Origin: Branchiostoma floridae
Taxonomy: Eukaryota; Chordata; Leptocardii; Amphioxiformes; Branchiostomatidae
Length of the DNA: 64,000 bases
Direction: 5' to 3'
Assembly (NCBI RefSeq): GCF_000003815.2
Contig: NC_049987.1
Coordinates: 3,528,026 to 3,592,025 of the forward strand
Position 1 is the stretch's first letter. Each line of letters starts with the position of its first letter. The notes under the pieces are model-generated. The model was given only the letters and a program-made list of their open reading frames with translations, searched no databases and was not told the origin of the DNA. Below are positions 1 to 64,000 of this stretch, one piece after another. The position numbers and the translations under genes are program-made.

Positions 1-59
1 TTGACAAATAATGTTCCCGCGTCTCACCAAGAAATGAGTTGCACAACTCAAATTTAGTA

Positions 60-260
60 TTTTATGGTGTAGCAACTCAGAGGTCCTGGGTTTGGGTCCC
101 TTGAAATGCTACCGGTGTTCTCACACTACCCAGGTGTAAAAATGGGTACCTGACACGGTTGGGGCGGCGAAAGGCAGCGGAAGAGAAATATGGCCTCTGC
201 CTCGCAATACTGTGCCAAAACACAGCACAGTGGATTACAACACACTGCCCTTACGGAATG
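60..260 (+). repeat. SINE-like dispersed repeat
   Basis: A block resembling a tRNA-derived SINE. It has a B-box-like stretch around 80-105 (GGTCCTGGGTTTGGGTCCC), followed by a body containing AATGGGTACCTGAC near 143 and a run of GGCGGCGAAAGGCAGCGG. No gene is visible here. The class is inferred from the promoter-like box; no library comparison was possible. Confidence 0.45.
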
Positions 261-1100
261 AAAAATGCGCTGTAACTACATTGACAGTTTATTGGCATCC
301 CAAAAATTTCATGACAGTTTATTGGCATCGAAAAATTTCAAATAAGCGTGATCATTATTTTTAAGTCGATAATGAAAATAAGAAACAACAAAAATGGCGA
401 ACTAGCATCATAGCCACGTGTGCCGCGTTTCTTATGTCGGGATATCTACAAATACATTCTACAAATGTTTCAACAGCTCTATGTGACTTTCTGTAAAGCT
501 ATTTGACCTCAGGTCGCAGCTCAACTGTCCAGGTTATTTTTCCATTCCCTCTCACCTAAAAGTACTCCGTATCGTCTGTAAAGTAATGACCATACTGATT
601 CGAAATTTGGTAGACATTTATGAAAGGTTTTAAGTTTTAGCTGTGCACCAGATTTTTGGCTAAGGCCGAGAACTTGTCACCCATTGTGGCATCGAATGTT
701 AGACAATGTGGTCTCTTTACATGTTCGATAATACATATACATAGGAACAATGTTAATATTACTGGCTCATAAGCAAATTATAGCCACTGTAATGCTATGG
801 TGACAAGTGGGTTACATAATTTGACAAACGAGCAATAAGTAAAATGCTAAGGAAGATGTCATTGCGTGTAAGGAAGGTCACGACGGGATATAAATTACCC
901 ATTTGATGTATCGGTTGCAGAGGTTAATTTAATCTAGCGCCCTTCCTTTCCTTGGGGACGATTCGTGGTTATGTTAAATGTATGCAATAGCCTATGTTGG
1001 GCCCCAAAACGATGTAACGTGACGCTGTTCATGGTCTAATTTTTCTTATCCTACCGATACATTTTTGCGACTAACATTGCAGGAAAGGGGGAAACGGACC
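261..1100. other. intergenic, nothing recognised
   Basis: AT-rich sequence with stops in all frames. A short direct repeat (CATGACAGTTTATTGGCATC-like) occurs at about 280-330. I see no exon, RNA gene or element with clear ends. Confidence 0.5.
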
Positions 1101-1105
1101 CCATA

Positions 1106-1170
1106 AGCTGGTGTGTTACGCCGAAAGGCGGTTATACCGGCTATATAGATACAGATACAGATATAGATTT
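1106..1170 (+). repeat. dispersed repeat fragment with ATAGATACAGATA tail
   Basis: GTTACGCCGAAAGGCGGTTA followed by TACCGGCTATATAGATACAG reappears as its reverse complement at 31116-31180, inside an intron of receptor gene A. Two diverged copies in opposite orientation with a simple tail suggest a short retroposon 3' end. Confidence 0.55.
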
Positions 1171-1602
1171 ACCCCATTTTGTGTTTCTTTTACGACATTT
1201 TTTTCTGCTTCATTAATTTATGAAATATGGTTTTACAATTTGTTTTTCTAAATAGATCTCGTGATCATGTATAATGTAGAAAATTGGAAGAGTCCGCATT
1301 TCTCTATAATTTATAAAACTGTAATACTGCAATTTTATACAATGTAGTACAATGGACCAGTGGCGGTAAAAAAATCTGTTAGAAGTTGTAAGGCATGTAT
1401 AGAAAACATCGTAGGTTATTTTTTGGAGCTGCACCTATTCGTAAATGAGACTCTACTTTCAAATGTATTATACTATTGCTTAATTTCCAATGAAAAGTTT
1501 TCTGCTACTTGGTCGATTATTATCTCTTGGCTACGGCACACACACCGTATGTACTATTTTGCAAAGAATTCTACCAAACAATAGAAATATCATATTCATG
1601 CA

Positions 1603-1657
1603 TGCATGCATTGGGTGATGTGTGAACGTATAGTTCATACATCACTCAATGCATGCA
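1603..1657. repeat. 25-bp near-perfect hairpin
   Basis: Arms at 1603-1627 and 1633-1657 are inverted repeats flanking a 5-nt loop. Only two positions differ, and both would be G-U pairs if the + strand were transcribed. The arms begin with TGCATGCATTG. It may be a small palindromic element or a transcribed stem-loop. Confidence 0.6.
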
Positions 1658-1738
1658 CGACGTATTGATTTTTTTAAAAGAACAAACGCTGTACATTTCT
1701 ATCCTGTATACAGTTAGTGGGTTTCTGGCCCTCTAATA

Positions 1739-1942
1739 CCCCCTTTCCACTAAGACGGCGCTCTCGCCGCGCTCTCTCTGTGACCTAACTTTTGACAGAT
1801 CGCCCGAAAGAAGAAACGATGTGTGTTTTGTTGTCTTCTCAGTCACAATTTAACGTTTTGTATGTGTGAAAACAAAGGTTAAACATATCCTATTTAGGTC
1901 GCAGTAAGAGCGCAGCGCGATCGCCGTCTAGTGTAAAGGGGG
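1739..1942. mobile_element. MITE-like element, ~50-bp terminal inverted repeats
   Basis: The left end starts CCCCCTTTCCACTAAGACGG and the right end, reverse-complemented, reads CCCCCTTTACACTAGACGGC. The similarity runs on through CGCGCT..GACCTAA, giving imperfect inverted repeats of about 50 bp around a ~100-bp core. There is no coding capacity, so it is a non-autonomous DNA element. Confidence 0.65.
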
Positions 1943-3500
1943 CCTAACTACCAGTTCGCCTGTGGTAGTGTTGTATGTAGCTCACGTTCCAGTGGACCCC
2001 ATACAAACCTAATACCACCAGCCACGCGAACCACTTCCATCTAATTCTGACCTGATGCTAGATTGATGGGAGAGTAGTAATCTCCAGCGCTATCATACTT
2101 TTACGACCTTTGTGATGTGATTTTCTAAAGTAAGTCTCTGTCTCCAACAATCACAGACATTGTGTCCCAACTAATGTCGTTTCCCGTATATCGTATTTGT
2201 CACAGAATCGAATTATGTATTTCTAAAAACCGAAGAAATGGCCAGCAATGTAGATGGTGCAAAAAAAAAAGATGTTTCTGGTAGTGTTGAAATTGCCTAT
2301 CATTCTTATCTTTCCTAAATAATGTCAGGCTCATCATATCATAATTGCGTACCGTATCTCATAATTTAAAAAAAATGCATCTTAAACATTTAATGGTAAG
2401 CCTTGCAGATCACAAAAGGAGTGTTCACAGTTGTGTTGAAATTGCCCACCGTCTTCTTATCTTTCTGATTCATATACCAATTCAGTACCAATTCTTCTCT
2501 TCTTGCCATGAATTCCCGGCAGCGTTAGACGATGTGCCTCCGAGGGGCCATCTAATCCGAGATGATGCATTTCCTATTCATCATCATATACAGTCTTAAT
2601 CTTCTTGTCCATCATGGCTGATCTCTTCGTTATCCTTGTGATTCGCAACTTGCGGGACTTTTAAAGGACGGGCATTTTCTTTCCTGTCTTTAGGATTTAC
2701 TCAGAAGCCATTTTGCATATCAACTACACTACAATTCTTCTATTTTGTTTTGTAAGTTATTTTTGCAGCACACTTATATTCATCGATAGTGCAAATCCAT
2801 CAAATCTACTTACCCCCTGCACCTAATGTGATTTCAAAATTGCGCGACCGTGGAGGCCAATTTTTCTACCCATATTCGATTACACCACACAGCGGGCCGC
2901 GCTGCCCCCGGTGCTTCCGTCTCTCCTGGTCTAATACCTTGTAGCGGCACCGCGATGATATGTTCCGGCGATGGTTATTTGCTGGCGCGCCGAATTGCTT
3001 TGACAAAGACTTCCTTCGGTACTATTGATGGGGACTCCTCTGATACTGCCTCTCAGCCGGATTTTCCCCTCCCTTTCACAGCCGTAAAATGGCCTTCCTA
3101 GATCAAGAGATTTGAGCTCCGCGTTAGAAGATTGATGGTTCGGAGTTTTCTGGGGTTTCTATGGACCACTTTCCGTGTGCGAGGAGAAACATTCACGCTG
3201 TGTATTGAACGAAGGATGGGATTTTCTTTCTGTGCGTCTGCAATGATCAGATCACCTGCTTTACCGTAAAGGGAATTTTCTCTTAGCCATATTTTACCTG
3301 CAGTGGAGTAATTGAACATTATACGAGGACGATGTAAGTATAGCTGAGCTACCAACGACTAGAATTTAAGACAAAATGTCACTAAAGATAAATAATTTAA
3401 CTTATTTTTTGCGTCCCTACCGGTTTCCTTTTTCTTTGTGAAACATGCATTGCTGACATAATCTTTTAAAATCACCGGCCACTTTTCGTGTGTCAAAAGA
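1943..3500. other. intergenic upstream of receptor gene A
   Basis: No recognisable gene. The stretch 2840-3100 is richer in GC than its surroundings and open on the + strand for about 83 codons (2850-3101), but the translation matches nothing I recognise and has no splice context. Confidence 0.4.
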
Positions 3501-3510
3501 ATTCCCGTGG

Positions 3511-3540
3511 ATAAAAGGCGAGTCACGAATGTTCAGCAGC
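3511..3540 (+). promoter_or_regulatory. possible TATA box and start region of receptor gene A
   Basis: GATAAAAGGCG at 3510-3520 resembles a TATA box and is followed about 20-25 bp downstream by an initiator-like TTCAGCA (3532-3538). This would give a 5' leader of about 270 nt before the ATG at 3804. It rests on sequence only. Confidence 0.3.
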
Positions 3541-3656
3541 ACTAACAACAGATAACGCGTTGTGAAACGTGACGTGTCCGTGAGATATCCCAGCGAGCCA
3601 GCGAAGTGCTTTGATAACCATATTTGAACATTTCTGCAGATAAGAGGCTGACTCTA

Positions 3657-3704
3657 ATGCACATGGCATGTACGGATCTCGCCTGGGTTTGGCGTCATTT
3701 GTAG
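3657..3704 (+). other. upstream ORF in the predicted 5' leader
   Basis: If transcription starts near 3535, the leader holds an ATG-initiated frame of 15 codons (MHMACTDLAWVWRHL) ending in TAG at 3702-3704, about 100 nt before the receptor ATG. It could lower translation of the receptor. Confidence 0.3.
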
Positions 3705-3803
3705 TAAACAGTGTGGCCGCAGAGAGGCGTCGTTTCCCCGGCTTGTCGCGGTAGTACGGACGGGAGAGGGAGTAACGGGAGACCAGGACACGTTTCAGCA
3801 GAC

Positions 3804-3885
3804 ATGGCGGTGGTGTTGCTGATGCTAGCGTCAACTATGGCGTTCTTCTCCACGTGTGCGTCGTCTTTGGACACCGTTACTATAG
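3804..3885 (+). CDS. receptor A exon 1: start and signal peptide
   Basis: The ATG at 3804 is the first in this frame after a stop and has G at -3 and G at +4. It encodes MAVVLLMLASTMAFFSTCAS, a hydrophobic signal peptide, then SLDTVTI before a GTGAGT donor (phase 1). The mature chain would start near SLDTVTIGG, as in other kainate receptors. Confidence 0.85.
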
Positions 3886-5450
3886 GTGAGTTCTATCGAT
3901 CTTTACTGCCGCATGTAGACAGCTCTCTTATCATCAGACCGTTAAACGTGGATTCTCTGGTGCTGTGAAGGCGTAAGCTTTCAGCCCGAAGGGACGCTTA
4001 AAGGCTAGCGTATGGAGGCGCTTGACTTACTTCTGCTTGACAATTAATCCAACTCCGAACTAACTACTTCTACTATACCAGGGAAACAGGGGCAACTTCC
4101 ATCTGTACATTTAATCACCATTAGTCCTAACTGAATGCTAGTTCTGACATAGGCACGAACATTACGTTTGGTACAAAACATTTGCTATTCTTCTAATGTG
4201 CAGCTTTATATCTAGTTGCCTCTGCCGAATTGCTTCTCTCTCGAAGTGATCTTAATACTACCTCACTGCCAAAGGCACATGACACATAACCCCTCCTAAA
4301 ATACAGACCTCCGCAAAATTTGCGAGCGCTGTTATTAACGGCTAGCAATTCCACAACAAGGCCTGCACATGATCCCGCTACAGCTGGGAGTGTAAACCAT
4401 CGGGGGGAAGAGTCTGGCTTCAGTCTGCTTGTTTATGGGTAGCAGTACCTTTCGTTCTGACTTGTGATAGAGAAAGAAGGGAGAAAAAGCCGTGAGTTTA
4501 ACGGTAGAACTCCACATGCGGCTGGTCTCCAGATACGTCTAGTATGGCTGAAGATACATCAGTATTAAAAGACCATTTCTGAACTTAGCAAAGACCAACA
4601 GATATCCGAAGTAGAGAATCACTAGTAGATTCCCCAAACAATTTTTTCATTACAAAATGAAATCCCGATTGCACCCTGTTATATTGATATACCCATAGGC
4701 CCATTACACCATAACGATAATCTGAAGCTAACGGCCTTCCCCATATTTTGAACGGTAACATTATGTGCTCTCATCTAACCAACGTGCTCTATTCCAAGGT
4801 GATATTATATGAGAAACTATATCGTATTGAACTACCTGGGTGTTCTATTAAACAAGACAGATGCTTCTTGTTGTTCTCGACTTCATATATGCCATTTTGC
4901 TATCGAATTTCCTATAAGGGACACCGCTGGTGAATACCTCACAGTCAGATCTCACATTCTTCCTTTGTCAGTATGCTAATTTTGATTGAAGTATTGAAAC
5001 CCTCGGCGCAAATGAAATTTCCTGACTAAATCGAAATCCCGAGCAGAAGCTATTTATCAGCTATTGGAGATAAACCATTATGGGGGCAAAGCGCTTTTTT
5101 ATAACTGAAGAAAATGCATGGTGCCCGTTACATATATAAAACAATATCATTTGTGCCATCGTATTATGAATCATATTATACAACTAAAAAATCTGCGGTT
5201 ACAAAAAAGCTCCTACATTGCCCAAACGTATGTCATTTCCTTCTGGCTACAAGAGCTGAGTCTCCAAGACAAAGATTGTGACCGTAACTTGTCTAGAACA
5301 CGAAATATCACAAAACCAGTGGATATTCTGCAGTACTGATAGAAAGTCACTAGGTGACCCCAAATCTACCCATTTCGAAATCTTCTCAAAACTTACGCGC
5401 AAAGTATCAAGGCCATCCTTTTGGGCATTCTTATGTTATCGCACTGCATG

Positions 5451-5484
<34 letters not shown>

Positions 5485-5588
5485 CGTACACACGAACACA
5501 CACACACGTACACACGAACACAAGAAATCTATCAGAACCATAATATTCTTGGTGATCGTTACAAATCTTGTTTACTGCCATTTTTCAG
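3886..5588 (+). other. intron 1 of receptor A
   Basis: A 1.7-kb intron with no coding signal. Its 3' end holds the CA-rich microsatellite at 5449-5521, about 70 bp before the acceptor. Confidence 0.7.
5449..5521. repeat. (CA)n / (CACGTA..)n microsatellite
   Basis: An uninterrupted CA run followed by CACG-interrupted repeats, in intron 1 close to the exon 2 acceptor. Likely to vary in length. Confidence 0.9.
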
Positions 5589-5744
5589 GAGGACTGTTAC
5601 AGAGAAATGAGTCTCAGCGTGAAGACCTGGCAGTTCGGTACGCCATCAACAACATTAACTCCATCAAAAGTCTCCTCCCCAGAACCAAGCTTATCTCCAA
5701 TACACAGCAGGTCTCCAACACGAGTTTCACAGCAGCCATGCAAG
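5589..5744 (+). CDS. receptor A exon 2: start of amino-terminal domain
   Basis: It follows a TTTTTCAG acceptor and reads GLLQRNESQREDLAVRYAIN, then NINSIKSLLPRTKLISNTQQ. This is the first helix and strand of the bilobed amino-terminal domain (compare EELAFRFAVNTINRN in vertebrate GRIK). Phase 1 at both ends; the donor is GTAAGC. N-glycosylation sequons are NES and NTS. Confidence 0.93.
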
Positions 5745-8700
5745 GTAAGCTTTGTTTCATACCTCCGCTAAGATAACTTATCATTTCTATATACTATAAA
5801 AATGGCTATAAAATTTATTCTAATTCAAAGCTACAATTGAAACAACTCCTGCAGTTCAAAAGAAAGTTGCAAGAGCGACTAAACATTTGTTACTTCTTTC
5901 CGACTACAAGATTTATACCAACAGAAAATCGTCCCGAACAAGAGATACCAAAGTTCCCCCGCAGTACCGTACAAAACCACTAGTGCGCCCAATATCTCAA
6001 AGGAGTTTCTTCTCTTTGTTAACTTTTATTAGCATACGAAATATCATCAATATATTCCATCTACGACTTTTCGATTTGGTTTCCATAGACAAACAAACGT
6101 AGAGACACAGGAAAACATGACCTTCATGGCGCGGCCGGTAAAATGCATTTGGGATCCAGTCAATGATGAAAACGTCTGCCTGAAGTGGCCGCGGGATAAG
6201 TCGAGTATTGACAGCCAGTTCCTCACGGCGCAAGTAATCTGCCTAAAAGTCCCGTCTTTCATCCTGCCAGCGTCCTTTGACTCCACCTGTGATATACGCG
6301 GACGTCAAAACCGTCAGAAAGGAGCTTCATCATTCTCGCCATGTGGCAGATGGGATCAACTTCCTGCTGGGTCTGAACTGCTGTATAGTGTAGGCTATTC
6401 GTACAAACTAGAATATTCAGCTTAGTGATTAAAATGTCGGTAATATGGCTCTCCTACACATTAATTCTTGATTCCATACTTCAACTAGCCTAATATTAAA
6501 GCATACTAGTACATGACAACATATGATATGTACCCACAGCATATAAGAGAACATAAGAACATGACAAACGTACGCAAGCCTCTTTTGAACTTTTGAAATA
6601 AAATAATTCTGATGCTAGTTTTTTTTTAGCTCGCCCTTTCTTGAAACTGAAATATCAACAGATAGGGAAGCTTATAGTCAAATTACCACCTACTGCAAAC
6701 GTTATTTCCCCCATAATCGTCTGTTCTGAAATGATCTACGCTACTGTATTCTGATTATCCCTGGTGACCTCTGATTGTCCTCTACGGCACCCCCCTCCCC
6801 CTCAGTCATTGTATCGTACCCTGGGGACGTGATTGATTCCAACAGAACATGATTACATTAACCTTCGCTCAAACCTGCTGTCAAATTAATACAAACGACT
6901 AGCGAGCAGATAGGAGGTACGGATAGGAGGTATTGATAGTCGCACTAAATGCTGAGGGCAGGTGGAGAGATCCTTCAGTCGTGCCGAGAGAAAAGCTCGC
7001 GGTATTAGCTCCGCTACGGGACATAAATGGGGTCAATTGTCTCCGGAGCATCTTGTGCGAGCTGTTGTCTGATGAGTTCAGATACCCAATGTCAAACTCA
7101 CGTCAGTAAGAGGACTACCGCGGAGAACAACCATCTGTTGTCGGAAGACATAATTTCTACTTTAGACGCAAGGAGTTGGTAAATACATTACTGTTACCTG
7201 CAGGAATAAATTTTGCTTTTAGCATCTGTTCCATTGGTCAGTTCCCTAGAAGTCAGAAGCTCAAGAAGCACGAGAATTACATTGATTCTCTTACTTTGTG
7301 GTTTGTGATAAAAAGTCGTGATGTTAAAAATGTACTTCATGTTCACAAAGAATCATGAGCTTCTATTGGACAGATTTATGTTTGGGAAATTATTATTCTG
7401 AGCTTCTTTTGATACTTTTTTCAGTTGAACAGCCACAAACTCTTCTAAAATGCATCCAATATGCTTAGAAAAGGCCATGAACAATGGGGGATTCTAATTT
7501 CTATTACATGTTTCAAGGAAGTGGTCAGTGCATTTAGCTTTGTTGAAAAAAATCGCTTCTATTTTCTCTGCTCCACCAACTATGGGTACATACTTAAATG
7601 CTATTGAATCATCCCGCATGGACTTCTAGTCGTCAACCTTTTTCAAGTGTTTCTTACATGACGAAGCAGAATAACCCAGCCGTGATAGAGTGACGCGATA
7701 ATGACAATAAAACCTTCATTTGCCACTCATTAGCATAAACTGTTTTATGTAATTATCTTTCGTCTGCATCACTTTATCATGTAGTTTATAATGTCGCTCG
7801 TTAAATGCACGTCTGGGAAAATACGTGATTATCACACAAACCCTTACATATCATGCAACTTTAGACTGACTTGTTTTTATCTATCAACTCAACATTTTTA
7901 TATTACAGCGTCTGAAAAGTTTTTAATCATCACAAATTTGAAACTGCCGTAACCTTAAACCTTACTTGATGCTCATCTGTGTATCAGTATGAAATAATAA
8001 AAAAGCAATGGACACATCATTTGACATTTATTAGTCCTTGAAACAAAATAAACGGAGACCAGTAAATGTTTTCACCATCACGTCTTGCATATGAATGAGG
8101 ACTAAGATCAGACAACTACAATTAATCATGCCAATGTGTTTGTTGGAATGCCGCTAACGTCTAGAGGTAGCGAAGTTGCCAGCCGAGCTGTTTTCTACTA
8201 CATTTACTTCTGTAATAAAGTAGGCGGTTGCAGTTATTATTGTTTCATATTTGGTACAAAACAATTAATTAAAGGGAGACCACTCTTAATTCAGATCATC
8301 TAGCTTCAAATCGACCCTTCACATTTTAATATAAAAATTATGAACATCTGTTATGAAGCCCTTGCTATACTATTCCGTTAAGAGTCAATCACTGTAATAG
8401 CTAACTGACACATGCTCCAAGTATTAGTTCTGTAGTTCTATCAACAGTCGTTTCTTCTTAGTACAACTATTTGTTTCCTTACGCTTGTAACTTATGGTAT
8501 TGGTTTTTCACAAATGCCGGCTATTTAGGTTATTGGATTTATATTGTTTATCAAAATGTAGGCTAATGTCATTTACAAAACCAGCCATATCTTTATCGAT
8601 TTCCTATACCCTAGTTAGGGCCGAGATACAATAAAATGTGAAAACAATCCCATATCTGTCAAATCTGATAGGATTTATCCGTTTTACTTCACCAATGGAA

Positions 8701-9774
8701 ATGCTGTTGAGGTTAGAGCTTAAAGTAGTCTCAAAGTAGTACTAAGGCTGCCAATGGCACAAATATGCCTGATTATAGAAAACTATAACGGGTATTTTTC
8801 ATTGAACAACGGCGTTTGTATCAACTATACAACCTGTACTTAACTGGCTGCCACAGTTAAGGCGTGAAGTCAGTGGTAGGATGACTAAACTAAAACTAAG
8901 GGTAAATGAAAATAAACTTGACCAATTGCCAGCACGCACCAAGCGTTACAAAACAAGTCCTTTACCATATCTCACCCAGCTCTTAAATGAAAATGTGGAT
9001 GAATAGAAGATTTCGTATATACACTGTACATATTTCAATTCCTTTTTAATCGTTTTATCTGTTGTTTATCTGTTCTTATCTGTTGGACCAAGTGGTTTTA
9101 TATACAATGGCTAACACGCCAGGGCTCGAGATGTTTACTGTATTGTACTGTATTGTTAATTGTGAACCAAGTTAGTATTACTAGTATGCACGCTTCTGAT
9201 GTTATTGAACATCAAATCTTATGAATTATACTTCTGGTTTTTGAATCCTGCTGCCAGGGAAATCAGGTTAGTGATTCCCGCCCATGACGTCACAGGGAAC
9301 TCGGCAGTTCCAAACAGATACCGAGGCTCGCAAAAAAACGTTTTTTTTTTCAGAAGCAAACCGTGCATAATTATCGTCAGATACACATAACTGCGCAAGG
9401 TTTCTAATATTTGCTTTTCCTCTCGTCAAAAGATCGCTTGTTTAAGGCACATCATGCCCTATCTGGACTTGAGTTTAATTTGTTCCTCAAATAGTTTGAC
9501 ATTTTAGCTATTGTTCACGTGGTCTATACAATATTGACGACTATAATAAGAAGATATGTAGGGAACAGTTGAAACCCATTCAAATATATGATGTTATGCG
9601 CGAATGGGCATATAATGGGCAAGGTTATGTTTTCATGTAATTCAGATACAGAATAGAAACTATATGGCTTATAGATTGACATAATGTTTCGAGTTAGAAT
9701 GTAGGATATTAGTATTCCAGACTGGGTATGTTTATGCATATGCATTAGTATTTATGGTTATTATGTTCATCATT

Positions 9775-9799
9775 ATGATGATGATGATGATGATGATGT
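9775..9799. repeat. (GAT)n microsatellite
   Basis: A pure ATG/GAT run in intron 2 of receptor A. Confidence 0.85.
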
Positions 9800-10334
9800 T
9801 CATTATCCTTAGTCTTCCTAGACCAATTGTTTTTCTCAAGTTATAAATGCAACAACAACCATGTCATATTCGTATTAAACAGACTTAGTAGTCAACTGAT
9901 CTTATTTTACAAATTGATCAATTGGACAGCCTTAAGGCTGACAGGGAACAGACTTCCCGTCGGCTTTTAGGAGGTGATCAGTCTATCAGACCGGTTCACA
10001 CAAAGTCCTGATTGCATCACCGCGACTCGTGATTATATATTTTGAGTTCAAATTTATCGCCATTTGGAGGATCGTTCAGACTCCAAGTTTATTGACTAGT
10101 TGATTTTGATAATGACTAGATATGAAAAATGTCAAAGTTATTGCATTAAGAGTTTTATCAATTTAAGAACTAATGTAAATTGCCAACAACGCTGTGTTTC
10201 TTTGAGAGAAGGCACGTCACCTAATAGACTAGTGAACAAAGAAAAATAGAATATTCTGCAATATCGTATATTATAAAATGTCATCATTTCTGATATTTGT
10301 GAATTTTTCGTTTTATGTGGCTCTCCTCAAAAAC

Positions 10335-10510
10335 GGAACCTGAATCTAACGTTCCTATCCGAGGGACGTCTCTAGAGAAAGTTAGGTACACATCTCTTAC
10401 AGAATGAAGTGAAGAGATTCGCGTTAAATGTTTTTTCCAAAGAGCACAATGTCGAAGCATATCATGGGACCCGAACCTAGGACCACCAAGCTTTGATCCA
10501 AGCACCCTAC
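10335..10510 (+). repeat. dispersed repeat family 1, copy 1
   Basis: Starts AACGTTCCTATCCGAGGGAC and continues through AGGTACACAT..CCAAAGAGCACAA to a B-box-like CCCGAACCTAGGACCACC. Diverged relatives with the same order of blocks lie at 17163-17305 and 29396-29560. The block order suggests a SINE-like family. Confidence 0.55.
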
Positions 10511-11000
10511 CATTCCCTTTTACATATACTATGAACGATATAACGTCCAACCCTTTCCAGCCAGTCTATCAGTATGTTGGTCACGTCTGTGGTTACTTAT
10601 TAACCTCTGCGGGACAATCCAGCTTAATGAGGTTAATACAGAGTAAAATACCCGAGGGATGTGCAGTACCGGTAATGGGCAGTCTCGTCAGGTGGGAACG
10701 TGGAAGGGTATCTTATACAGCTTTACGGCTGAGATTTAGGCCAGTTTTATTTGATTATGTGGATGTTATTCTCTGGGAACCCCAAACTGATGCGAGCGGA
10801 CGGTTAAAAAAAGTTGCATTCAGAATGATAAAGTGGTTAGAAAGGTTAAACAAAGATCAGACACAGAGTATGGTATACTGAACCATAGATTATTCATTAT
10901 TATTCTTGAATCTACTTTTTTATTCTGCGACATTCATATATAATAGTATCAGTTTTTCGCTGTTGTTTTTTTCTTTAATGGCATACTGTCAATACAGAAA

Positions 11001-11200
11001 TGTTCGCGGTGGATTAATGTTCGCGGTTTTTGCGGTTACCACTTCACTGTGAACTTAAAACTACCGCGAACATTTTCTATCATGGTATTAGACTGCAGTC
11101 TATGGTCTTACCGCGAACTTAAATCCACCGTGAAAAGTCATTTTACCCTCTACCGTGAAATTAAATCCCCGCGAACTTAAATGCATTTACAGTATTAGTG
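11001..11200. repeat. dispersed repeat family 2 (CGCGAACTTAAA), copy 1
   Basis: Several GTTCGCGG / CCGCGAACTTAAA segments occur in both orientations, so the block is partly palindromic. The same set of segments recurs at 12490-12628. It is a non-coding MITE-like element. Confidence 0.6.
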
Positions 11201-12489
11201 CTAACTTTACAGTTGCTTTGTGTGGTTTACAGTATGGTCTATTATGTCGACATTGTCATCCATATAACCAAATCAACGTGACTGTTTTCCTACATGAATT
11301 CCTAGGATATATCAGAATATATCAAGGAATTCTTGCACATCAATAAAGAGTTGGAATTAATCCTCACATGACTTGTGGAGTACCCAGTAGGATGTGTTGC
11401 TCTAGTTGATATACACTGTGGCGTAAAAGTCACAGCACGTCTGACAGGGTGCCAAAATCTAGCGGCATAAAAATAATACCCTACATATACCCACCATTAC
11501 CTGTGTATACCCAGTGGTGCCTTTTTGCGTTTGTTTTCGAATTATTCACCCATGTTGGTAAAAGGAAAGTTTTAGAAAATAATTGTTTCAACAGTATAGA
11601 AGCGGTGTAAACTCAGTAGTGTTTTTTTGCATTTTTTTTGCGAATTCTTCATCTACTTTGGTTAACGGAAAATATCTTTAAAAGATCATTTTCTTAACAG
11701 TGTAGAATGTTTTTTTAAGTTCTTGTGTAAATGCTTTGTGTTGATTTGTGCTAATAAATCGTTTGTAAGATTTAGCATTGGTCTTTCTTTTAATGGCAGT
11801 GTGTCAATTTAAATGTTACAGTGTGTCATGAACACGTCAAGTAGAGAATCACTCGACAAATGACTCTTGAGTTCTGTGTAGTTTGTAGATCGTCAATTGT
11901 TAATATCTACAATGACTGCGACACATAAAGTTTTGATTTAGAAGTAATATAGCTTTAAATATTTATCTTTAGTAAATGGAGATTTGATATGTAACCTGTT
12001 CAAATAAAAACGCATACAAATTTCATTTTCTATATGAAAAATCATGTAAGTAAATAACTTCCTTTCTAATTAGCTTGTATATTCAAAAGGAGTCTGTATA
12101 CCGTTCAAGTCTACCTCTATCGGCTTGTTAATTGTTGAACTAAAGGTGAAGAGCGATCGAAGCCCGGAAATACCAGGAGGAACATCGATCTATGACCCCA
12201 AAACCTTTCCTAAGGTTAAGGAAAGTCAGCAGAATATCGGATTTTCCTCCGTTCATTCCACCAAACTGTCTGCTAATTCAACCAACAAATAATTGGATTT
12301 CCTTTTTTTCGCGAAAAAGGATACGACAACTAACATTGAATATGGAAAAAACAAAGCCATGTGTAAATCAAATTATAGAAGATGATGAACTTGGGTCACG
12401 AGCATATCGTTCGTGGCCCATGTTTAGTTAACGTTGAATGACTTTCTTTGGAAGATTAAGGATAAACTAGAATACTGTGGATGCAGAGG

Positions 12490-12628
12490 CCGCTTCATCG
12501 CGAACTTAAAACCACCGCGAACATTTTTCCATGGCAGTAAGAGACGTGCATGGTGCTACCGCGAACTTAAAACCACCTCAAAAATTCATTTTTCCCTCTA
12601 TCGCGAAATTAAATCCTGGCGAACGTGC
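12490..12628. repeat. dispersed repeat family 2, copy 2
   Basis: TCGCGAACTTAAAACCACCG, TACCGCGAACTTAAAACCAC and TATCGCGAAATTAAATCC repeat the order seen at 11050-11185, including the conserved TCATTTTTCCCTCTA spacer. Confidence 0.6.
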
Positions 12629-12924
12629 AGTGCTGACGAAATGTTTGGGATATTGTTCAGTCATTCGGCTCAGATGTATTTACTGCGATTATGATCTCTG
12701 ACCCCTCCGGTATGCCACGTCGTTTTGGTCTGAGCAGCACCCTCTCCATGATAATCCAATCAGCCGGGATTTTGTCTTCCTGGTGTAGCGAATGCCCTTC
12801 GTAAGCCGGGCTAACATACGTGACGATCGAACTAATGGTTCGTCTGCTCGGGCAAAAGACCTTACAAGTTCATCTGCCCAGTGCTGACAGCTGTTTTGTG
12901 GACAGTCGATAGATATTGATTGTT

Positions 12925-13300
12925 ACCTTAGGCCGGGTTAATTCGATTACATGGATGACATCAGCGTCTGTTTCCCACATAAACATAAAGGTTTTTCACT
13001 AAACTGTAAATTGTACAGATCAGCTGCAAATTAAACAAATATGTGTTCCGTAGATCTTTTCAATATAAAGATAGCGGATAGCAGAAGCTAAGGTCGTAAA
13101 ATGACGAAACAGAATGATGCGAACAACAATGAGGTATGTATTGTTCAGTATACCATGCTCTGTGTGTTCGGTCATTTCTTACACCCTCCTAACCATAAAG
13201 AAGTCAAGGTTCGGGGGTCCAACCCCTTTTATTCACACGCTCGCATCAGGTTCGGCGTTCCCGGAGGATGCCATCCATGTAATCAAATTAACATGGCCTC
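12925..13300. repeat. inverted pair of short repeats (CATCCATGTAATCAAATTAA)
   Basis: GGGTTAATTCGATTACATGG at about 12935 is close to the reverse complement of CCATCCATGTAATCAAATTA at about 13270, followed by CATGGCCT. A third related segment is near 11255 (CATCCATATAACCAAATCAA). Probably ends of one dispersed repeat. Confidence 0.45.
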
Positions 13301-13760
13301 AGTAGTTTTCTCTGTCATCATTCTGTGCGGAAAGGCTGGATGACACGGGTAAAGTATTAACGCGGTAATCTATAAAGATTGGGATTAATCATTTTGCATT
13401 AAATCGTATGTTATTCGTTATGATTCTGTATTTTGTGTTTTGCCGATAGACCCCTAAAGAATAACTTACAATACCTCACCCCTCTTCAGGCTAATGGGTT
13501 TCTCATGTCCTGTCCGCCCCCCACCTTACCTCAAATGAAGTCTTTGACTTTATATACACTTTTTACCTTGTAAATTTCTCTCACGTAAGAACTCCGGAGA
13601 ATGCCTATGGCTTTTAAGGTCCGAGCTTGACACTGAATGCGTTGTTGCTGTCACCAAAGCGCAGGCAAAAACACAACCCAATACTTGGTCATCTGGATCA
13701 ATTCAGGACAAGGTTCGATTCTAGTAGTGTCTAGGGTTGGCTCCCGCTCGTACATGTTGT

Positions 13761-14220
13761 AAAGGCCCCCTCACACGAGAGCAAGAATGAGCCGGAATGC
13801 CATCAGAATGAACATCTTTTCTATTCCTGGGAATTCTTGTGTATTCTAGAAATTCGTACTGCATTCCAGATATTTGTGCCCGTTCTTTTGGCTGGCCAAA
13901 AAGTTTGTGACATGCTCAAAACTTTCGAGGTGCATTTGAAGTGGCGAAATGTTAAACGGCGTTCAAAGTGTATTCTAACTATTCTAACTGCAGTATGACC
14001 GCATTCTGTGGCATTCCCACATTATTCGAAACATTCTTATCTCATTCGAAGGAGAACTGAAACGACAAGCCACTTCGAATGCTGCCAGAAGGTGGCCAAA
14101 AGAATATCTGGAATGCAGTGAGAATGTCTATAATGCACTTCAAATACCCAGGCATAGAGAAAGAATAGTTCTTCTGACGGCATTTTGGCTCATTCCTTCT
14201 CGTGTGAGGGGATATAAAGT
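13761..14220. mobile_element. MITE-like element, ~45-bp terminal inverted repeats
   Basis: The left end AAAGGCCCCCTCACACGAGA continues into GCAAGAATGAGCCGGAATGC. The right end, reverse-complemented, reads CCCCTCACACGAGAAGGAAT then GAGCCAAAATGCC. A further weaker match to the left end (CTCGTGTGTGATGAGGGAGC) lies at 14371-14391, so the element may be nested or extend to about 14395. It has no coding capacity. Confidence 0.6.
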
Positions 14221-17162
14221 CCATTTGGAATTCCCACCCGAATGGCCCCGAATGTGGCACGAATTTTGCAAATACTTAATTCCGGCTGGTTCTGCTAGAT
14301 TTCACTAATTCGTGAAGGCCCGATAAAGATTTGCATTCATCATTTCGGATGGGGAAATAAAGCCGGCGGTCTCGTGTGTGATGAGGGAGCTTTAGGCGTA
14401 TAATCCTCAAGTGTCAAACCTCTGCATCTGAAAGAACCCAACAAACTTATCGAGAAGAGCACGGTTGAAAGAACCCATCACACATATCGAGAAGTGCACG
14501 GTTGACGCGAGCTGTAGCGAAACCACTGAGAATACCATTTTGATAAGTTGCCAAACTAATATCTCCTTTCCAACTTTGTAAATTACCTTAAAGGTAGCCG
14601 CTTATGTTATTATCTAGATTTGTAGGAAGACAGAGGAGGTGATCATTAGTCAACACGACACCCAATCGGCCTTATCTTAATCGAATCAATGTGTAAACCT
14701 TAGAGACATGCCTCACTCTTCTCGCTCCATTGAAAACCACACCTAGTCTATTAATCTCGATAAAAGACTCCGTAGATTATAACTTCCGCTATCGTTTACA
14801 TCTTAACGGGCCCATCATTACTGAAATTCACTATCTGCCTTTATTACCAAAGATGTAATTTACTTTGATCATAATATCGTTCTAGATGAGAAAGACCTAT
14901 ATTAGTCATGTACGTGATATCAGGTGGTACTGCGGGTATCAGGAATACAAGGTATTTTTGTAGTGAACGTGTAACGTTACTTTTCAAGACCACGAAACTA
15001 CTTGTTTCATCAGCCTGTATTTGCAACTACCATATTTCCAACTTAAAGTTCGACTACTTTAAAAGAAGCCTAATATCCACATTTAAAATCTCATTTCACG
15101 CTCTAAACTTTACTATCTCATGTATGTAACGTCAACACCGTGATCACAATACTGCCGCAATACAAAGATATACAGGAGACCTGCTAATGCATCATGAGGT
15201 AAACCAATTTTAAATGTAACAGTAATCAAGATATACTTCTACAGACATTATCAATAACATTATATTCCAGATTGGAGTTGCATTCGTCATGTAGTTGGCG
15301 AAATCATGAAAGTTAGCGGCACAAAGTCATGATAGAATCTCGAATGAAGGCTTAGCACTAAATCGAAATTCATTGTTCTCTACAGACAGAAAACATCCAG
15401 AATACTTCTAGCCTGACGCTAACAGATTCTGATGCACGTCCCTGGCAGGACGCTTGCAGCATAGTCAACTTAGTCTTGCAATCTTACAGAGTAAGCTCCA
15501 TGCATCGGCTTTCAGGTGGCATGTCCTTTGAGATCTATCTCTGCCACTCAATGGACCGCGGGATCAGCGGGGTCCTTCCGTGGTCGGACTCGGGCTTTGC
15601 TATCTGCACAAGGCCAGCTCTGCTGTGTTGGAGTGATAAAGGACTTGACAGGGAAAAACGTCTCCATAAATCACTCAACTCAACGAAGCGTTTGTACCGA
15701 TCAGCGGGTCCGTGGGCATTCATGGTACTGAGGACAATGTTAAACATCATTAACTGTACAAGGGAAGTACTAAGTCTCAGTCTAGGTCTAAGGGACAAGA
15801 ATACATCACTGCGGCTACGATTCTTCTGCCTGTTTTCATATATTACACATAAATCTTTATAAACAAGTATTTTCTTTAAGGAGCAAAAGGTGTGCCTAGA
15901 TGATATAAAAAGGACATTTGATCTTTCATTTAGTGATGTGAAGAGCGTTTTGATATATATTTATGATTTGGGAATGCACACCATGTCACAACTGGGTGCT
16001 TAAAAGGATTACATACATGAAAAATGGACAGTCGTTTACAAATAATTCCCTGGCAAATGTCTGCAAATGGCAGTTCTCCGTCCTTCTGTAGCGTGGTCCT
16101 GAAAATCCTTCTCCTATCAGATATCCGGGTGAAACATTGTGATGTTTCTATGGCAGCGTGGGATCTCTTACATTACAGTTCGTACATGTCAATCAATGAG
16201 CCAACCTATGTTTTGTACCGCCATGTTATGCTATGTGACTCGCCGAGCAGTAAATTATATGTCTATGTCTATGGCGACCCCCGTCTCTACTGAGAAAAGG
16301 CCATCTTATTTCGTCAATCTTGAATTTTCTAAAAGACGTTTTTTCTACATATAACCCCACAGCCTTATGAAAATGGACTAGAAACGTTCAAGTGTTTTGT
16401 ACAAAAATAAAAGGTCTTGTCGAAATCTGAGCGGACGTAACATGATTGTAACCTGATTATATGGTTAATGACGTCAAAATTAGCATAATTTTTATAATTA
16501 ATCATAAATGTAACATAGAATTACAAAGGCTTGTTATTGATATAGGCAAACAGGTGTGCTTCAGCAATAAAACCTTGAAGCATCATTGTTTAAACTGAAA
16601 TTAGTAAATTTGGTAAAATATGCCCGTGTCAGTGCATCACGAAAAATCACAGTTTATCGTTAAGCTGTTGCCAACACCATTCTATGAAAATTCCTAGCAC
16701 ACGCCGTTCAGCACTTTTACGGCGTCAAAGTTGGCGCGAGCACTTTCAGACCCCTCCCGTCTAGATAGGGTTAACGGGCTCTTATGATGCATCGGGCGTC
16801 CATTACAAAGCGCATGCCAGATAAACATTTACCTAATTAATGGATCTGATAGCCTTTTCACTCCTTCTAACAAGCCATGGGAACAACTGTATTGAATGCG
16901 TCCGACTACGTTAGAACCCTCATCTGTTACCAGTAATTGTTTCATCGGAATTCTGCACAGAAAGACGTGGACTTTCATTCCTGGGCGCTATAAAATCAGA
17001 GGATTCAAAACTTTTGCATTTAACTGGTGTTGCCATGTCAGGACTTTATTTATTTTTATTCATTTATTCATTTATCTATTAGGATTCTCCGTATACGATG
17101 ACAATGGAGGGTATCGCGAAACAGGTGTCAAGGGACACCTTTTCAGAGCCGCCATTTCAGAT

Positions 17163-17305
17163 TAACGTCCTATCCGAGGGACGGCCCTAGCCGAAGCTAC
17201 GTACTCATTTTCACCTGAGTAGAGTGAGGAAAGTCGTGTAAAGTGCCTTTCCCAAGGACACAAGATCGGTAGCACGGCAGTCGGATTGATTCTATACCCC
17301 TTAGT
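17163..17305 (+). repeat. dispersed repeat family 1, copy 2
   Basis: AACGTCCTATCCGAGGGACG, then TACTCATTTTCACCTGAGTA, GTGTAAAGTGCCTTTCCCAA and GGACACAA follow in the same order as in the other copies. Confidence 0.6.
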
Positions 17306-20300
17306 TTCAAAAATGGGTTAAAAAATTACAAGGAATATATAGTTATATACTACATAAAACATCACAAAGACATAAATATATATATAATCATCAATAGGTA
17401 TTTTTACGAAATATCAAAACTATATAAACATGTTTGAAGTACAATACGTATTGACTTTGGGTTCATATACGACTCCTGCACACTTGTTTTTCGAATTATG
17501 GTAATTTTACATTTGTGTCGTCGTATGGCCAAGTGTCTAGGCTAGTGTACAGAAGACCGAGAGACATTTCTTTCTGGGATAGACACTTTAAAGATAAAAA
17601 CGACTTTTGTCACTCCAAACTGGTGTAAAGATGGCTGAGGAGGTCCTAGGCGGTGGACGGAAAGGGAGGGTAGACACCAGATCACTAGAAGACTATGTAA
17701 CTTATATAATAAAATGAAAGTTATTGATTTTCTTTGTTTGTATGGGCCTGCCTAAATCACATCATATACCATGGTTCATACATTATACAAGAAATTGCAA
17801 TGGAATCTAATGGAAGTGAAAGATTACAGGAACACAAACATACATCACGGCAATTACAAAGAAAACGAGAGCAAGCGTAATGCCACAGAGCTGCAGCAGC
17901 GGATCCGATACACCATCTGTCATTCTTACAGAGTCACGGCTGCCGCAGCTCCGAACATCGCTACTTTTTCAGTGTGATTCTGAAAAGAGATGTGCTAAGA
18001 GCCATCATACATCACAGTTGTCTCTCTGGGGCTAATGGATCCATTTTTCAACTTGATATCTTAATGCCACGTCTAGCTCGAGTCCATTTGCAGTAAGCCG
18101 CCCATGGAAATGCTTTTTTCCTTATCGTTGATGTTTGATACCGTATACATGTAGTGGTAGATGTCCGATGCGTGTACTAAAAGTACTAAAAGCTCGAAGC
18201 GCCAATGGGCAAACTTCAAGGAAAGTTTCAACAGTATTGTACGAGTACACTGAGCACTAGACATATTGTGATAAGTTGTAAAGATATGACAGCTGCTATC
18301 AAAACCGAATAACTTTAAATCCTGTTCTTCCCGTAAGTTCCTAGTTGGTAATGTTATTATAACGTTTGCTTGTCTTGTATCATTTGTTGATGTATATTTT
18401 GCAATGCACTGAATTGTATCAGATTTTTCTCCTTCCTTTTGCACCATATACAACTATATGATTACATATCATTATAGTTGATATTTCTACACTTTTTAAT
18501 AAGGGGTAGACACGTAGACACAGCATAAGATATGTGGGCTTTTTCTCTTCTGTTTTCGTTACCTTTGTATTATTGTTTTCTTATGTGCAAATAAAAACAA
18601 GGCATTAGAATGTACTACTTCTGTGCTATTTACCATCCGGTATGTTTTCAAATCTACCACTCGTATGCATCAACTTGTTTAGTTATTCTTTTTTGTTCCG
18701 TAAATAACTTTTTGGTGACGCCTCATGTGGTGGGCCTAATAGTATAGTGTGCGTCTGTTTGCCAAGAATTCCCAGAATTGGACAGGCATGTCAAGAATTT
18801 AGAGTCCGCGCGTGCGTAGTTGCATCATGCTATTCTGTATTCTTCCGTTCCCCGAAGAGAATTCCCAAGTAGCGTGAAAGTGTACTAAGTTATACTCCAG
18901 CAAGATTAGTAGAGGACATCTGGACATGTCAGCTCGTTAGCCAAGATTAGAGATGACAGAGTAATCTATCAACCTATGGCAGTTTGGGGGCACACAGAAA
19001 CAATGTTCACTTTTACATTGCATGATGAAAAATTCAATAAGTTAGCAAGTTGTGTTTGTTGTTGAATGTAATATCGAAGACACTGGCCACACGCAGAAGA
19101 CCGTTTTCCTTGACAGCAGTGCCCTACAAACATTCATCTTGTTAAACAACCATAGGATAAAAGGTGAATACTAAAACATACCAACAACGGAAATATACAA
19201 TTTAATACATATAAACCATAACTTCGTCGCCATTTCAATGCATTTTCATTGCCACTTACTACACAGACGTACTGTTGAGAGTCGCTACGTTCCCTGTAGT
19301 AGGAGACCATTACAAGCAGCTACTAACGAAGCCCAACTCACTAATGTGTTATCCTCTGTCCCAGCACACCACGCGCTCTCACCATGTGGCTAATGCACAA
19401 TAAAAGCTAGAACTGTGAGACTGGAATACGAAATATTCTTGCTTTCAACTATTTACAAAATCAACATGTATTTCACGTACATCATGTTTGGTCTATGTGA
19501 GTTCCACGAACAACACTACAGCCGGTTCAAAGTAGCAAAACTAAAAACACAAAGCCTCCCTGTCGAAGGCAATGACCCAGGTAACGTAAGATTCTTGAAG
19601 ATGCCTCGACAGATTTCTCTTTATAAACTACAGGCCGTTCAGGGTTCAAGTTTTATCATCCATTATCAGAACAGAAGAGAGTGTCTTGAGGGAGAAAATC
19701 CACCATCAAGATGTTGGCCACACATTGGGGACGTGACTTTCGGACACTGTTTTTTTTTAATAAATGGTTCGAAACATTTGCAGCTTGAGGACTCTCCTCA
19801 GGCTATGAACTCAACAGCAGATGGGGCGTTTATAGTGTTAAAAAAGGCAATATGATTTTATGAGTCTGTTTTCCGTGGCGTCCTGCAACCTTCCTCCTAG
19901 CATGTAACCATCCTTCAGGTCACGGTTGCAATTTTCTGTTACTTCTACTTCTAGTGTTAGACATGCAATAGGATGCGCACAGTACAGGTGGTGAAGGGAA
20001 ATCTATAACATGAACATGTAACGTGGATAATAATGGATGAATCATATTTCTAATTAGTAGAATATCATTCGGCAAACTATCGTCAATATGGTGGAATCAT
20101 GCAAGTAAACTTTATTGTGTAATTGATATTAAGAAGTAGTGTCTATGAAAGTGCCACTAAACACAGGTCTGGATTAAGTTTGTAAAAACAAAGGAAGACA
20201 AATATCCCTTAAACCCGGACGTAATTAACTTAAGATTAACCAAACGGAACCTCAACAACGCTAGCTGTCTTTCGGTAATTTATCACAGGGTATTAACACA

Positions 20301-22766
20301 GATTGTCATTTATTTATCTGGTAGTCGTCGGGGCAAAATGACACAAAGATGGGCCACAGCAAGTAAATTTCATGGACGACATCCTCTTCAAACCTGAAAA
20401 AACAAGATGTGTAAAACTGGCTACATTCAAAATAGACACCAAAAACGTTGTTACAAAACTCGAAGTAGCACACACAACAAATCATCAATTCCTGTATTCA
20501 AATGGAACTATAGTGAAGTAAAAGTGACACAGGTGTGGTAGACTGGTATCGCTTACCAAGTTGGCAACTACACTCAAGGCTTACATAGTGCCACGTTTCC
20601 AACTAGCCAACTATTTTTACTTCTATATCTACATCTACAGATATGGCTACCTCGCTCATGTCCCTTGGACAACTTTAAGGTAACAACACAACATATTTTC
20701 CCATTTTGGTACTTTCTCGCCGCCTTGACCAGCTCCGAAGAAATGAGAATTATTCTTTTTTTCTATAATCAGGGGAAACTTTATGAGCGCGCTGATGTCA
20801 AACACAAAAGTTACTTGCTGTGTCCGTACCAGGAATAGCGCCAGTGGCGTCGAATTGCCAAGTGGGGAGGCAATGGACAGAAGATTATTTAGTTAATCCC
20901 CGGTGTTCCTCACTTTGACTTTTTTGGGGGGAGGGGTTTTCTTTGGAGCTTTTCAATGACAACCAAGCTTAATTTATCTTAAATCTTTGAAGAAACAGCA
21001 GCAAAATCTGCATGACTTAAAACAAAGAGGCTTTTTAAGACCTTAGGACTACTGTATCAGGAATATTCAATATGTGAGCATGAATACGAACTGTGCAAAG
21101 CGTTTCATCCCATACTTAATTTGTTACATTCACCTCAAACAATGGTTGTAATGTGGTTCTTTTTCCAGCCATATGCTACTTATTCTGTATTTATCGATTT
21201 GTCACGTGTATTAGTGTTTCAATGAGCGCTCGCTTTAGTCTGAAGAGTTTGCAACTCTTCAAATAAAACTAGACTCCCAGTACAACATATTCGTATCAAT
21301 AAGCCGCTTACATTGCGTTTATTTTATTAATAAACATGCTAATTTTTACACTTTCTTGAGAAATCAAAGCTTTTCTTGCAGCCTAGGACGAGCAAGGACA
21401 ATGGAATCAGCCTTCAGAAATCCGCTTACCGGAGTGTGTAACGTGCTATTGGATAGGACCTATTAAACGCATCTTATCCTGCCAACTAGCTTGGACGTAA
21501 CTCAAGTTTTCCACCCATGGGAGGGCTTGGTTGGACCGGAATCACTGATCCATTGCTCTCAATTAGAGCTATTTGCTTTTAAGTCGTAAAAGCAATAATA
21601 CATGTCTTCAGAACCTGAGTGTTAGGCTATTAGAAGCAGTTGTCGTTCACGGCTTACCCAACATGCATAACAAACATTTCTCGTTCGCTAGATCAAGGTT
21701 ATCAAGCATTTGAATAGTAATTGTGGTTCTATATGATAGTTTTCAATTCAAAATGAAAATCAAAATGAAAGGTAAAGTCGCTATAACCGTTTTTAAAATC
21801 ATATTTAGTTAAGTAATTGCTATTTGGTGTTTAGTCTCTATGTTGTGACAAACAATGGTTTCGCATTACTTTTGAATTTATAAGACAAACATTGAATGCT
21901 TTTTACATGACTGTGCTCTATTTTATGCATTGCCGTACAATATATTCCGTGAAGAGGGTAAGCTTCAGCGTTTTCCTGGGTGATTTGAAATGACGTTTGG
22001 CTAACATGGTTCCCCATTGTCAGTTTAATTTGTGCTTCATTCAAAGCGATAGACAATTAAGCAAATGTCTCTATGTTATGCAGCAGTCTTGTAATATTTT
22101 CTCCGGCCCAAGTAAGCAATAATGAGAGCTTTATAACTCACTGTTAAAAAACGAGCAGATTCTGACTGCCATGTCGGTGTCTTCATTTGCATTACAATCG
22201 ACCGCAGCCTAATCGTCTAAAACTTGAACTGACATGTCTTATGTGTTCTTCTGTTACTTCTTAAATGCCCTGCATTTAATATGCACTTTATATGGGCTCT
22301 TTGAGAGGACTAAAGATATCTAAATGTAAAAAAAATGGGGTGATCACTGAAATGCAAATACTGTAGAATTCAAATATTCCTATTTACGTTCATTTTTGTA
22401 AAGCCTTTTTACCCCAAATTTGTGTCTCCAATGTAATACTACTTCTCAAGTGCAAACTTATGAGACCACGAAAATGTCATTTCTACTTATACCGTGACAT
22501 GAAATACCGACAAAAATGGACGAATGTCCAGTAGATGTGCCTGTCGCCGTGTTGTGTCCCGATTACGTCTTCAAACTCTTGAATCTTTCGAAATACTCGT
22601 AAACCTTTCTCATTGCTCCGCTCAACTCTGTCTAAACAAATATTTTGACGAACATGTATCAACTCTTCGATTGGTCTAACCGCTAATTGACATGGTATCA
22701 TTCGTTGAACTGTTAACGACAGTCAGAATCAGTCTATCTGAAAGCTTTACTGTTGTACCGTTACAG

Positions 22767-23018
22767 CATGTAGCTTGTTATCAACACCAGTGCCTGCAAT
22801 ACTACAGACGTCATCAGGACCGACATTCTCTGCGCTCAGATCGATCAGCAGCCGCTTCAACGTTCCTGGGATCGAGACTAGCTGGATGGCAGAACGCGAC
22901 GTTGATTCGTTCTTGGTCAGCTTGTTCCCAGAGTCGTCACTTTTCGGCAGAGCGATTGTGGACTTAGTGACCAAGAACGGTTGGGTGGATGTGGCGTTAG
23001 TGTATGAGGATAACAAAG
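22767..23018 (+). CDS. receptor A exon 3: amino-terminal domain
   Basis: Phase 1 at both ends. It encodes ACSLLSTPVPAILQTSSGPT..ISSRFNVPGIETSW, which matches the GP(S/T)..VQSIC..VPHIQT region of GRIK subunits. It ends NGWVDVALVYEDNK, the second lobe strand before a GTAAAT donor. Confidence 0.92.
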
Positions 23019-23617
23019 GTAAATTTGCACAGCTACAAATTATACATTTAGGCTTTACAGATGAATATTAATGAATTATAGATCTAATTCAATGATAAGA
23101 TCCAAGCAAGTCTTGACCTCGTTCTCACAACTCTCGCGAGAACTGGGTCACTCCGTGATCAAGATGGACTGATAGCCATCGAAAATTTGGAGGTTCGTGT
23201 GTTCACCTCTAAAAAGTAGTTACTGCTTGATGAAATATTCCAATAATTCAATAAAGTAATAACGAATCTTAACAAAGGAACAGAGGGCCTTCAGATCAAA
23301 CCATGTGATAACGTACAACGTACAAGGGTATATTTTTGTATATGTAATTAAAATATGTAATCATTCAACTTATATTGTTTTGGCGAACTTTCAATTTCCA
23401 CCGTGTAACACTTTGTATACTGAATTTTGTTTACAATGCAATGCTAGTTATTGTTTTATATTATTGTTCTTGAGAAGAGGGCATTTTTTATATATCCCCT
23501 GTACTTTTGCCCGATCCGAAATACGAGTGAACATTGGGAAAACTTGTACAATATTACATACCCTCTCGTCACACTCTACTAAGCATTTTTTTTCATTGTA
23601 CATTTGTTGTCTTAAAG
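23019..23617 (+). other. intron 3 of receptor A
   Basis: 599 bp of AT-rich intron. No element or coding signal is seen. Confidence 0.7.
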
Positions 23618-23796
23618 CCTTAGTTCGGCTACAGGAGCTCATCAGTTTACCGGCCAGGCGACAACGCGTAAAGGTGATCGTGTACCAGGTGGAAAAGGGC
23701 GACTCTCGGAACGTACTGAGGGAAATACGGAATTCGGGAACAACCGAGATCGTCTTGGATCTGAGCACGTCTACTTTGGAAACATTCCTACAACAG
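23618..23796 (+). CDS. receptor A exon 4: amino-terminal domain, LVRLQELI segment
   Basis: It follows GTCTTAAAG and enters in phase 1. It reads ALVRLQELISLPARRQRVKV and ends STSTLETFLQQ at a phase-0 donor. It is homologous to the exon of gene B whose 5' edge has been amplified into an array; here there is a single copy. Confidence 0.93.
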
Positions 23797-25430
23797 GTAA
23801 TATTTCTTTTAAGAAAACAAGGTTTATGTACAGTTCTATGTGTATGCTATTCTATATGACTATATTATGAACAAACATTAACATTTAACAATTACGCCAT
23901 GTTGATTCAAGAATACTATATTCTGACGACACCCATTTTCGTCCGTGTCTCTAAAATATCAACCATACATCGTACAAAGCAGCTGCGAACTGGGCAATAT
24001 ATGCAGTGAATTGCAAAAAACAAAAATCAGAAAAGAGATACTGGTATTGTGGGATTCCAAAGTCAAAGAAGATGTAAAATAATAAAATGAAGAATCAAAT
24101 TATATGTACACAACACTCGAAGTGTTTGTTTATTCGTTTTGCAGCGGTCTTCTTTGATATAAATTGAACCTGGCTGTTCAATACACGTCATTTTACGGGA
24201 AGAGTGACGTAAGCACCGGGTCAAAGGTGGCTGGAAGTCTATACCGCCACCCGTCTCTATTTAGTGACGAATCCTAACCACTGGCAAAGGGACGTGTACT
24301 GAGCATAAATTGGGTCCAACCATCTCTTGAAAATGACCACAAAACTCTTTCAATTCACATTTCCTGCGTTTGGGAAAAGGCTGAAACGAACCATTGTCAA
24401 TTGTGTACCAAACAAATGAACTTCCATAATAATGCGTTGATGTGAAATATGCATTTCATACCTACATAAAAATACATGGGGCTACATAGAACAGTAACTT
24501 GGAAATGAAAGGCAATGGGTTTTGATTGGAAATAATTCTCTACCTGAATACCTTAATGTTCCTCCTATATCCTTTTGTTCCTCTGATATTTGTTGTTATC
24601 ATCTTGATTGCCATTGACAATGCAGCAGGCATTTCGCATGGTCGTAAGGAAGATGTTTGGTAGTCTATGAAGTACTTCGCGGATGCCCTGTCAGTGAAAT
24701 ACGTCTCCATGGTCGACAGACTGACATGATATTTGCAGACCGACGCTATAAACCGTCATGCTTATAACAGTAGCAGCGGGTCCAGTTACTGACAACAGGT
24801 CTCTTCAAACCAAATTGCCCGTAAAATTTATACCGTTGGCACGTCAGTGGGACGTTGTAAGAATCTCGAGCTGAAGTTGATCGCGTTCCTGTCTGGTAGC
24901 TGTGGCTCTGTGCTGAATTGATTCTGTACACAGATCAGCGCCAGACTAGAAGACGCCATGATGGCTTACCATGACAGACTTGTTACCTACTTTTGTGCTA
25001 AACATCGTAACTGCTGGCTTTTGAATGAATCCTTTGATACATATAGAAATCGAAAATGTTGTACCCATTTCACAACTATGAAACAGTGGTGTAGTGCATA
25101 GATGTAGCTTAAAAAATGAATTTAATTCACAAGATAGTCAAGGACAGAAAAAAATAAATTAAAACATTGCATTCAAAATCGTTAGAGCTACTCATCAATC
25201 AAAACAACTCGAGCAATAGTCTTAACCTTGATACTCTGGTTACTTTCTTGCCTGTTGTTTTGTTTCTTTGCACTTAAACTCTTCACGCTAGTTTTCATAT
25301 CTTTGAATGAATGGAAACATACAATATTCTCAGACTTCGATACGTAAATTACTTCCATTCTTATCTGGAAGTTGGTGCAATATATCATGTAAAATAAAAT
25401 AGAATGAAAGAAAATTCTTCTAATCTACAG
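23797..25430 (+). other. intron 4 of receptor A
   Basis: 1.6 kb without a recognisable exon or element. Confidence 0.65.
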
Positions 25431-25490
25431 GCCTCCGACCCAAATATGGAAATGCTGAGCAAGTATTACAATTACATCGTGACGTCACTG
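25431..25490 (+). CDS. receptor A exon 5: 20-codon amino-terminal domain exon
   Basis: Phase 0 at both ends. It reads ASDPNMEMLSKYYNYIVTSL, matching MGMMTEYYHYIFTTL of vertebrate kainate receptors and ALQLGMMTHFYHYIVTSL of gene B. CTACAG acceptor and GTGAGT donor. Confidence 0.92.
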
Positions 25491-25781
25491 GTGAGTACCC
25501 ACCCCTCCGTAAGAACACAAACATCATGTCGGTCATTTATTCCAATGTCTTTCCAATCCCAATCTTGGAAATCACACAAAACACTCGACCAGTGAAAGTA
25601 CAAAAAACACTGATATGCTGTTTTTATTCTTTGGGCAACGGTCACCAGCATTTTGATTTATAACGTTTCTTTTGTATGACGTCATTTTTCGGTCACGTTG
25701 GAATTATCTGAGGTAATATAGAAAAAGAGGCTTTTGATTATAACATTACAAAAAAAAACAGTTTGACCGACCTTTTTTTGT

Positions 25782-25863
25782 AATGTTATGTCATGTTATG
25801 TTATGTTATGTTATGTTATGTTATGTTATGTTATGTTATGTTATGTTATGTTATGTTATGTTA
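25782..25863. repeat. (TGTTA)n pentanucleotide microsatellite, left block
   Basis: About 15 near-perfect copies of TGTTA abut the left end of the inverted-repeat element that follows. A shorter block of the same motif continues on its far side (26561-26592). Confidence 0.9.
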
Positions 25864-26560
25864 GAGTCCATTCCAAGACACCGTGCGTATGTTTGTGGCC
25901 ATTGTTTAGAATTGATTTTAAAGTTTTGTAATTATATGTCTAGGACATTTGATACTTCAGAAATATTTGTAACACTGTTTCAACTTTACAAATATTTCCC
26001 TGGTCCTGTAAAACTTTGGAAATATTCACCGTATGGAATTGGATACTTCTAATGGTTTCTAAATAATGATAACAGCATTCTACCATTATTTACCATTTTC
26101 TACCATTTTTTGTAAATGGTTCAGTGGGCTAAGAAGATGGCAATTCACACATCCTTGCAAAGTATGGTTGGGTGCCATACAACAATGGCCCTCAACAAAG
26201 GATCCACCAGTGCCCAGCAGTGAAATCTAAAAATATACAGATACAACAATGGGGCTTACTTTTATGGGGGCAATAAACTAATTTAACCATTTGGAGAGGT
26301 TTACCATTTTTTGTTAATATTTGTAAATGTGAAATAATCACACAGAGGTTTCACAATTATTCTAAATAAAGATATTTTTGCACAGTTACTTTCAAAATGT
26401 TTCTAAAATATTCAAAGGTATTCAAATATATGAATACTTTCTCAGTCAATTTTTTTTTAAATAATTTAATTATTGTGGCTCAGATATTCTTTTATTCAAA
26501 ATAATTCAGACTAATTATAAATATCGCCTAAAAACCCTCATGGTGTCTTGGAATGGACTC
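25864..26560. mobile_element. DNA-transposon-like element inside a TGTTA microsatellite
   Basis: GAGTCCATTCCAAGACACC at 25864-25882 is the exact reverse complement of 26542-26560. The ~660-bp interior is AT-rich, non-coding and contains repeated TACCATTTT motifs. Both outer flanks are the same TGTTA repeat, so it either inserted into a microsatellite or carries that motif at its ends. It lies in intron 5 of receptor A. Confidence 0.65.
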
Positions 26561-26653
26561 TATGTTATGTTATGTTATGTTATGTTATGTTATTACAGGC
26601 AATATGATCTTGCAAATGCCCTCTGTGCGTATCTTTTTTCTTTGTCTTTACAG

Positions 26654-26803
26654 GACATGGACATAGTTCGACTCCCAGCTCACACGGAGGTTAACATCAC
26701 GTCATTTACACTAATGGATAGAGGCCGGCCCCTGGTGATGACTATACTCAACAGATGGAGTGACTGGCAAAACAGTACCAGCCTGGATCCACTTAGACTG
26801 CCG
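26654..26803 (+). CDS. receptor A exon 6: amino-terminal domain
   Basis: Phase 0 at both ends, 50 codons. It encodes DMDIVRLPAHTEVNITSFTL, then MDRGRPLVMTILNRWSDWQN. This matches the YSGVNMTGFRIL..EKWSMER region of GRIK subunits. The NIT and NST sequons could be glycosylated. Confidence 0.92.
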
Positions 26804-27602
26804 GTATATCGATTTCAATTTCACCTTGGATCTAACGTCTATCCACATACATTGCAATTTCTCATCACTTTTTTATAATATTGATAACATTTATGTAATG
26901 TACATCACTCTGTAATAAAGCTAGTTCACAGTAAGAAACAGACGATAGTATAATAGATTTATTCGAAAATTCATAAATATTTTTCTTATTCATACGGACT
27001 TTTACTTTTTTTATTCCAATTGAAAGCGCATTTGTATTTTACACTCCGGCAAATGTGAAAGTGGAGAGCCAAATCTCTGCATCTAGCCGCTGTCTGCGAA
27101 GATGACGGACAAATTACGACTCATTTTTCCCGTACAAAAATCAATTTCCTGCCCACCCAGTATACGACCTTACTCCGATGCATTTCCCGATGGTGGCTTA
27201 GAAGTAACTTGGTACGCCCTAATCTACATGTATGTAGCCGTGTGGACATATGAAAACAATAACCTTTACAAATTGTTCATTCTCTTTTTTATTTTTAACA
27301 TTGCTCCTAGCAAGAGTAGCATGTATTAAAAGTAATGCCTTTATTCAACGAAACGCTCGCTCAGAATGGAGGCATGCAAACTGATGAGGCATCTCGGGAA
27401 CGGTGCCAGATAATAGCTCTATGGCGTTTTATTCACCCTGTCCATTTGATTTGAGAAACGGTTGTTCGGTTCGCAGTATACAATTGGGGGTAAAGGGGAA
27501 GGCATAACAGTGATATGATTCAACCATTACGGCCATATGATGTAGTATTTACTGCTTTTTTCAGTCAATATAAACGCACTCTTCTATTTCCTTGAAATAC
27601 AG
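26804..27602 (+). other. intron 6 of receptor A
   Basis: 799 bp. A short open frame at 27102-27329 has no recognisable similarity. Confidence 0.6.
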
Positions 27603-27755
27603 ACGTCGGTTGCTCTTGTTTATGATGCCGTCTACGTCATCGCCCACGCTCTATCCAGCCTTCAGAGAAAGACAAACATCCGCCTGGACCCCATTATGTG
27701 TGAGCAGGGAAATCCCTGGCCTCTCGGGAAGGCTTTCACAGCTCAGCTGAAGAAG
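27603..27755 (+). CDS. receptor A exon 7: amino-terminal domain
   Basis: Phase 0 at both ends, 51 codons. TSVALVYDAVYVIAHALSSL matches the ALMYDAV helix of GRIK, followed by CEQGNPWPLGKAFTAQLKK, which carries the conserved Cys of the C..(K/N)PW motif. Confidence 0.93.
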
Positions 27756-28137
27756 GTAGGCGGATCAGAATGCAGATTAACGGAAAACAAGCACAGACAA
27801 TTCACGACTAGCGCTGTACGTGATGATTATGATTGGTCGTTACTTTTATTGTATCTGCAACGAGGAGCCTATTGTGATAAGTCATAATGCAATTTCTATT
27901 CTCCCGTGCGTGTAAGGCTAAAATGTCATTCACCATTTTCCACAATCTGGTTTGAAACAATGCCAAGTTCTGCCAGAATGCTTGACAATTCCTTTCAACA
28001 ATTTATACCAGAAAGTAAATTTATTTACTTTCAACGCAGCTTACATTTTTCCATGTCAAAATTTTCCCATATACCCTTACATTGAGGAACAAAAGAAATT
28101 GCAAATATTATGAGAAAATTTAAACGAAGATATGAAT

Positions 28138-28631
28138 NNNNNNNNNNNNNNNNNNNNNNNNNNNNNNNNNNNNNNNNNNNNNNNNNNNNNNNNNNNNNNN
28201 NNNNNNNNNNNNNNNNNNNNNNNNNNNNNNNNNNNNNNNNNNNNNNNNNNNNNNNNNNNNNNNNNNNNNNNNNNNNNNNNNNNNNNNNNNNNNNNNNNNN
28301 NNNNNNNNNNNNNNNNNNNNNNNNNNNNNNNNNNNNNNNNNNNNNNNNNNNNNNNNNNNNNNNNNNNNNNNNNNNNNNNNNNNNNNNNNNNNNNNNNNNN
28401 NNNNNNNNNNNNNNNNNNNNNNNNNNNNNNNNNNNNNNNNNNNNNNNNNNNNNNNNNNNNNNNNNNNNNNNNNNNNNNNNNNNNNNNNNNNNNNNNNNNN
28501 NNNNNNNNNNNNNNNNNNNNNNNNNNNNNNNNNNNNNNNNNNNNNNNNNNNNNNNNNNNNNNNNNNNNNNNNNNNNNNNNNNNNNNNNNNNNNNNNNNNN
28601 NNNNNNNNNNNNNNNNNNNNNNNNNNNNNNN
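28138..28631. other. assembly gap (494 N)
   Basis: Unknown bases; open frames spanning this stretch are artefacts. Confidence 0.99.
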
Positions 28632-29395
28632 AGCAAGCCTGTAACATATAGACTGCAAAGAATCACCAAGGAAAACTGCCACTAGGCACTTCGAGGAGGT
28701 TTACAACAATAGCCATGGTAAGATCCTTTAACGCCACACAGGTGCACAGCTAGAATATATCACTGTGGGGTTGGTCAAATGGTGAATGGTTTCTGCACAC
28801 AACTTGTCCAACACGTCTGGGTCACAAGACAAATGGTAAAACTAGAGATCCGGAACGAAGGCATAGAACAGGAGAGAATAAAGGTGCTTGACCCAATGAG
28901 CTTTTATGGTAAGATCGAACATGTGCTGTCAGCTTCGGGATTGTCCCTTCAAAGTTTTATAACCTTTACAAAAGCTGCTGCAATACGGAGGATATTATCG
29001 TTGTAAATTCTTTGCACTTATCCGACCGAGAGTAGTGTTCTGTCTTCCGTTGACGTCTTTGCTGATTTGGAGTATTGTCGAAATGCCATTATCAGTACTT
29101 AACAGGGTAGTAGAAGTTTACAGTATAAATCAATATCTCGAAAGGAAGACATAACTACGTTCAACGACTTCTATACAATATAACATTACGGATGCTTCGC
29201 AAGAATTTGTACATCACGATGTTTCCCTTACATTCAGTTTGTTTGTATGACATACCGCCTTATGGCAAAACAAACCAGGCTTGTAGACGCTGCCTATCCG
29301 GAATGATTTATTTGAACCACTCACAAGTACGGCGTACCCTATTTTTCCGACGTGGTGGGTTCTTTTATGTGCTTGATGCGTGGTTCTCCTCCAGT

Positions 29396-29560
29396 AACGT
29401 CTTATCCGAGGAATCTTCGTATAACCATAGTTAGGTGCTTATTTTCACCCGAGTTAAGTCGTGCAAAGTGTCTTACCTAATTGCATATAAACGCCTGTTC
29501 AGAGATTAGAACACTAAACCTCTAGGATTGTGGCCAAACATCCTATCATTACGCCACGTT
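29396..29560 (+). repeat. dispersed repeat family 1, copy 3
   Basis: ACGTCTTATCCGAGGAATCT, GGTGCTTATTTTCACCCGAG and TTAAGTCGTGCAAAGTGTCT follow in the same order as at 17163-17305. Confidence 0.55.
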
Positions 29561-29610
29561 ACGCAACGTTACGCTAACTACAGAGAATTATTTTCAACCT
29601 ATTTCGCTAG

Positions 29611-29718
29611 GTCAGTATCCAGGGTCTGTCCGGACCGATTGGGTTTGACAAGAACGGCAGAAGGACCACCTTCCAACTGAACGTTATCAACGTGCGAGAA
29701 CAGTCCAAGGCACAAAGG
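29611..29718 (+). CDS. receptor A exon 8: amino-terminal domain
   Basis: 36 codons, phase 0 at both ends. VSIQGLSGPIGFDKNGRRTT followed by FQLNVINVREQSKAQR matches the (E)GLTG.I.FN..G.RT.F.LD motif. Exon 9 of gene B has the same length and phases. Confidence 0.92.
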
Positions 29719-30237
29719 GTAATCTGAACACTTTGTTTATCGGCCACATTTTCACATCTGATAGATTCAGTATACTATTGTCTATCTTAGCATCCTTTTA
29801 TTATTGGAAGTCATTGCAAATAAACGGATGCATCGACTTATGACATATCATGACATATGTAATGAAGGTAGCTTGCGGACAAGAGGGGTAAATTGAGGGA
29901 TAAAAAGAGTACTGCAAAAGAGTTAGATTTGTATGGTTGGAACAAAAGTCATTTAGGCATAAGCAATTGGGAAAGAGTCATGAACAGAGACGAGGGGGGA
30001 TACAAGCTGAGCCACGTTTGGGACGGCATTCTTGCTGCTGCGGCGCCACCTACACCTACCTAAGTAGCAACAAGAAAAGGTTTCCAGTCATTCTACCCTG
30101 ATGATGGTGTCTGACAGACATCGAAACGTCGGGTGTACTCCTTGGGTGTGCCTGAAGAACTTTACTACATAAGTCTAGAGTAGAAATTTCAGGGATTGAA
30201 AATCTTTTTGATAAAACTGTTTTGTTTGTTTTTATAG
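29719..30237 (+). other. intron 8 of receptor A
   Basis: 519 bp. A retroelement-like tail motif lies near 30100-30135 (GACAGACATCGAAACGTCGG). Similar GAAACGTC motifs occur near 43125 and, reversed, near 41365. Confidence 0.5.
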
Positions 30238-30348
30238 CTTGGTTTTTGGACACCTGACAAAGGTCTGAACATGACAGAAGAGAAGAAGGGCCGGGCAGTG
30301 TCTCCAGGGTCCCTCAGGAACCGGACTTTTGTTGTCACCACAAGATTG
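30238..30348 (+). CDS. receptor A exon 9: linker to the ligand-binding domain
   Basis: 37 codons, phase 0 at both ends. LGFWTPDKGLNMTEEKKGRA matches IGTW....GLNMT. It then runs to SLRNRTFVVTTRL, the first strand of the S1 half. NMT and NRT sequons. Confidence 0.93.
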
Positions 30349-30862
30349 GTAATACTATAACTTCTACAAGTCAACTACAATGTGTGCTTTGGAAAAATAT
30401 AATGGTTATTGCCACAACAGCGCCGCATTAGATTTACACAGTCGAACCCCAGGCACTCTTTCGCGTAGAATTTGTTGATATTGGACTAAGATCAAGTAGA
30501 CAATGAACAGCATTTTAGATTATAAACTGTGTTATGATAATGAAATGATAAGTTGCGCGGAATCACAAATCTAGTCTAACACAACAGTTCGACTTCGTCT
30601 CGCTTCTCGGTAATGGTGAAAATGTAGGACTGTATGGGTTTAGCTATGGTCGGTTTGTCAAAATGCATGAGGAATATAAACTTGTCAGTGCTACTGTGTC
30701 TAAAATGAGGGAATCTACTTTCCATGTAATTAGATAGAGTAGTTCTATCATTTACATACATATCGCAATCAACAGTAAAGTGCACTTCATCTTCTACCAT
30801 GTTTGAGGTACAAAATTGGCAGACTCTATGTTGATAATGTGCAAACAACATTCCCCCATCAG
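30349..30862 (+). other. intron 9 of receptor A, mostly a retroelement remnant
   Basis: 514 bp. Its 3' half is occupied by the antisense reverse-transcriptase remnant at 30576-30840, which ends about 20 bp before the exon 10 acceptor. Confidence 0.6.
30576..30840 (-). pseudogene. non-LTR retrotransposon polymerase C-terminus, remnant
   Basis: Read on the minus strand, HRVCQFCTSNMVEDEVHFTV is followed by DCDMY. This is the C-x2-C-x7-E-x-H-x4-C zinc-knuckle-like pattern near the C-terminus of many LINE polyproteins. The frame runs on to RDEVELLC and a stop at 30576. Only this tail is present. It sits antisense in intron 9 of receptor A. The family is inferred from the motif. Confidence 0.6.
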
Positions 30863-31063
30863 GAGCCACCATTTGTGATGTTCAAGAGAGACTGGACATC
30901 TGGAGGCGACAACCTGTTCGAAGGTTACTGCATGGATCTCCTAGACGAGCTGTCGAAGATGCTGGGTTTTAAGTACAGGGTTTCCCTGGTGCCAGACGCC
31001 AACTACGGGTTTGAGAACGAAGACGGCGTGTGGGATGGGATGGTACGGGAGCTCATGGAACGA
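30863..31063 (+). CDS. receptor A exon 10: S1 half of ligand-binding domain
   Basis: 67 codons, phase 0 at both ends. EPPFVMFKRD aligns with the (E)PYV(L/M) segment, with Phe in place of the usual Tyr. Then come FEGYCMDLLDELSKMLGFKY and DANYGFENEDGVWDGMVREL, which keeps the Tyr of the (K/Q)YG motif. Confidence 0.95.
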
Positions 31064-32120
31064 GTACGTAACGTTATATCTTTGCACTTTTTAGCTCAGA
31101 ATAAAACACATGTATCTATATAGCCGGTATAACCGCCCTTCGGTGTAACAGACCAGTTCCCCAGCGGAGCAGCAGCTGGCTTTATTACACTGAACGATCC
31201 GTCACACCTAGCTTTTACACATCTATCTGCAAGTGTTCTTTAAAACTATCCAGAGAAGATGCTTGTGATTGGTGATAGCATATTCCACTCTACGAAACTT
31301 CTGGGAAAATACGAATTTTTTGAACACAACAATCCTAGGTTGGTAACTTCAAGTGACTTCCATTGCAGTTCTGATTTCATATTGGTAACACTAACATCCC
31401 TGCTTTAGCTCATTGTACAGAATCTGGCAGCTTGGATCTATACCCTTTCAGTTTATTTTTGCCTTTCTTTGTATACAGATCCCATACTGTTACGGCATCC
31501 AAGGTTTGGTCTAACCAGTAACGTGTATGCAAGTGATTTTACCCTAAACATACTAATATACAAACATTACCGTAGTTTCCAATGATAACATCTGGCGTAT
31601 TTTTCCAAAATACTTTTCATGAATAGAAATGTTGTAAAAGCTATGCATTTTAACATATCCTATCATTTTTTTTTATTTCAGCTAAACTGTTTGCTATCAG
31701 AAATCACTATGGGATTTATTTCTTAATGTTTCCATCAGCATCTATTCATTTCTTGCAGACGATGGGCTTTTAGCAAAAACGTCCAGTAAAGTCAAGTCAA
31801 GTTAATTGCAAAACGATTGCATCGGGTACAATGTATGGCAAATAACACGCATTCCTAATAACTACAACGTATCTACCCTTATATATATCTATTGTACTAA
31901 TCTAACATAATTACTCAAAACAGAACACAACTAGATGCATAGTGCACTTCACATTGTTATGGCACGATTTCTTTTTTTTTCATAGCATTATATATATATA
32001 GTACCCTAAGCTGACAGATATTGGTCAGTCATTGTTTATCCCTAAATTGAACTATTTTTTTCGTTAAACCATTGTGTTGTACGCAAACGTCCTTATGGTC
32101 TTAAATTGTACGATCCCTAG
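31064..32120 (+). other. intron 10 of receptor A
   Basis: 1.06 kb. It begins with the reverse-oriented dispersed repeat at 31116-31180; the rest is AT-rich with no coding signal. Confidence 0.6.
31116..31180 (-). repeat. dispersed repeat fragment, copy of 1106-1170 reversed
   Basis: TATATAGCCGGTATAACCGC followed by CCTTCGGTGTAAC is the reverse complement of the block upstream of the gene, with few changes. Confidence 0.6.
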
Positions 32121-33512
<1,392 letters not shown>

Positions 33513-33657
33513 GATTAGCATCGACCCGTATGAGTCTCTAGATCTGCCTGCTATGGAGGAGAATCACTTCACTTTGATGAACAGTCTGTGGTTCACTTTG
33601 GGTGCCTTAATGCAGCAGGGTTCAGACATGTGGTCACGGGCTGCTTCTACCAAGATG
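33513..33657 (+). CDS. receptor A exon 12a: alternative pore-loop exon, divergent form
   Basis: It follows TGATTTTTTGCAG, enters in phase 2 completing the Trp codon, and ends in phase 0 before GTGAGT. It encodes [20 protein letters not shown], then [20 protein letters not shown] and SRAASTKM. This is the whole re-entrant pore loop, with Gln at the Q/R site. It lacks the PCNP motif of kainate receptors. [15 protein letters not shown] resembles AMPA-type pores (SLWFSLGAFMQQGCD). It has the same phases as exon 12b, which lies 58 nt downstream. Confidence 0.93.
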
Positions 33658-33715
33658 GTGAGTTGGTAAACATCCCTCACGAAGCTAACTACATCCTCTG
33701 ATTCCACTACTCCAG
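33658..33715 (+). promoter_or_regulatory. 58-nt intron between the two alternative pore exons
   Basis: GTGAGT...CAG with a branch-point-like GCTAACT; its A is at 33688, 30 nt from the 5' splice site and 27 nt from the AG. This spacing is probably too short for both ends to be used together. Steric interference of this kind enforces exclusive choice in alpha-tropomyosin-type exon pairs. Using this intron would also shift the frame. Confidence 0.7.
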
Positions 33716-33854
33716 GTACGATCCGGATCCGTGTAACCCAGACTCCAATGTGGAGGAGAACAATTTCACTCTCCTGAACAGTTTCTGGTACAACATTGGT
33801 GCCTTCATGCAGCAGGGCTCTGAGTCCCTGCCGAGAGCAGTCTCCACTCGGACC
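33716..33854 (+). CDS. receptor A exon 12b: alternative pore-loop exon, kainate-like form
   Basis: It enters in phase 2 and ends in phase 0 before GTGAGT. It encodes [20 protein letters not shown], then [20 protein letters not shown] and AVSTRT. This is close to WYDAHPCNP...[14 protein letters not shown](L/F)MQQGSE of vertebrate kainate subunits and to gene B. It is 46 codons against 48 in exon 12a. Confidence 0.95.
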
Positions 33855-35183
33855 GTGAGTTCGATGAGTGACCACTGGCATGGACATACATGACTGTCTC
33901 ATCTGCATGGCCTGTCTTGCATGACCTCATGCTTGTACTTCTAACCCTGTCAGTTTTTTTTCACCAACATCCATTCCCCACCGCTTCACAGGCTGCACTT
34001 CACCAGATTTTCCTCTGTCGATGCATGGTTCGTCCAAGTAAACAAGAAGCCAGATGATTATTCCTCGTTGTTTCTCGTTTATGGCCGATGTTTCACATTA
34101 TGCGTGCGTTTACACATTCACTGCATATTGATAGAAATTGTGTCCTTGATGTTTTTAAGCAGTCACTTGTCTATGTATCTTGCAGATTTATGGATTTATT
34201 TGAAGCATGAACGTATTTGACCGTGTCTTTGCATTTATCTTTGTGATTCTATTACCTAAACAATGAATAAACATGCACCCTCCGTTGTGCATAGCAGGCG
34301 GTTATGCCATAATCTTCATTCAAAGACAAAACCAAAAAGGTGAAAATTCACAATGACATTTCGTACAAAGCAAAATATATCATAGGTTTTTCTACGTCGA
34401 TGTGATCCATCTCTATTAATAAAAATATAAGAACGCTAATATGAAAATATTGCGACGAATGAATCCATGGTAATATTTCATCGACTTAGGCTCACTTTGA
34501 AAGAATGATGGGTCGTGATTTTAATTGCATTGCTTTAAACCGTGTTTGTTTGTAAACCTTGAGAGTCTTAAGCCCCGATCTATCATTGACTTGAATGTCA
34601 ACTGTTTGGTTGATGCCTTGGGGATAGTACCTCTGTTTTGGCATTGATATAAAAGTATGTGACTAACTGGTGAGACCCAAAGAAATAACAGGTGGACATC
34701 ATTACTGCGAGTCCGGCACACGGTGATACTCCAGCCATGTTTCATAACATCTCCAACTTATTTAATTTTTACCTAGTTGTGGATTTTAGATGATAACTTA
34801 ATTAAAGCACCAACGTTCCAAGAATATCATTAACATCCGTAAATCAAACTTGCAATTGTCACAGCTATGCAGAAGGATCGGATACTAGTATATGTCTTAC
34901 CCATGCTACAATATAATAATTGACACATGTTTGATAATGATAATAATGATAATAAAAGACATAAACATTCGATTATAAGTTAATTGGCATCACAGAACTT
35001 GAGATATAGACCTTATTGTACCAAACCAACAATGGCCTCTGTTATGGCCTCTGTTATGACCTTAGCAATTTTGTCTTAACTGCATACAGTATGGCTGACG
35101 TCGGTGTCTCAATTTGCATGAAATACTGTGTCAGTGACACTTGATTTCCAATGTTGTAAAAGCTGACAACATATTCCAACCAG
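33855..35183 (+). other. intron 12 of receptor A
   Basis: 1.33 kb with no coding signal. It includes an ATAATGATAATAATGATAAT stretch near 34935 and tandem GTTATGGCCTCT near 35035. Confidence 0.6.
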
Positions 35184-35363
35184 GTGATGGGTTCCTGGTG
35201 GTTCTTCATGTTAATTATCATCTCCTCCTACACGGCAAACCTGGCGGCCTTCCTGACCGTGGAGAGGATGGTCATACCGATCGAGTCAGCAGAGGATCTG
35301 GCCGCGCAAACACAGATCCACTACGGCTGCCTCCAGGGAGGGACCACCATGACATTTTTCAAG
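35184..35363 (+). CDS. receptor A exon 13: M3 gate and start of S2
   Basis: 60 codons, phase 0 at both ends. [20 protein letters not shown] followed by LTVERM is the M3 helix with the SYTANLAAF gate. Then come [20 protein letters not shown] and GTTMTFFK; the Thr-Thr pair aligns with the S2 residues that bind the glutamate gamma-carboxylate. Confidence 0.96.
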
Positions 35364-35463
35364 GTATACCAACAAGTAATTTTACTTATACGGTCAAACC
35401 TGCCCTAAGCAACCACTCGAAGGACTGATCAAAAATGGTTTGTGGTTACACCCAAGTGAGTTA

Positions 35464-35727
35464 GTGTGTGGGTTGTTTGGTTGGTTGTTTTGTTGGTTGT
35501 TTTGTTGGTTGTTTTGTTGGTTGTTTTGTTGGTTGTTTTGTTGGTTGGTAGGTTGGTTGGTAGGTTGGTTGTTTGGTTGTTTGTTTGTTTGGTTGGTTGG
35601 TTGGTTGGTTGTTCTGTTGGTTGTTTTGTTGGTTGGTTGTTTTGTTGGTTGGTTGGTTGGTTGTTTTGTTGGTTGGTAGGTTGGTATTTTGGTTGGTTGC
35701 TTGGTTGGTTGGTAGGTTGTTTGTTAC
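35464..35727. repeat. (TTGG/TTTTGTTGG)n low-complexity tract
   Basis: About 260 bp of strongly strand-biased GT-only repeats with units of 4-16 bp. Confidence 0.9.
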
Positions 35728-35734
35728 CTCCATG

Positions 35735-36248
35735 AAATGTCATGGAGGTTATATTTACCTCCATGAAATGTAATGGAATGGAGGTTATATTTTACCCCGC
35801 ATTTGTCTGTGTGTCTGTGTGTGTGTGTGTGTGTGTAAACAAGATAACTCAAGAACGGTTGGGTGGATTGGTTTCATACTTGGTGTGTAGGTGGGGTGTG
35901 ATGAAAGCTAGAAATGATTCGATTTTGGGCCCCCTAGCGGCTCCCCTTGGTACTGCAACGCAACTTCCGGTTTTGCTATCTCGGTGTTCTGAACATGCTA
36001 TGGTCACGATTTTTGAGTGTTAGATAGCTCTTGTTTTCAGGAAGAAATGGCATAAGTTTGGGCCCCCTAGCGTCTAGTTTTGGGATAGCAGGGGCATTTT
36101 TGTCAAAAACTTCTGAAGAGGATAACTCAAGAAGGGAACAACGGATTTTCATGATTTTTGGTATGTAGGTACCTTAGACAATGTTGTACAAGATAAAATA
36201 CCAATTATGCAAAATAGGAGCACATTGCATAATTAATGAGAATATCTA
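35735..36248 (+). mobile_element. dispersed element family 3 (TACCTCCATGAAATG), copy A
   Basis: It starts TTACCTCCATGAAATGTCAT, duplicated at 35757. It then has TAAACAAGATAACTCAAGAA, TTGGTTTCATACTT and GGCATTTTTGTCAAAA, and runs into the gap. The same order of blocks recurs at 51677-52437 (same strand) and at 48148-49140 (opposite strand). Non-coding, so non-autonomous. Confidence 0.7.
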
Positions 36249-36348
36249 NNNNNNNNNNNNNNNNNNNNNNNNNNNNNNNNNNNNNNNNNNNNNNNNNNNN
36301 NNNNNNNNNNNNNNNNNNNNNNNNNNNNNNNNNNNNNNNNNNNNNNNN
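36249..36348. other. assembly gap (100 N)
   Basis: Exactly 100 unknown bases, the usual placeholder for a gap of unknown size, between two long simple-repeat tracts. Confidence 0.99.
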
Positions 36349-36680
36349 CACCCTGGGTTTAAATTGGCTTTTCGAGGGAGGGCCCCAGCTCGCCCAGAAA
36401 AGTTTTCCTTGTGCGAGTTTGATACTGTTAATGTGGTCCATTTTCGTGGAGAGCTTAGATCCTTTTGAATTCGTGTTATCCAGTAGCTTGGTTTCATTGG
36501 TTGGCTTGGTCGGTCGGTTTGATGGGTGATTTCATTGCTTGATTGATCTGGTTGGTTGGTCAGTTGTTTGATTGGTTGGTCGGTTGGTTGGTACGTTAGT
36601 AGGTTGTTTGTTCGTTCTTTGTTAGTTTGTTTGTTCGTTTGTTTGGTTGGTTGGTTGGTTGGTTGGTCGGTCGGTCGGTC

Positions 36681-36925
36681 GGATGGATGGATGGATGGAT
36701 GGATGGATGGATGGATGGATGGATGGATGGATGGATGGATGGATGGATGGATGGATGGATGGATGGATGGATGGATGGATGGATGGATGGATGGATAAAC
36801 GGATGGATGGATAAATGGATGGATGGATAGATGGATACACGGATGGATACATGGATGGATAAATGGATGGATACATGGACGGATACATGGATGGATAAAT
36901 GGATGGATACATAGCTGGATAAATG
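36681..36925. repeat. (GGAT)n / (GGATACAT..)n tetranucleotide repeat
   Basis: More than 25 uninterrupted GGAT units followed by diverged units with ATAAATGG and ATACATGG variants. It is preceded by a GGTT/GGTC-rich tract from about 36545. Confidence 0.95.
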
Positions 36926-37348
36926 GATGAAGAGTGGTATGGCCTTAAGTTTGTCGTCTTAGATTACGTACGTGTAATCAAAACACATTCTAAAACCACG
37001 GGGATATAAAAGAAGTTCTACACATTCAATTATCTGATAATCATTGACCGTTCTTGGTAAGTAACGGAGAACTGCAGATGTACGAAGATTTGTGATTTAA
37101 TTCTACTTATGGTCAAAATTTAAAATCAATGTCCAGCTGAGCCATACCTCATGACCTCATTTGCGGTTATCGTGATGATTGTTGACTACTGACATTGTTT
37201 GTTATTCCTTTGATATTCTAAGGGTTGTGTTTCCTTCTTGTACATGTAAATCGTAAACACACGTGCTTATGACCTCATGGCTATGTCATCTTCATTTCAG
37301 TAAAATGATTTTCATCCAGGCTTTTTTCCCTTTTTCATATCTTAGCAG

Positions 37349-37574
37349 AACTCAAAAGTGCCAACCTACCAGAAGATGTGGGCATTCATGAATACGGTAG
37401 AGCCGAGTCCGTTCACCAAAACCGTGGAAGAGGGGATCCTCAGAGTTCTCAATGGAAACTACGCCTTTCTCCTAGAGTCTACTATGAACGAGTACGTCAG
37501 AAGAAAATCCTGCAACCTGACCCAGATAGGTGGACCACTGGATTCAAAGGGATATGGAATAGGGACACCCAATG
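37349..37574 (+). CDS. receptor A exon 14: S2 half of ligand-binding domain
   Basis: Phase 0 in, phase 1 out. [20 protein letters not shown] is followed by [20 protein letters not shown], whose Glu in LLEST binds the glutamate amino group, and then [19 protein letters not shown]. The acceptor is TAGCAG, a tandem NAGNAG site; use of the first AG (exon from 37346) would add one Gln. Gene B's matching exon has the identical length of 226 nt. Confidence 0.95.
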
Positions 37575-38603
37575 GTATGGCTAAGGCAATGAATGTAGTT
37601 TAGAAGAGAAGAGAACTTTATTGCACGACAACTGTAGAGGATACAGTGTTTGGCAACTTGAACATACAATACATATAGAACAGAACACTACATGAGTTAC
37701 TTGTATCTAAAAATCTAAGAGACTAATCTATTTTACACATGGTATATAATATTTACAATCAGGCTATCATTATGTGCTGGTTCATGATAGTATAATATTG
37801 TCACGTTTTTTTAATGAGTTATATATAAATTGACCGACATAGGCAGATATATCAGCAGGACATGATAGTAACATATTGAACATTTCTGTCNNNNNNNNNN
37901 NNNNNNNNNNNNNNNNNNNNNNNNNNNNNNNNNNNNNNNNNNNNNNNNNNNNNNNNNNNNNNNNNNNNNNNNNNNNNNNNNNNNNNNNNNNNNNNNNNNN
38001 NNNNNNNNNNNNNNNNNNNNNNNNNNNNNNNNNNNNNNNNNNNNNNNNNNNNNNNNNNNNNNNNNNNNNNNNNNNNNNNNNNNNNNNNNNNNNNNNNNNN
38101 NNNNNNNNNNNNNNNNNNNNNNNNNNNNNNNNNNNNNNNNNNNNNNNNNNNNNNNNNNNNNNNNNNNNNNNNNNNNNNNNNNNNNNNNNNNNNNNNNNNN
38201 NNNNNNNNNNNNNNNNNNNNNNNNNNNNNNNNNNNNNNNNNNNNNNNNNNNNNNNNNNNNNNNNNNNNNNNNNNNNNNNNNNNNNNNNNNNNNNNNNNNN
38301 NNNNNNNNNNNNNNNNNNNNNNNNNNNNNNNNNNNNNNNNNNNNNNNNNNNNNNNNNNNNNNNNNNNNNNNNNNNNNNNNNNNNNNNNNNNNNNNNNNNN
38401 NNNNNNNNNNNNNNNNNNNNNNNNNNNNNNNNNNNNNNNNNNNNNNNNGTTCCTTCCGGGCTTGTAGTCAGCTCTTTAAGAAGCCACATTTTACCTGATT
38501 TTAGGGAGGAAATATATAGGTGCAAATTACCTTCTCTAGAGCACGACATGCTGCTTAGGTTACAAATCCTTAAATGTCTTGATGGTGTTATCTTTCTTTC
38601 TAG
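37575..38603 (+). other. intron 14 of receptor A, with retroelement end and gap
   Basis: Sequence from about 37600 (AAGAGAACTTTATTGCACGA) looks, on the minus strand, like a retroelement 3' end with an AATAAA signal. The run then enters a 558-N gap. Exons 14 and 15 join in phase 1 without loss. Confidence 0.6.
37891..38448. other. assembly gap (558 N)
   Basis: Unknown bases. Confidence 0.99.
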
Positions 38604-38749
38604 GTTCACCGTTTACTGACGACATCTCGAACGCAATTCTGAGTCTCCAGGAGCAAGGCAGGCTGGAGGAACTCTACCGGAAATGGTGGAAAGGGAGCTG
38701 TCCCGCCGAGGAGAAGGATTGGTTCTTCAGCAGTCTCAACTGGGACCAG
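38604..38749 (+). CDS. receptor A exon 15: end of S2
   Basis: Phase 1 in, phase 0 out. [20 protein letters not shown] is followed by [14 protein letters not shown], the conserved L..KWW..(G).C motif of S2. In gene B this and the next exon are fused. Confidence 0.94.
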
Positions 38750-38929
38750 GTAAAAATTCTCCCGAAATTCTGTTGATTGGATGATTTCCAAATGGTTATG
38801 CCTTATAGGAAATCAATACAAATCTATCTGGGAGCGTCTCAAAGATTGCAGTTGAGATTTTAAGTCGACATGAGGCGCTATTGTGCCGTTACGGAACCTA
38901 AAAATATTTAAATGAATTACTATCCACAG

Positions 38930-39034
38930 GTCGGTGGCATCTTTATAGTCCTAATGGTGGGCCTGGCGTTGTCCACTGTCATCGCAGTGCTCGAAGTCAT
39001 CGTCAAATCGAAACAGGACGCTAAGAAATTTGGG
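38930..39034 (+). CDS. receptor A exon 16: M4
   Basis: 35 codons, phase 0 at both ends. [20 protein letters not shown] followed by LEVIVKSKQDAKKFG is the fourth membrane segment and the start of the cytoplasmic tail. Confidence 0.94.
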
Positions 39035-39511
39035 GTAAGTTTCCGTTGAGTATCATCTACTGACTTGCAAGAAGAGAGAATTTCCAGTAGGCAGGGATTA
39101 TAACAAAACATAAACAAATATCAACATCTGTGGGTTTTGCGTACGTGTGTGTGGATGGAAAGAGCTTTGGTGAAAATGTATATGTGTGCATCTTTCTTGT
39201 CATAATTGTTTGATGGTTCTTCTATTATATTGTTTGTCTAATTTATTTCCCTGTTTGCCCTCAAGCCTTTTAAACAAGCCAGTGATGCTATTCTTAAATC
39301 GTACTCAAAATGGGACACCTGAATCATCTAGGTATTGCTCACAATTTGTTAATGTGTGGTTTCTTTCTTATCGTTTCTCTCTTTTCTTTCTCTGTCTTCT
39401 GTTCACAATAACGCAGTTCTGTGATGTTGTTTTTTGAATCATTGCAAGATTTGAGTCCTGACATATTCAGTGTTATGTGTTCATACCTATGATTGCCATC
39501 TCTAAATATAG
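39035..39511 (+). other. intron 16 of receptor A
   Basis: 477 bp. A pyrimidine-rich stretch fills the 3' half; no other feature is seen. Confidence 0.6.
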
Positions 39512-39712
39512 AGTACCAGATGCCACGAACTCATGAAAGGGCTGCGGCTTGCTGTCAACTGTAAGAAGGGAGAGCCCCTGAGTAGGTCGGGCAGTCTCCG
39601 CTGCAAGCCGCCCCCGGATCTCACACCCTGCACGCACAACCTCGGCAGGCGGCCGTCCTTCATCGTGCATTCCAACGGCAACATCGTCAGCAAGAAAGAG
39701 TCAGTGTTGTGA
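39512..39712 (+). CDS. receptor A exon 17: cytoplasmic tail and stop
   Basis: 66 codons then TGA at 39710-39712. It reads STRCHELMKGLRLAVNCKKG and is rich in Arg, Lys, Ser and Cys. It ends KKESVL; S-x-hydrophobic is a class I PDZ-binding pattern, typical of receptors anchored at synapses. GC content and codon use match the other exons. Confidence 0.85.
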   Translation, partial: STRCHELMKGLRLAVNCKKGEPLSRSGSLRCKPPPDLTPCTHNLGRRPSFIVHSNGNIVSKKESVL

Positions 39713-39993
39713 ACCTATTGAAGAAATCCGGCAGCAGGCAAAAAGACATGCTTGCATATTTTACATAGAGGGCCCATACCCCTTTAAAAATCAACACTAA
39801 AGATGGAATGGTTTTATGCTGCTAATCTTGCATCATTTTCTTTCTACCAAGTTTTATTTACTAGCGACAAGAGCAAAAAACGCCGACTCTGTCTTGTTGA
39901 CGAAATTAAAACTGTTACAAATGTTGTGATTTAAAACATCACACAGGGATGGAATAGAATTGTTTTTATAGTAGTGTTGGTATTTAGGAACAG

Positions 39994-39999
39994 AATAAA
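39994..39999 (+). terminator. poly(A) signal of receptor A
   Basis: AATAAA about 280 nt after the stop codon; the first canonical signal in this direction. Confidence 0.6.
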
Positions 40000-40240
40000 A
40001 CATACTCTGTACTTTTGCCTTTGTCTATAACAATTACCTTCAGAACTAGGTCTCTGTTTATGACTTTATTTGACCATAAAATGTACTTTATTCGAAAGAA
40101 CATGTTAAAGCTTATGGCTCAGATTGCAATTATTTTTGTAAATGGTTGCAAGTGACTCATGCATTATTAACATTGCCTACTAAGAGACATATCAAGCTCA
40201 CTGCTACGTAATATGTTACCGTTTTATAATTGACGGCCAC

Positions 40241-40352
40241 ATATTTGTTGAGTACAATGTATGAAAACATATTTGTTGAGTACAATGTATGAAAACATAT
40301 TTGTTGAGGGCAATGTATGAAAACATATTTGTTGAGTACAATGTATGAAAAC
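40241..40352. repeat. 28-bp minisatellite, 4 copies
   Basis: Four head-to-tail units of ATATTTGTTGAGTACAATGT + ATGAAAAC. Only one unit differs (GAGGGCAATG). It lies about 240 bp past the poly(A) signal of receptor A. Confidence 0.95.
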
Positions 40353-41185
40353 GGTGGAATAGTACCATGCTATGCCTGGTTAATTCATTGTTTATATACG
40401 TTCAGAAGACTAAGCTGTCAGCTGATTCGCACACAAAAACGTAGTAGTACATTCATTGAGCTGTTTGAGCTTCATGTAACGTTATTCAGTATATTGTTAG
40501 TTGAGGTTCAATACCAGAATCCCAATCGATACGCCTGGTCGTGTTGTTTACAAGTGTCTTAAACTGTAAATATTCAAAAGTTGATAAATATGTAAGTATT
40601 GACTAGGTAGGGCTACGTGTATGTGCTCGGCCTTAGTGGTGGTGAGAATAAAGGTCAATGATCTAGAACCACATTTGGTCGCAATTCATTGAATAGTTTA
40701 ATCAGGCTGCAAAATCATATTATTTATTCATAATTATCATATAGCCAGGCGACGTCGACCAATCAGAATGCTCCATTTCCTCATAAGTTAGGTCATTAAT
40801 ATCCCATATCCTATCTACATCCGGAGTGTAGGTCTCGTTCTCAGGGTATTGTTAACCATTAGTGAGTAGAGGTGAGGAGTCGTTACAACGCTGGGAACGA
40901 GAGCCACAGGTGCGCGGTTATACGACGAACAAAACATGCGAATCGATCACAAACAGTGTCGTTACGGCAGGTGCAGCGGGTGCACGTGGTGGTGACATTT
41001 TATCACCCAGCTACACAGGTTCGAAAGGTTGTGAGAGCAAGAATCCACCCTGGCCCGCAAGAAAAAGTGCCGGGCGACGACGATTGACTCTTGTCTGTGG
41101 TGCTAACGTCCCTATGTTATGCAATGCACTCTTCGGAACGTCACAGCTAGACATATGGCAGTTTCTATATGGTAATAACGTCTAA

Positions 41186-41338
41186 GCCACGCTTTTCTTC
41201 GGTGTAGACGGTGCCATAATCCATGACCGGGTCCCATAACCACCTCACGCTACGCGGACCCGGTCGCTTCATTCGGTGGTTATTATAGAAACCGGCCATG
41301 AATTATCATGACACCGTATACACCGAAGGAAAGCGGGC
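41186..41338. mobile_element. fold-back (palindromic) element
   Basis: The left arm GCCACGCTTTTCTTCGGTGT runs on to GACGGTGCCATAATCCATGA. Reverse-complemented, the right arm reads GCCCGCTTTCCTTCGGTGTA and TACGGTGTCATGATAATTCA. Inner ATAACCACC / GGTGGTTAT segments extend the pairing, so nearly the whole 153 bp can fold into one hairpin. Confidence 0.7.
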
Positions 41339-42064
41339 ATCAACTCTATATTAGGATCCATTCACAGTCGATGTTTCGGTGATCGTCTGTCACCTTCCTC
41401 ACTTTTGACTGGCGCTATTCAGCACTGCTGTTAGGACATCACTGCTAGCAATGCGGTCAGAAATGGATCAGAAAATCTACTCCGGTAGTCGTCAACTGTG
41501 ATGAGGGGTGATACAGATTCAATTTTGATTGGAACCGTAATATTAAGGACTAACGGACAATTCTTAATTCATTATTCCTTACAGCAGGGCAAAATTTATT
41601 TTCTGTACATATGACAGCTACTACTGTGTTTATGAGAACATGTTGAGCTTGGGACTGTATGTATTTCAATTCTTTACATTAGGAACCACATTGTTTGCAG
41701 CACAACATCTTAGCTGCTGCCGAAAGAAACAGCCTGCCTGCCAGGGACTGGCCCCTTGCTCCTCTCCATTAGAATTCCCTAGGTTGCACGGTCCTTTGCA
41801 CTTGTCTCCGCAAACTTGAGACGGTCACAGAAATGTTGATCGTAGATAGATCCTAGTATGAAGAACCTTGTCATTCGGTCATCCGTCATGGTTTTGTTTA
41901 GTCCCCTTGCTAACTATTGGTGCCAACTCTGGTTAGAACTTCAAAGCCTCAGTAACGTCTAGCTGAACAGCTGTCAAGGTTGATACTCAGATAGGCAATG
42001 CCAACTCATATTGCTGGGTGGGAGTGCGCCTCTCTGTGATATCTATTCTTTGTTGAATGTCCGA

Positions 42065-42400
42065 CATATGGATGATAGATAGATAGATACTAGATAGATG
42101 GTGTTTATTGGGAAATCGCATTTTCAGAGTTCCTTCTGCACTGAATTACATCCAATTTCCAAATATACAATTTATCTAGATAGTACTAAAAAAATTTTAC
42201 ACAGTCAAATACAAACTATAGTACACAAATACAAATACATAGTACACCAAAAATGATTTACTCAAAGAAGTTTACACAATTATATAAAAACTAGTGTACT
42301 AGACTACTATTACTATATTTAAGTTGAAAACAGGACATTCCTCTGAGAGCAGGGTAGTGACATGGTACATAAAGCTGCCTCGGGCATACCTCTCACCACT
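42065..42400 (-). mobile_element. retroelement 3' end, truncated
   Basis: Read on the minus strand it ends CCCAATAAACACCATCTATC, then TATC repeats: an AATAAA signal with a simple tail, as in many non-LTR elements. No coding part is retained. A similar tail (ATAAAACTTTAATAG) lies near 43490. Confidence 0.45.
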
Positions 42401-45400
42401 CGTAGGTGCAACCAGTGAGCATACTAGATAGAATGAGAGAGACATCAGCTAAAAGTGTGATTCTATGATTAAAGCTGCAGCATGCACCGCAGCCTATCTA
42501 AATTATGTGTCAACATCCTTACAGTTACATGTGATATTCACTGATGTAATCGCAACGTGTCCGTGCCAGGCGAGGTTTTCTTTCGTGCACCGGCGTAGTC
42601 TAAACAAATTCATGTTGTGGTGCGAAGACATCATTTAAACATCTACCTGATGGAGAGCTTTAGCAACAACTTTAACTCTATTCAGACCTGGCTTTTTGTA
42701 GTCAATCTGGAACGGGGGGGGGGAGAGGTCCTGTAACTTGAAATCGACGCATTATTTGGCCACCAAATCTTTAGAGAATGATGTAGAAATGATATGTAAA
42801 GGTTTCTAATGATGTAATATAATGTACTTATGACGTCATCAATTTGACTGTATTAAGTTGAACCATTAAAAGGGGTATTCCCAGAAAACTTCAAGGTGTG
42901 ATGCTACAAAAGTGTAACAGCATGATATTGTTTGTTACGACTTGTGTTGCCATTATTGACGTCAAAATGACTATATCCACAAACGTTTTTACAGCTATAC
43001 AAACGTTTTGAATAAGATAACGTACTCGCGGTGAATTTGCTCTTTTTAATGTTTTGACAAATATGGGCTTTCACAAATGTTAGCTGTTATCAAAAATGTT
43101 AGACCAATAGACAGCAGACTGTCGAAACGTTCGTAAATAAGGTTCGGCACATATGGAACTATGCTAATTCTAAATGGCAAGTTTCCTGTGTCTTAGTCGA
43201 AGAGTCCAGTCTGGAAATAGAAAATGTATGGTGTGACAAAAGGTAGGTGAAGCTGCTCCAGTCTGCTCATGTTCCCCGATGTGTCAATCTCCCACGGCGT
43301 GTGAATGGCAGAGGCTGCAGGCGGCTGTTGCTTTTACGAAATGCATGTACATGATGTCGTTAGGGAATTTCTTGGTGATAAGAATCCCGTCACTAAATCA
43401 TCTCCGCAACCCAGCTTCTAATCACACACACAGCCATCACGACTACATGTAACAGGAAGACCACAATTTAGAAGGCATGTAGCATAGATAAGATAAAACT
43501 TTAATAGAAGTTATAGACTGGAGGGTTGGGGTGTATTGGAGGTAGTTTCCAGGCAGTGGGTGAGTAGAAAGCCAAACATTTTAGCCTCAAATTTTAGCTT
43601 CAAATTTTCCACTGACTAACAGCTTATTGATGGAGTGAAAATAGAATACATTTAATTGACAGTAAAGGTAGTCAAAGTAATGATGAGAAAGCTGTCCGAA
43701 TTTGTAACTATTTGAAATATGAAACGCAACGGAGACTCAGATAATTAAGATAGATATAAGACCATTTGAAACTATGTTTTTGCAATAACATAATTCCCTC
43801 TTAAAATAAGTCAGATGATCAGCGACCAACAGTTATTTAACTTGATGTTTTAACTTAAATTTATTGTACTCTTACATTATGTTGCCTCCACACCATTTCT
43901 TTACCATACATATCTAACTGTATATAATCAACATTATGTAACATTGCATTTATTGCCATGCTCATATCTTGATAACTTTGTGCTATCAATTCCATGAATG
44001 AACCATTGTTTTTTGTGTTTGTTATTTCATTTATTCATGTCTGTCATTATTGTTGTGTTATTCTGTGTATCATACCTTTTGAAACCAACAATGGATAGAC
44101 GGGATGATATATACTCTGTGGTGTGAACGTTTTATTAACAAATTAAAAGAAAAGAAGGTAATTTTTTTAAGACTTTCATTGTTGGATTTATATTATCGTG
44201 CCATATCATCCAATATACACAGTACGTAAATGTTCTACATAGTAAATTAAATAGACAGTGTATAAACAGCTATCACTTCAAGTATGATACTAGTAATCTT
44301 TAGTCATCAAAATTATAGTCTTTTCTTGAATATCAAGTTGCCACCTAAAACTCTCGCCATGCCAAAGCTATAATGCATTTAACAATAAAATAATCAAAGT
44401 GAAATAACGTAACCTTGCATAAATGATTTTCAAGTCCATAAATTGCCAACCAGCAGCAATTTAAGATACTGCTCATTTGACTATTCCGTTTCGACGTCAA
44501 ACTGCTTAATGAGTGTAATGTGTGTAATGAGTGTGTGCTTTGTAATATCAAAAATACATCATTATCCATCATACCTTACACTCAGGTAAGGCAGATCATG
44601 CATGGCATGTATAAATTTAGTACTTTCTTTTTTTATAGCTAAATATCAAAGTAATGTGAGCGAGCTTGAAAAATATTGCTGTGTATTACTACCTCGTCTG
44701 GAAAGTTTGCAAAGGAATACTTTACGTGTGCTTTAAGAGACACAAATTATTGGTATTGAACACTTTCAAACTTATTTGAGGTTGATATGGTAATAGAAAT
44801 GTATGCATTATTCCGTTTTTAATATAGTTGCTGAGCGAATAGAATTCAATAAAACAATTTGTGGATACCTCATATGTAAATGACATTGTACGCCATCGAC
44901 AACCAAAACTTTCGGCTATCATGCTAAGATAAAACGCAACAACCAAACTTGGACATGGACAAAATTAGGATCATTTAACGTTGTTCATTTAACCTGTTAA
45001 TCTTTAACTGCTATTACGTAGCTAAGCCTGCTTTTTTTCGATAAACATCGATTTATCTAAAGAATCGCCTTATCTATTTTGTCATAGCAGGCCTAGAAGC
45101 TACAAATAAGAATGTAAGAAATACTCATCAGAACAACAGTTTATTCACATTTCCGTCGAGTAAAATTTTGCAGTAGGCAAATCAACCAACTTTTGCTTGT
45201 CAACACGTTATTGAATGATTTGGATTGTTTCCTGTTATTCAATATCATTAATAGAGGGTATGCGATTGCCTCGTGGTATGGATATCATTCGACACCTGTC
45301 ATCATACACAATGTGTTTATCTACATTCAATACCAGCGAAAGAGGCAATTGGTTATCGCCATGTTGATGTCTAAAATGTTTTCTGCCATGAAGAGTTCAC

Positions 45401-45980
45401 AGGTACTTCAAGCGTAGCGGACATTGTCTTTTTCCTTTTTGTTTTACCGGAAGGATTTGAAATGATCATACTTGTATACTTTCGATTGAGGTACACAATC
45501 CTAACAATAGCAATTTGAGGGGCTAGGAATATTTACAGATGTTTAAAATGCGTATTAGCTACGGTACATCTGATGTGCAAATAGCTGCGTTCACATCTGT
45601 ATCTGTATCCTTTTGATGTCACGTGAGACTTGATAGATCTTCTTGTGTGTGTCCGTGGTTACCTACATTACTGTTACTCACCCTTACATATTTAATTTTG
45701 AAAATGGCTATACATATCTGATGACAGTTTTCTTTGGTTTATTATTCAGAGAATCGTATTGACTGGAGCGTATTTGATTGGCTTTGTCCTGAGACTCGTG
45801 AGCTGAGCGGTGTCGTTCTTTTGTGATCATCATCAGCCCTATGACCAGGTTAATACCACAGTGTACTTACCACTGATAATAAAGGCACAACAGTATATGA
45901 AACTCATTAGGTCAGTCACTGATTACGTTTTAACAATTTTCTTCATTAACATGAAACTTATACACGAAATAATTTCCTCA

Positions 45981-46223
<243 letters not shown>

Positions 46224-47337
46224 CTAAAGCAAAATAATGCTAAAAATCATTGCAAACATAGAATCTCTGCACGTGATACTAAATTCGCCATCATGGCGGT
46301 TCTTCAAAACGAAATGATGTGTACATTTACCAGTTGTTATTGCATAATTGCAGGACAACATTCGCCCATAAAAATCAAGATTCATCTGACATGTACAATA
46401 TTTAACCATCTAGCGTGGCGGACGTTACATGTACGTTATGATCACGAAACACCTTATATCACTCTTGATATCAAATCATAACTGTGCCGGTTAGACCTCC
46501 CTTTACATATCATACATTGCAACATAATGAAATAAAAATGAGCAAAACTTAGCAATGCAACATAATGAAAAGAAAAAAACAAGCAAAAGTTAACAAGGAA
46601 CAAATCAACTCTAACCATAATATGTTTGGTGGCAGTGGCACAAGTTGACGATTTTGAATAGAAAGGCAGTGTCAGCTAGTGTACATGCTTTTAAGAACTG
46701 TCATAAAGTTGTCACCAGTGTTAAAGCCATTGGGTCAATTAGCTTGCTATACTTACAATTATCTCAGCAGATCAAGTGGTAGAAGCTTAATATTAAGCGG
46801 ATATCTCACTAGGTCGCGCCTGTTTACGAGAATGCATTTTCTAACAGTCGTCATCGGACAGTCGCCTGAAATAGCGATTTTTGTATCTAAAAAAATCGCA
46901 ATCGGAAAAATCTTGTCGAAGTAGACGCATGCTAGTCGCCAAAGGTCAAAATCACTGCAATTCTCTTTTTTGATACATCTTAGGCATTATGCATACATAT
47001 ATGATTTATATATGTATTCATATTCAGTGACGATACTGCGATTTCCAATCAAGATATCCTGTATCAAATTTAAGCCCAAATGTGAGGATGTGACATTTCG
47101 GGCGCGGCCATTTTGTTTGTAGAGATGAAGTACTTTTACCATTGTGTAGAACATCAGGATGACCACGAGGAAAAAATGGCGATAAAATACATAAAGTTGC
47201 CGCAACTGGTGCAACATAGTGAGATACTAGCACCCACCTTAGAGACAGATTGTGCTTTAAGTCTTTTTGATGCGATATTTTAAAAAATGAGCAAAAGAAC
47301 ATGAAAGCCATTGTGAGAGAGACAAAAGCGTGCTGTG

Positions 47338-47343
47338 TTTATT
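47338..47343 (-). terminator. poly(A) signal of receptor B
   Basis: AATAAA on the minus strand (TTTATT on +), about 80 nt after the predicted stop. It supports the terminal exon at 47422-47577. Confidence 0.6.
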
Positions 47344-47421
47344 GCATACTGTTGACATGAACAAATAGGTTTGAAATACAATGTTAACATGCTCGTGGCT
47401 AGACATTTCACGTGTGAGGGG

Positions 47422-47577
47422 CTAGGCCTTATTGCTTAAACAGTAGTCGTCGTAGTCGGTGGTTTTCTGTGTCTTTAGCCGTGGGATTATGTTAGTGTTG
47501 GTAGGCAAGACGAAGTTTGGTGAGGGTGCCATGCTGAGGGAACCTTTGAAGACATCCGACAGGTTTTGCATGTGTTG
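47422..47577 (-). CDS. receptor B exon 15: cytoplasmic tail and stop (predicted)
   Basis: It follows a strong pyrimidine tract and acceptor (CTCTGTGTCTTCCTTAG). In phase 0 it reads QHMQNLSDVFKGSLSMAPSP, then IIPRLKTQKTTDYDDYCLSN, and KA before TAG. The phase suits the end of exon 14 and a poly(A) signal follows within 80 nt. The acidic TDYDDY near the end is unlike the tail of gene A. It relies on a non-consensus donor (AAG|GTTGGA) at exon 14. Confidence 0.7.
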   Translation of the reverse strand, partial: QHMQNLSDVFKGSLSMAPSPNFVLPTNTNIIPRLKTQKTTDYDDYCLSNKA

Positions 47578-49196
47578 CTAAGGAAGACACAGAGACAAGA
47601 GGACAAGACAGAGAGTTAGCTAGATGTTAGAGAGGACAGAGACATAAACAATGACACAGAATAGCGGGTTAAGTATCAATATAATATGTGCATTCCCAGA
47701 TCTGGATAGACCTTTTACAAGGACCAAACCGACGAAAAATCTCAAGGACCAGAATGTTTATCTTTCGATAAAACTTGCTAAACTCAAATGACAGGTAGAT
47801 TAGCCATACATACTGCATGGATTGAGCACGAACTATAATTTGCGTTAGTAATAAAAAGCACAGAGAATACCAGTTTCTTTTGACTTCGTGGCATAGGTAA
47901 TGCTCATTTTAGGGGGGTACGAATTAAGGAATCAGATAAAAAGAAACAAATTGTAACTGTACCAATCTCTCACAAAGGTAGGTTCAAACATGAAGCAAAG
48001 TGGAAAGTACTGAGATCTTTGATTTAATGCCAGCATGTCAGATGATCAGCAAAGTATTAGAAAAATCCATACACACTTATACACACACAACATTGACCAG
48101 TGCAGGCGTGTATTAGTAGCCAGTGCACAACTTCAACTTCACTTGAAACTAGAGTTCTGCGACCTCATGCCCCATTAAATATCTAGAGCTTTTGTAAATT
48201 TTATGCAAATGACTTGAACATTGGCATAATTTATTCAAGATGATGTTCATCATTGACTAACTTACACGTCACAAGTATATAATTCCCAACATGTGTCAGG
48301 CGTTTTCGCCACTTTTGCATAGATTATGCAAATCAGTTCCTCACTTACATATTTGTTATCTGTATATGCTCCATCTTTTATCATAGATTACATGTGTTAT
48401 ATCTATTAAAGTCCAATTATGGAAAACAGTGAAACTATATGATTTACTCATTAATAATGCAAGTCAAGTCTTCATTTTCATCATATGTGTATCAATATAA
48501 CATCTTGTCTAAGCTACCTGCATGGATAACAATCCGCCGTTCCTTCTTTCATTTAAATTTGGTGGAATGTCTTGACAAAAACGCCCCTGCATTTTTACAA
48601 TTAATGTTAATGGGATCAAACCTACACCACCTTATCCAGACATTGAAAGCTACCTGCAACCCAAATATCAAGACTCAAATATTACATCCGGGACAAGCTA
48701 TGCATTGAAAAACGGCTATGATAGGATATCTTCTTAATTATGCAAATGTGCCCCCAAGCTGCATAATTTGTTCTTTTTGGTCCAAGTTACCTACATACCA
48801 AAAATGATGAAAATCCATTATTCCTATCTTGAGCTATCCTCTTTGAATTATTTTTACATAAATGCCCCTGCAATTCCAAACCAATCCGTCACATTTTCCG
48901 AGCACAACTGCTATCTAACGCCTGAAAATGGTGTCCATAGCTTGTTTAGAGCACAAAATATAAAAACCGGTGTTAAGCTGTAATACAAAGGCAAGCCGCT
49001 AGGAGACTGATACTACAATTATTTCTAGTGTTTTTCACACCCAGACTAAATATGAAAACCATCCATCCAGCCGTTCTTGAGTTATTTTGTTGACAGACTG
49101 TCAGACACACAAACACAAACGCTAGTGGAAATATTGGTAATGATCTGCATATGTGAGCATTTCTAGCTATGATAGATGAAGAACGTTGTTTCCAAC
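47578..49196 (-). other. last intron of receptor B
   Basis: 1.6 kb. The part nearest exon 14 is filled by the reversed copy of element family 3 (48148-49140), and I see nothing else coding. If the weak donor of exon 14 is not used, translation would read into this intron for nine codons (VGNNVLHLS) to a TAG at 49167-49169. Confidence 0.6.
48148..49140 (-). mobile_element. dispersed element family 3, copy B (reversed)
   Basis: AACTAGAGTTCTGCGACCTC matches, in reverse complement, the GGTCGCCGAACTCTAGTT end of copy C. Internally TACCTACATACCAAAAATGA is the reverse complement of the TCATGATTTTTGGTATGTAG stretch of copy A. It ends with TTCTTGAGTTATTTTGTTGA, the reverse of the ATAACTCAAGAA block. 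Confidence 0.65.
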
Positions 49197-49453
49197 CTTG
49201 TCCCTTTCCTGAGTGGACCTGGATTTCCAGATAAACTCAATGATGGCCACGATGATGCCGACCACCAGACCGGCAATCAGCACGATGAAGATCCCGCCCA
49301 CATTCGCCACGCCCAGGGCGCTGGCCTCCTTATTCTTGTCCTCGTTCGAACACTGGCCCATGTTCACCCACCACTTGTTGTACAGCATCTGGATCTGACC
49401 TGCCTCTTGGAGCTGGAGGATGGCTATGGTGATTTTGTCACGGATTGGCGAAC
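49197..49453 (-). CDS. receptor B exon 14: end of S2, M4, start of tail
   Basis: Phase 1 in, phase 0 out. [40 protein letters not shown] and [20 protein letters not shown] continue to [20 protein letters not shown]. The ASALGV(E/A)N(V/I)GGIF motif is diagnostic of kainate receptors. It corresponds to exons 15 and 16 of gene A. Confidence 0.95.
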
Positions 49454-51312
49454 CTTAACAGAAATAGGATAAACGTTTATAGTACAATATAAAACTATGC
49501 AACATGCATCCTCCTACGCAGGGACATCGAACAGCGAAACAACCTGTCTGGATATACCCTGCTTTCTCAACCGTCACTCATAGTTCCTGTGGACGGATAT
49601 ATAATGGTAAATAAGCTCATTGATATTCATAAGAAGGGCAGTCAGGAACTAAGAGTGACAGTTGAGAAAGCAGGGTACATCTAGACAGGCGGTTTCGCCG
49701 TTGGATGTCCCTGCGTAGGAGGATGTGCAACACGATACCATGGTACGATGCTAAACTTTCTTCCAACGCAAAGGTAACTTCAGAACGTAAACTCTCGAGA
49801 GGTATAGGCACATGATCATATTGACACGTGATCTTGCGGATACTTGACGTCAGCAATTGATCAAATGTACCAGAAAGTTTATAACGTCCACCGTCTCTGT
49901 TCAGTGATGGCTGAAGTGCCCTGAGAATTTGACCTGTGTGTATATTTGTGTCGGAAGAAGGTTTTGCACTATACTATACTAGTGAACACAAATGAGCTTC
50001 CATAATGCCATGTTTAATTCCATTTAAAAATCTGTCTATAGACCCATTTCCTCACTTTGGTTTTCAGTAAAGCAGGAAGTTTCCCTTACCGCCATGTTGG
50101 TGTCCTGGATTTTCGTTGCAACGGACTGTTGCCAAATTCAACTCACCGTTGCTTTTTCGCAAATTCTCAGTTGTTGTGAGACTTTTGTCTGATATTTTCT
50201 TTGGAGTTATACATGCTTAATGGTAGTTATTTAAGAGGGTAAAAGGACCTATAGTTGTCCCAAAACGCTTCATGTATGCGGTTCATGGCAATTAGAATAA
50301 CTGTGTGTGCCATCATATCGGTGCTCCTATGACGTCACGTAAAATGCTCTACACAAACTCCTGACACAAACTATCAGAAATGGGATCCGACATGTTCAGC
50401 GTTCTGGTCTGAATACCGACTAGCCATGTTGCCAACGGGTATCCTCAAGGTATTGCTAAGAGTTGGGGCGTTTCAGGCCATCCTTGTACGGATTGTACAT
50501 GATGTATTATAACTATATGCTGTGCGATCGGTCACATACTGCAACATTGATTACATTTGTCATGTGGGTAGCGCTGCCTAGAGCCGGGTCCACGATGTTA
50601 AAGGACACTTGGAAGACCCAGCAACAATGGAAAACATGTTAACAGGGTTCACATCAGGACAATTATTCTCCGTCCTATAGGAAAAAGGACGGCGTATCGT
50701 CAGTCTGTTTAATGCCTATTTTGATCCAAATAGCAGATATCGACATATCTACTACGGCAGTGGAAATTCTTCATGTGTGACATTTTTCACCTTTTCTATC
50801 CCATCAAAGATCGTTGTAATCACTCAGGACGTTTACATTCACACCTTCAGCCCCGCGTGGTGAGAGAAGGGTCATGATTTAAAGCCTGTCAGAGTATGAG
50901 TCACACCACTTCATCTCCTCATCCATCCGCGCCCTTCCGACCTTCACATCGGAGTCAAAACTGACACCAGCGTGTGAAGAAAATAAACTTTCGCAAAACT
51001 GCTGCCTTTAATTATGAGATCTAAGTTGTAAGGGAGGTTTGGTATATGACTAAACACACTAAGTATGGTATATCTAACAGTAGATTCTTTAGTTTTGTTC
51101 TTTCACATCTTTTTCGTTGACTTTGAAATTGACTTCGACATTCTGAGATATTATTATCCGTTTCACGATATAGTTCAGCAATTTACAGCATGTATTTGCT
51201 CATTTTACAGCTTCTTTGCACGATTTAACGAATGGTCGAAAATCTTATTTTTGGAAACGAACGGAAATTGATACGCTTGCAAATGTCCTCCATAACATTG
51301 CCGAATTCTTAC
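49454..51312 (-). other. intron 13 of receptor B
   Basis: 1.86 kb. It contains the MITE at 49507-49725; the remainder has no coding signal that I can recognise. Confidence 0.6.
49507..49725. mobile_element. long-TIR MITE, family 4, copy 1
   Basis: Arms of about 83 bp are inverted repeats. The left arm starts CATCCTCCTACGCAGGGACA and the right arm is its near-exact reverse complement. A 9-bp target duplication flanks it (TGCAACATG at 49498, TGCAACACG at 49726). Long arms plus an 8-9 bp duplication suggest a Mutator- or hAT-type non-autonomous element. It sits 45 bp upstream of the exon 14 acceptor. Confidence 0.8.
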
Positions 51313-51538
51313 CCTCAGGAGTCCCGATGCCGTAACCCTTGGAGTCCAGCAGTCCCCCCACGCGGGTCAGGTTGCAGTTCCTGTGAGTGAAGTACTCGTT
51401 CATGGCGGACTCCAGTAGGAAGGCGTAGTTCTCGTTCAGGACTCGGTCGATCCCCTCCTCCGTAGACTTGGTGAACACAGACGGCTCCTGGGAGCTCATG
51501 AACGCCCACATTTTTTCATAGGTGGGAATTTTCGAATT
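51313..51538 (-). CDS. receptor B exon 13: S2 half of ligand-binding domain
   Basis: Phase 0 in, phase 1 out, 226 nt as in gene [21 protein letters not shown] is followed by [20 protein letters not shown] and [19 protein letters not shown]. It holds the conserved ligand-binding Glu and the Cys of the S2 disulphide. Confidence 0.96.
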
Positions 51539-52681
51539 CTGAGTGGAAGGATACAGATATATTTATTGACACAACAAATAAAAGTACAGCGACTTTCGTA
51601 AGGTCTGTCTGATATGCAAAGTTAAAGTTACTCAAGCAACTGGCTTTGCAAACGTTTCCGTTTGCTTAGTACTTATTACCTCCATGAAATGTCATGGAGT
51701 TTATATTTTACCCTGCGTTTGTCTGTGTGTAAACAAGATAACTCAAGAACGGCTGAGTGAATTGGTTTCATACTTAGTATGTTGGTAGTGTGTGATGAAA
51801 GCTGGATATGTCGTACAAAATGACGTACTAATTATGCAAAATAGAAATGAAATTGTATAATTAATGAAAATATTCTATCATAGCAGTTTTTAATGTATCT
51901 ATGTATCTCTTGTTCTGGACGTGATATGGTCTTGACATTTGGCTGGTAGATAGCTTGCAGTGCCATGACAAAGTGGGGCAGGTTTCAGTCCCCTAACATT
52001 TAATTGCAGGGGCGTTTTTGTCAAGACATTCCAAAGAGGATAACTGCAGAAAGGATTGACGAATTGACATTTTAGGCAAGCAGGTAGCTAGGGCAAAAAT
52101 GTTCATAATGATATGCACGTTGAGCAAATGAGGACTTAATTTGCATAATTATGGGGGAATTGTATAATTCCATTGTTTTCAATAACTCGACTTCAATAAA
52201 TGCAACATATGCAAATTATGATAGATGGAATAAAAGCAGATACCAAATATGGTAATGAGGAACTTGTTTGCATAATTTATGTAAAAACTGTAAAACTGCT
52301 TTATGATTAATGATGGGAATTTTATAATTGTGACATGTGTACGCTAGTCAATGATGAACAACACCATGCATGAATTATGTTAATTTGTTAGTCAATCGCA
52401 TGAAATTTACAAAAGCTCTAAATATTTCATGGAGGTATGAGGTCGCCGAACTCTAGTTATTTTATTTATGCCTAGGAGCACAGACAATAGGATGAAGGAC
52501 AAAAGAATTACTATCAATGGTCATCACATCACACAGATCCAAAGATCCTTGTCACTTTCATTTATCACTACATAGAATACAATGGAAGACCTATCCCAAG
52601 ATGACATTCACCAAGGACTACGCTAGCTCTGTGCTTTGTCTGCTCGGATGGCGATGAACAAATTGTATTCAAGAAACCCAC
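51539..52681 (-). other. intron 12 of receptor B
   Basis: 1.14 kb, mostly copy C of element family 3 (51677-52437). Confidence 0.7.
51677..52437 (+). mobile_element. dispersed element family 3, copy C
   Basis: It begins TTACCTCCATGAAATGTCAT and closes with ATTTCATGGAGGTA, so short terminal inverted repeats (TACCTCCATGAAAT) bound about 760 bp. The interior shares TAAACAAGATAACTCAAGAA and GGCGTTTTTGTCAA with the other copies. No coding capacity. Confidence 0.75.
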
Positions 52682-53242
52682 CTTAAAGAATGTTTGGGTC
52701 GCACCGAAATCTAACGTTCCGTACTTTATCTTCGTTTGTTTCGCAAGATCATCTGCTGACTCGATGGGTGACTCCATTCTCTCCACGGTGAGGAAAGCCG
52801 CCAGGTTCGCGGTGTAGGACGAGATCATGATGAGCGTGAAGAACCACCACGCTCCGCTCACAAGTCTCGTGGACAGCGCCCTCGGCATGATCTCCGAACC
52901 CTGCTGCATGAAGGCGCCAATAGAGAACCACATGCTATTCAGCAGGGTGAACTGGTTCTCCAGGTACTCCGAGTTGGGGTTACACGGGTGAGGGTTATAC
53001 CACTCGTACGGGCTAAATCTCGCCAGGACGAAGAGGACTCCGCTGACGGCGAGGTACGAGAGGAGGATGTACAGCCAGATGTCGTAGGACAGCGGGTTGA
53101 GGAACGAGAAGACGCCGGGGTTGGTTCTGTTCGGTACGCGGTACATTATGGTGACACCCACGTTCATGAACGGTTTGGAGAAGTCTATGACTTGTTCTCT
53201 GATGAAGCTGATGGTAAGTGGAGCCACAGCCAGGTCGGCTCG
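52682..53242 (-). CDS. receptor B exon 12: end of S1, M1, pore loop, M3, start of S2
   Basis: One 187-codon exon, phase 0 at both ends. [21 protein letters not shown]1 [20 protein letters not shown]; pore [21 protein letters not shown]3 [20 protein letters not shown]; then [19 protein letters not shown]. In gene A this same segment is divided over exons 11, 12a/12b and 13 (558-564 nt in total). The pore sequence is kainate-like, with PCNP and QQGSE. Confidence 0.97.
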
Positions 53243-54066
53243 CTGTGACAAAATATGTAATCGTTTTAGAAAATGAATATAAATATTCACACGGTACCAG
53301 AATATACATACTTCATATGTATACCAATAAGATACAACACATTTAACAGTACTAGTGGCTTTCGTAGTACAAGACTCATACATCGTTACAAACGCTAGAA
53401 ATAAAGAAAAGAAAGACAGCTAGAAAGGCAACATTTGCGCCCAAAAGCAGAATGTTTTCCCTTTTCCATATGGCCTTTTGTCAAACTATTATTTTCGCCC
53501 TATAGTATTGTGTGCGAGTAAAAATAAATACATCACCTTGGTTTAGTATAATGTGCGGGTAAAAAAGCGGTGCTTAGCTAGCGCAAACCTATAATAATTC
53601 TTCATGTTCATTAATACACCTAATACGCTAATGCAGATTTAAGTTTGAGTCGTTCATTACAGTTCTAACTTCTGACAGAAGAAGGAAAATAATGAAAAGA
53701 ACAAACTAGCAAAAACAATCTTTTTTCTTATCGGCGACGACAACCACGCATGCCATGAACACAAAAAAGAGAACGTACTGGTCATTCCCTACGCAGAGAC
53801 ATCCAACGGCACCAGCGCCTCTTGTCTGCACTCTGCTATCTGAACCGTCACCATCAGTTCCTGACCGCCCTACTTATGAATATCAATAAGCTTACCCTTA
53901 TATGTGAGACCTTGTGAAAGCTGAAAGGCCTATCCTCTGATTGGCTGACAGCTGATTTGTGGCGACGCCCACGGGAACTGATGGTGATGGTTGAGATAGC
54001 AGAGTGCAGCCAAGAGGTGGTTTGCTGGCACCGTTGGATGTCTCTGCGAAGAAGAATGGTACTGAC
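53243..54066 (-). other. intron 11 of receptor B
   Basis: 824 bp. The third nearest exon 11 is MITE 53781-54058, leaving only 8 bp between element and exon. Confidence 0.7.
53781..54058. mobile_element. long-TIR MITE, family 4, copy 2, abutting a splice donor
   Basis: The ends share CGCAGAGACATCCAACGG with each other and with copy 1 (49507-49725). The inverted arms extend about 100 bp to CAGTTCCTG / CGGGAACTG. GTACTG at 53775-53780 and 54059-54064 is the target duplication. The right duplication overlaps positions +3 to +8 of the exon 11 donor (CAG|GTCAGTAC). Confidence 0.8.
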
Positions 54067-54270
54067 CTGATCAATAAGCTCCTTCACCATGCCTGACCAC
54101 TCTCCGTCCTCCATGGGTGCGCCATACTGCCCATCGGGCACGAGGTATATCTCGTACTTGAATCCAAGAATGGCGGCGATCTCGTTGAGTAAGTCGATAC
54201 AAAACCCTTCAAACCTGTCGTTACCCAGCAGCTCTTCGTCGGACCTCTTCTGCATGACGTACGGTTTTTC
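54067..54270 (-). CDS. receptor B exon 11: S1 half of ligand-binding domain
   Basis: 68 codons, phase 0 at both ends. [40 protein letters not shown] and [20 protein letters not shown] follow in order. It keeps Tyr at both ligand-contact positions. The donor is GTCAGT, immediately followed by the MITE. Confidence 0.96.
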
Positions 54271-54897
54271 CTGAGGAACACAATTGTCTGTCAAATTAAA
54301 GATTCTTCATAGATGTACATGCACCAATGTGACTGAAGTAACGGACATTCCATGAATCAAGTAATCATGCCTCAAACTCCAATTCATGAACGTTAATTGA
54401 ACTGAACAATTAAATTTACAGCCAAATAGTTGCGCTTGTGACCTAAATTCCTCTTAATTTTTCAAAATGGACAAAATACAAATAATTAAAATCCACATGC
54501 TGATAGATACATTTGTAGGTAACACAAAGTCAAGCTAAAAGCAATTATAAATTGCACTGTGAAACAATGGTAAGGCAAAGCTAGCTAAGACAATGATGAT
54601 GCAAATGAGTCAATTGGTTCCTGTTGTTTTAGTAACAGGAGCTAATGTTTTGTCGCGGGGGGGGGGGGGGCTAACCTAACTTTGGACAGGCGTTGCCAGT
54701 CACATTACATTCAGCCATGGACTGGGATTGCTTGATTTCATTGGAGGGTACTTGCGGAGGTTAGTGTAAGTCTGAATACTTATAATTGCCATTTTATCGA
54801 ATAATGCGAAGTAGCCTGCATTTATTACGCCCTGAAAGCAATATCTATTGTTAAATAACATTCATTTATGGAATGGAATGACCCTTTCAATACTCAC
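54271..54897 (-). other. intron 10 of receptor B
   Basis: 627 bp with a 15-16 nt G homopolymer near 54656-54671 (a likely sequencing-difficult site). Nothing else is seen. Confidence 0.6.
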
Positions 54898-55014
54898 CAA
54901 GATGGTGGTGACAATAAGTGTCTTGTTCCGTAGAGAATTGGTGACGTTTGAGCCTGCCAGCGACCTGTCGGTAATGTTCAGCGCCTGTCTCTCTCCTGAA
55001 TTCCAAGTTCCAAG
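54898..55014 (-). CDS. receptor B exon 10: linker to the ligand-binding domain
   Basis: 39 codons, phase 0 at both ends. LGTWNSGERQALNITDRSLA is followed by GSNVTNSLRNKTLIVTTIL, the GTW..GLN(I/M)T and L(I/V)VTT(I)L landmarks of kainate receptors. NIT, NVT and NKT are sequons. Confidence 0.95.
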
Positions 55015-55692
55015 CTAATCAAAGGGATAATGCAATCAGATGGTATGTTACTCTTGTAGTCCGTTGACAATAAACACATATACATACAGTATTATAACAA
55101 TGTCCATTAACTGTAAGACAGACTAGTATAGTATTTGAAGGCAATGAAATCTGTAGAATTAAAATCATTAACGTTTCCGTCATCTTTATCTACGTTAGCC
55201 TTGATACATTTTAATGCTAAGTGAAGAAACTGATGCGGCAGGCAGTAAGCCCTGATGTTTCATACGAAATAATCCGCTTCACAATTTCAGTGTCACAGGG
55301 GATTCTGGGTCAGGTCAGAGATCATTGGCCCTCAGAAGTAAAGAAACATTCGTGTTGAAAGTTCATCCGTGTTGGTAGAAGTCATTCTAACTAAACCTGA
55401 GCTGTGATTTCCAACACATATAAAATTAGACGTATCCAAATTTTCGACTTATCTACTGCTGTCTATCTTTGTTGAGGAATGGACAATTCACTACTTCTGT
55501 GACGTCATGTTAATAGAATGTGTAGATAGCACACGTCATACATCATAAGTTGCAGAAAGTCTATGGAAAATGCTAGAGGAATCAAAGAAGCTATCTACAT
55601 CATAGCTTTACAACCAGCTGTTGAGCCGGAGGGCGCCATAGACATTGGGTAGGTCCCATGTTACTAACTGATGTACATATAACAGTCTGTAC
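55015..55692 (-). other. intron 9 of receptor B
   Basis: 678 bp. No coding or repeat signal recognised. Confidence 0.55.
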
Positions 55693-55800
55693 CTTTGTCA
55701 GCCCAGCTTCCCTGAGTTCCATGACATCAAGGCTAAACTTGGTTCTCTGTCCGTTACTGTCGAATTTTATCCGACCACTTAAACCATCCTGTAGCTCCGC
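55693..55800 (-). CDS. receptor B exon 9: amino-terminal domain
   Basis: 36 codons, phase 0 at both ends. AELQDGLSGRIKFDSNGQRT followed by KFSLDVMELREAGLTK matches exon 8 of gene A in length, phase and motif. Confidence 0.94.
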
Positions 55801-56400
55801 CTAGGAAAAGAAAGATAATATAAAGACAAAATATAACATAAGTAGGTCCATTTCACACAATACATACTTCTCTTTTACATCCAGTCATTGGGACTTCATC
55901 AACAGCAACATTCATTTCATTCATGCCTGTGAAACAAATTTTGAATCGGGCAAACTCAGTATGCAGAAACAACCGGGACTTGGGCCAAGTATGGGCACAT
56001 ACCGACAAAAACATTCAAACAAATAGACAGAACGAAAACTATCAACCCGTTTTAAATGAGGTAAGAACATCAAGCTCTTTCTGAAATGTAGTTTCCATCT
56101 GAAGAATTTCTTATATCGCAAAGACCGTCTCTCCAGACACTCTTTATTTTACGGCGTCATGGAACGGGGCCTTCTGATTGGTCCGCGGGGCCTGGCTATA
56201 TGATAATGTGGCTTAATAAACTGTTGTCATTAATTCCCGAGTTTTACCCCTCTAAAGGAATGATTAGAGATACACATGCCTGGAGAAATATTCTTTACAT
56301 GCCTGCATGATTTTGGGAATTCTTGTCAAACGGTCGCAAACTATACTACTAGGCTCGCCCCTGAGGTATCACCAATACGACAAAGCACAGTTCTTACTAC
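55801..56400 (-). other. intron 8 of receptor B
   Basis: 600 bp with no coding signal. It contains GATTGGTCCG near 56177, a possible dispersed-repeat trace. Confidence 0.5.
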
Positions 56401-56550
56401 TTTCAGATAGTTGAGCACAGTATGGCCGTACAGCCACGCTTTTCTGTTGTCGCATGATAACTTGCTCAGCGAGATCTCCTGACCAACGTCGGATCCCTCC
56501 AGTCCGGCCACCAGCACATAGATGGCGTCAAACATCAGAGCAACGGGTGT
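56401..56550 (-). CDS. receptor B exon 8: amino-terminal domain
   Basis: 50 codons, phase 0 at both ends. TPVALMFDAIYVLVAGLEGS is the (A)LMYDAV helix. LSKLSCDNRKAWLYGHTVLN carries the conserved Cys and the aromatic after the K(P/A)W motif. Confidence 0.94.
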
Positions 56551-57197
56551 CTGAGGAAACACAGCAGAGTAAGATATCGGCCAAACATTACAAAATACAA
56601 ACAGAACAATGTAAAAAATTTACACATCCATGGAGGTTGAAATGTCTAAACAAACAATATCTAAAGTCAAATTGATATCTAAAAATGGATAAGATAAGGA
56701 GATTAAATTCGGACATTTTGAGTGACATCCATCACAGCTTCAGTAAAATGAACCGGCAAACGTCCGGAAGTAATTTTTGTATCTTATCTAGTTGAATAGA
56801 TGTATCTCTGGCACATGCAACATGTGTATCAATGAAAAAGTACAAAAATCATTACGTATCTCTTCTTAATACAATTCTGGCAAATCCACTGCAATGTCAG
56901 AGAAAGATGCTTAGAGTCGAAACTTTAATTTTCCCCACTTTGTTTAAACGCCATAATCCCTCTGTTACTGTAGTATGAATTTCACTGCATGCATGTCCGA
57001 AACAATATTCGGAAGCTCATGTGCATTATCATGGAAACACACTCGGGGGCCTGAAATAGATAATGACCTTCGTCATCTCAAGGCCTGCTGCATATCACAA
57101 CAATCCATCTCTGGCTCCTAGCGATTGGACGCACATCAGACAAACAGACAAAAGAACGTCAAGCAATACCAAGATGTTTACAAACGGACAGGCGTAC
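56551..57197 (-). other. intron 7 of receptor B
   Basis: 647 bp. No feature recognised. Confidence 0.55.
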
Positions 57198-57365
57198 CGT
57201 GAGGCCATCTTTGATAGTACCACTGATGACGTTAGAAGACTCTCGCACTCTCGTCCAATCACGAAGAACCTCCTGCACTCTAGGGTTCTTGTTATCGACC
57301 AATCGGAACGCCGTCAGGTTCACGTCACCGTGTCGATAGTTCTCCAGGTCAACCGTGGCTAAATC
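57198..57365 (-). CDS. receptor B exon 7: amino-terminal domain
   Basis: 56 codons, phase 0 at both ends. DLATVDLENYRHGDVNLTAF, then RLVDNKNPRVQEVLRDWTRV. It continues directly from the HYIVTSL end of exon 6, as DLFALD follows FTTL in vertebrate receptors. The NLT sequon aligns with the NMT of the YSGVNMT motif. Confidence 0.93.
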
Positions 57366-58018
57366 CTTTAGAAGGGTTGAAGGGACAAGCAACACAGGAT
57401 CGATAAACATTAATCTCAGTAGAAAGAAAGAGGTGAAGCTGATGATAAGAGGAAGAAGGACGACATCTTGTAAACAATTTACCATTGACATCATTTTCAT
57501 AATATATAGAATTGTTTTTGTTACGCTAGTCACTGTAATCTTAAATGTCGCAAAAAGAATACAAAGAAAGTTTTTTAGATTTACTGTTGAGCATGGCGTT
57601 CTTGCCGCTTTAGTCACCCCTATGACTTTCCAAGTCCAAAGTCATTTGCCAATGTCAAACTAAAGCCAAAAGTAATCAACATATGCCTCTCTGTAGGTAA
57701 TAGTCCCATTTTGTAGGTTTAGCCTTTGCGCTACTGGAGTAGCAGAAGTACTTTCATCTAAATGCATGGTATATTGATTATCGTTAGCGCTTGCGAGAAA
57801 GCCTCAATTGTTTGACGTTTCATTTGATAGGTACGTGATGCCATCGCTTGAAATGCCTGCAAGTTCAGCGATACCATGTTGTGGCTGAAGATAGCAGGGT
57901 AACGCATTCACTATAGTTACCTCCGAGAAATTGTCGTAAGTACAGAATCAAAAACTGAACAGTACCGGGGTATCAAAATCAATGTTCATTACAGGGTTGG
58001 AGGAGAAAAGCCACTTAC
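57366..58018 (-). other. intron 6 of receptor B
   Basis: 653 bp. Open frames on either strand here lack homology. Confidence 0.55.
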
Positions 58019-58072
58019 CAAAGAGGTGACGATGTAGTGGTAGAAATGCGTCATCATGCCTAGCTGGAGAGC
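58019..58072 (-). CDS. receptor B exon 6: 18-codon amino-terminal domain exon
   Basis: ALQLGMMTHFYHYIVTSL, phase 0 at both ends, after a TTTTCCTCACAG acceptor and before GTAAGT. It matches MGMMTEYYHYIFTTL of vertebrate GRIK. Confidence 0.95.
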
Positions 58073-58882
58073 CTGTGAGGAAAACTGTTGTGTAAATCTC
58101 GCAGAAAGGATAAGAACTTAGGTGCTGATTGTATGGCTTAGAAAATCTCTAATCGGAGAGCGAAATTGGCCTTGACTGTGAAAGCACTTCGAAAGGGTCT
58201 TACGTATTAGATGGGGGCGATTAGTGGAACGTGCCAGGGTATTCATCACTAGAATTACGATCTCGAACAACCTCGGGTCCAGGCAATCTAGAATTATCTG
58301 GGGTACACTCGGGTAATTCTGTCTCGGGTGGAACTATTTTCAGATAATATTGGTATCAAACATGATGTATTTGAAACTGAAAGACCAGCTTGTGGTACAG
58401 AGGCTGTGATCAGCAATTTTAATAATACGTATAAATGCACATGTATCATGTACAGAAAGGTGAAATAGCAACCTTGTATTTTTAGAGACTATTGAAGTCT
58501 AAGTGGTCATCAATGTCCAAATTTGTCATTTTTGCAACAATGTTTCTGCATGTCGTGAATTTCATCCTGTCCAGGGAAACAGCGTATTAGAAATTGAAGA
58601 GGAATATGTTGTGTTGGGGCTTACATGCCCTTGGAAAATTTTGGTCCGCAGGAGACAAAAATAGATTTTTGGCAGCCAAAACAATGAGGTTACGGAGGTG
58701 TCTTCAGTTAAAGCACCCTTCTAACAGTTATAGCCAGGTCACATAAATTGTACGATGGTCGTGAGGCCGCAAAGACCTTTAGAAGGCCTGTGTAAGTTAT
58801 TCTCGCAAGGGTCTCTGCATAGAAATGTGTTGTTACCGCACCGTTGTAAGCCGAAGTGAAATGGAATTACACTTCAATTTAC
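58073..58882 (-). other. intron 5 of receptor B
   Basis: 810 bp. Nothing recognised. Confidence 0.55.
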
Positions 58883-59058
58883 CTTATGTAATACTCTGGG
58901 TAGTTTCTCGTATGATACGTCGAAGATGATGTTATTGCTGCCGTCCAATTTACAGTCTTTAAGCACGCCTTCCCCGTCCTCCCTCCGTAACTTTCTTATC
59001 TTCAGCTCCATCTTAGTCCTGGCGGGCGCCTTCAGCAGTTCCTGTAGCCTTATCAGAG
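58883..59058 (-). CDS. receptor B exon 5: amino-terminal domain, minimal form
   Basis: From the last acceptor of the array (GTGTTTGATGCAG) it enters in phase 1 and reads ALIRLQELLKAPARTKMELK, then NNIIFDVSYEKLPRVLHK. It matches LIRLQELI.AP.R of GRIK receptors and exon 4 of gene A (179 nt against 176). This is the ancestral-length exon. Any of 17 upstream copies of the same acceptor could extend it in frame. The donor is GTAAAT, phase 0. Confidence 0.92.
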
Positions 59059-59992
59059 CTGCATCAAACACAAAATCATCACACGTGAATAGTTTCTCTA
59101 GCCTTATCAGAGCTGCCTCAAACACAACATCATCACTCTTCAATGGTTCCTGTAGCCTTATCAGAGCTGCATCAAACACAAAATCATCACACGTGAATAG
59201 TTTCTCTAGCCTTATCAGAGCTGCATCAAACACAAAATCATCACACGTGAATAGTTTCTCTAGCCTTATCAGAGCTGCATCAAACACAAAATCATCACAC
59301 GTGAATAGTTTCTCTAGCCTTATCAGAGCTGCATCAAACACAACATCATCACTCTTCAATAGTTTCTGTAGCCTTATCAGAGCTGCATCAAACACAACAT
59401 CATCACTCGTCATTAGTTTCTCTAGCCTTATCAGAGCTGCCTCAAACACAACATCATCACTCGTCAATAGTTCATTTAGCCTTATCAGAGCTGCATCAAA
59501 CACAACATCATCACTCGTCATTAGTTCCTGTAGCCTTATCAGAGCTGCATCAAACACAACATCATCACACGTGAATAGTTTCTCTAGCCTTGTCAGAGCT
59601 GCATCAAACACAACATCATCACACGTGAATAGTTCCTGCAGCCTTATCAGAGCTGCATCATACACAACATCATCACACGTGAATAGTTTCTCTAGCCTTG
59701 TCAGAGCTGCATCAAGCACAACATCATCACACGTGAATAGTTCCTGCAGCCTTATCAGAGCTGCATCATACACAACATCATCACACGTGAATAGTTTCTC
59801 TAGCCTTGTCAGAGCTGCATCAAACACAACATCATCACACGTGAATAGTTTCTCTAGCCTTATCAGAGCTGCATTAAACACATCATCACACGTGAATAGT
59901 TTCTCTAGCCTTATCAGAGCTGCATCAAACACAACATCATCACACGGGAATAGTTTCTCTAGCCTTATCAGAGCTGCATCAAACACAACATC
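59030..59992 (-). repeat. 18-copy tandem array of a splice acceptor plus exon start
   Basis: Each unit, on the minus strand, is CTCTGATAAGGCTACAGGAA and a few bases (start of exon 5), then a GATGATGTTGTGTTTGATGCAG-type intron end. Acceptor AGs immediately precede minus-strand positions 59058, 59112 and every 54 bp up to 59868, then 59919 and 59973. The unit is 54 bp (one is 51 bp), so the frame never breaks: 18-residue repeats of the type LIRLEKLFTC + DDVVFDAA. Units nearest exon 5 keep the exon-like QELLK; distant ones are more homogeneous (EKLFT). It may act as intron, as variable exon, or both. Confidence 0.9.
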
Positions 59993-60203
59993 TCTGCATT
60001 TATACGATCACAGCCTATAACGTCACCAGCGGGCAAAATCACGGATTATACTGACAGAGATAGCGATCATAGCCACTCCCGGAAGACACTGAGAGCGCAA
60101 TCTCTTTCAGTAGCACCACTACTCCTGCCAGATCAGAAAATCTAGCCTGACTGATATGCATTGTGGAAGATGAAAATTAGAAATGAGGTTATCCAAAACG
60201 TAC

Positions 60204-60324
60204 CGTCGTCACTGTCATACAGAAGCGAGACTCTGGTCCAGCCGTAGTAGTTCACCATGTCGAGTATGGCCTGAGACAACATCAAGGCGTCCGGGTACAG
60301 GTTGACAGAATACCTGTCTTCTAC
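60204..60324 (-). CDS. receptor B exon 4: amino-terminal domain
   Basis: Phase 0 in, phase 1 out, 121 nt. VEDRYSVNLYPDALMLSQAI then LDMVNYYGWTRVSLLYDSDD. YSVNLYPD and the YGW...LLYDSDD landmarks are typical of kainate amino-terminal domains. The next intron runs into the acceptor array. Confidence 0.95.
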
Positions 60325-60780
60325 CTAAGGATAACAAAAATGCTGTTGATTCAGTATAAGAATATCACAATGCATTCAATGTGAACAATGCAAACTGTTT
60401 TTTTTTCTATACATGTAACGTTATGAATAAAGACGTATGATAATAACTACGTTTTTGTAATAGCTACACCGCGCGTCACATTGAAGAAGAAATTGGAGAT
60501 CTAATACATCCCTGCCATTGTCCTAACTTCAAGTGCTGTAAACTTAAGGTTCCAAGTCACCGAGGGGCCAGTTATGAATTAGTTGATTGACCTTGCGTGC
60601 AGACCGGCTCTCTATTGACGATACCACACGACTTTCAGAAGGGGGGTCGGGGTCGGCCTGTAGTTCAGGAAAATACTGCTAGGTGGCCCATAATATCCAC
60701 GTTTTTTGGGGCCTCAATAGCGTACCAAAATTCATGCAATTCCATTATTATATCTATAATCTATAATCATACTACACAAC
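60325..60780 (-). other. intron 3 of receptor B
   Basis: 456 bp. An open frame on the opposite strand from 60597 is not supported. Confidence 0.55.
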
Positions 60781-60911
60781 CTGGTCAGGGTTCCATGTGG
60801 TCTGTATGTTGGGTACGGTCAGCGCGGTGCACAGAGACTGGACAGTCGGCGATGATCTGGGTGAGGACGGACCGACAATGGCTGCCACTCCTAGAGTCAA
60901 CTGAAAGCAAG
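60781..60911 (-). CDS. receptor B exon 3: amino-terminal domain
   Basis: Phase 1 in, phase 0 out. ACFQLTLGVAAIVGPSSPRS followed by SPTVQSLCTALTVPNIQTTW matches A..GV.AI(F/V)GPS...VQS(I/L)C.AL.VP(H/N)IQT. The donor is the weak CAG|GTTGTG. Confidence 0.94.
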
Positions 60912-61220
60912 CTAAACAAAGGAAAAAAACTAACGTCACTAACGAAAACATTTCAACACACTTATCAAGACCAGTACAAGAGTACAGATGATTACCCGTG
61001 AGTAGGAAAACTGTGCCGAGGAGATGTATTTCAAGTAAGAGGGAGAAGACTGCCACTGAAGATGGCCTACCTATACTATGGAATAAGTAATACAATGGAG
61101 ACTGCCTAGCCTCGTTTTGGTGCAATGATCCCGTGAAATCCAAAATGGCCGCCATATTAGGCAAGAAGCTATTGTCATAGAAAAAGCCCGGGACGTTAGG
61201 AAAGATAAGAAATGACATAC
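60912..61220 (-). other. intron 2 of receptor B
   Basis: 309 bp, open in the reading frame of both neighbouring exons, so retention would not break the frame. GT-AG ends and the homology on each side favour splicing. Confidence 0.6.
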
Positions 61221-61382
61221 CTGCTCTAGAAGCCTCGTAGCTGTCGTTGACTTTGATCTGCTGAATATCAGAGATCAGCGTGGATCCCGCCAGGAGCGTC
61301 GCGTTTTTGTTGATTTCGTTCATGGCGAACTTGAATGCCACTTCCTCGTCAGTGAACGGCATTTGCTTATTAAACAGGCCAC
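61221..61382 (-). CDS. receptor B exon 2: start of amino-terminal domain
   Basis: Phase 1 in and out. GGLFNKQMPFTDEEVAFKFA, MNEINKNATLLAGSTLISDI, then QQIKVNDSYEASRA. It matches IGG(I/L)F....EE.AF(R/K)FA...IN.N. The acceptor is AATTTTTGTAG. The upstream exon with the signal peptide was not found. An in-frame ATG at 61414-61416 gives a short hydrophobic MNGFRFVLIFVGG if the acceptor is ignored, which I consider unlikely. Confidence 0.93.
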
Positions 61383-61915
61383 CTACAAAAATTAATACAA
61401 ATCGAAACCCGTTCATGAGTCAAACTCTATCAATGCAACAATGACAAGGTCTTATCAATTCTGTCTTCAAAGGTTGGATAACTGACACCATGTTTACGCA
61501 CATCAATCCACGTTTACATTACAAAATACTGTCACAAGTAGCTCTTCGGCAATAGTACCAAAATTACAAAACTTTAAAATCCGTGTAGTGTAACTGACTT
61601 GCAGCTTTATAACGTGTACTGCGGGGATATAAACACAATTGAACTGTAGTTGACCCATATACCCCTGAGACATATTTGAGACTCAAACACTATTACAATC
61701 CAATCCTATCGAAATTGCTGTACCGGTACTTTGGCTCCAATAATAATCCTAAAACTGCAATGCTCTACTTTTTACAGTTACGTCCATTAATCGACCACCA
61801 TATGGGCGCTTATATGTCGATGACCATTATGCTTGGTGTATTCAATTTCTCGCTTCTAACAGACAAATATCCCTACTTTATGGCTTTGATGGATAATTTA
61901 TAAAAGTGGGGTCTT
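61383..61915. other. region upstream of receptor B exon 2, nothing recognised
   Basis: Probably intron 1 of receptor B. No signal-peptide exon with a phase-1 donor could be identified on the minus strand. Confidence 0.45.
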
Positions 61916-62005
61916 AATTATCTAACAACAAAGACAAAGAGTCAGAAAGGTTTGGCCAAGAATGGGAAAAGCTTTTAATGTAGTTCCACTTTTCCGAACA
62001 AACGC
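61916..62005 (+). repeat. 90-bp direct repeat, copy 1
   Basis: Identical over 90 bp to 62269-62358 (AATTATCTAACAACAAAGAC ... CCGAACAAACGC), 353 bp apart. Flanks differ. Confidence 0.95.
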
Positions 62006-62084
62006 AGGTTTTCTAGATCTATTCCAAAGTAATATCTTAAAACCTTATACTTATTTACTTAAATTTAACTAAGGTGGCGCTGGG

Positions 62085-62336
62085 GTGGTGGTGGGTTCAG
62101 GGAAGACTAATCACAGACGTCCATCCTCCCCCGCGGACAGGGACCAAAGGCAAGAGAACAGGGAATCACGTGATGAAAACGGATCACATGACCCAGACCA
62201 GAGGGCCGAACCAAGTCTTTTATTGGTTGACAATTACTCGAAATCTCCCAAAGGGAGAATTTCTCCCAAATTATCTAACAACAAAGACAAAGAGTCAGAA
62301 AGGTTTGGCCAAGAATGGGAAAAGCTTTTAATGTAG
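62085..62336 (+). other. polar open frame, possible transposon-derived fragment
   Basis: 83 codons rich in Arg, Asp, Ser, Lys and Glu: NHRRPSSPADRDQRQENRES through FGQEWEKLLM to a stop inside repeat copy 2. The same last ~20 codons also occur in copy 1 (61916-62005). The composition looks protein-coding, but I recognise no family; it may be the tail of a mobile-element protein. Confidence 0.25.
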
Positions 62337-62358
62337 TTCCACTTTTCCGAACAAACGC
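62269..62358 (+). repeat. 90-bp direct repeat, copy 2
   Basis: Exact copy of 61916-62005. It could mark a segmental duplication, element ends or a local assembly artefact. Confidence 0.95.
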
Positions 62359-62649
62359 CAAAGAAAAGGCCAAACCTCCTGACAAAAATAAATAAATCAA
62401 AAAGAACAAAAATTTAGAGGCAAAAACCTGACCTCCCCAGCACCACATAAAACTGCAGACCTTGCAAAGCAAAATCGAACTTGGATAACAATACTACTCT
62501 AGCATTAAGTGACAACTTCGGTAACAGTAACGAGATAGCAGTATCAATAACTAACATTCTGCTGTACGGATGTTTTCAGTAGGAACAAGAAACCATGTAA
62601 CAACTAGCAGTCCACTGATCATGATAAGGCGAAAAGCTCCATTTCGACA

Positions 62650-63530
62650 GCCACTTTGTAAGAGATGACGGCTTGTATCTAAAACGCCTCCAAGACTGGT
62701 CTACATGCTTCATCGTCCATACATCCTTAGTCAAATTACCGGGTAGAGGTACATGGGATAACATAACATTTGTGTCCATAACATAACCACATTACCACTA
62801 TGTAAGGAATAACGGCTGGTATCCCAAAACGCCTCCAAGCCTCGTCTACATGATTCATCGTCAAATACATGCTGGGTCAAAGATACAACGTAGGTAATGA
62901 AATGACATAACATTTGTGTTCGTCGTTCCAATAACCACTTGTAAGGAATAACGGCTGGTATCTAAAACACGTCCAAAACTCGTCTACATGATACGTGGTC
63001 GAATACATTCTGAGTCAAAGTTACAAGGTAGAGGTACATGAAATAAGAAAGAATTTTGTCCGTTGTTGAAATAAACCACATTACCACTATGTAAGGAATA
63101 ACGGCTGGTATCTAAAACACTTCCAAGATTAGTCTACATGATACGTCGTTGAATACATGCTGAGTCAAAGTTACAAGGTAGAGGTACATGAAATAAGAAA
63201 ACATTTGTGTCCGTTGTTGAAATAAACCACATTACCACTATGTAAGGAATAACGGCTGGTATCTAAAACACGTCCAAGATTAGTCTACATGATACGTCGT
63301 CGAATACATGCTGAGTCAAAATTACAAGGTAGAGGTACATGAAATAAGAAAGCATTTGTCCGTTGTTGAAATAAACAACATTACCACTATGTAAGGAATA
63401 ACGGCTGGTATCTAAAACACGTCCAAGACTCGTCTACACGATTCGTCATCAAATACATTCTGAGTCCAAGGTACAATGTAGGTACATGAAATAACACAAG
63501 ATTTGGGTCCCTGTTACAGTACTAAGAAAA
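62650..63530. repeat. ~150-bp tandem repeat, six copies
   Basis: The landmark GTAAGGAATAACGGCTGGTA (or its diverged form) begins at 62658, 62802, 62941, 63091, 63242 and 63391. Spacing is 139-151 bp. Each unit continues with CAAGA..AGTCTACATGAT, ACATGCTGAGTCAAAGTTAC and GGTAGAGGTACATGAAATAA. The last four copies are closest to each other. Confidence 0.95.
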
Positions 63531-63786
63531 TCAAGACTCTCCCGATATTACAAAATACAGTGACGTCATAATGGTACTACTAATGCGCCAATAACTCAAT
63601 GCTTTATCTGATAAAAAATAAATTACCGAAGGTGCGTTATCAAGTATGTTGGTGTATTAGACATAGTTACACTACAGGTATGGCATAAATATCCGACCAA
63701 TCTGTTCTCGTAATCACATAAACATTTAGAGTAGATCTGTCTTCACTGCAACAAAAACACAAGAAAGACTGTACACACATATTAAA

Positions 63787-64000
63787 ATGGGCACTCCAGG
63801 GAGGAAAATCCTGAAGTACCAGTATTGCGAAAGCATCAAATCTCCGTGTCCTGGAACATTTGAAAGTGCCAAGGCGAAAGGTGCCAACACACAGGTGGTC
63901 CGCAACTCGGTTCTCCCGTCCTTGAATGATCTTGACTGCACTACCTTCCAACCGGAATCGCACAAAGCCACGATTATCCAGAGCTCCCTCGCGCCGGAGC
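63787..64000 (+). CDS. open frame running off the window, unknown product
   Basis: An ATG at 63787 with A at -3 and G at +4 opens MGTPGRKILKYQYCESIKSP and stays open for 71 codons to the window edge. GC content rises here. I do not recognise the product. Two minus-strand frames are also open over the same stretch, so a coding call is weak; it could be a first exon or a mobile-element fragment. Confidence 0.2.
   Translation, partial: MGTPGRKILKYQYCESIKSPCPGTFESAKAKGANTQVVRNSVLPSLNDLDCTTFQPESHKATIIQSSLAPE

What the first reader, a model, noticed from the sequence alone, without database searches (positions are those of the whole stretch)
59030..59992. Eighteen tandem, in-frame copies of one 3' splice site in a receptor gene
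The intron end and first ~29 nt of exon 5 have been amplified as a 54-bp unit. Every copy keeps an AG acceptor in the same phase, and no unit has a stop; the single 51-bp unit also keeps frame. Splicing to any copy is therefore productive, adding multiples of 18 residues (or up to 305) between DSDD and ALIRLQELLK in the amino-terminal domain. A minisatellite that multiplies a splice acceptor while preserving frame over 915 bp is unusual. It could create length diversity by splicing and by copy-number polymorphism.
Basis: partly seen in the sequence, partly recalled or inferred. Interest (0 to 1): 0.93.

Follow-up and report, generated by a model that had tools for sequence, protein, structure and literature searches.

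The report
Amphioxus repeated splice-acceptor "mirage" array
A lancelet (amphioxus) glutamate-receptor gene carries 18 tandem copies of one intron-exon border; this kind of array is already known in amphioxus, and although every copy happens to be in frame, the evidence favours the extra copies being ordinary spliced-out intron.

Summary
In detail: on the minus strand, 18 acceptors (GCAG|CTCTGA) stand at 54-bp spacing (one 51) at the intron 4/exon 5 border of a kainate-receptor gene, and one frame runs through all of them without a stop. The genome is a lancelet, most likely Branchiostoma floridae. Arrays over intron-exon borders are a known amphioxus feature, "mirages" (Adh, globin, troponin C, PGBD5), reported not to disturb splicing. 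In this genome 3 of 84 receptor-type exon matches examined carry acceptor mirages; there 12 of 12 upstream acceptors run into stops. The open frame needs no selection: a null gives 15-18%, and 17 random changes leave it open with probability 0.76. Changes among copies are 16 nonsynonymous to 1 synonymous. The three Branchiostoma proteins listed have no insert; the repeat peptide matched no protein. Best reading: the last acceptor is used and the rest is intron. No transcripts were available, so leaky use of upstream acceptors is not excluded.

The parts
59037..59992 (-). 54-bp tandem array (mirage) spanning the intron 4 / exon 5 border; about 17.8 units, one unit of 51 bp
   Evidence: TRF; unit listing
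59059..59973 (-). 915 nt from the first to the last acceptor: 17 upstream copies, in frame with each other, most likely intronic
58883..59058 (-). exon 5 proper (176 nt), entered from the last acceptor: ALIRLQELLKAP...; continues the GRIK2 amino-terminal domain without a gap
60204..60324 (-). exon 4, ends ...LLYDSDD + G, donor GTACGT
47425..61440 (-). kainate-type ionotropic glutamate receptor gene (GRIK2-like), 14 merged tblastn hits from the exon starting GGLFNK to a C-terminal hit; the signal-peptide exon was not located
   Evidence: tblastn; PDB GluK2 2.6e-59; database protein P0001 99%

Best explanation
This is an amphioxus 'mirage': a minisatellite grown by tandem duplication of the border between intron 4 and exon 5 of a kainate-receptor gene. 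Shown: the array, its unit, the frame, one place in the assembly, and sister arrays at acceptors of other genes. Inferred: exon 4 is normally spliced to the last acceptor (59058), which rebuilds the canonical receptor and a 176-nt exon 5, while the 17 upstream copies stay in the intron as unconstrained sequence that turns over by unequal exchange. The open frame is a by-product of a 54-bp unit (a multiple of three) whose founder happened to lack a stop.
For: Published mirages with the same anatomy: BflGb6 repeats the 3' end of an intron plus the 5' part of an exon, many copies keep splice signals, and RT-PCR suggests regular splicing (PMC3087553, passages); Adh, TnC and PGBD5 likewise (PMC3902484, passages). 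In this genome border-spanning acceptor arrays at L016 (84 bp, 3 acceptors), L057 (52 bp, 5 acceptors) and L058 (367-bp higher-order unit, 7 acceptors): 3 of 84 PF01094 matches examined, a lower bound because only TRF arrays within 100 bp of a match were flagged. The last acceptor gives a gapless match at the junction to GluK2 and to Branchiostoma proteins P0001-P0003, YD(N/S)DDAL(I/L)RLQELLK with no insert. Array translation P0121 against the protein database: none at E<=0.001. 17 substitution types among 17 units: 16 nonsynonymous, 1 synonymous, 26% synonymous expected, p=0.09; variable columns 10 of 29 in the exon half and 8 of 25 in the intron half. P(no stop given 17 random changes)=0.76; null for an in-frame, open unit 0.15-0.18. 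AlphaFold2 of the array translation alone: mean pLDDT 43.8.
Against: No transcript was seen for this locus, so last-acceptor use is inferred. The upstream acceptors are near-copies of the last one (pyrimidine share at -5 to -20: 0.50-0.62, last 0.62), so nothing in the local signal forbids their use. This array differs from its three sisters in being in frame throughout (17 of 17 upstream acceptors open, against 0 of 12). Members inside database clusters are hidden, P0001 may come from an allele without the array, and the search scored only 8000 word-sharing candidates of about 200-635 residues and did not even list receptor fragments.
Confidence: 0.86

Rival explanations
1. Leaky splicing (compatible with the best explanation): the last acceptor dominates, but a minority of transcripts use upstream copies and, because they stay in frame, yield receptors with one or more 18-residue inserts, without any selected role.
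For: All 18 acceptors are nearly equal in local sequence and all are in frame; the globin paper notes that mirage copies could act as cryptic splice sites.
Against: Published RT-PCR on other mirages suggests regular splicing; no protein with the repeats was found.
Confidence: 0.25
2. A selected length-diversity device: choice among acceptors, plus copy-number change, tunes the length of an insert in the receptor's amino-terminal domain.
For: 17 of 17 upstream acceptors productive, against 0 of 12 in three sister arrays.
Against: No synonymous bias (16 nonsynonymous to 1); frame openness expected by chance; the insert site lies inside the conserved ATD between GluK2 YDDSTG and LIRLQEL; the array translation does not fold with confidence; three Branchiostoma proteins without insert.
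Confidence: 0.05
3. Assembly artefact: the copy number was inflated or collapsed in assembly.
Against: Many units differ (up to 9 sites between 54-nt windows not affected by the deletion or the truncated first copy), and the array lies in a 25.4-Mb contig with the expected exons on either side.
Confidence: 0.07

Closest known systems
Amphioxus mirages (Adh, BflGb6/BflGb9 globins, TnC, PGBD5)
   Same: Minisatellite-like tandem duplication across an intron-exon border; BflGb6 likewise repeats intron 3' end plus exon 5' part; many copies keep splice signals.
   Different: More copies here (18 acceptors; BflGb6 has 6 and 3 repeat units in its two haplotypes) and all in frame; this gene is not mentioned in the passages read.
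Acceptor arrays found here at L016, L057, L058
   Same: Same genome, same border type, repeated acceptors.
   Different: Units of 84, 52 and 367 bp; all 12 upstream acceptors lead to stops, 11 before the last acceptor and one 12 nt beyond it in a shifted frame.
Tandem (NAGNAG-type) alternative acceptors (recalled, not tested)
   Same: Neighbouring in-frame acceptors could change protein length.
   Different: Those are 3-nt shifts with shown use; here the units are 54 nt and use is unshown.

Membership tests
Amphioxus mirage | Tandem minisatellite-like repeat | tested here: met
   TRF period 54, 17.8 copies
Amphioxus mirage | Repeat unit spans an intron-exon border | tested here: met
   25 nt intron end + 29 nt exon 5 start; exon identified by GRIK2 homology
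Amphioxus mirage | Occurs in a cephalochordate | tested here: met
   Gene 99% identical to a B. floridae hybrid protein, 97% to B. lanceolatum GRIK2
Amphioxus mirage | Splicing is undisturbed (only the authentic border used) | not testable with these tools
   No transcripts held; indirect support from three Branchiostoma proteins without insert
Amphioxus mirage | Length instability between alleles | not testable with these tools
   One assembly only; identical non-adjacent units 4=8, 5=7 suggest recent turnover
Selected splice-length cassette | Purifying selection on the encoded repeat | tested here: not met
   16 nonsynonymous, 1 synonymous of 17 distinct substitution types
Selected splice-length cassette | More than one acceptor used in transcripts | not testable with these tools
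   No RNA data in these tools
Kainate receptor (GRIK) | ATD, ligand-binding domain and channel homologous to GRIK2 | tested here: met

The most novel reading that the evidence does not exclude
The array is a frame-safe mirage in which several or all acceptors are really used, so one neuronal gene makes a ladder of kainate receptors with 0 to 17 extra 18-residue units in the amino-terminal domain, varying between animals (and, as reported for the Adh mirage, perhaps between cells) with array length.
Probability: 0.06. Interest if true: 0.75.

Novelty: new member of a known kind. Interest (0 to 1): 0.3.

Why it matters
It is a clean natural test of how the spliceosome picks one acceptor out of 18 near-identical ones, without nonsense-mediated decay hiding the wrong choices, because every one of the 18 is in frame. 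That makes acceptor choice (first AG, last AG, exon definition) directly readable in cDNA. Mirages may also be common at acceptors of this genome (3 of 84 receptor-type exon matches looked at).

Tried and rejected
Open frame as evidence of coding: rejected, since one antisense frame is also stop-free, the null is 0.15-0.18, and 17 random changes leave no stop with probability 0.76. A first run of the null (0.16) had the phase of one of its 12 acceptors wrong; one search is the corrected run. Conservation of the acceptor letters as evidence: 36 of 54 columns are invariant, so four chosen columns are all invariant with chance about 0.19 (my arithmetic). Excess of nonsynonymous changes as positive selection: p=0.09 with few events, not claimed; distinct substitution types were counted, not events on a tree. 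Fold of the array product: AlphaFold2 from one sequence, mean pLDDT 43.8, not used further. Survey: six loci were flagged by TRF (L016, L039, L045, L051, L057, L058); four were read; L039 does not span the border; L045 and L051 were not read and not counted. L075 arrays begin past the donors and were not counted. Six of the 90 PF01094 matches were not covered by fetched DNA, and one of the 84 covered is exon 4 of this same gene. The exon 8 acceptor of the gene was left out of the acceptor comparison because its border was not settled. The Adh mirage paper (PMC117041) is not held; it is cited through the two papers whose passages were seen.

Full report
What is there. The minus strand of the window carries a kainate-type ionotropic glutamate receptor gene. 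tblastn gave 14 merged hits from about 61440 (the exon starting GGLFNK) down to 47425; the amino-terminal part matches GluK2 in the PDB at 2.6e-59. The genome is a lancelet: the closest database protein is a kainate 2-like protein from a B. floridae hybrid (99% identity), next B. lanceolatum GRIK2 (97%). The assembly has 513,431,437 bases in 431 contigs; I take it for B. floridae (inference).

The array. At the intron 4/exon 5 border lies a 54-bp tandem array, 59037-59992, with 18 acceptors GCAG|CTCTGA. Each unit is 29 nt of exon 5 start and 25 nt of intron end. Exon 4 ends in phase 1 (DSDD+G), each copy supplies CT to finish an alanine codon, and reading then runs open through all copies to ALIRLQELLKAP. 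The consensus unit encodes ALIRLEKLFTCDDVVFDA. One unit lacks three bases and so also keeps frame. A CAG about 20 nt upstream of the first copy is out of frame and would lead to a stop (read).

Is it special in kind? Tandem duplication of intron-exon borders is a known amphioxus feature, named mirages. I saw passages of two papers. [quoted passage not shown] It also reports length instability, and somatic instability at Adh3. The PGBD5 paper (PMC3902484) adds PGBD5 and TnC. The original Adh paper is not held.

Sisters in the same genome. A PF01094 search gave 90 matches; DNA was held for 84, one of them exon 4 of this gene. TRF flagged arrays within 100 bp of six loci. I read four; three are border-spanning acceptor arrays: L016 (84 bp, 3 acceptors, metabotropic-receptor-like by my reading), L057 (52 bp, 5 acceptors) and L058 (367-bp higher-order unit, 7 acceptors; ionotropic-receptor hit). 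Two flagged loci (L045, L051) were not read. In the three arrays, 12 of 12 upstream acceptors run into a stop: 11 before the last acceptor, and one (L057, last but one) 12 nt beyond it in a shifted frame (reading phases taken from the homologous exon). A second set of 31 merged homology hits, from the window and from L075, contained no other acceptor-side array; three of the four extra 10-kb stretches gave no exon hits. So repeated acceptors are not rare here, and out-of-frame repeats are evidently tolerated, which implies that upstream copies are normally passed over or their products removed (inference).

The frame. A null made from 12 acceptors of this very gene, with all unit cuts of 15-60 nt on either side, gives an in-frame, open unit in 15% of cases (18% for 20-40 nt). 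Once the founder is open, 17 random changes leave no stop with probability 0.76. One antisense frame is as open as the sense one. Among the 17 units, 17 distinct substitution types comprise 16 nonsynonymous and 1 synonymous; 26% synonymous is expected without selection (two-sided p 0.09). The exon half and the intron half vary alike (10 of 29 and 8 of 25 columns). Against this, all 17 upstream acceptors here are productive while none of the 12 in sister arrays is; but a unit's frame is inherited by its copies, so this is one case against three, not 17 against 12.

Proteins. Three Branchiostoma entries appear among the 120 listed hits (1350 at E<=0.001), and each joins DSDD or DNDD directly to ALIRLQ or ALLRLQ. 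The array translation found nothing at E<=0.001; that search scored 8000 word-sharing candidates of about 200-635 residues and is limited in reach. An array-bearing full-length receptor of about 1,215 residues would have fallen within the length range and was not listed, but members inside clusters are not shown. AlphaFold2 on the array translation alone gave helices at mean pLDDT 43.8, no support for a fold.

Mechanism. Most likely exon 4 is spliced to the last acceptor, which gives exon 5 its 176 nt beside its donor and rebuilds the canonical domain; exon definition would favour it over copies that create exons of up to 1,091 nt. This is inference: local acceptor sequence hardly sets the last copy apart (pyrimidine share at -5 to -20 is 0.62, against 0.50-0.62 for the 17 upstream copies and 0.56-0.88 for 11 other acceptors of the gene). 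The units show recent turnover: units 4 and 8, 5 and 7, and 14 and 15 are identical over 54-nt windows, so copy number is likely to vary between alleles. Unit 16 is closest to the true exon border (3 differences), as expected if the array grew from it. The tissue to test is the nerve cord, where B. lanceolatum ionotropic glutamate receptors are enriched (PMC6307864, passages).

Verdict. In the listings of my paper searches I saw no report of this locus; the library holds open-licence papers only, so this does not show that none exists.

Noticed in passing
5588-39085 (+ strand): A second GRIK-like kainate receptor gene lies on the opposite strand, its 3' end towards the first; TRF shows no array at its counterpart of exon 5 (near 23620, LVRLQELI).
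   Followed up: partly
62651-63510: A 151-bp (300-bp higher order) tandem array of about 5.8 copies upstream of the first found exon of the receptor gene, presumably intronic.
   Followed up: no
L016, L057, L058: Three further acceptor mirages in receptor-type genes of the same genome, none productive in its upstream copies.
   Followed up: yes
59037-59992: The intron-derived part of the unit reads SDDVVFDA or CDDVVFDA, which resembles the end of exon 4 (LLYDSDD) and vertebrate VVYDDS; probably chance, not tested.
   Followed up: no
L039 1729-2037 (reverse strand), L075 6456-6710: 56-bp arrays begin about 12-20 nt past an exon's donor site without visibly spanning it.
   Followed up: partly
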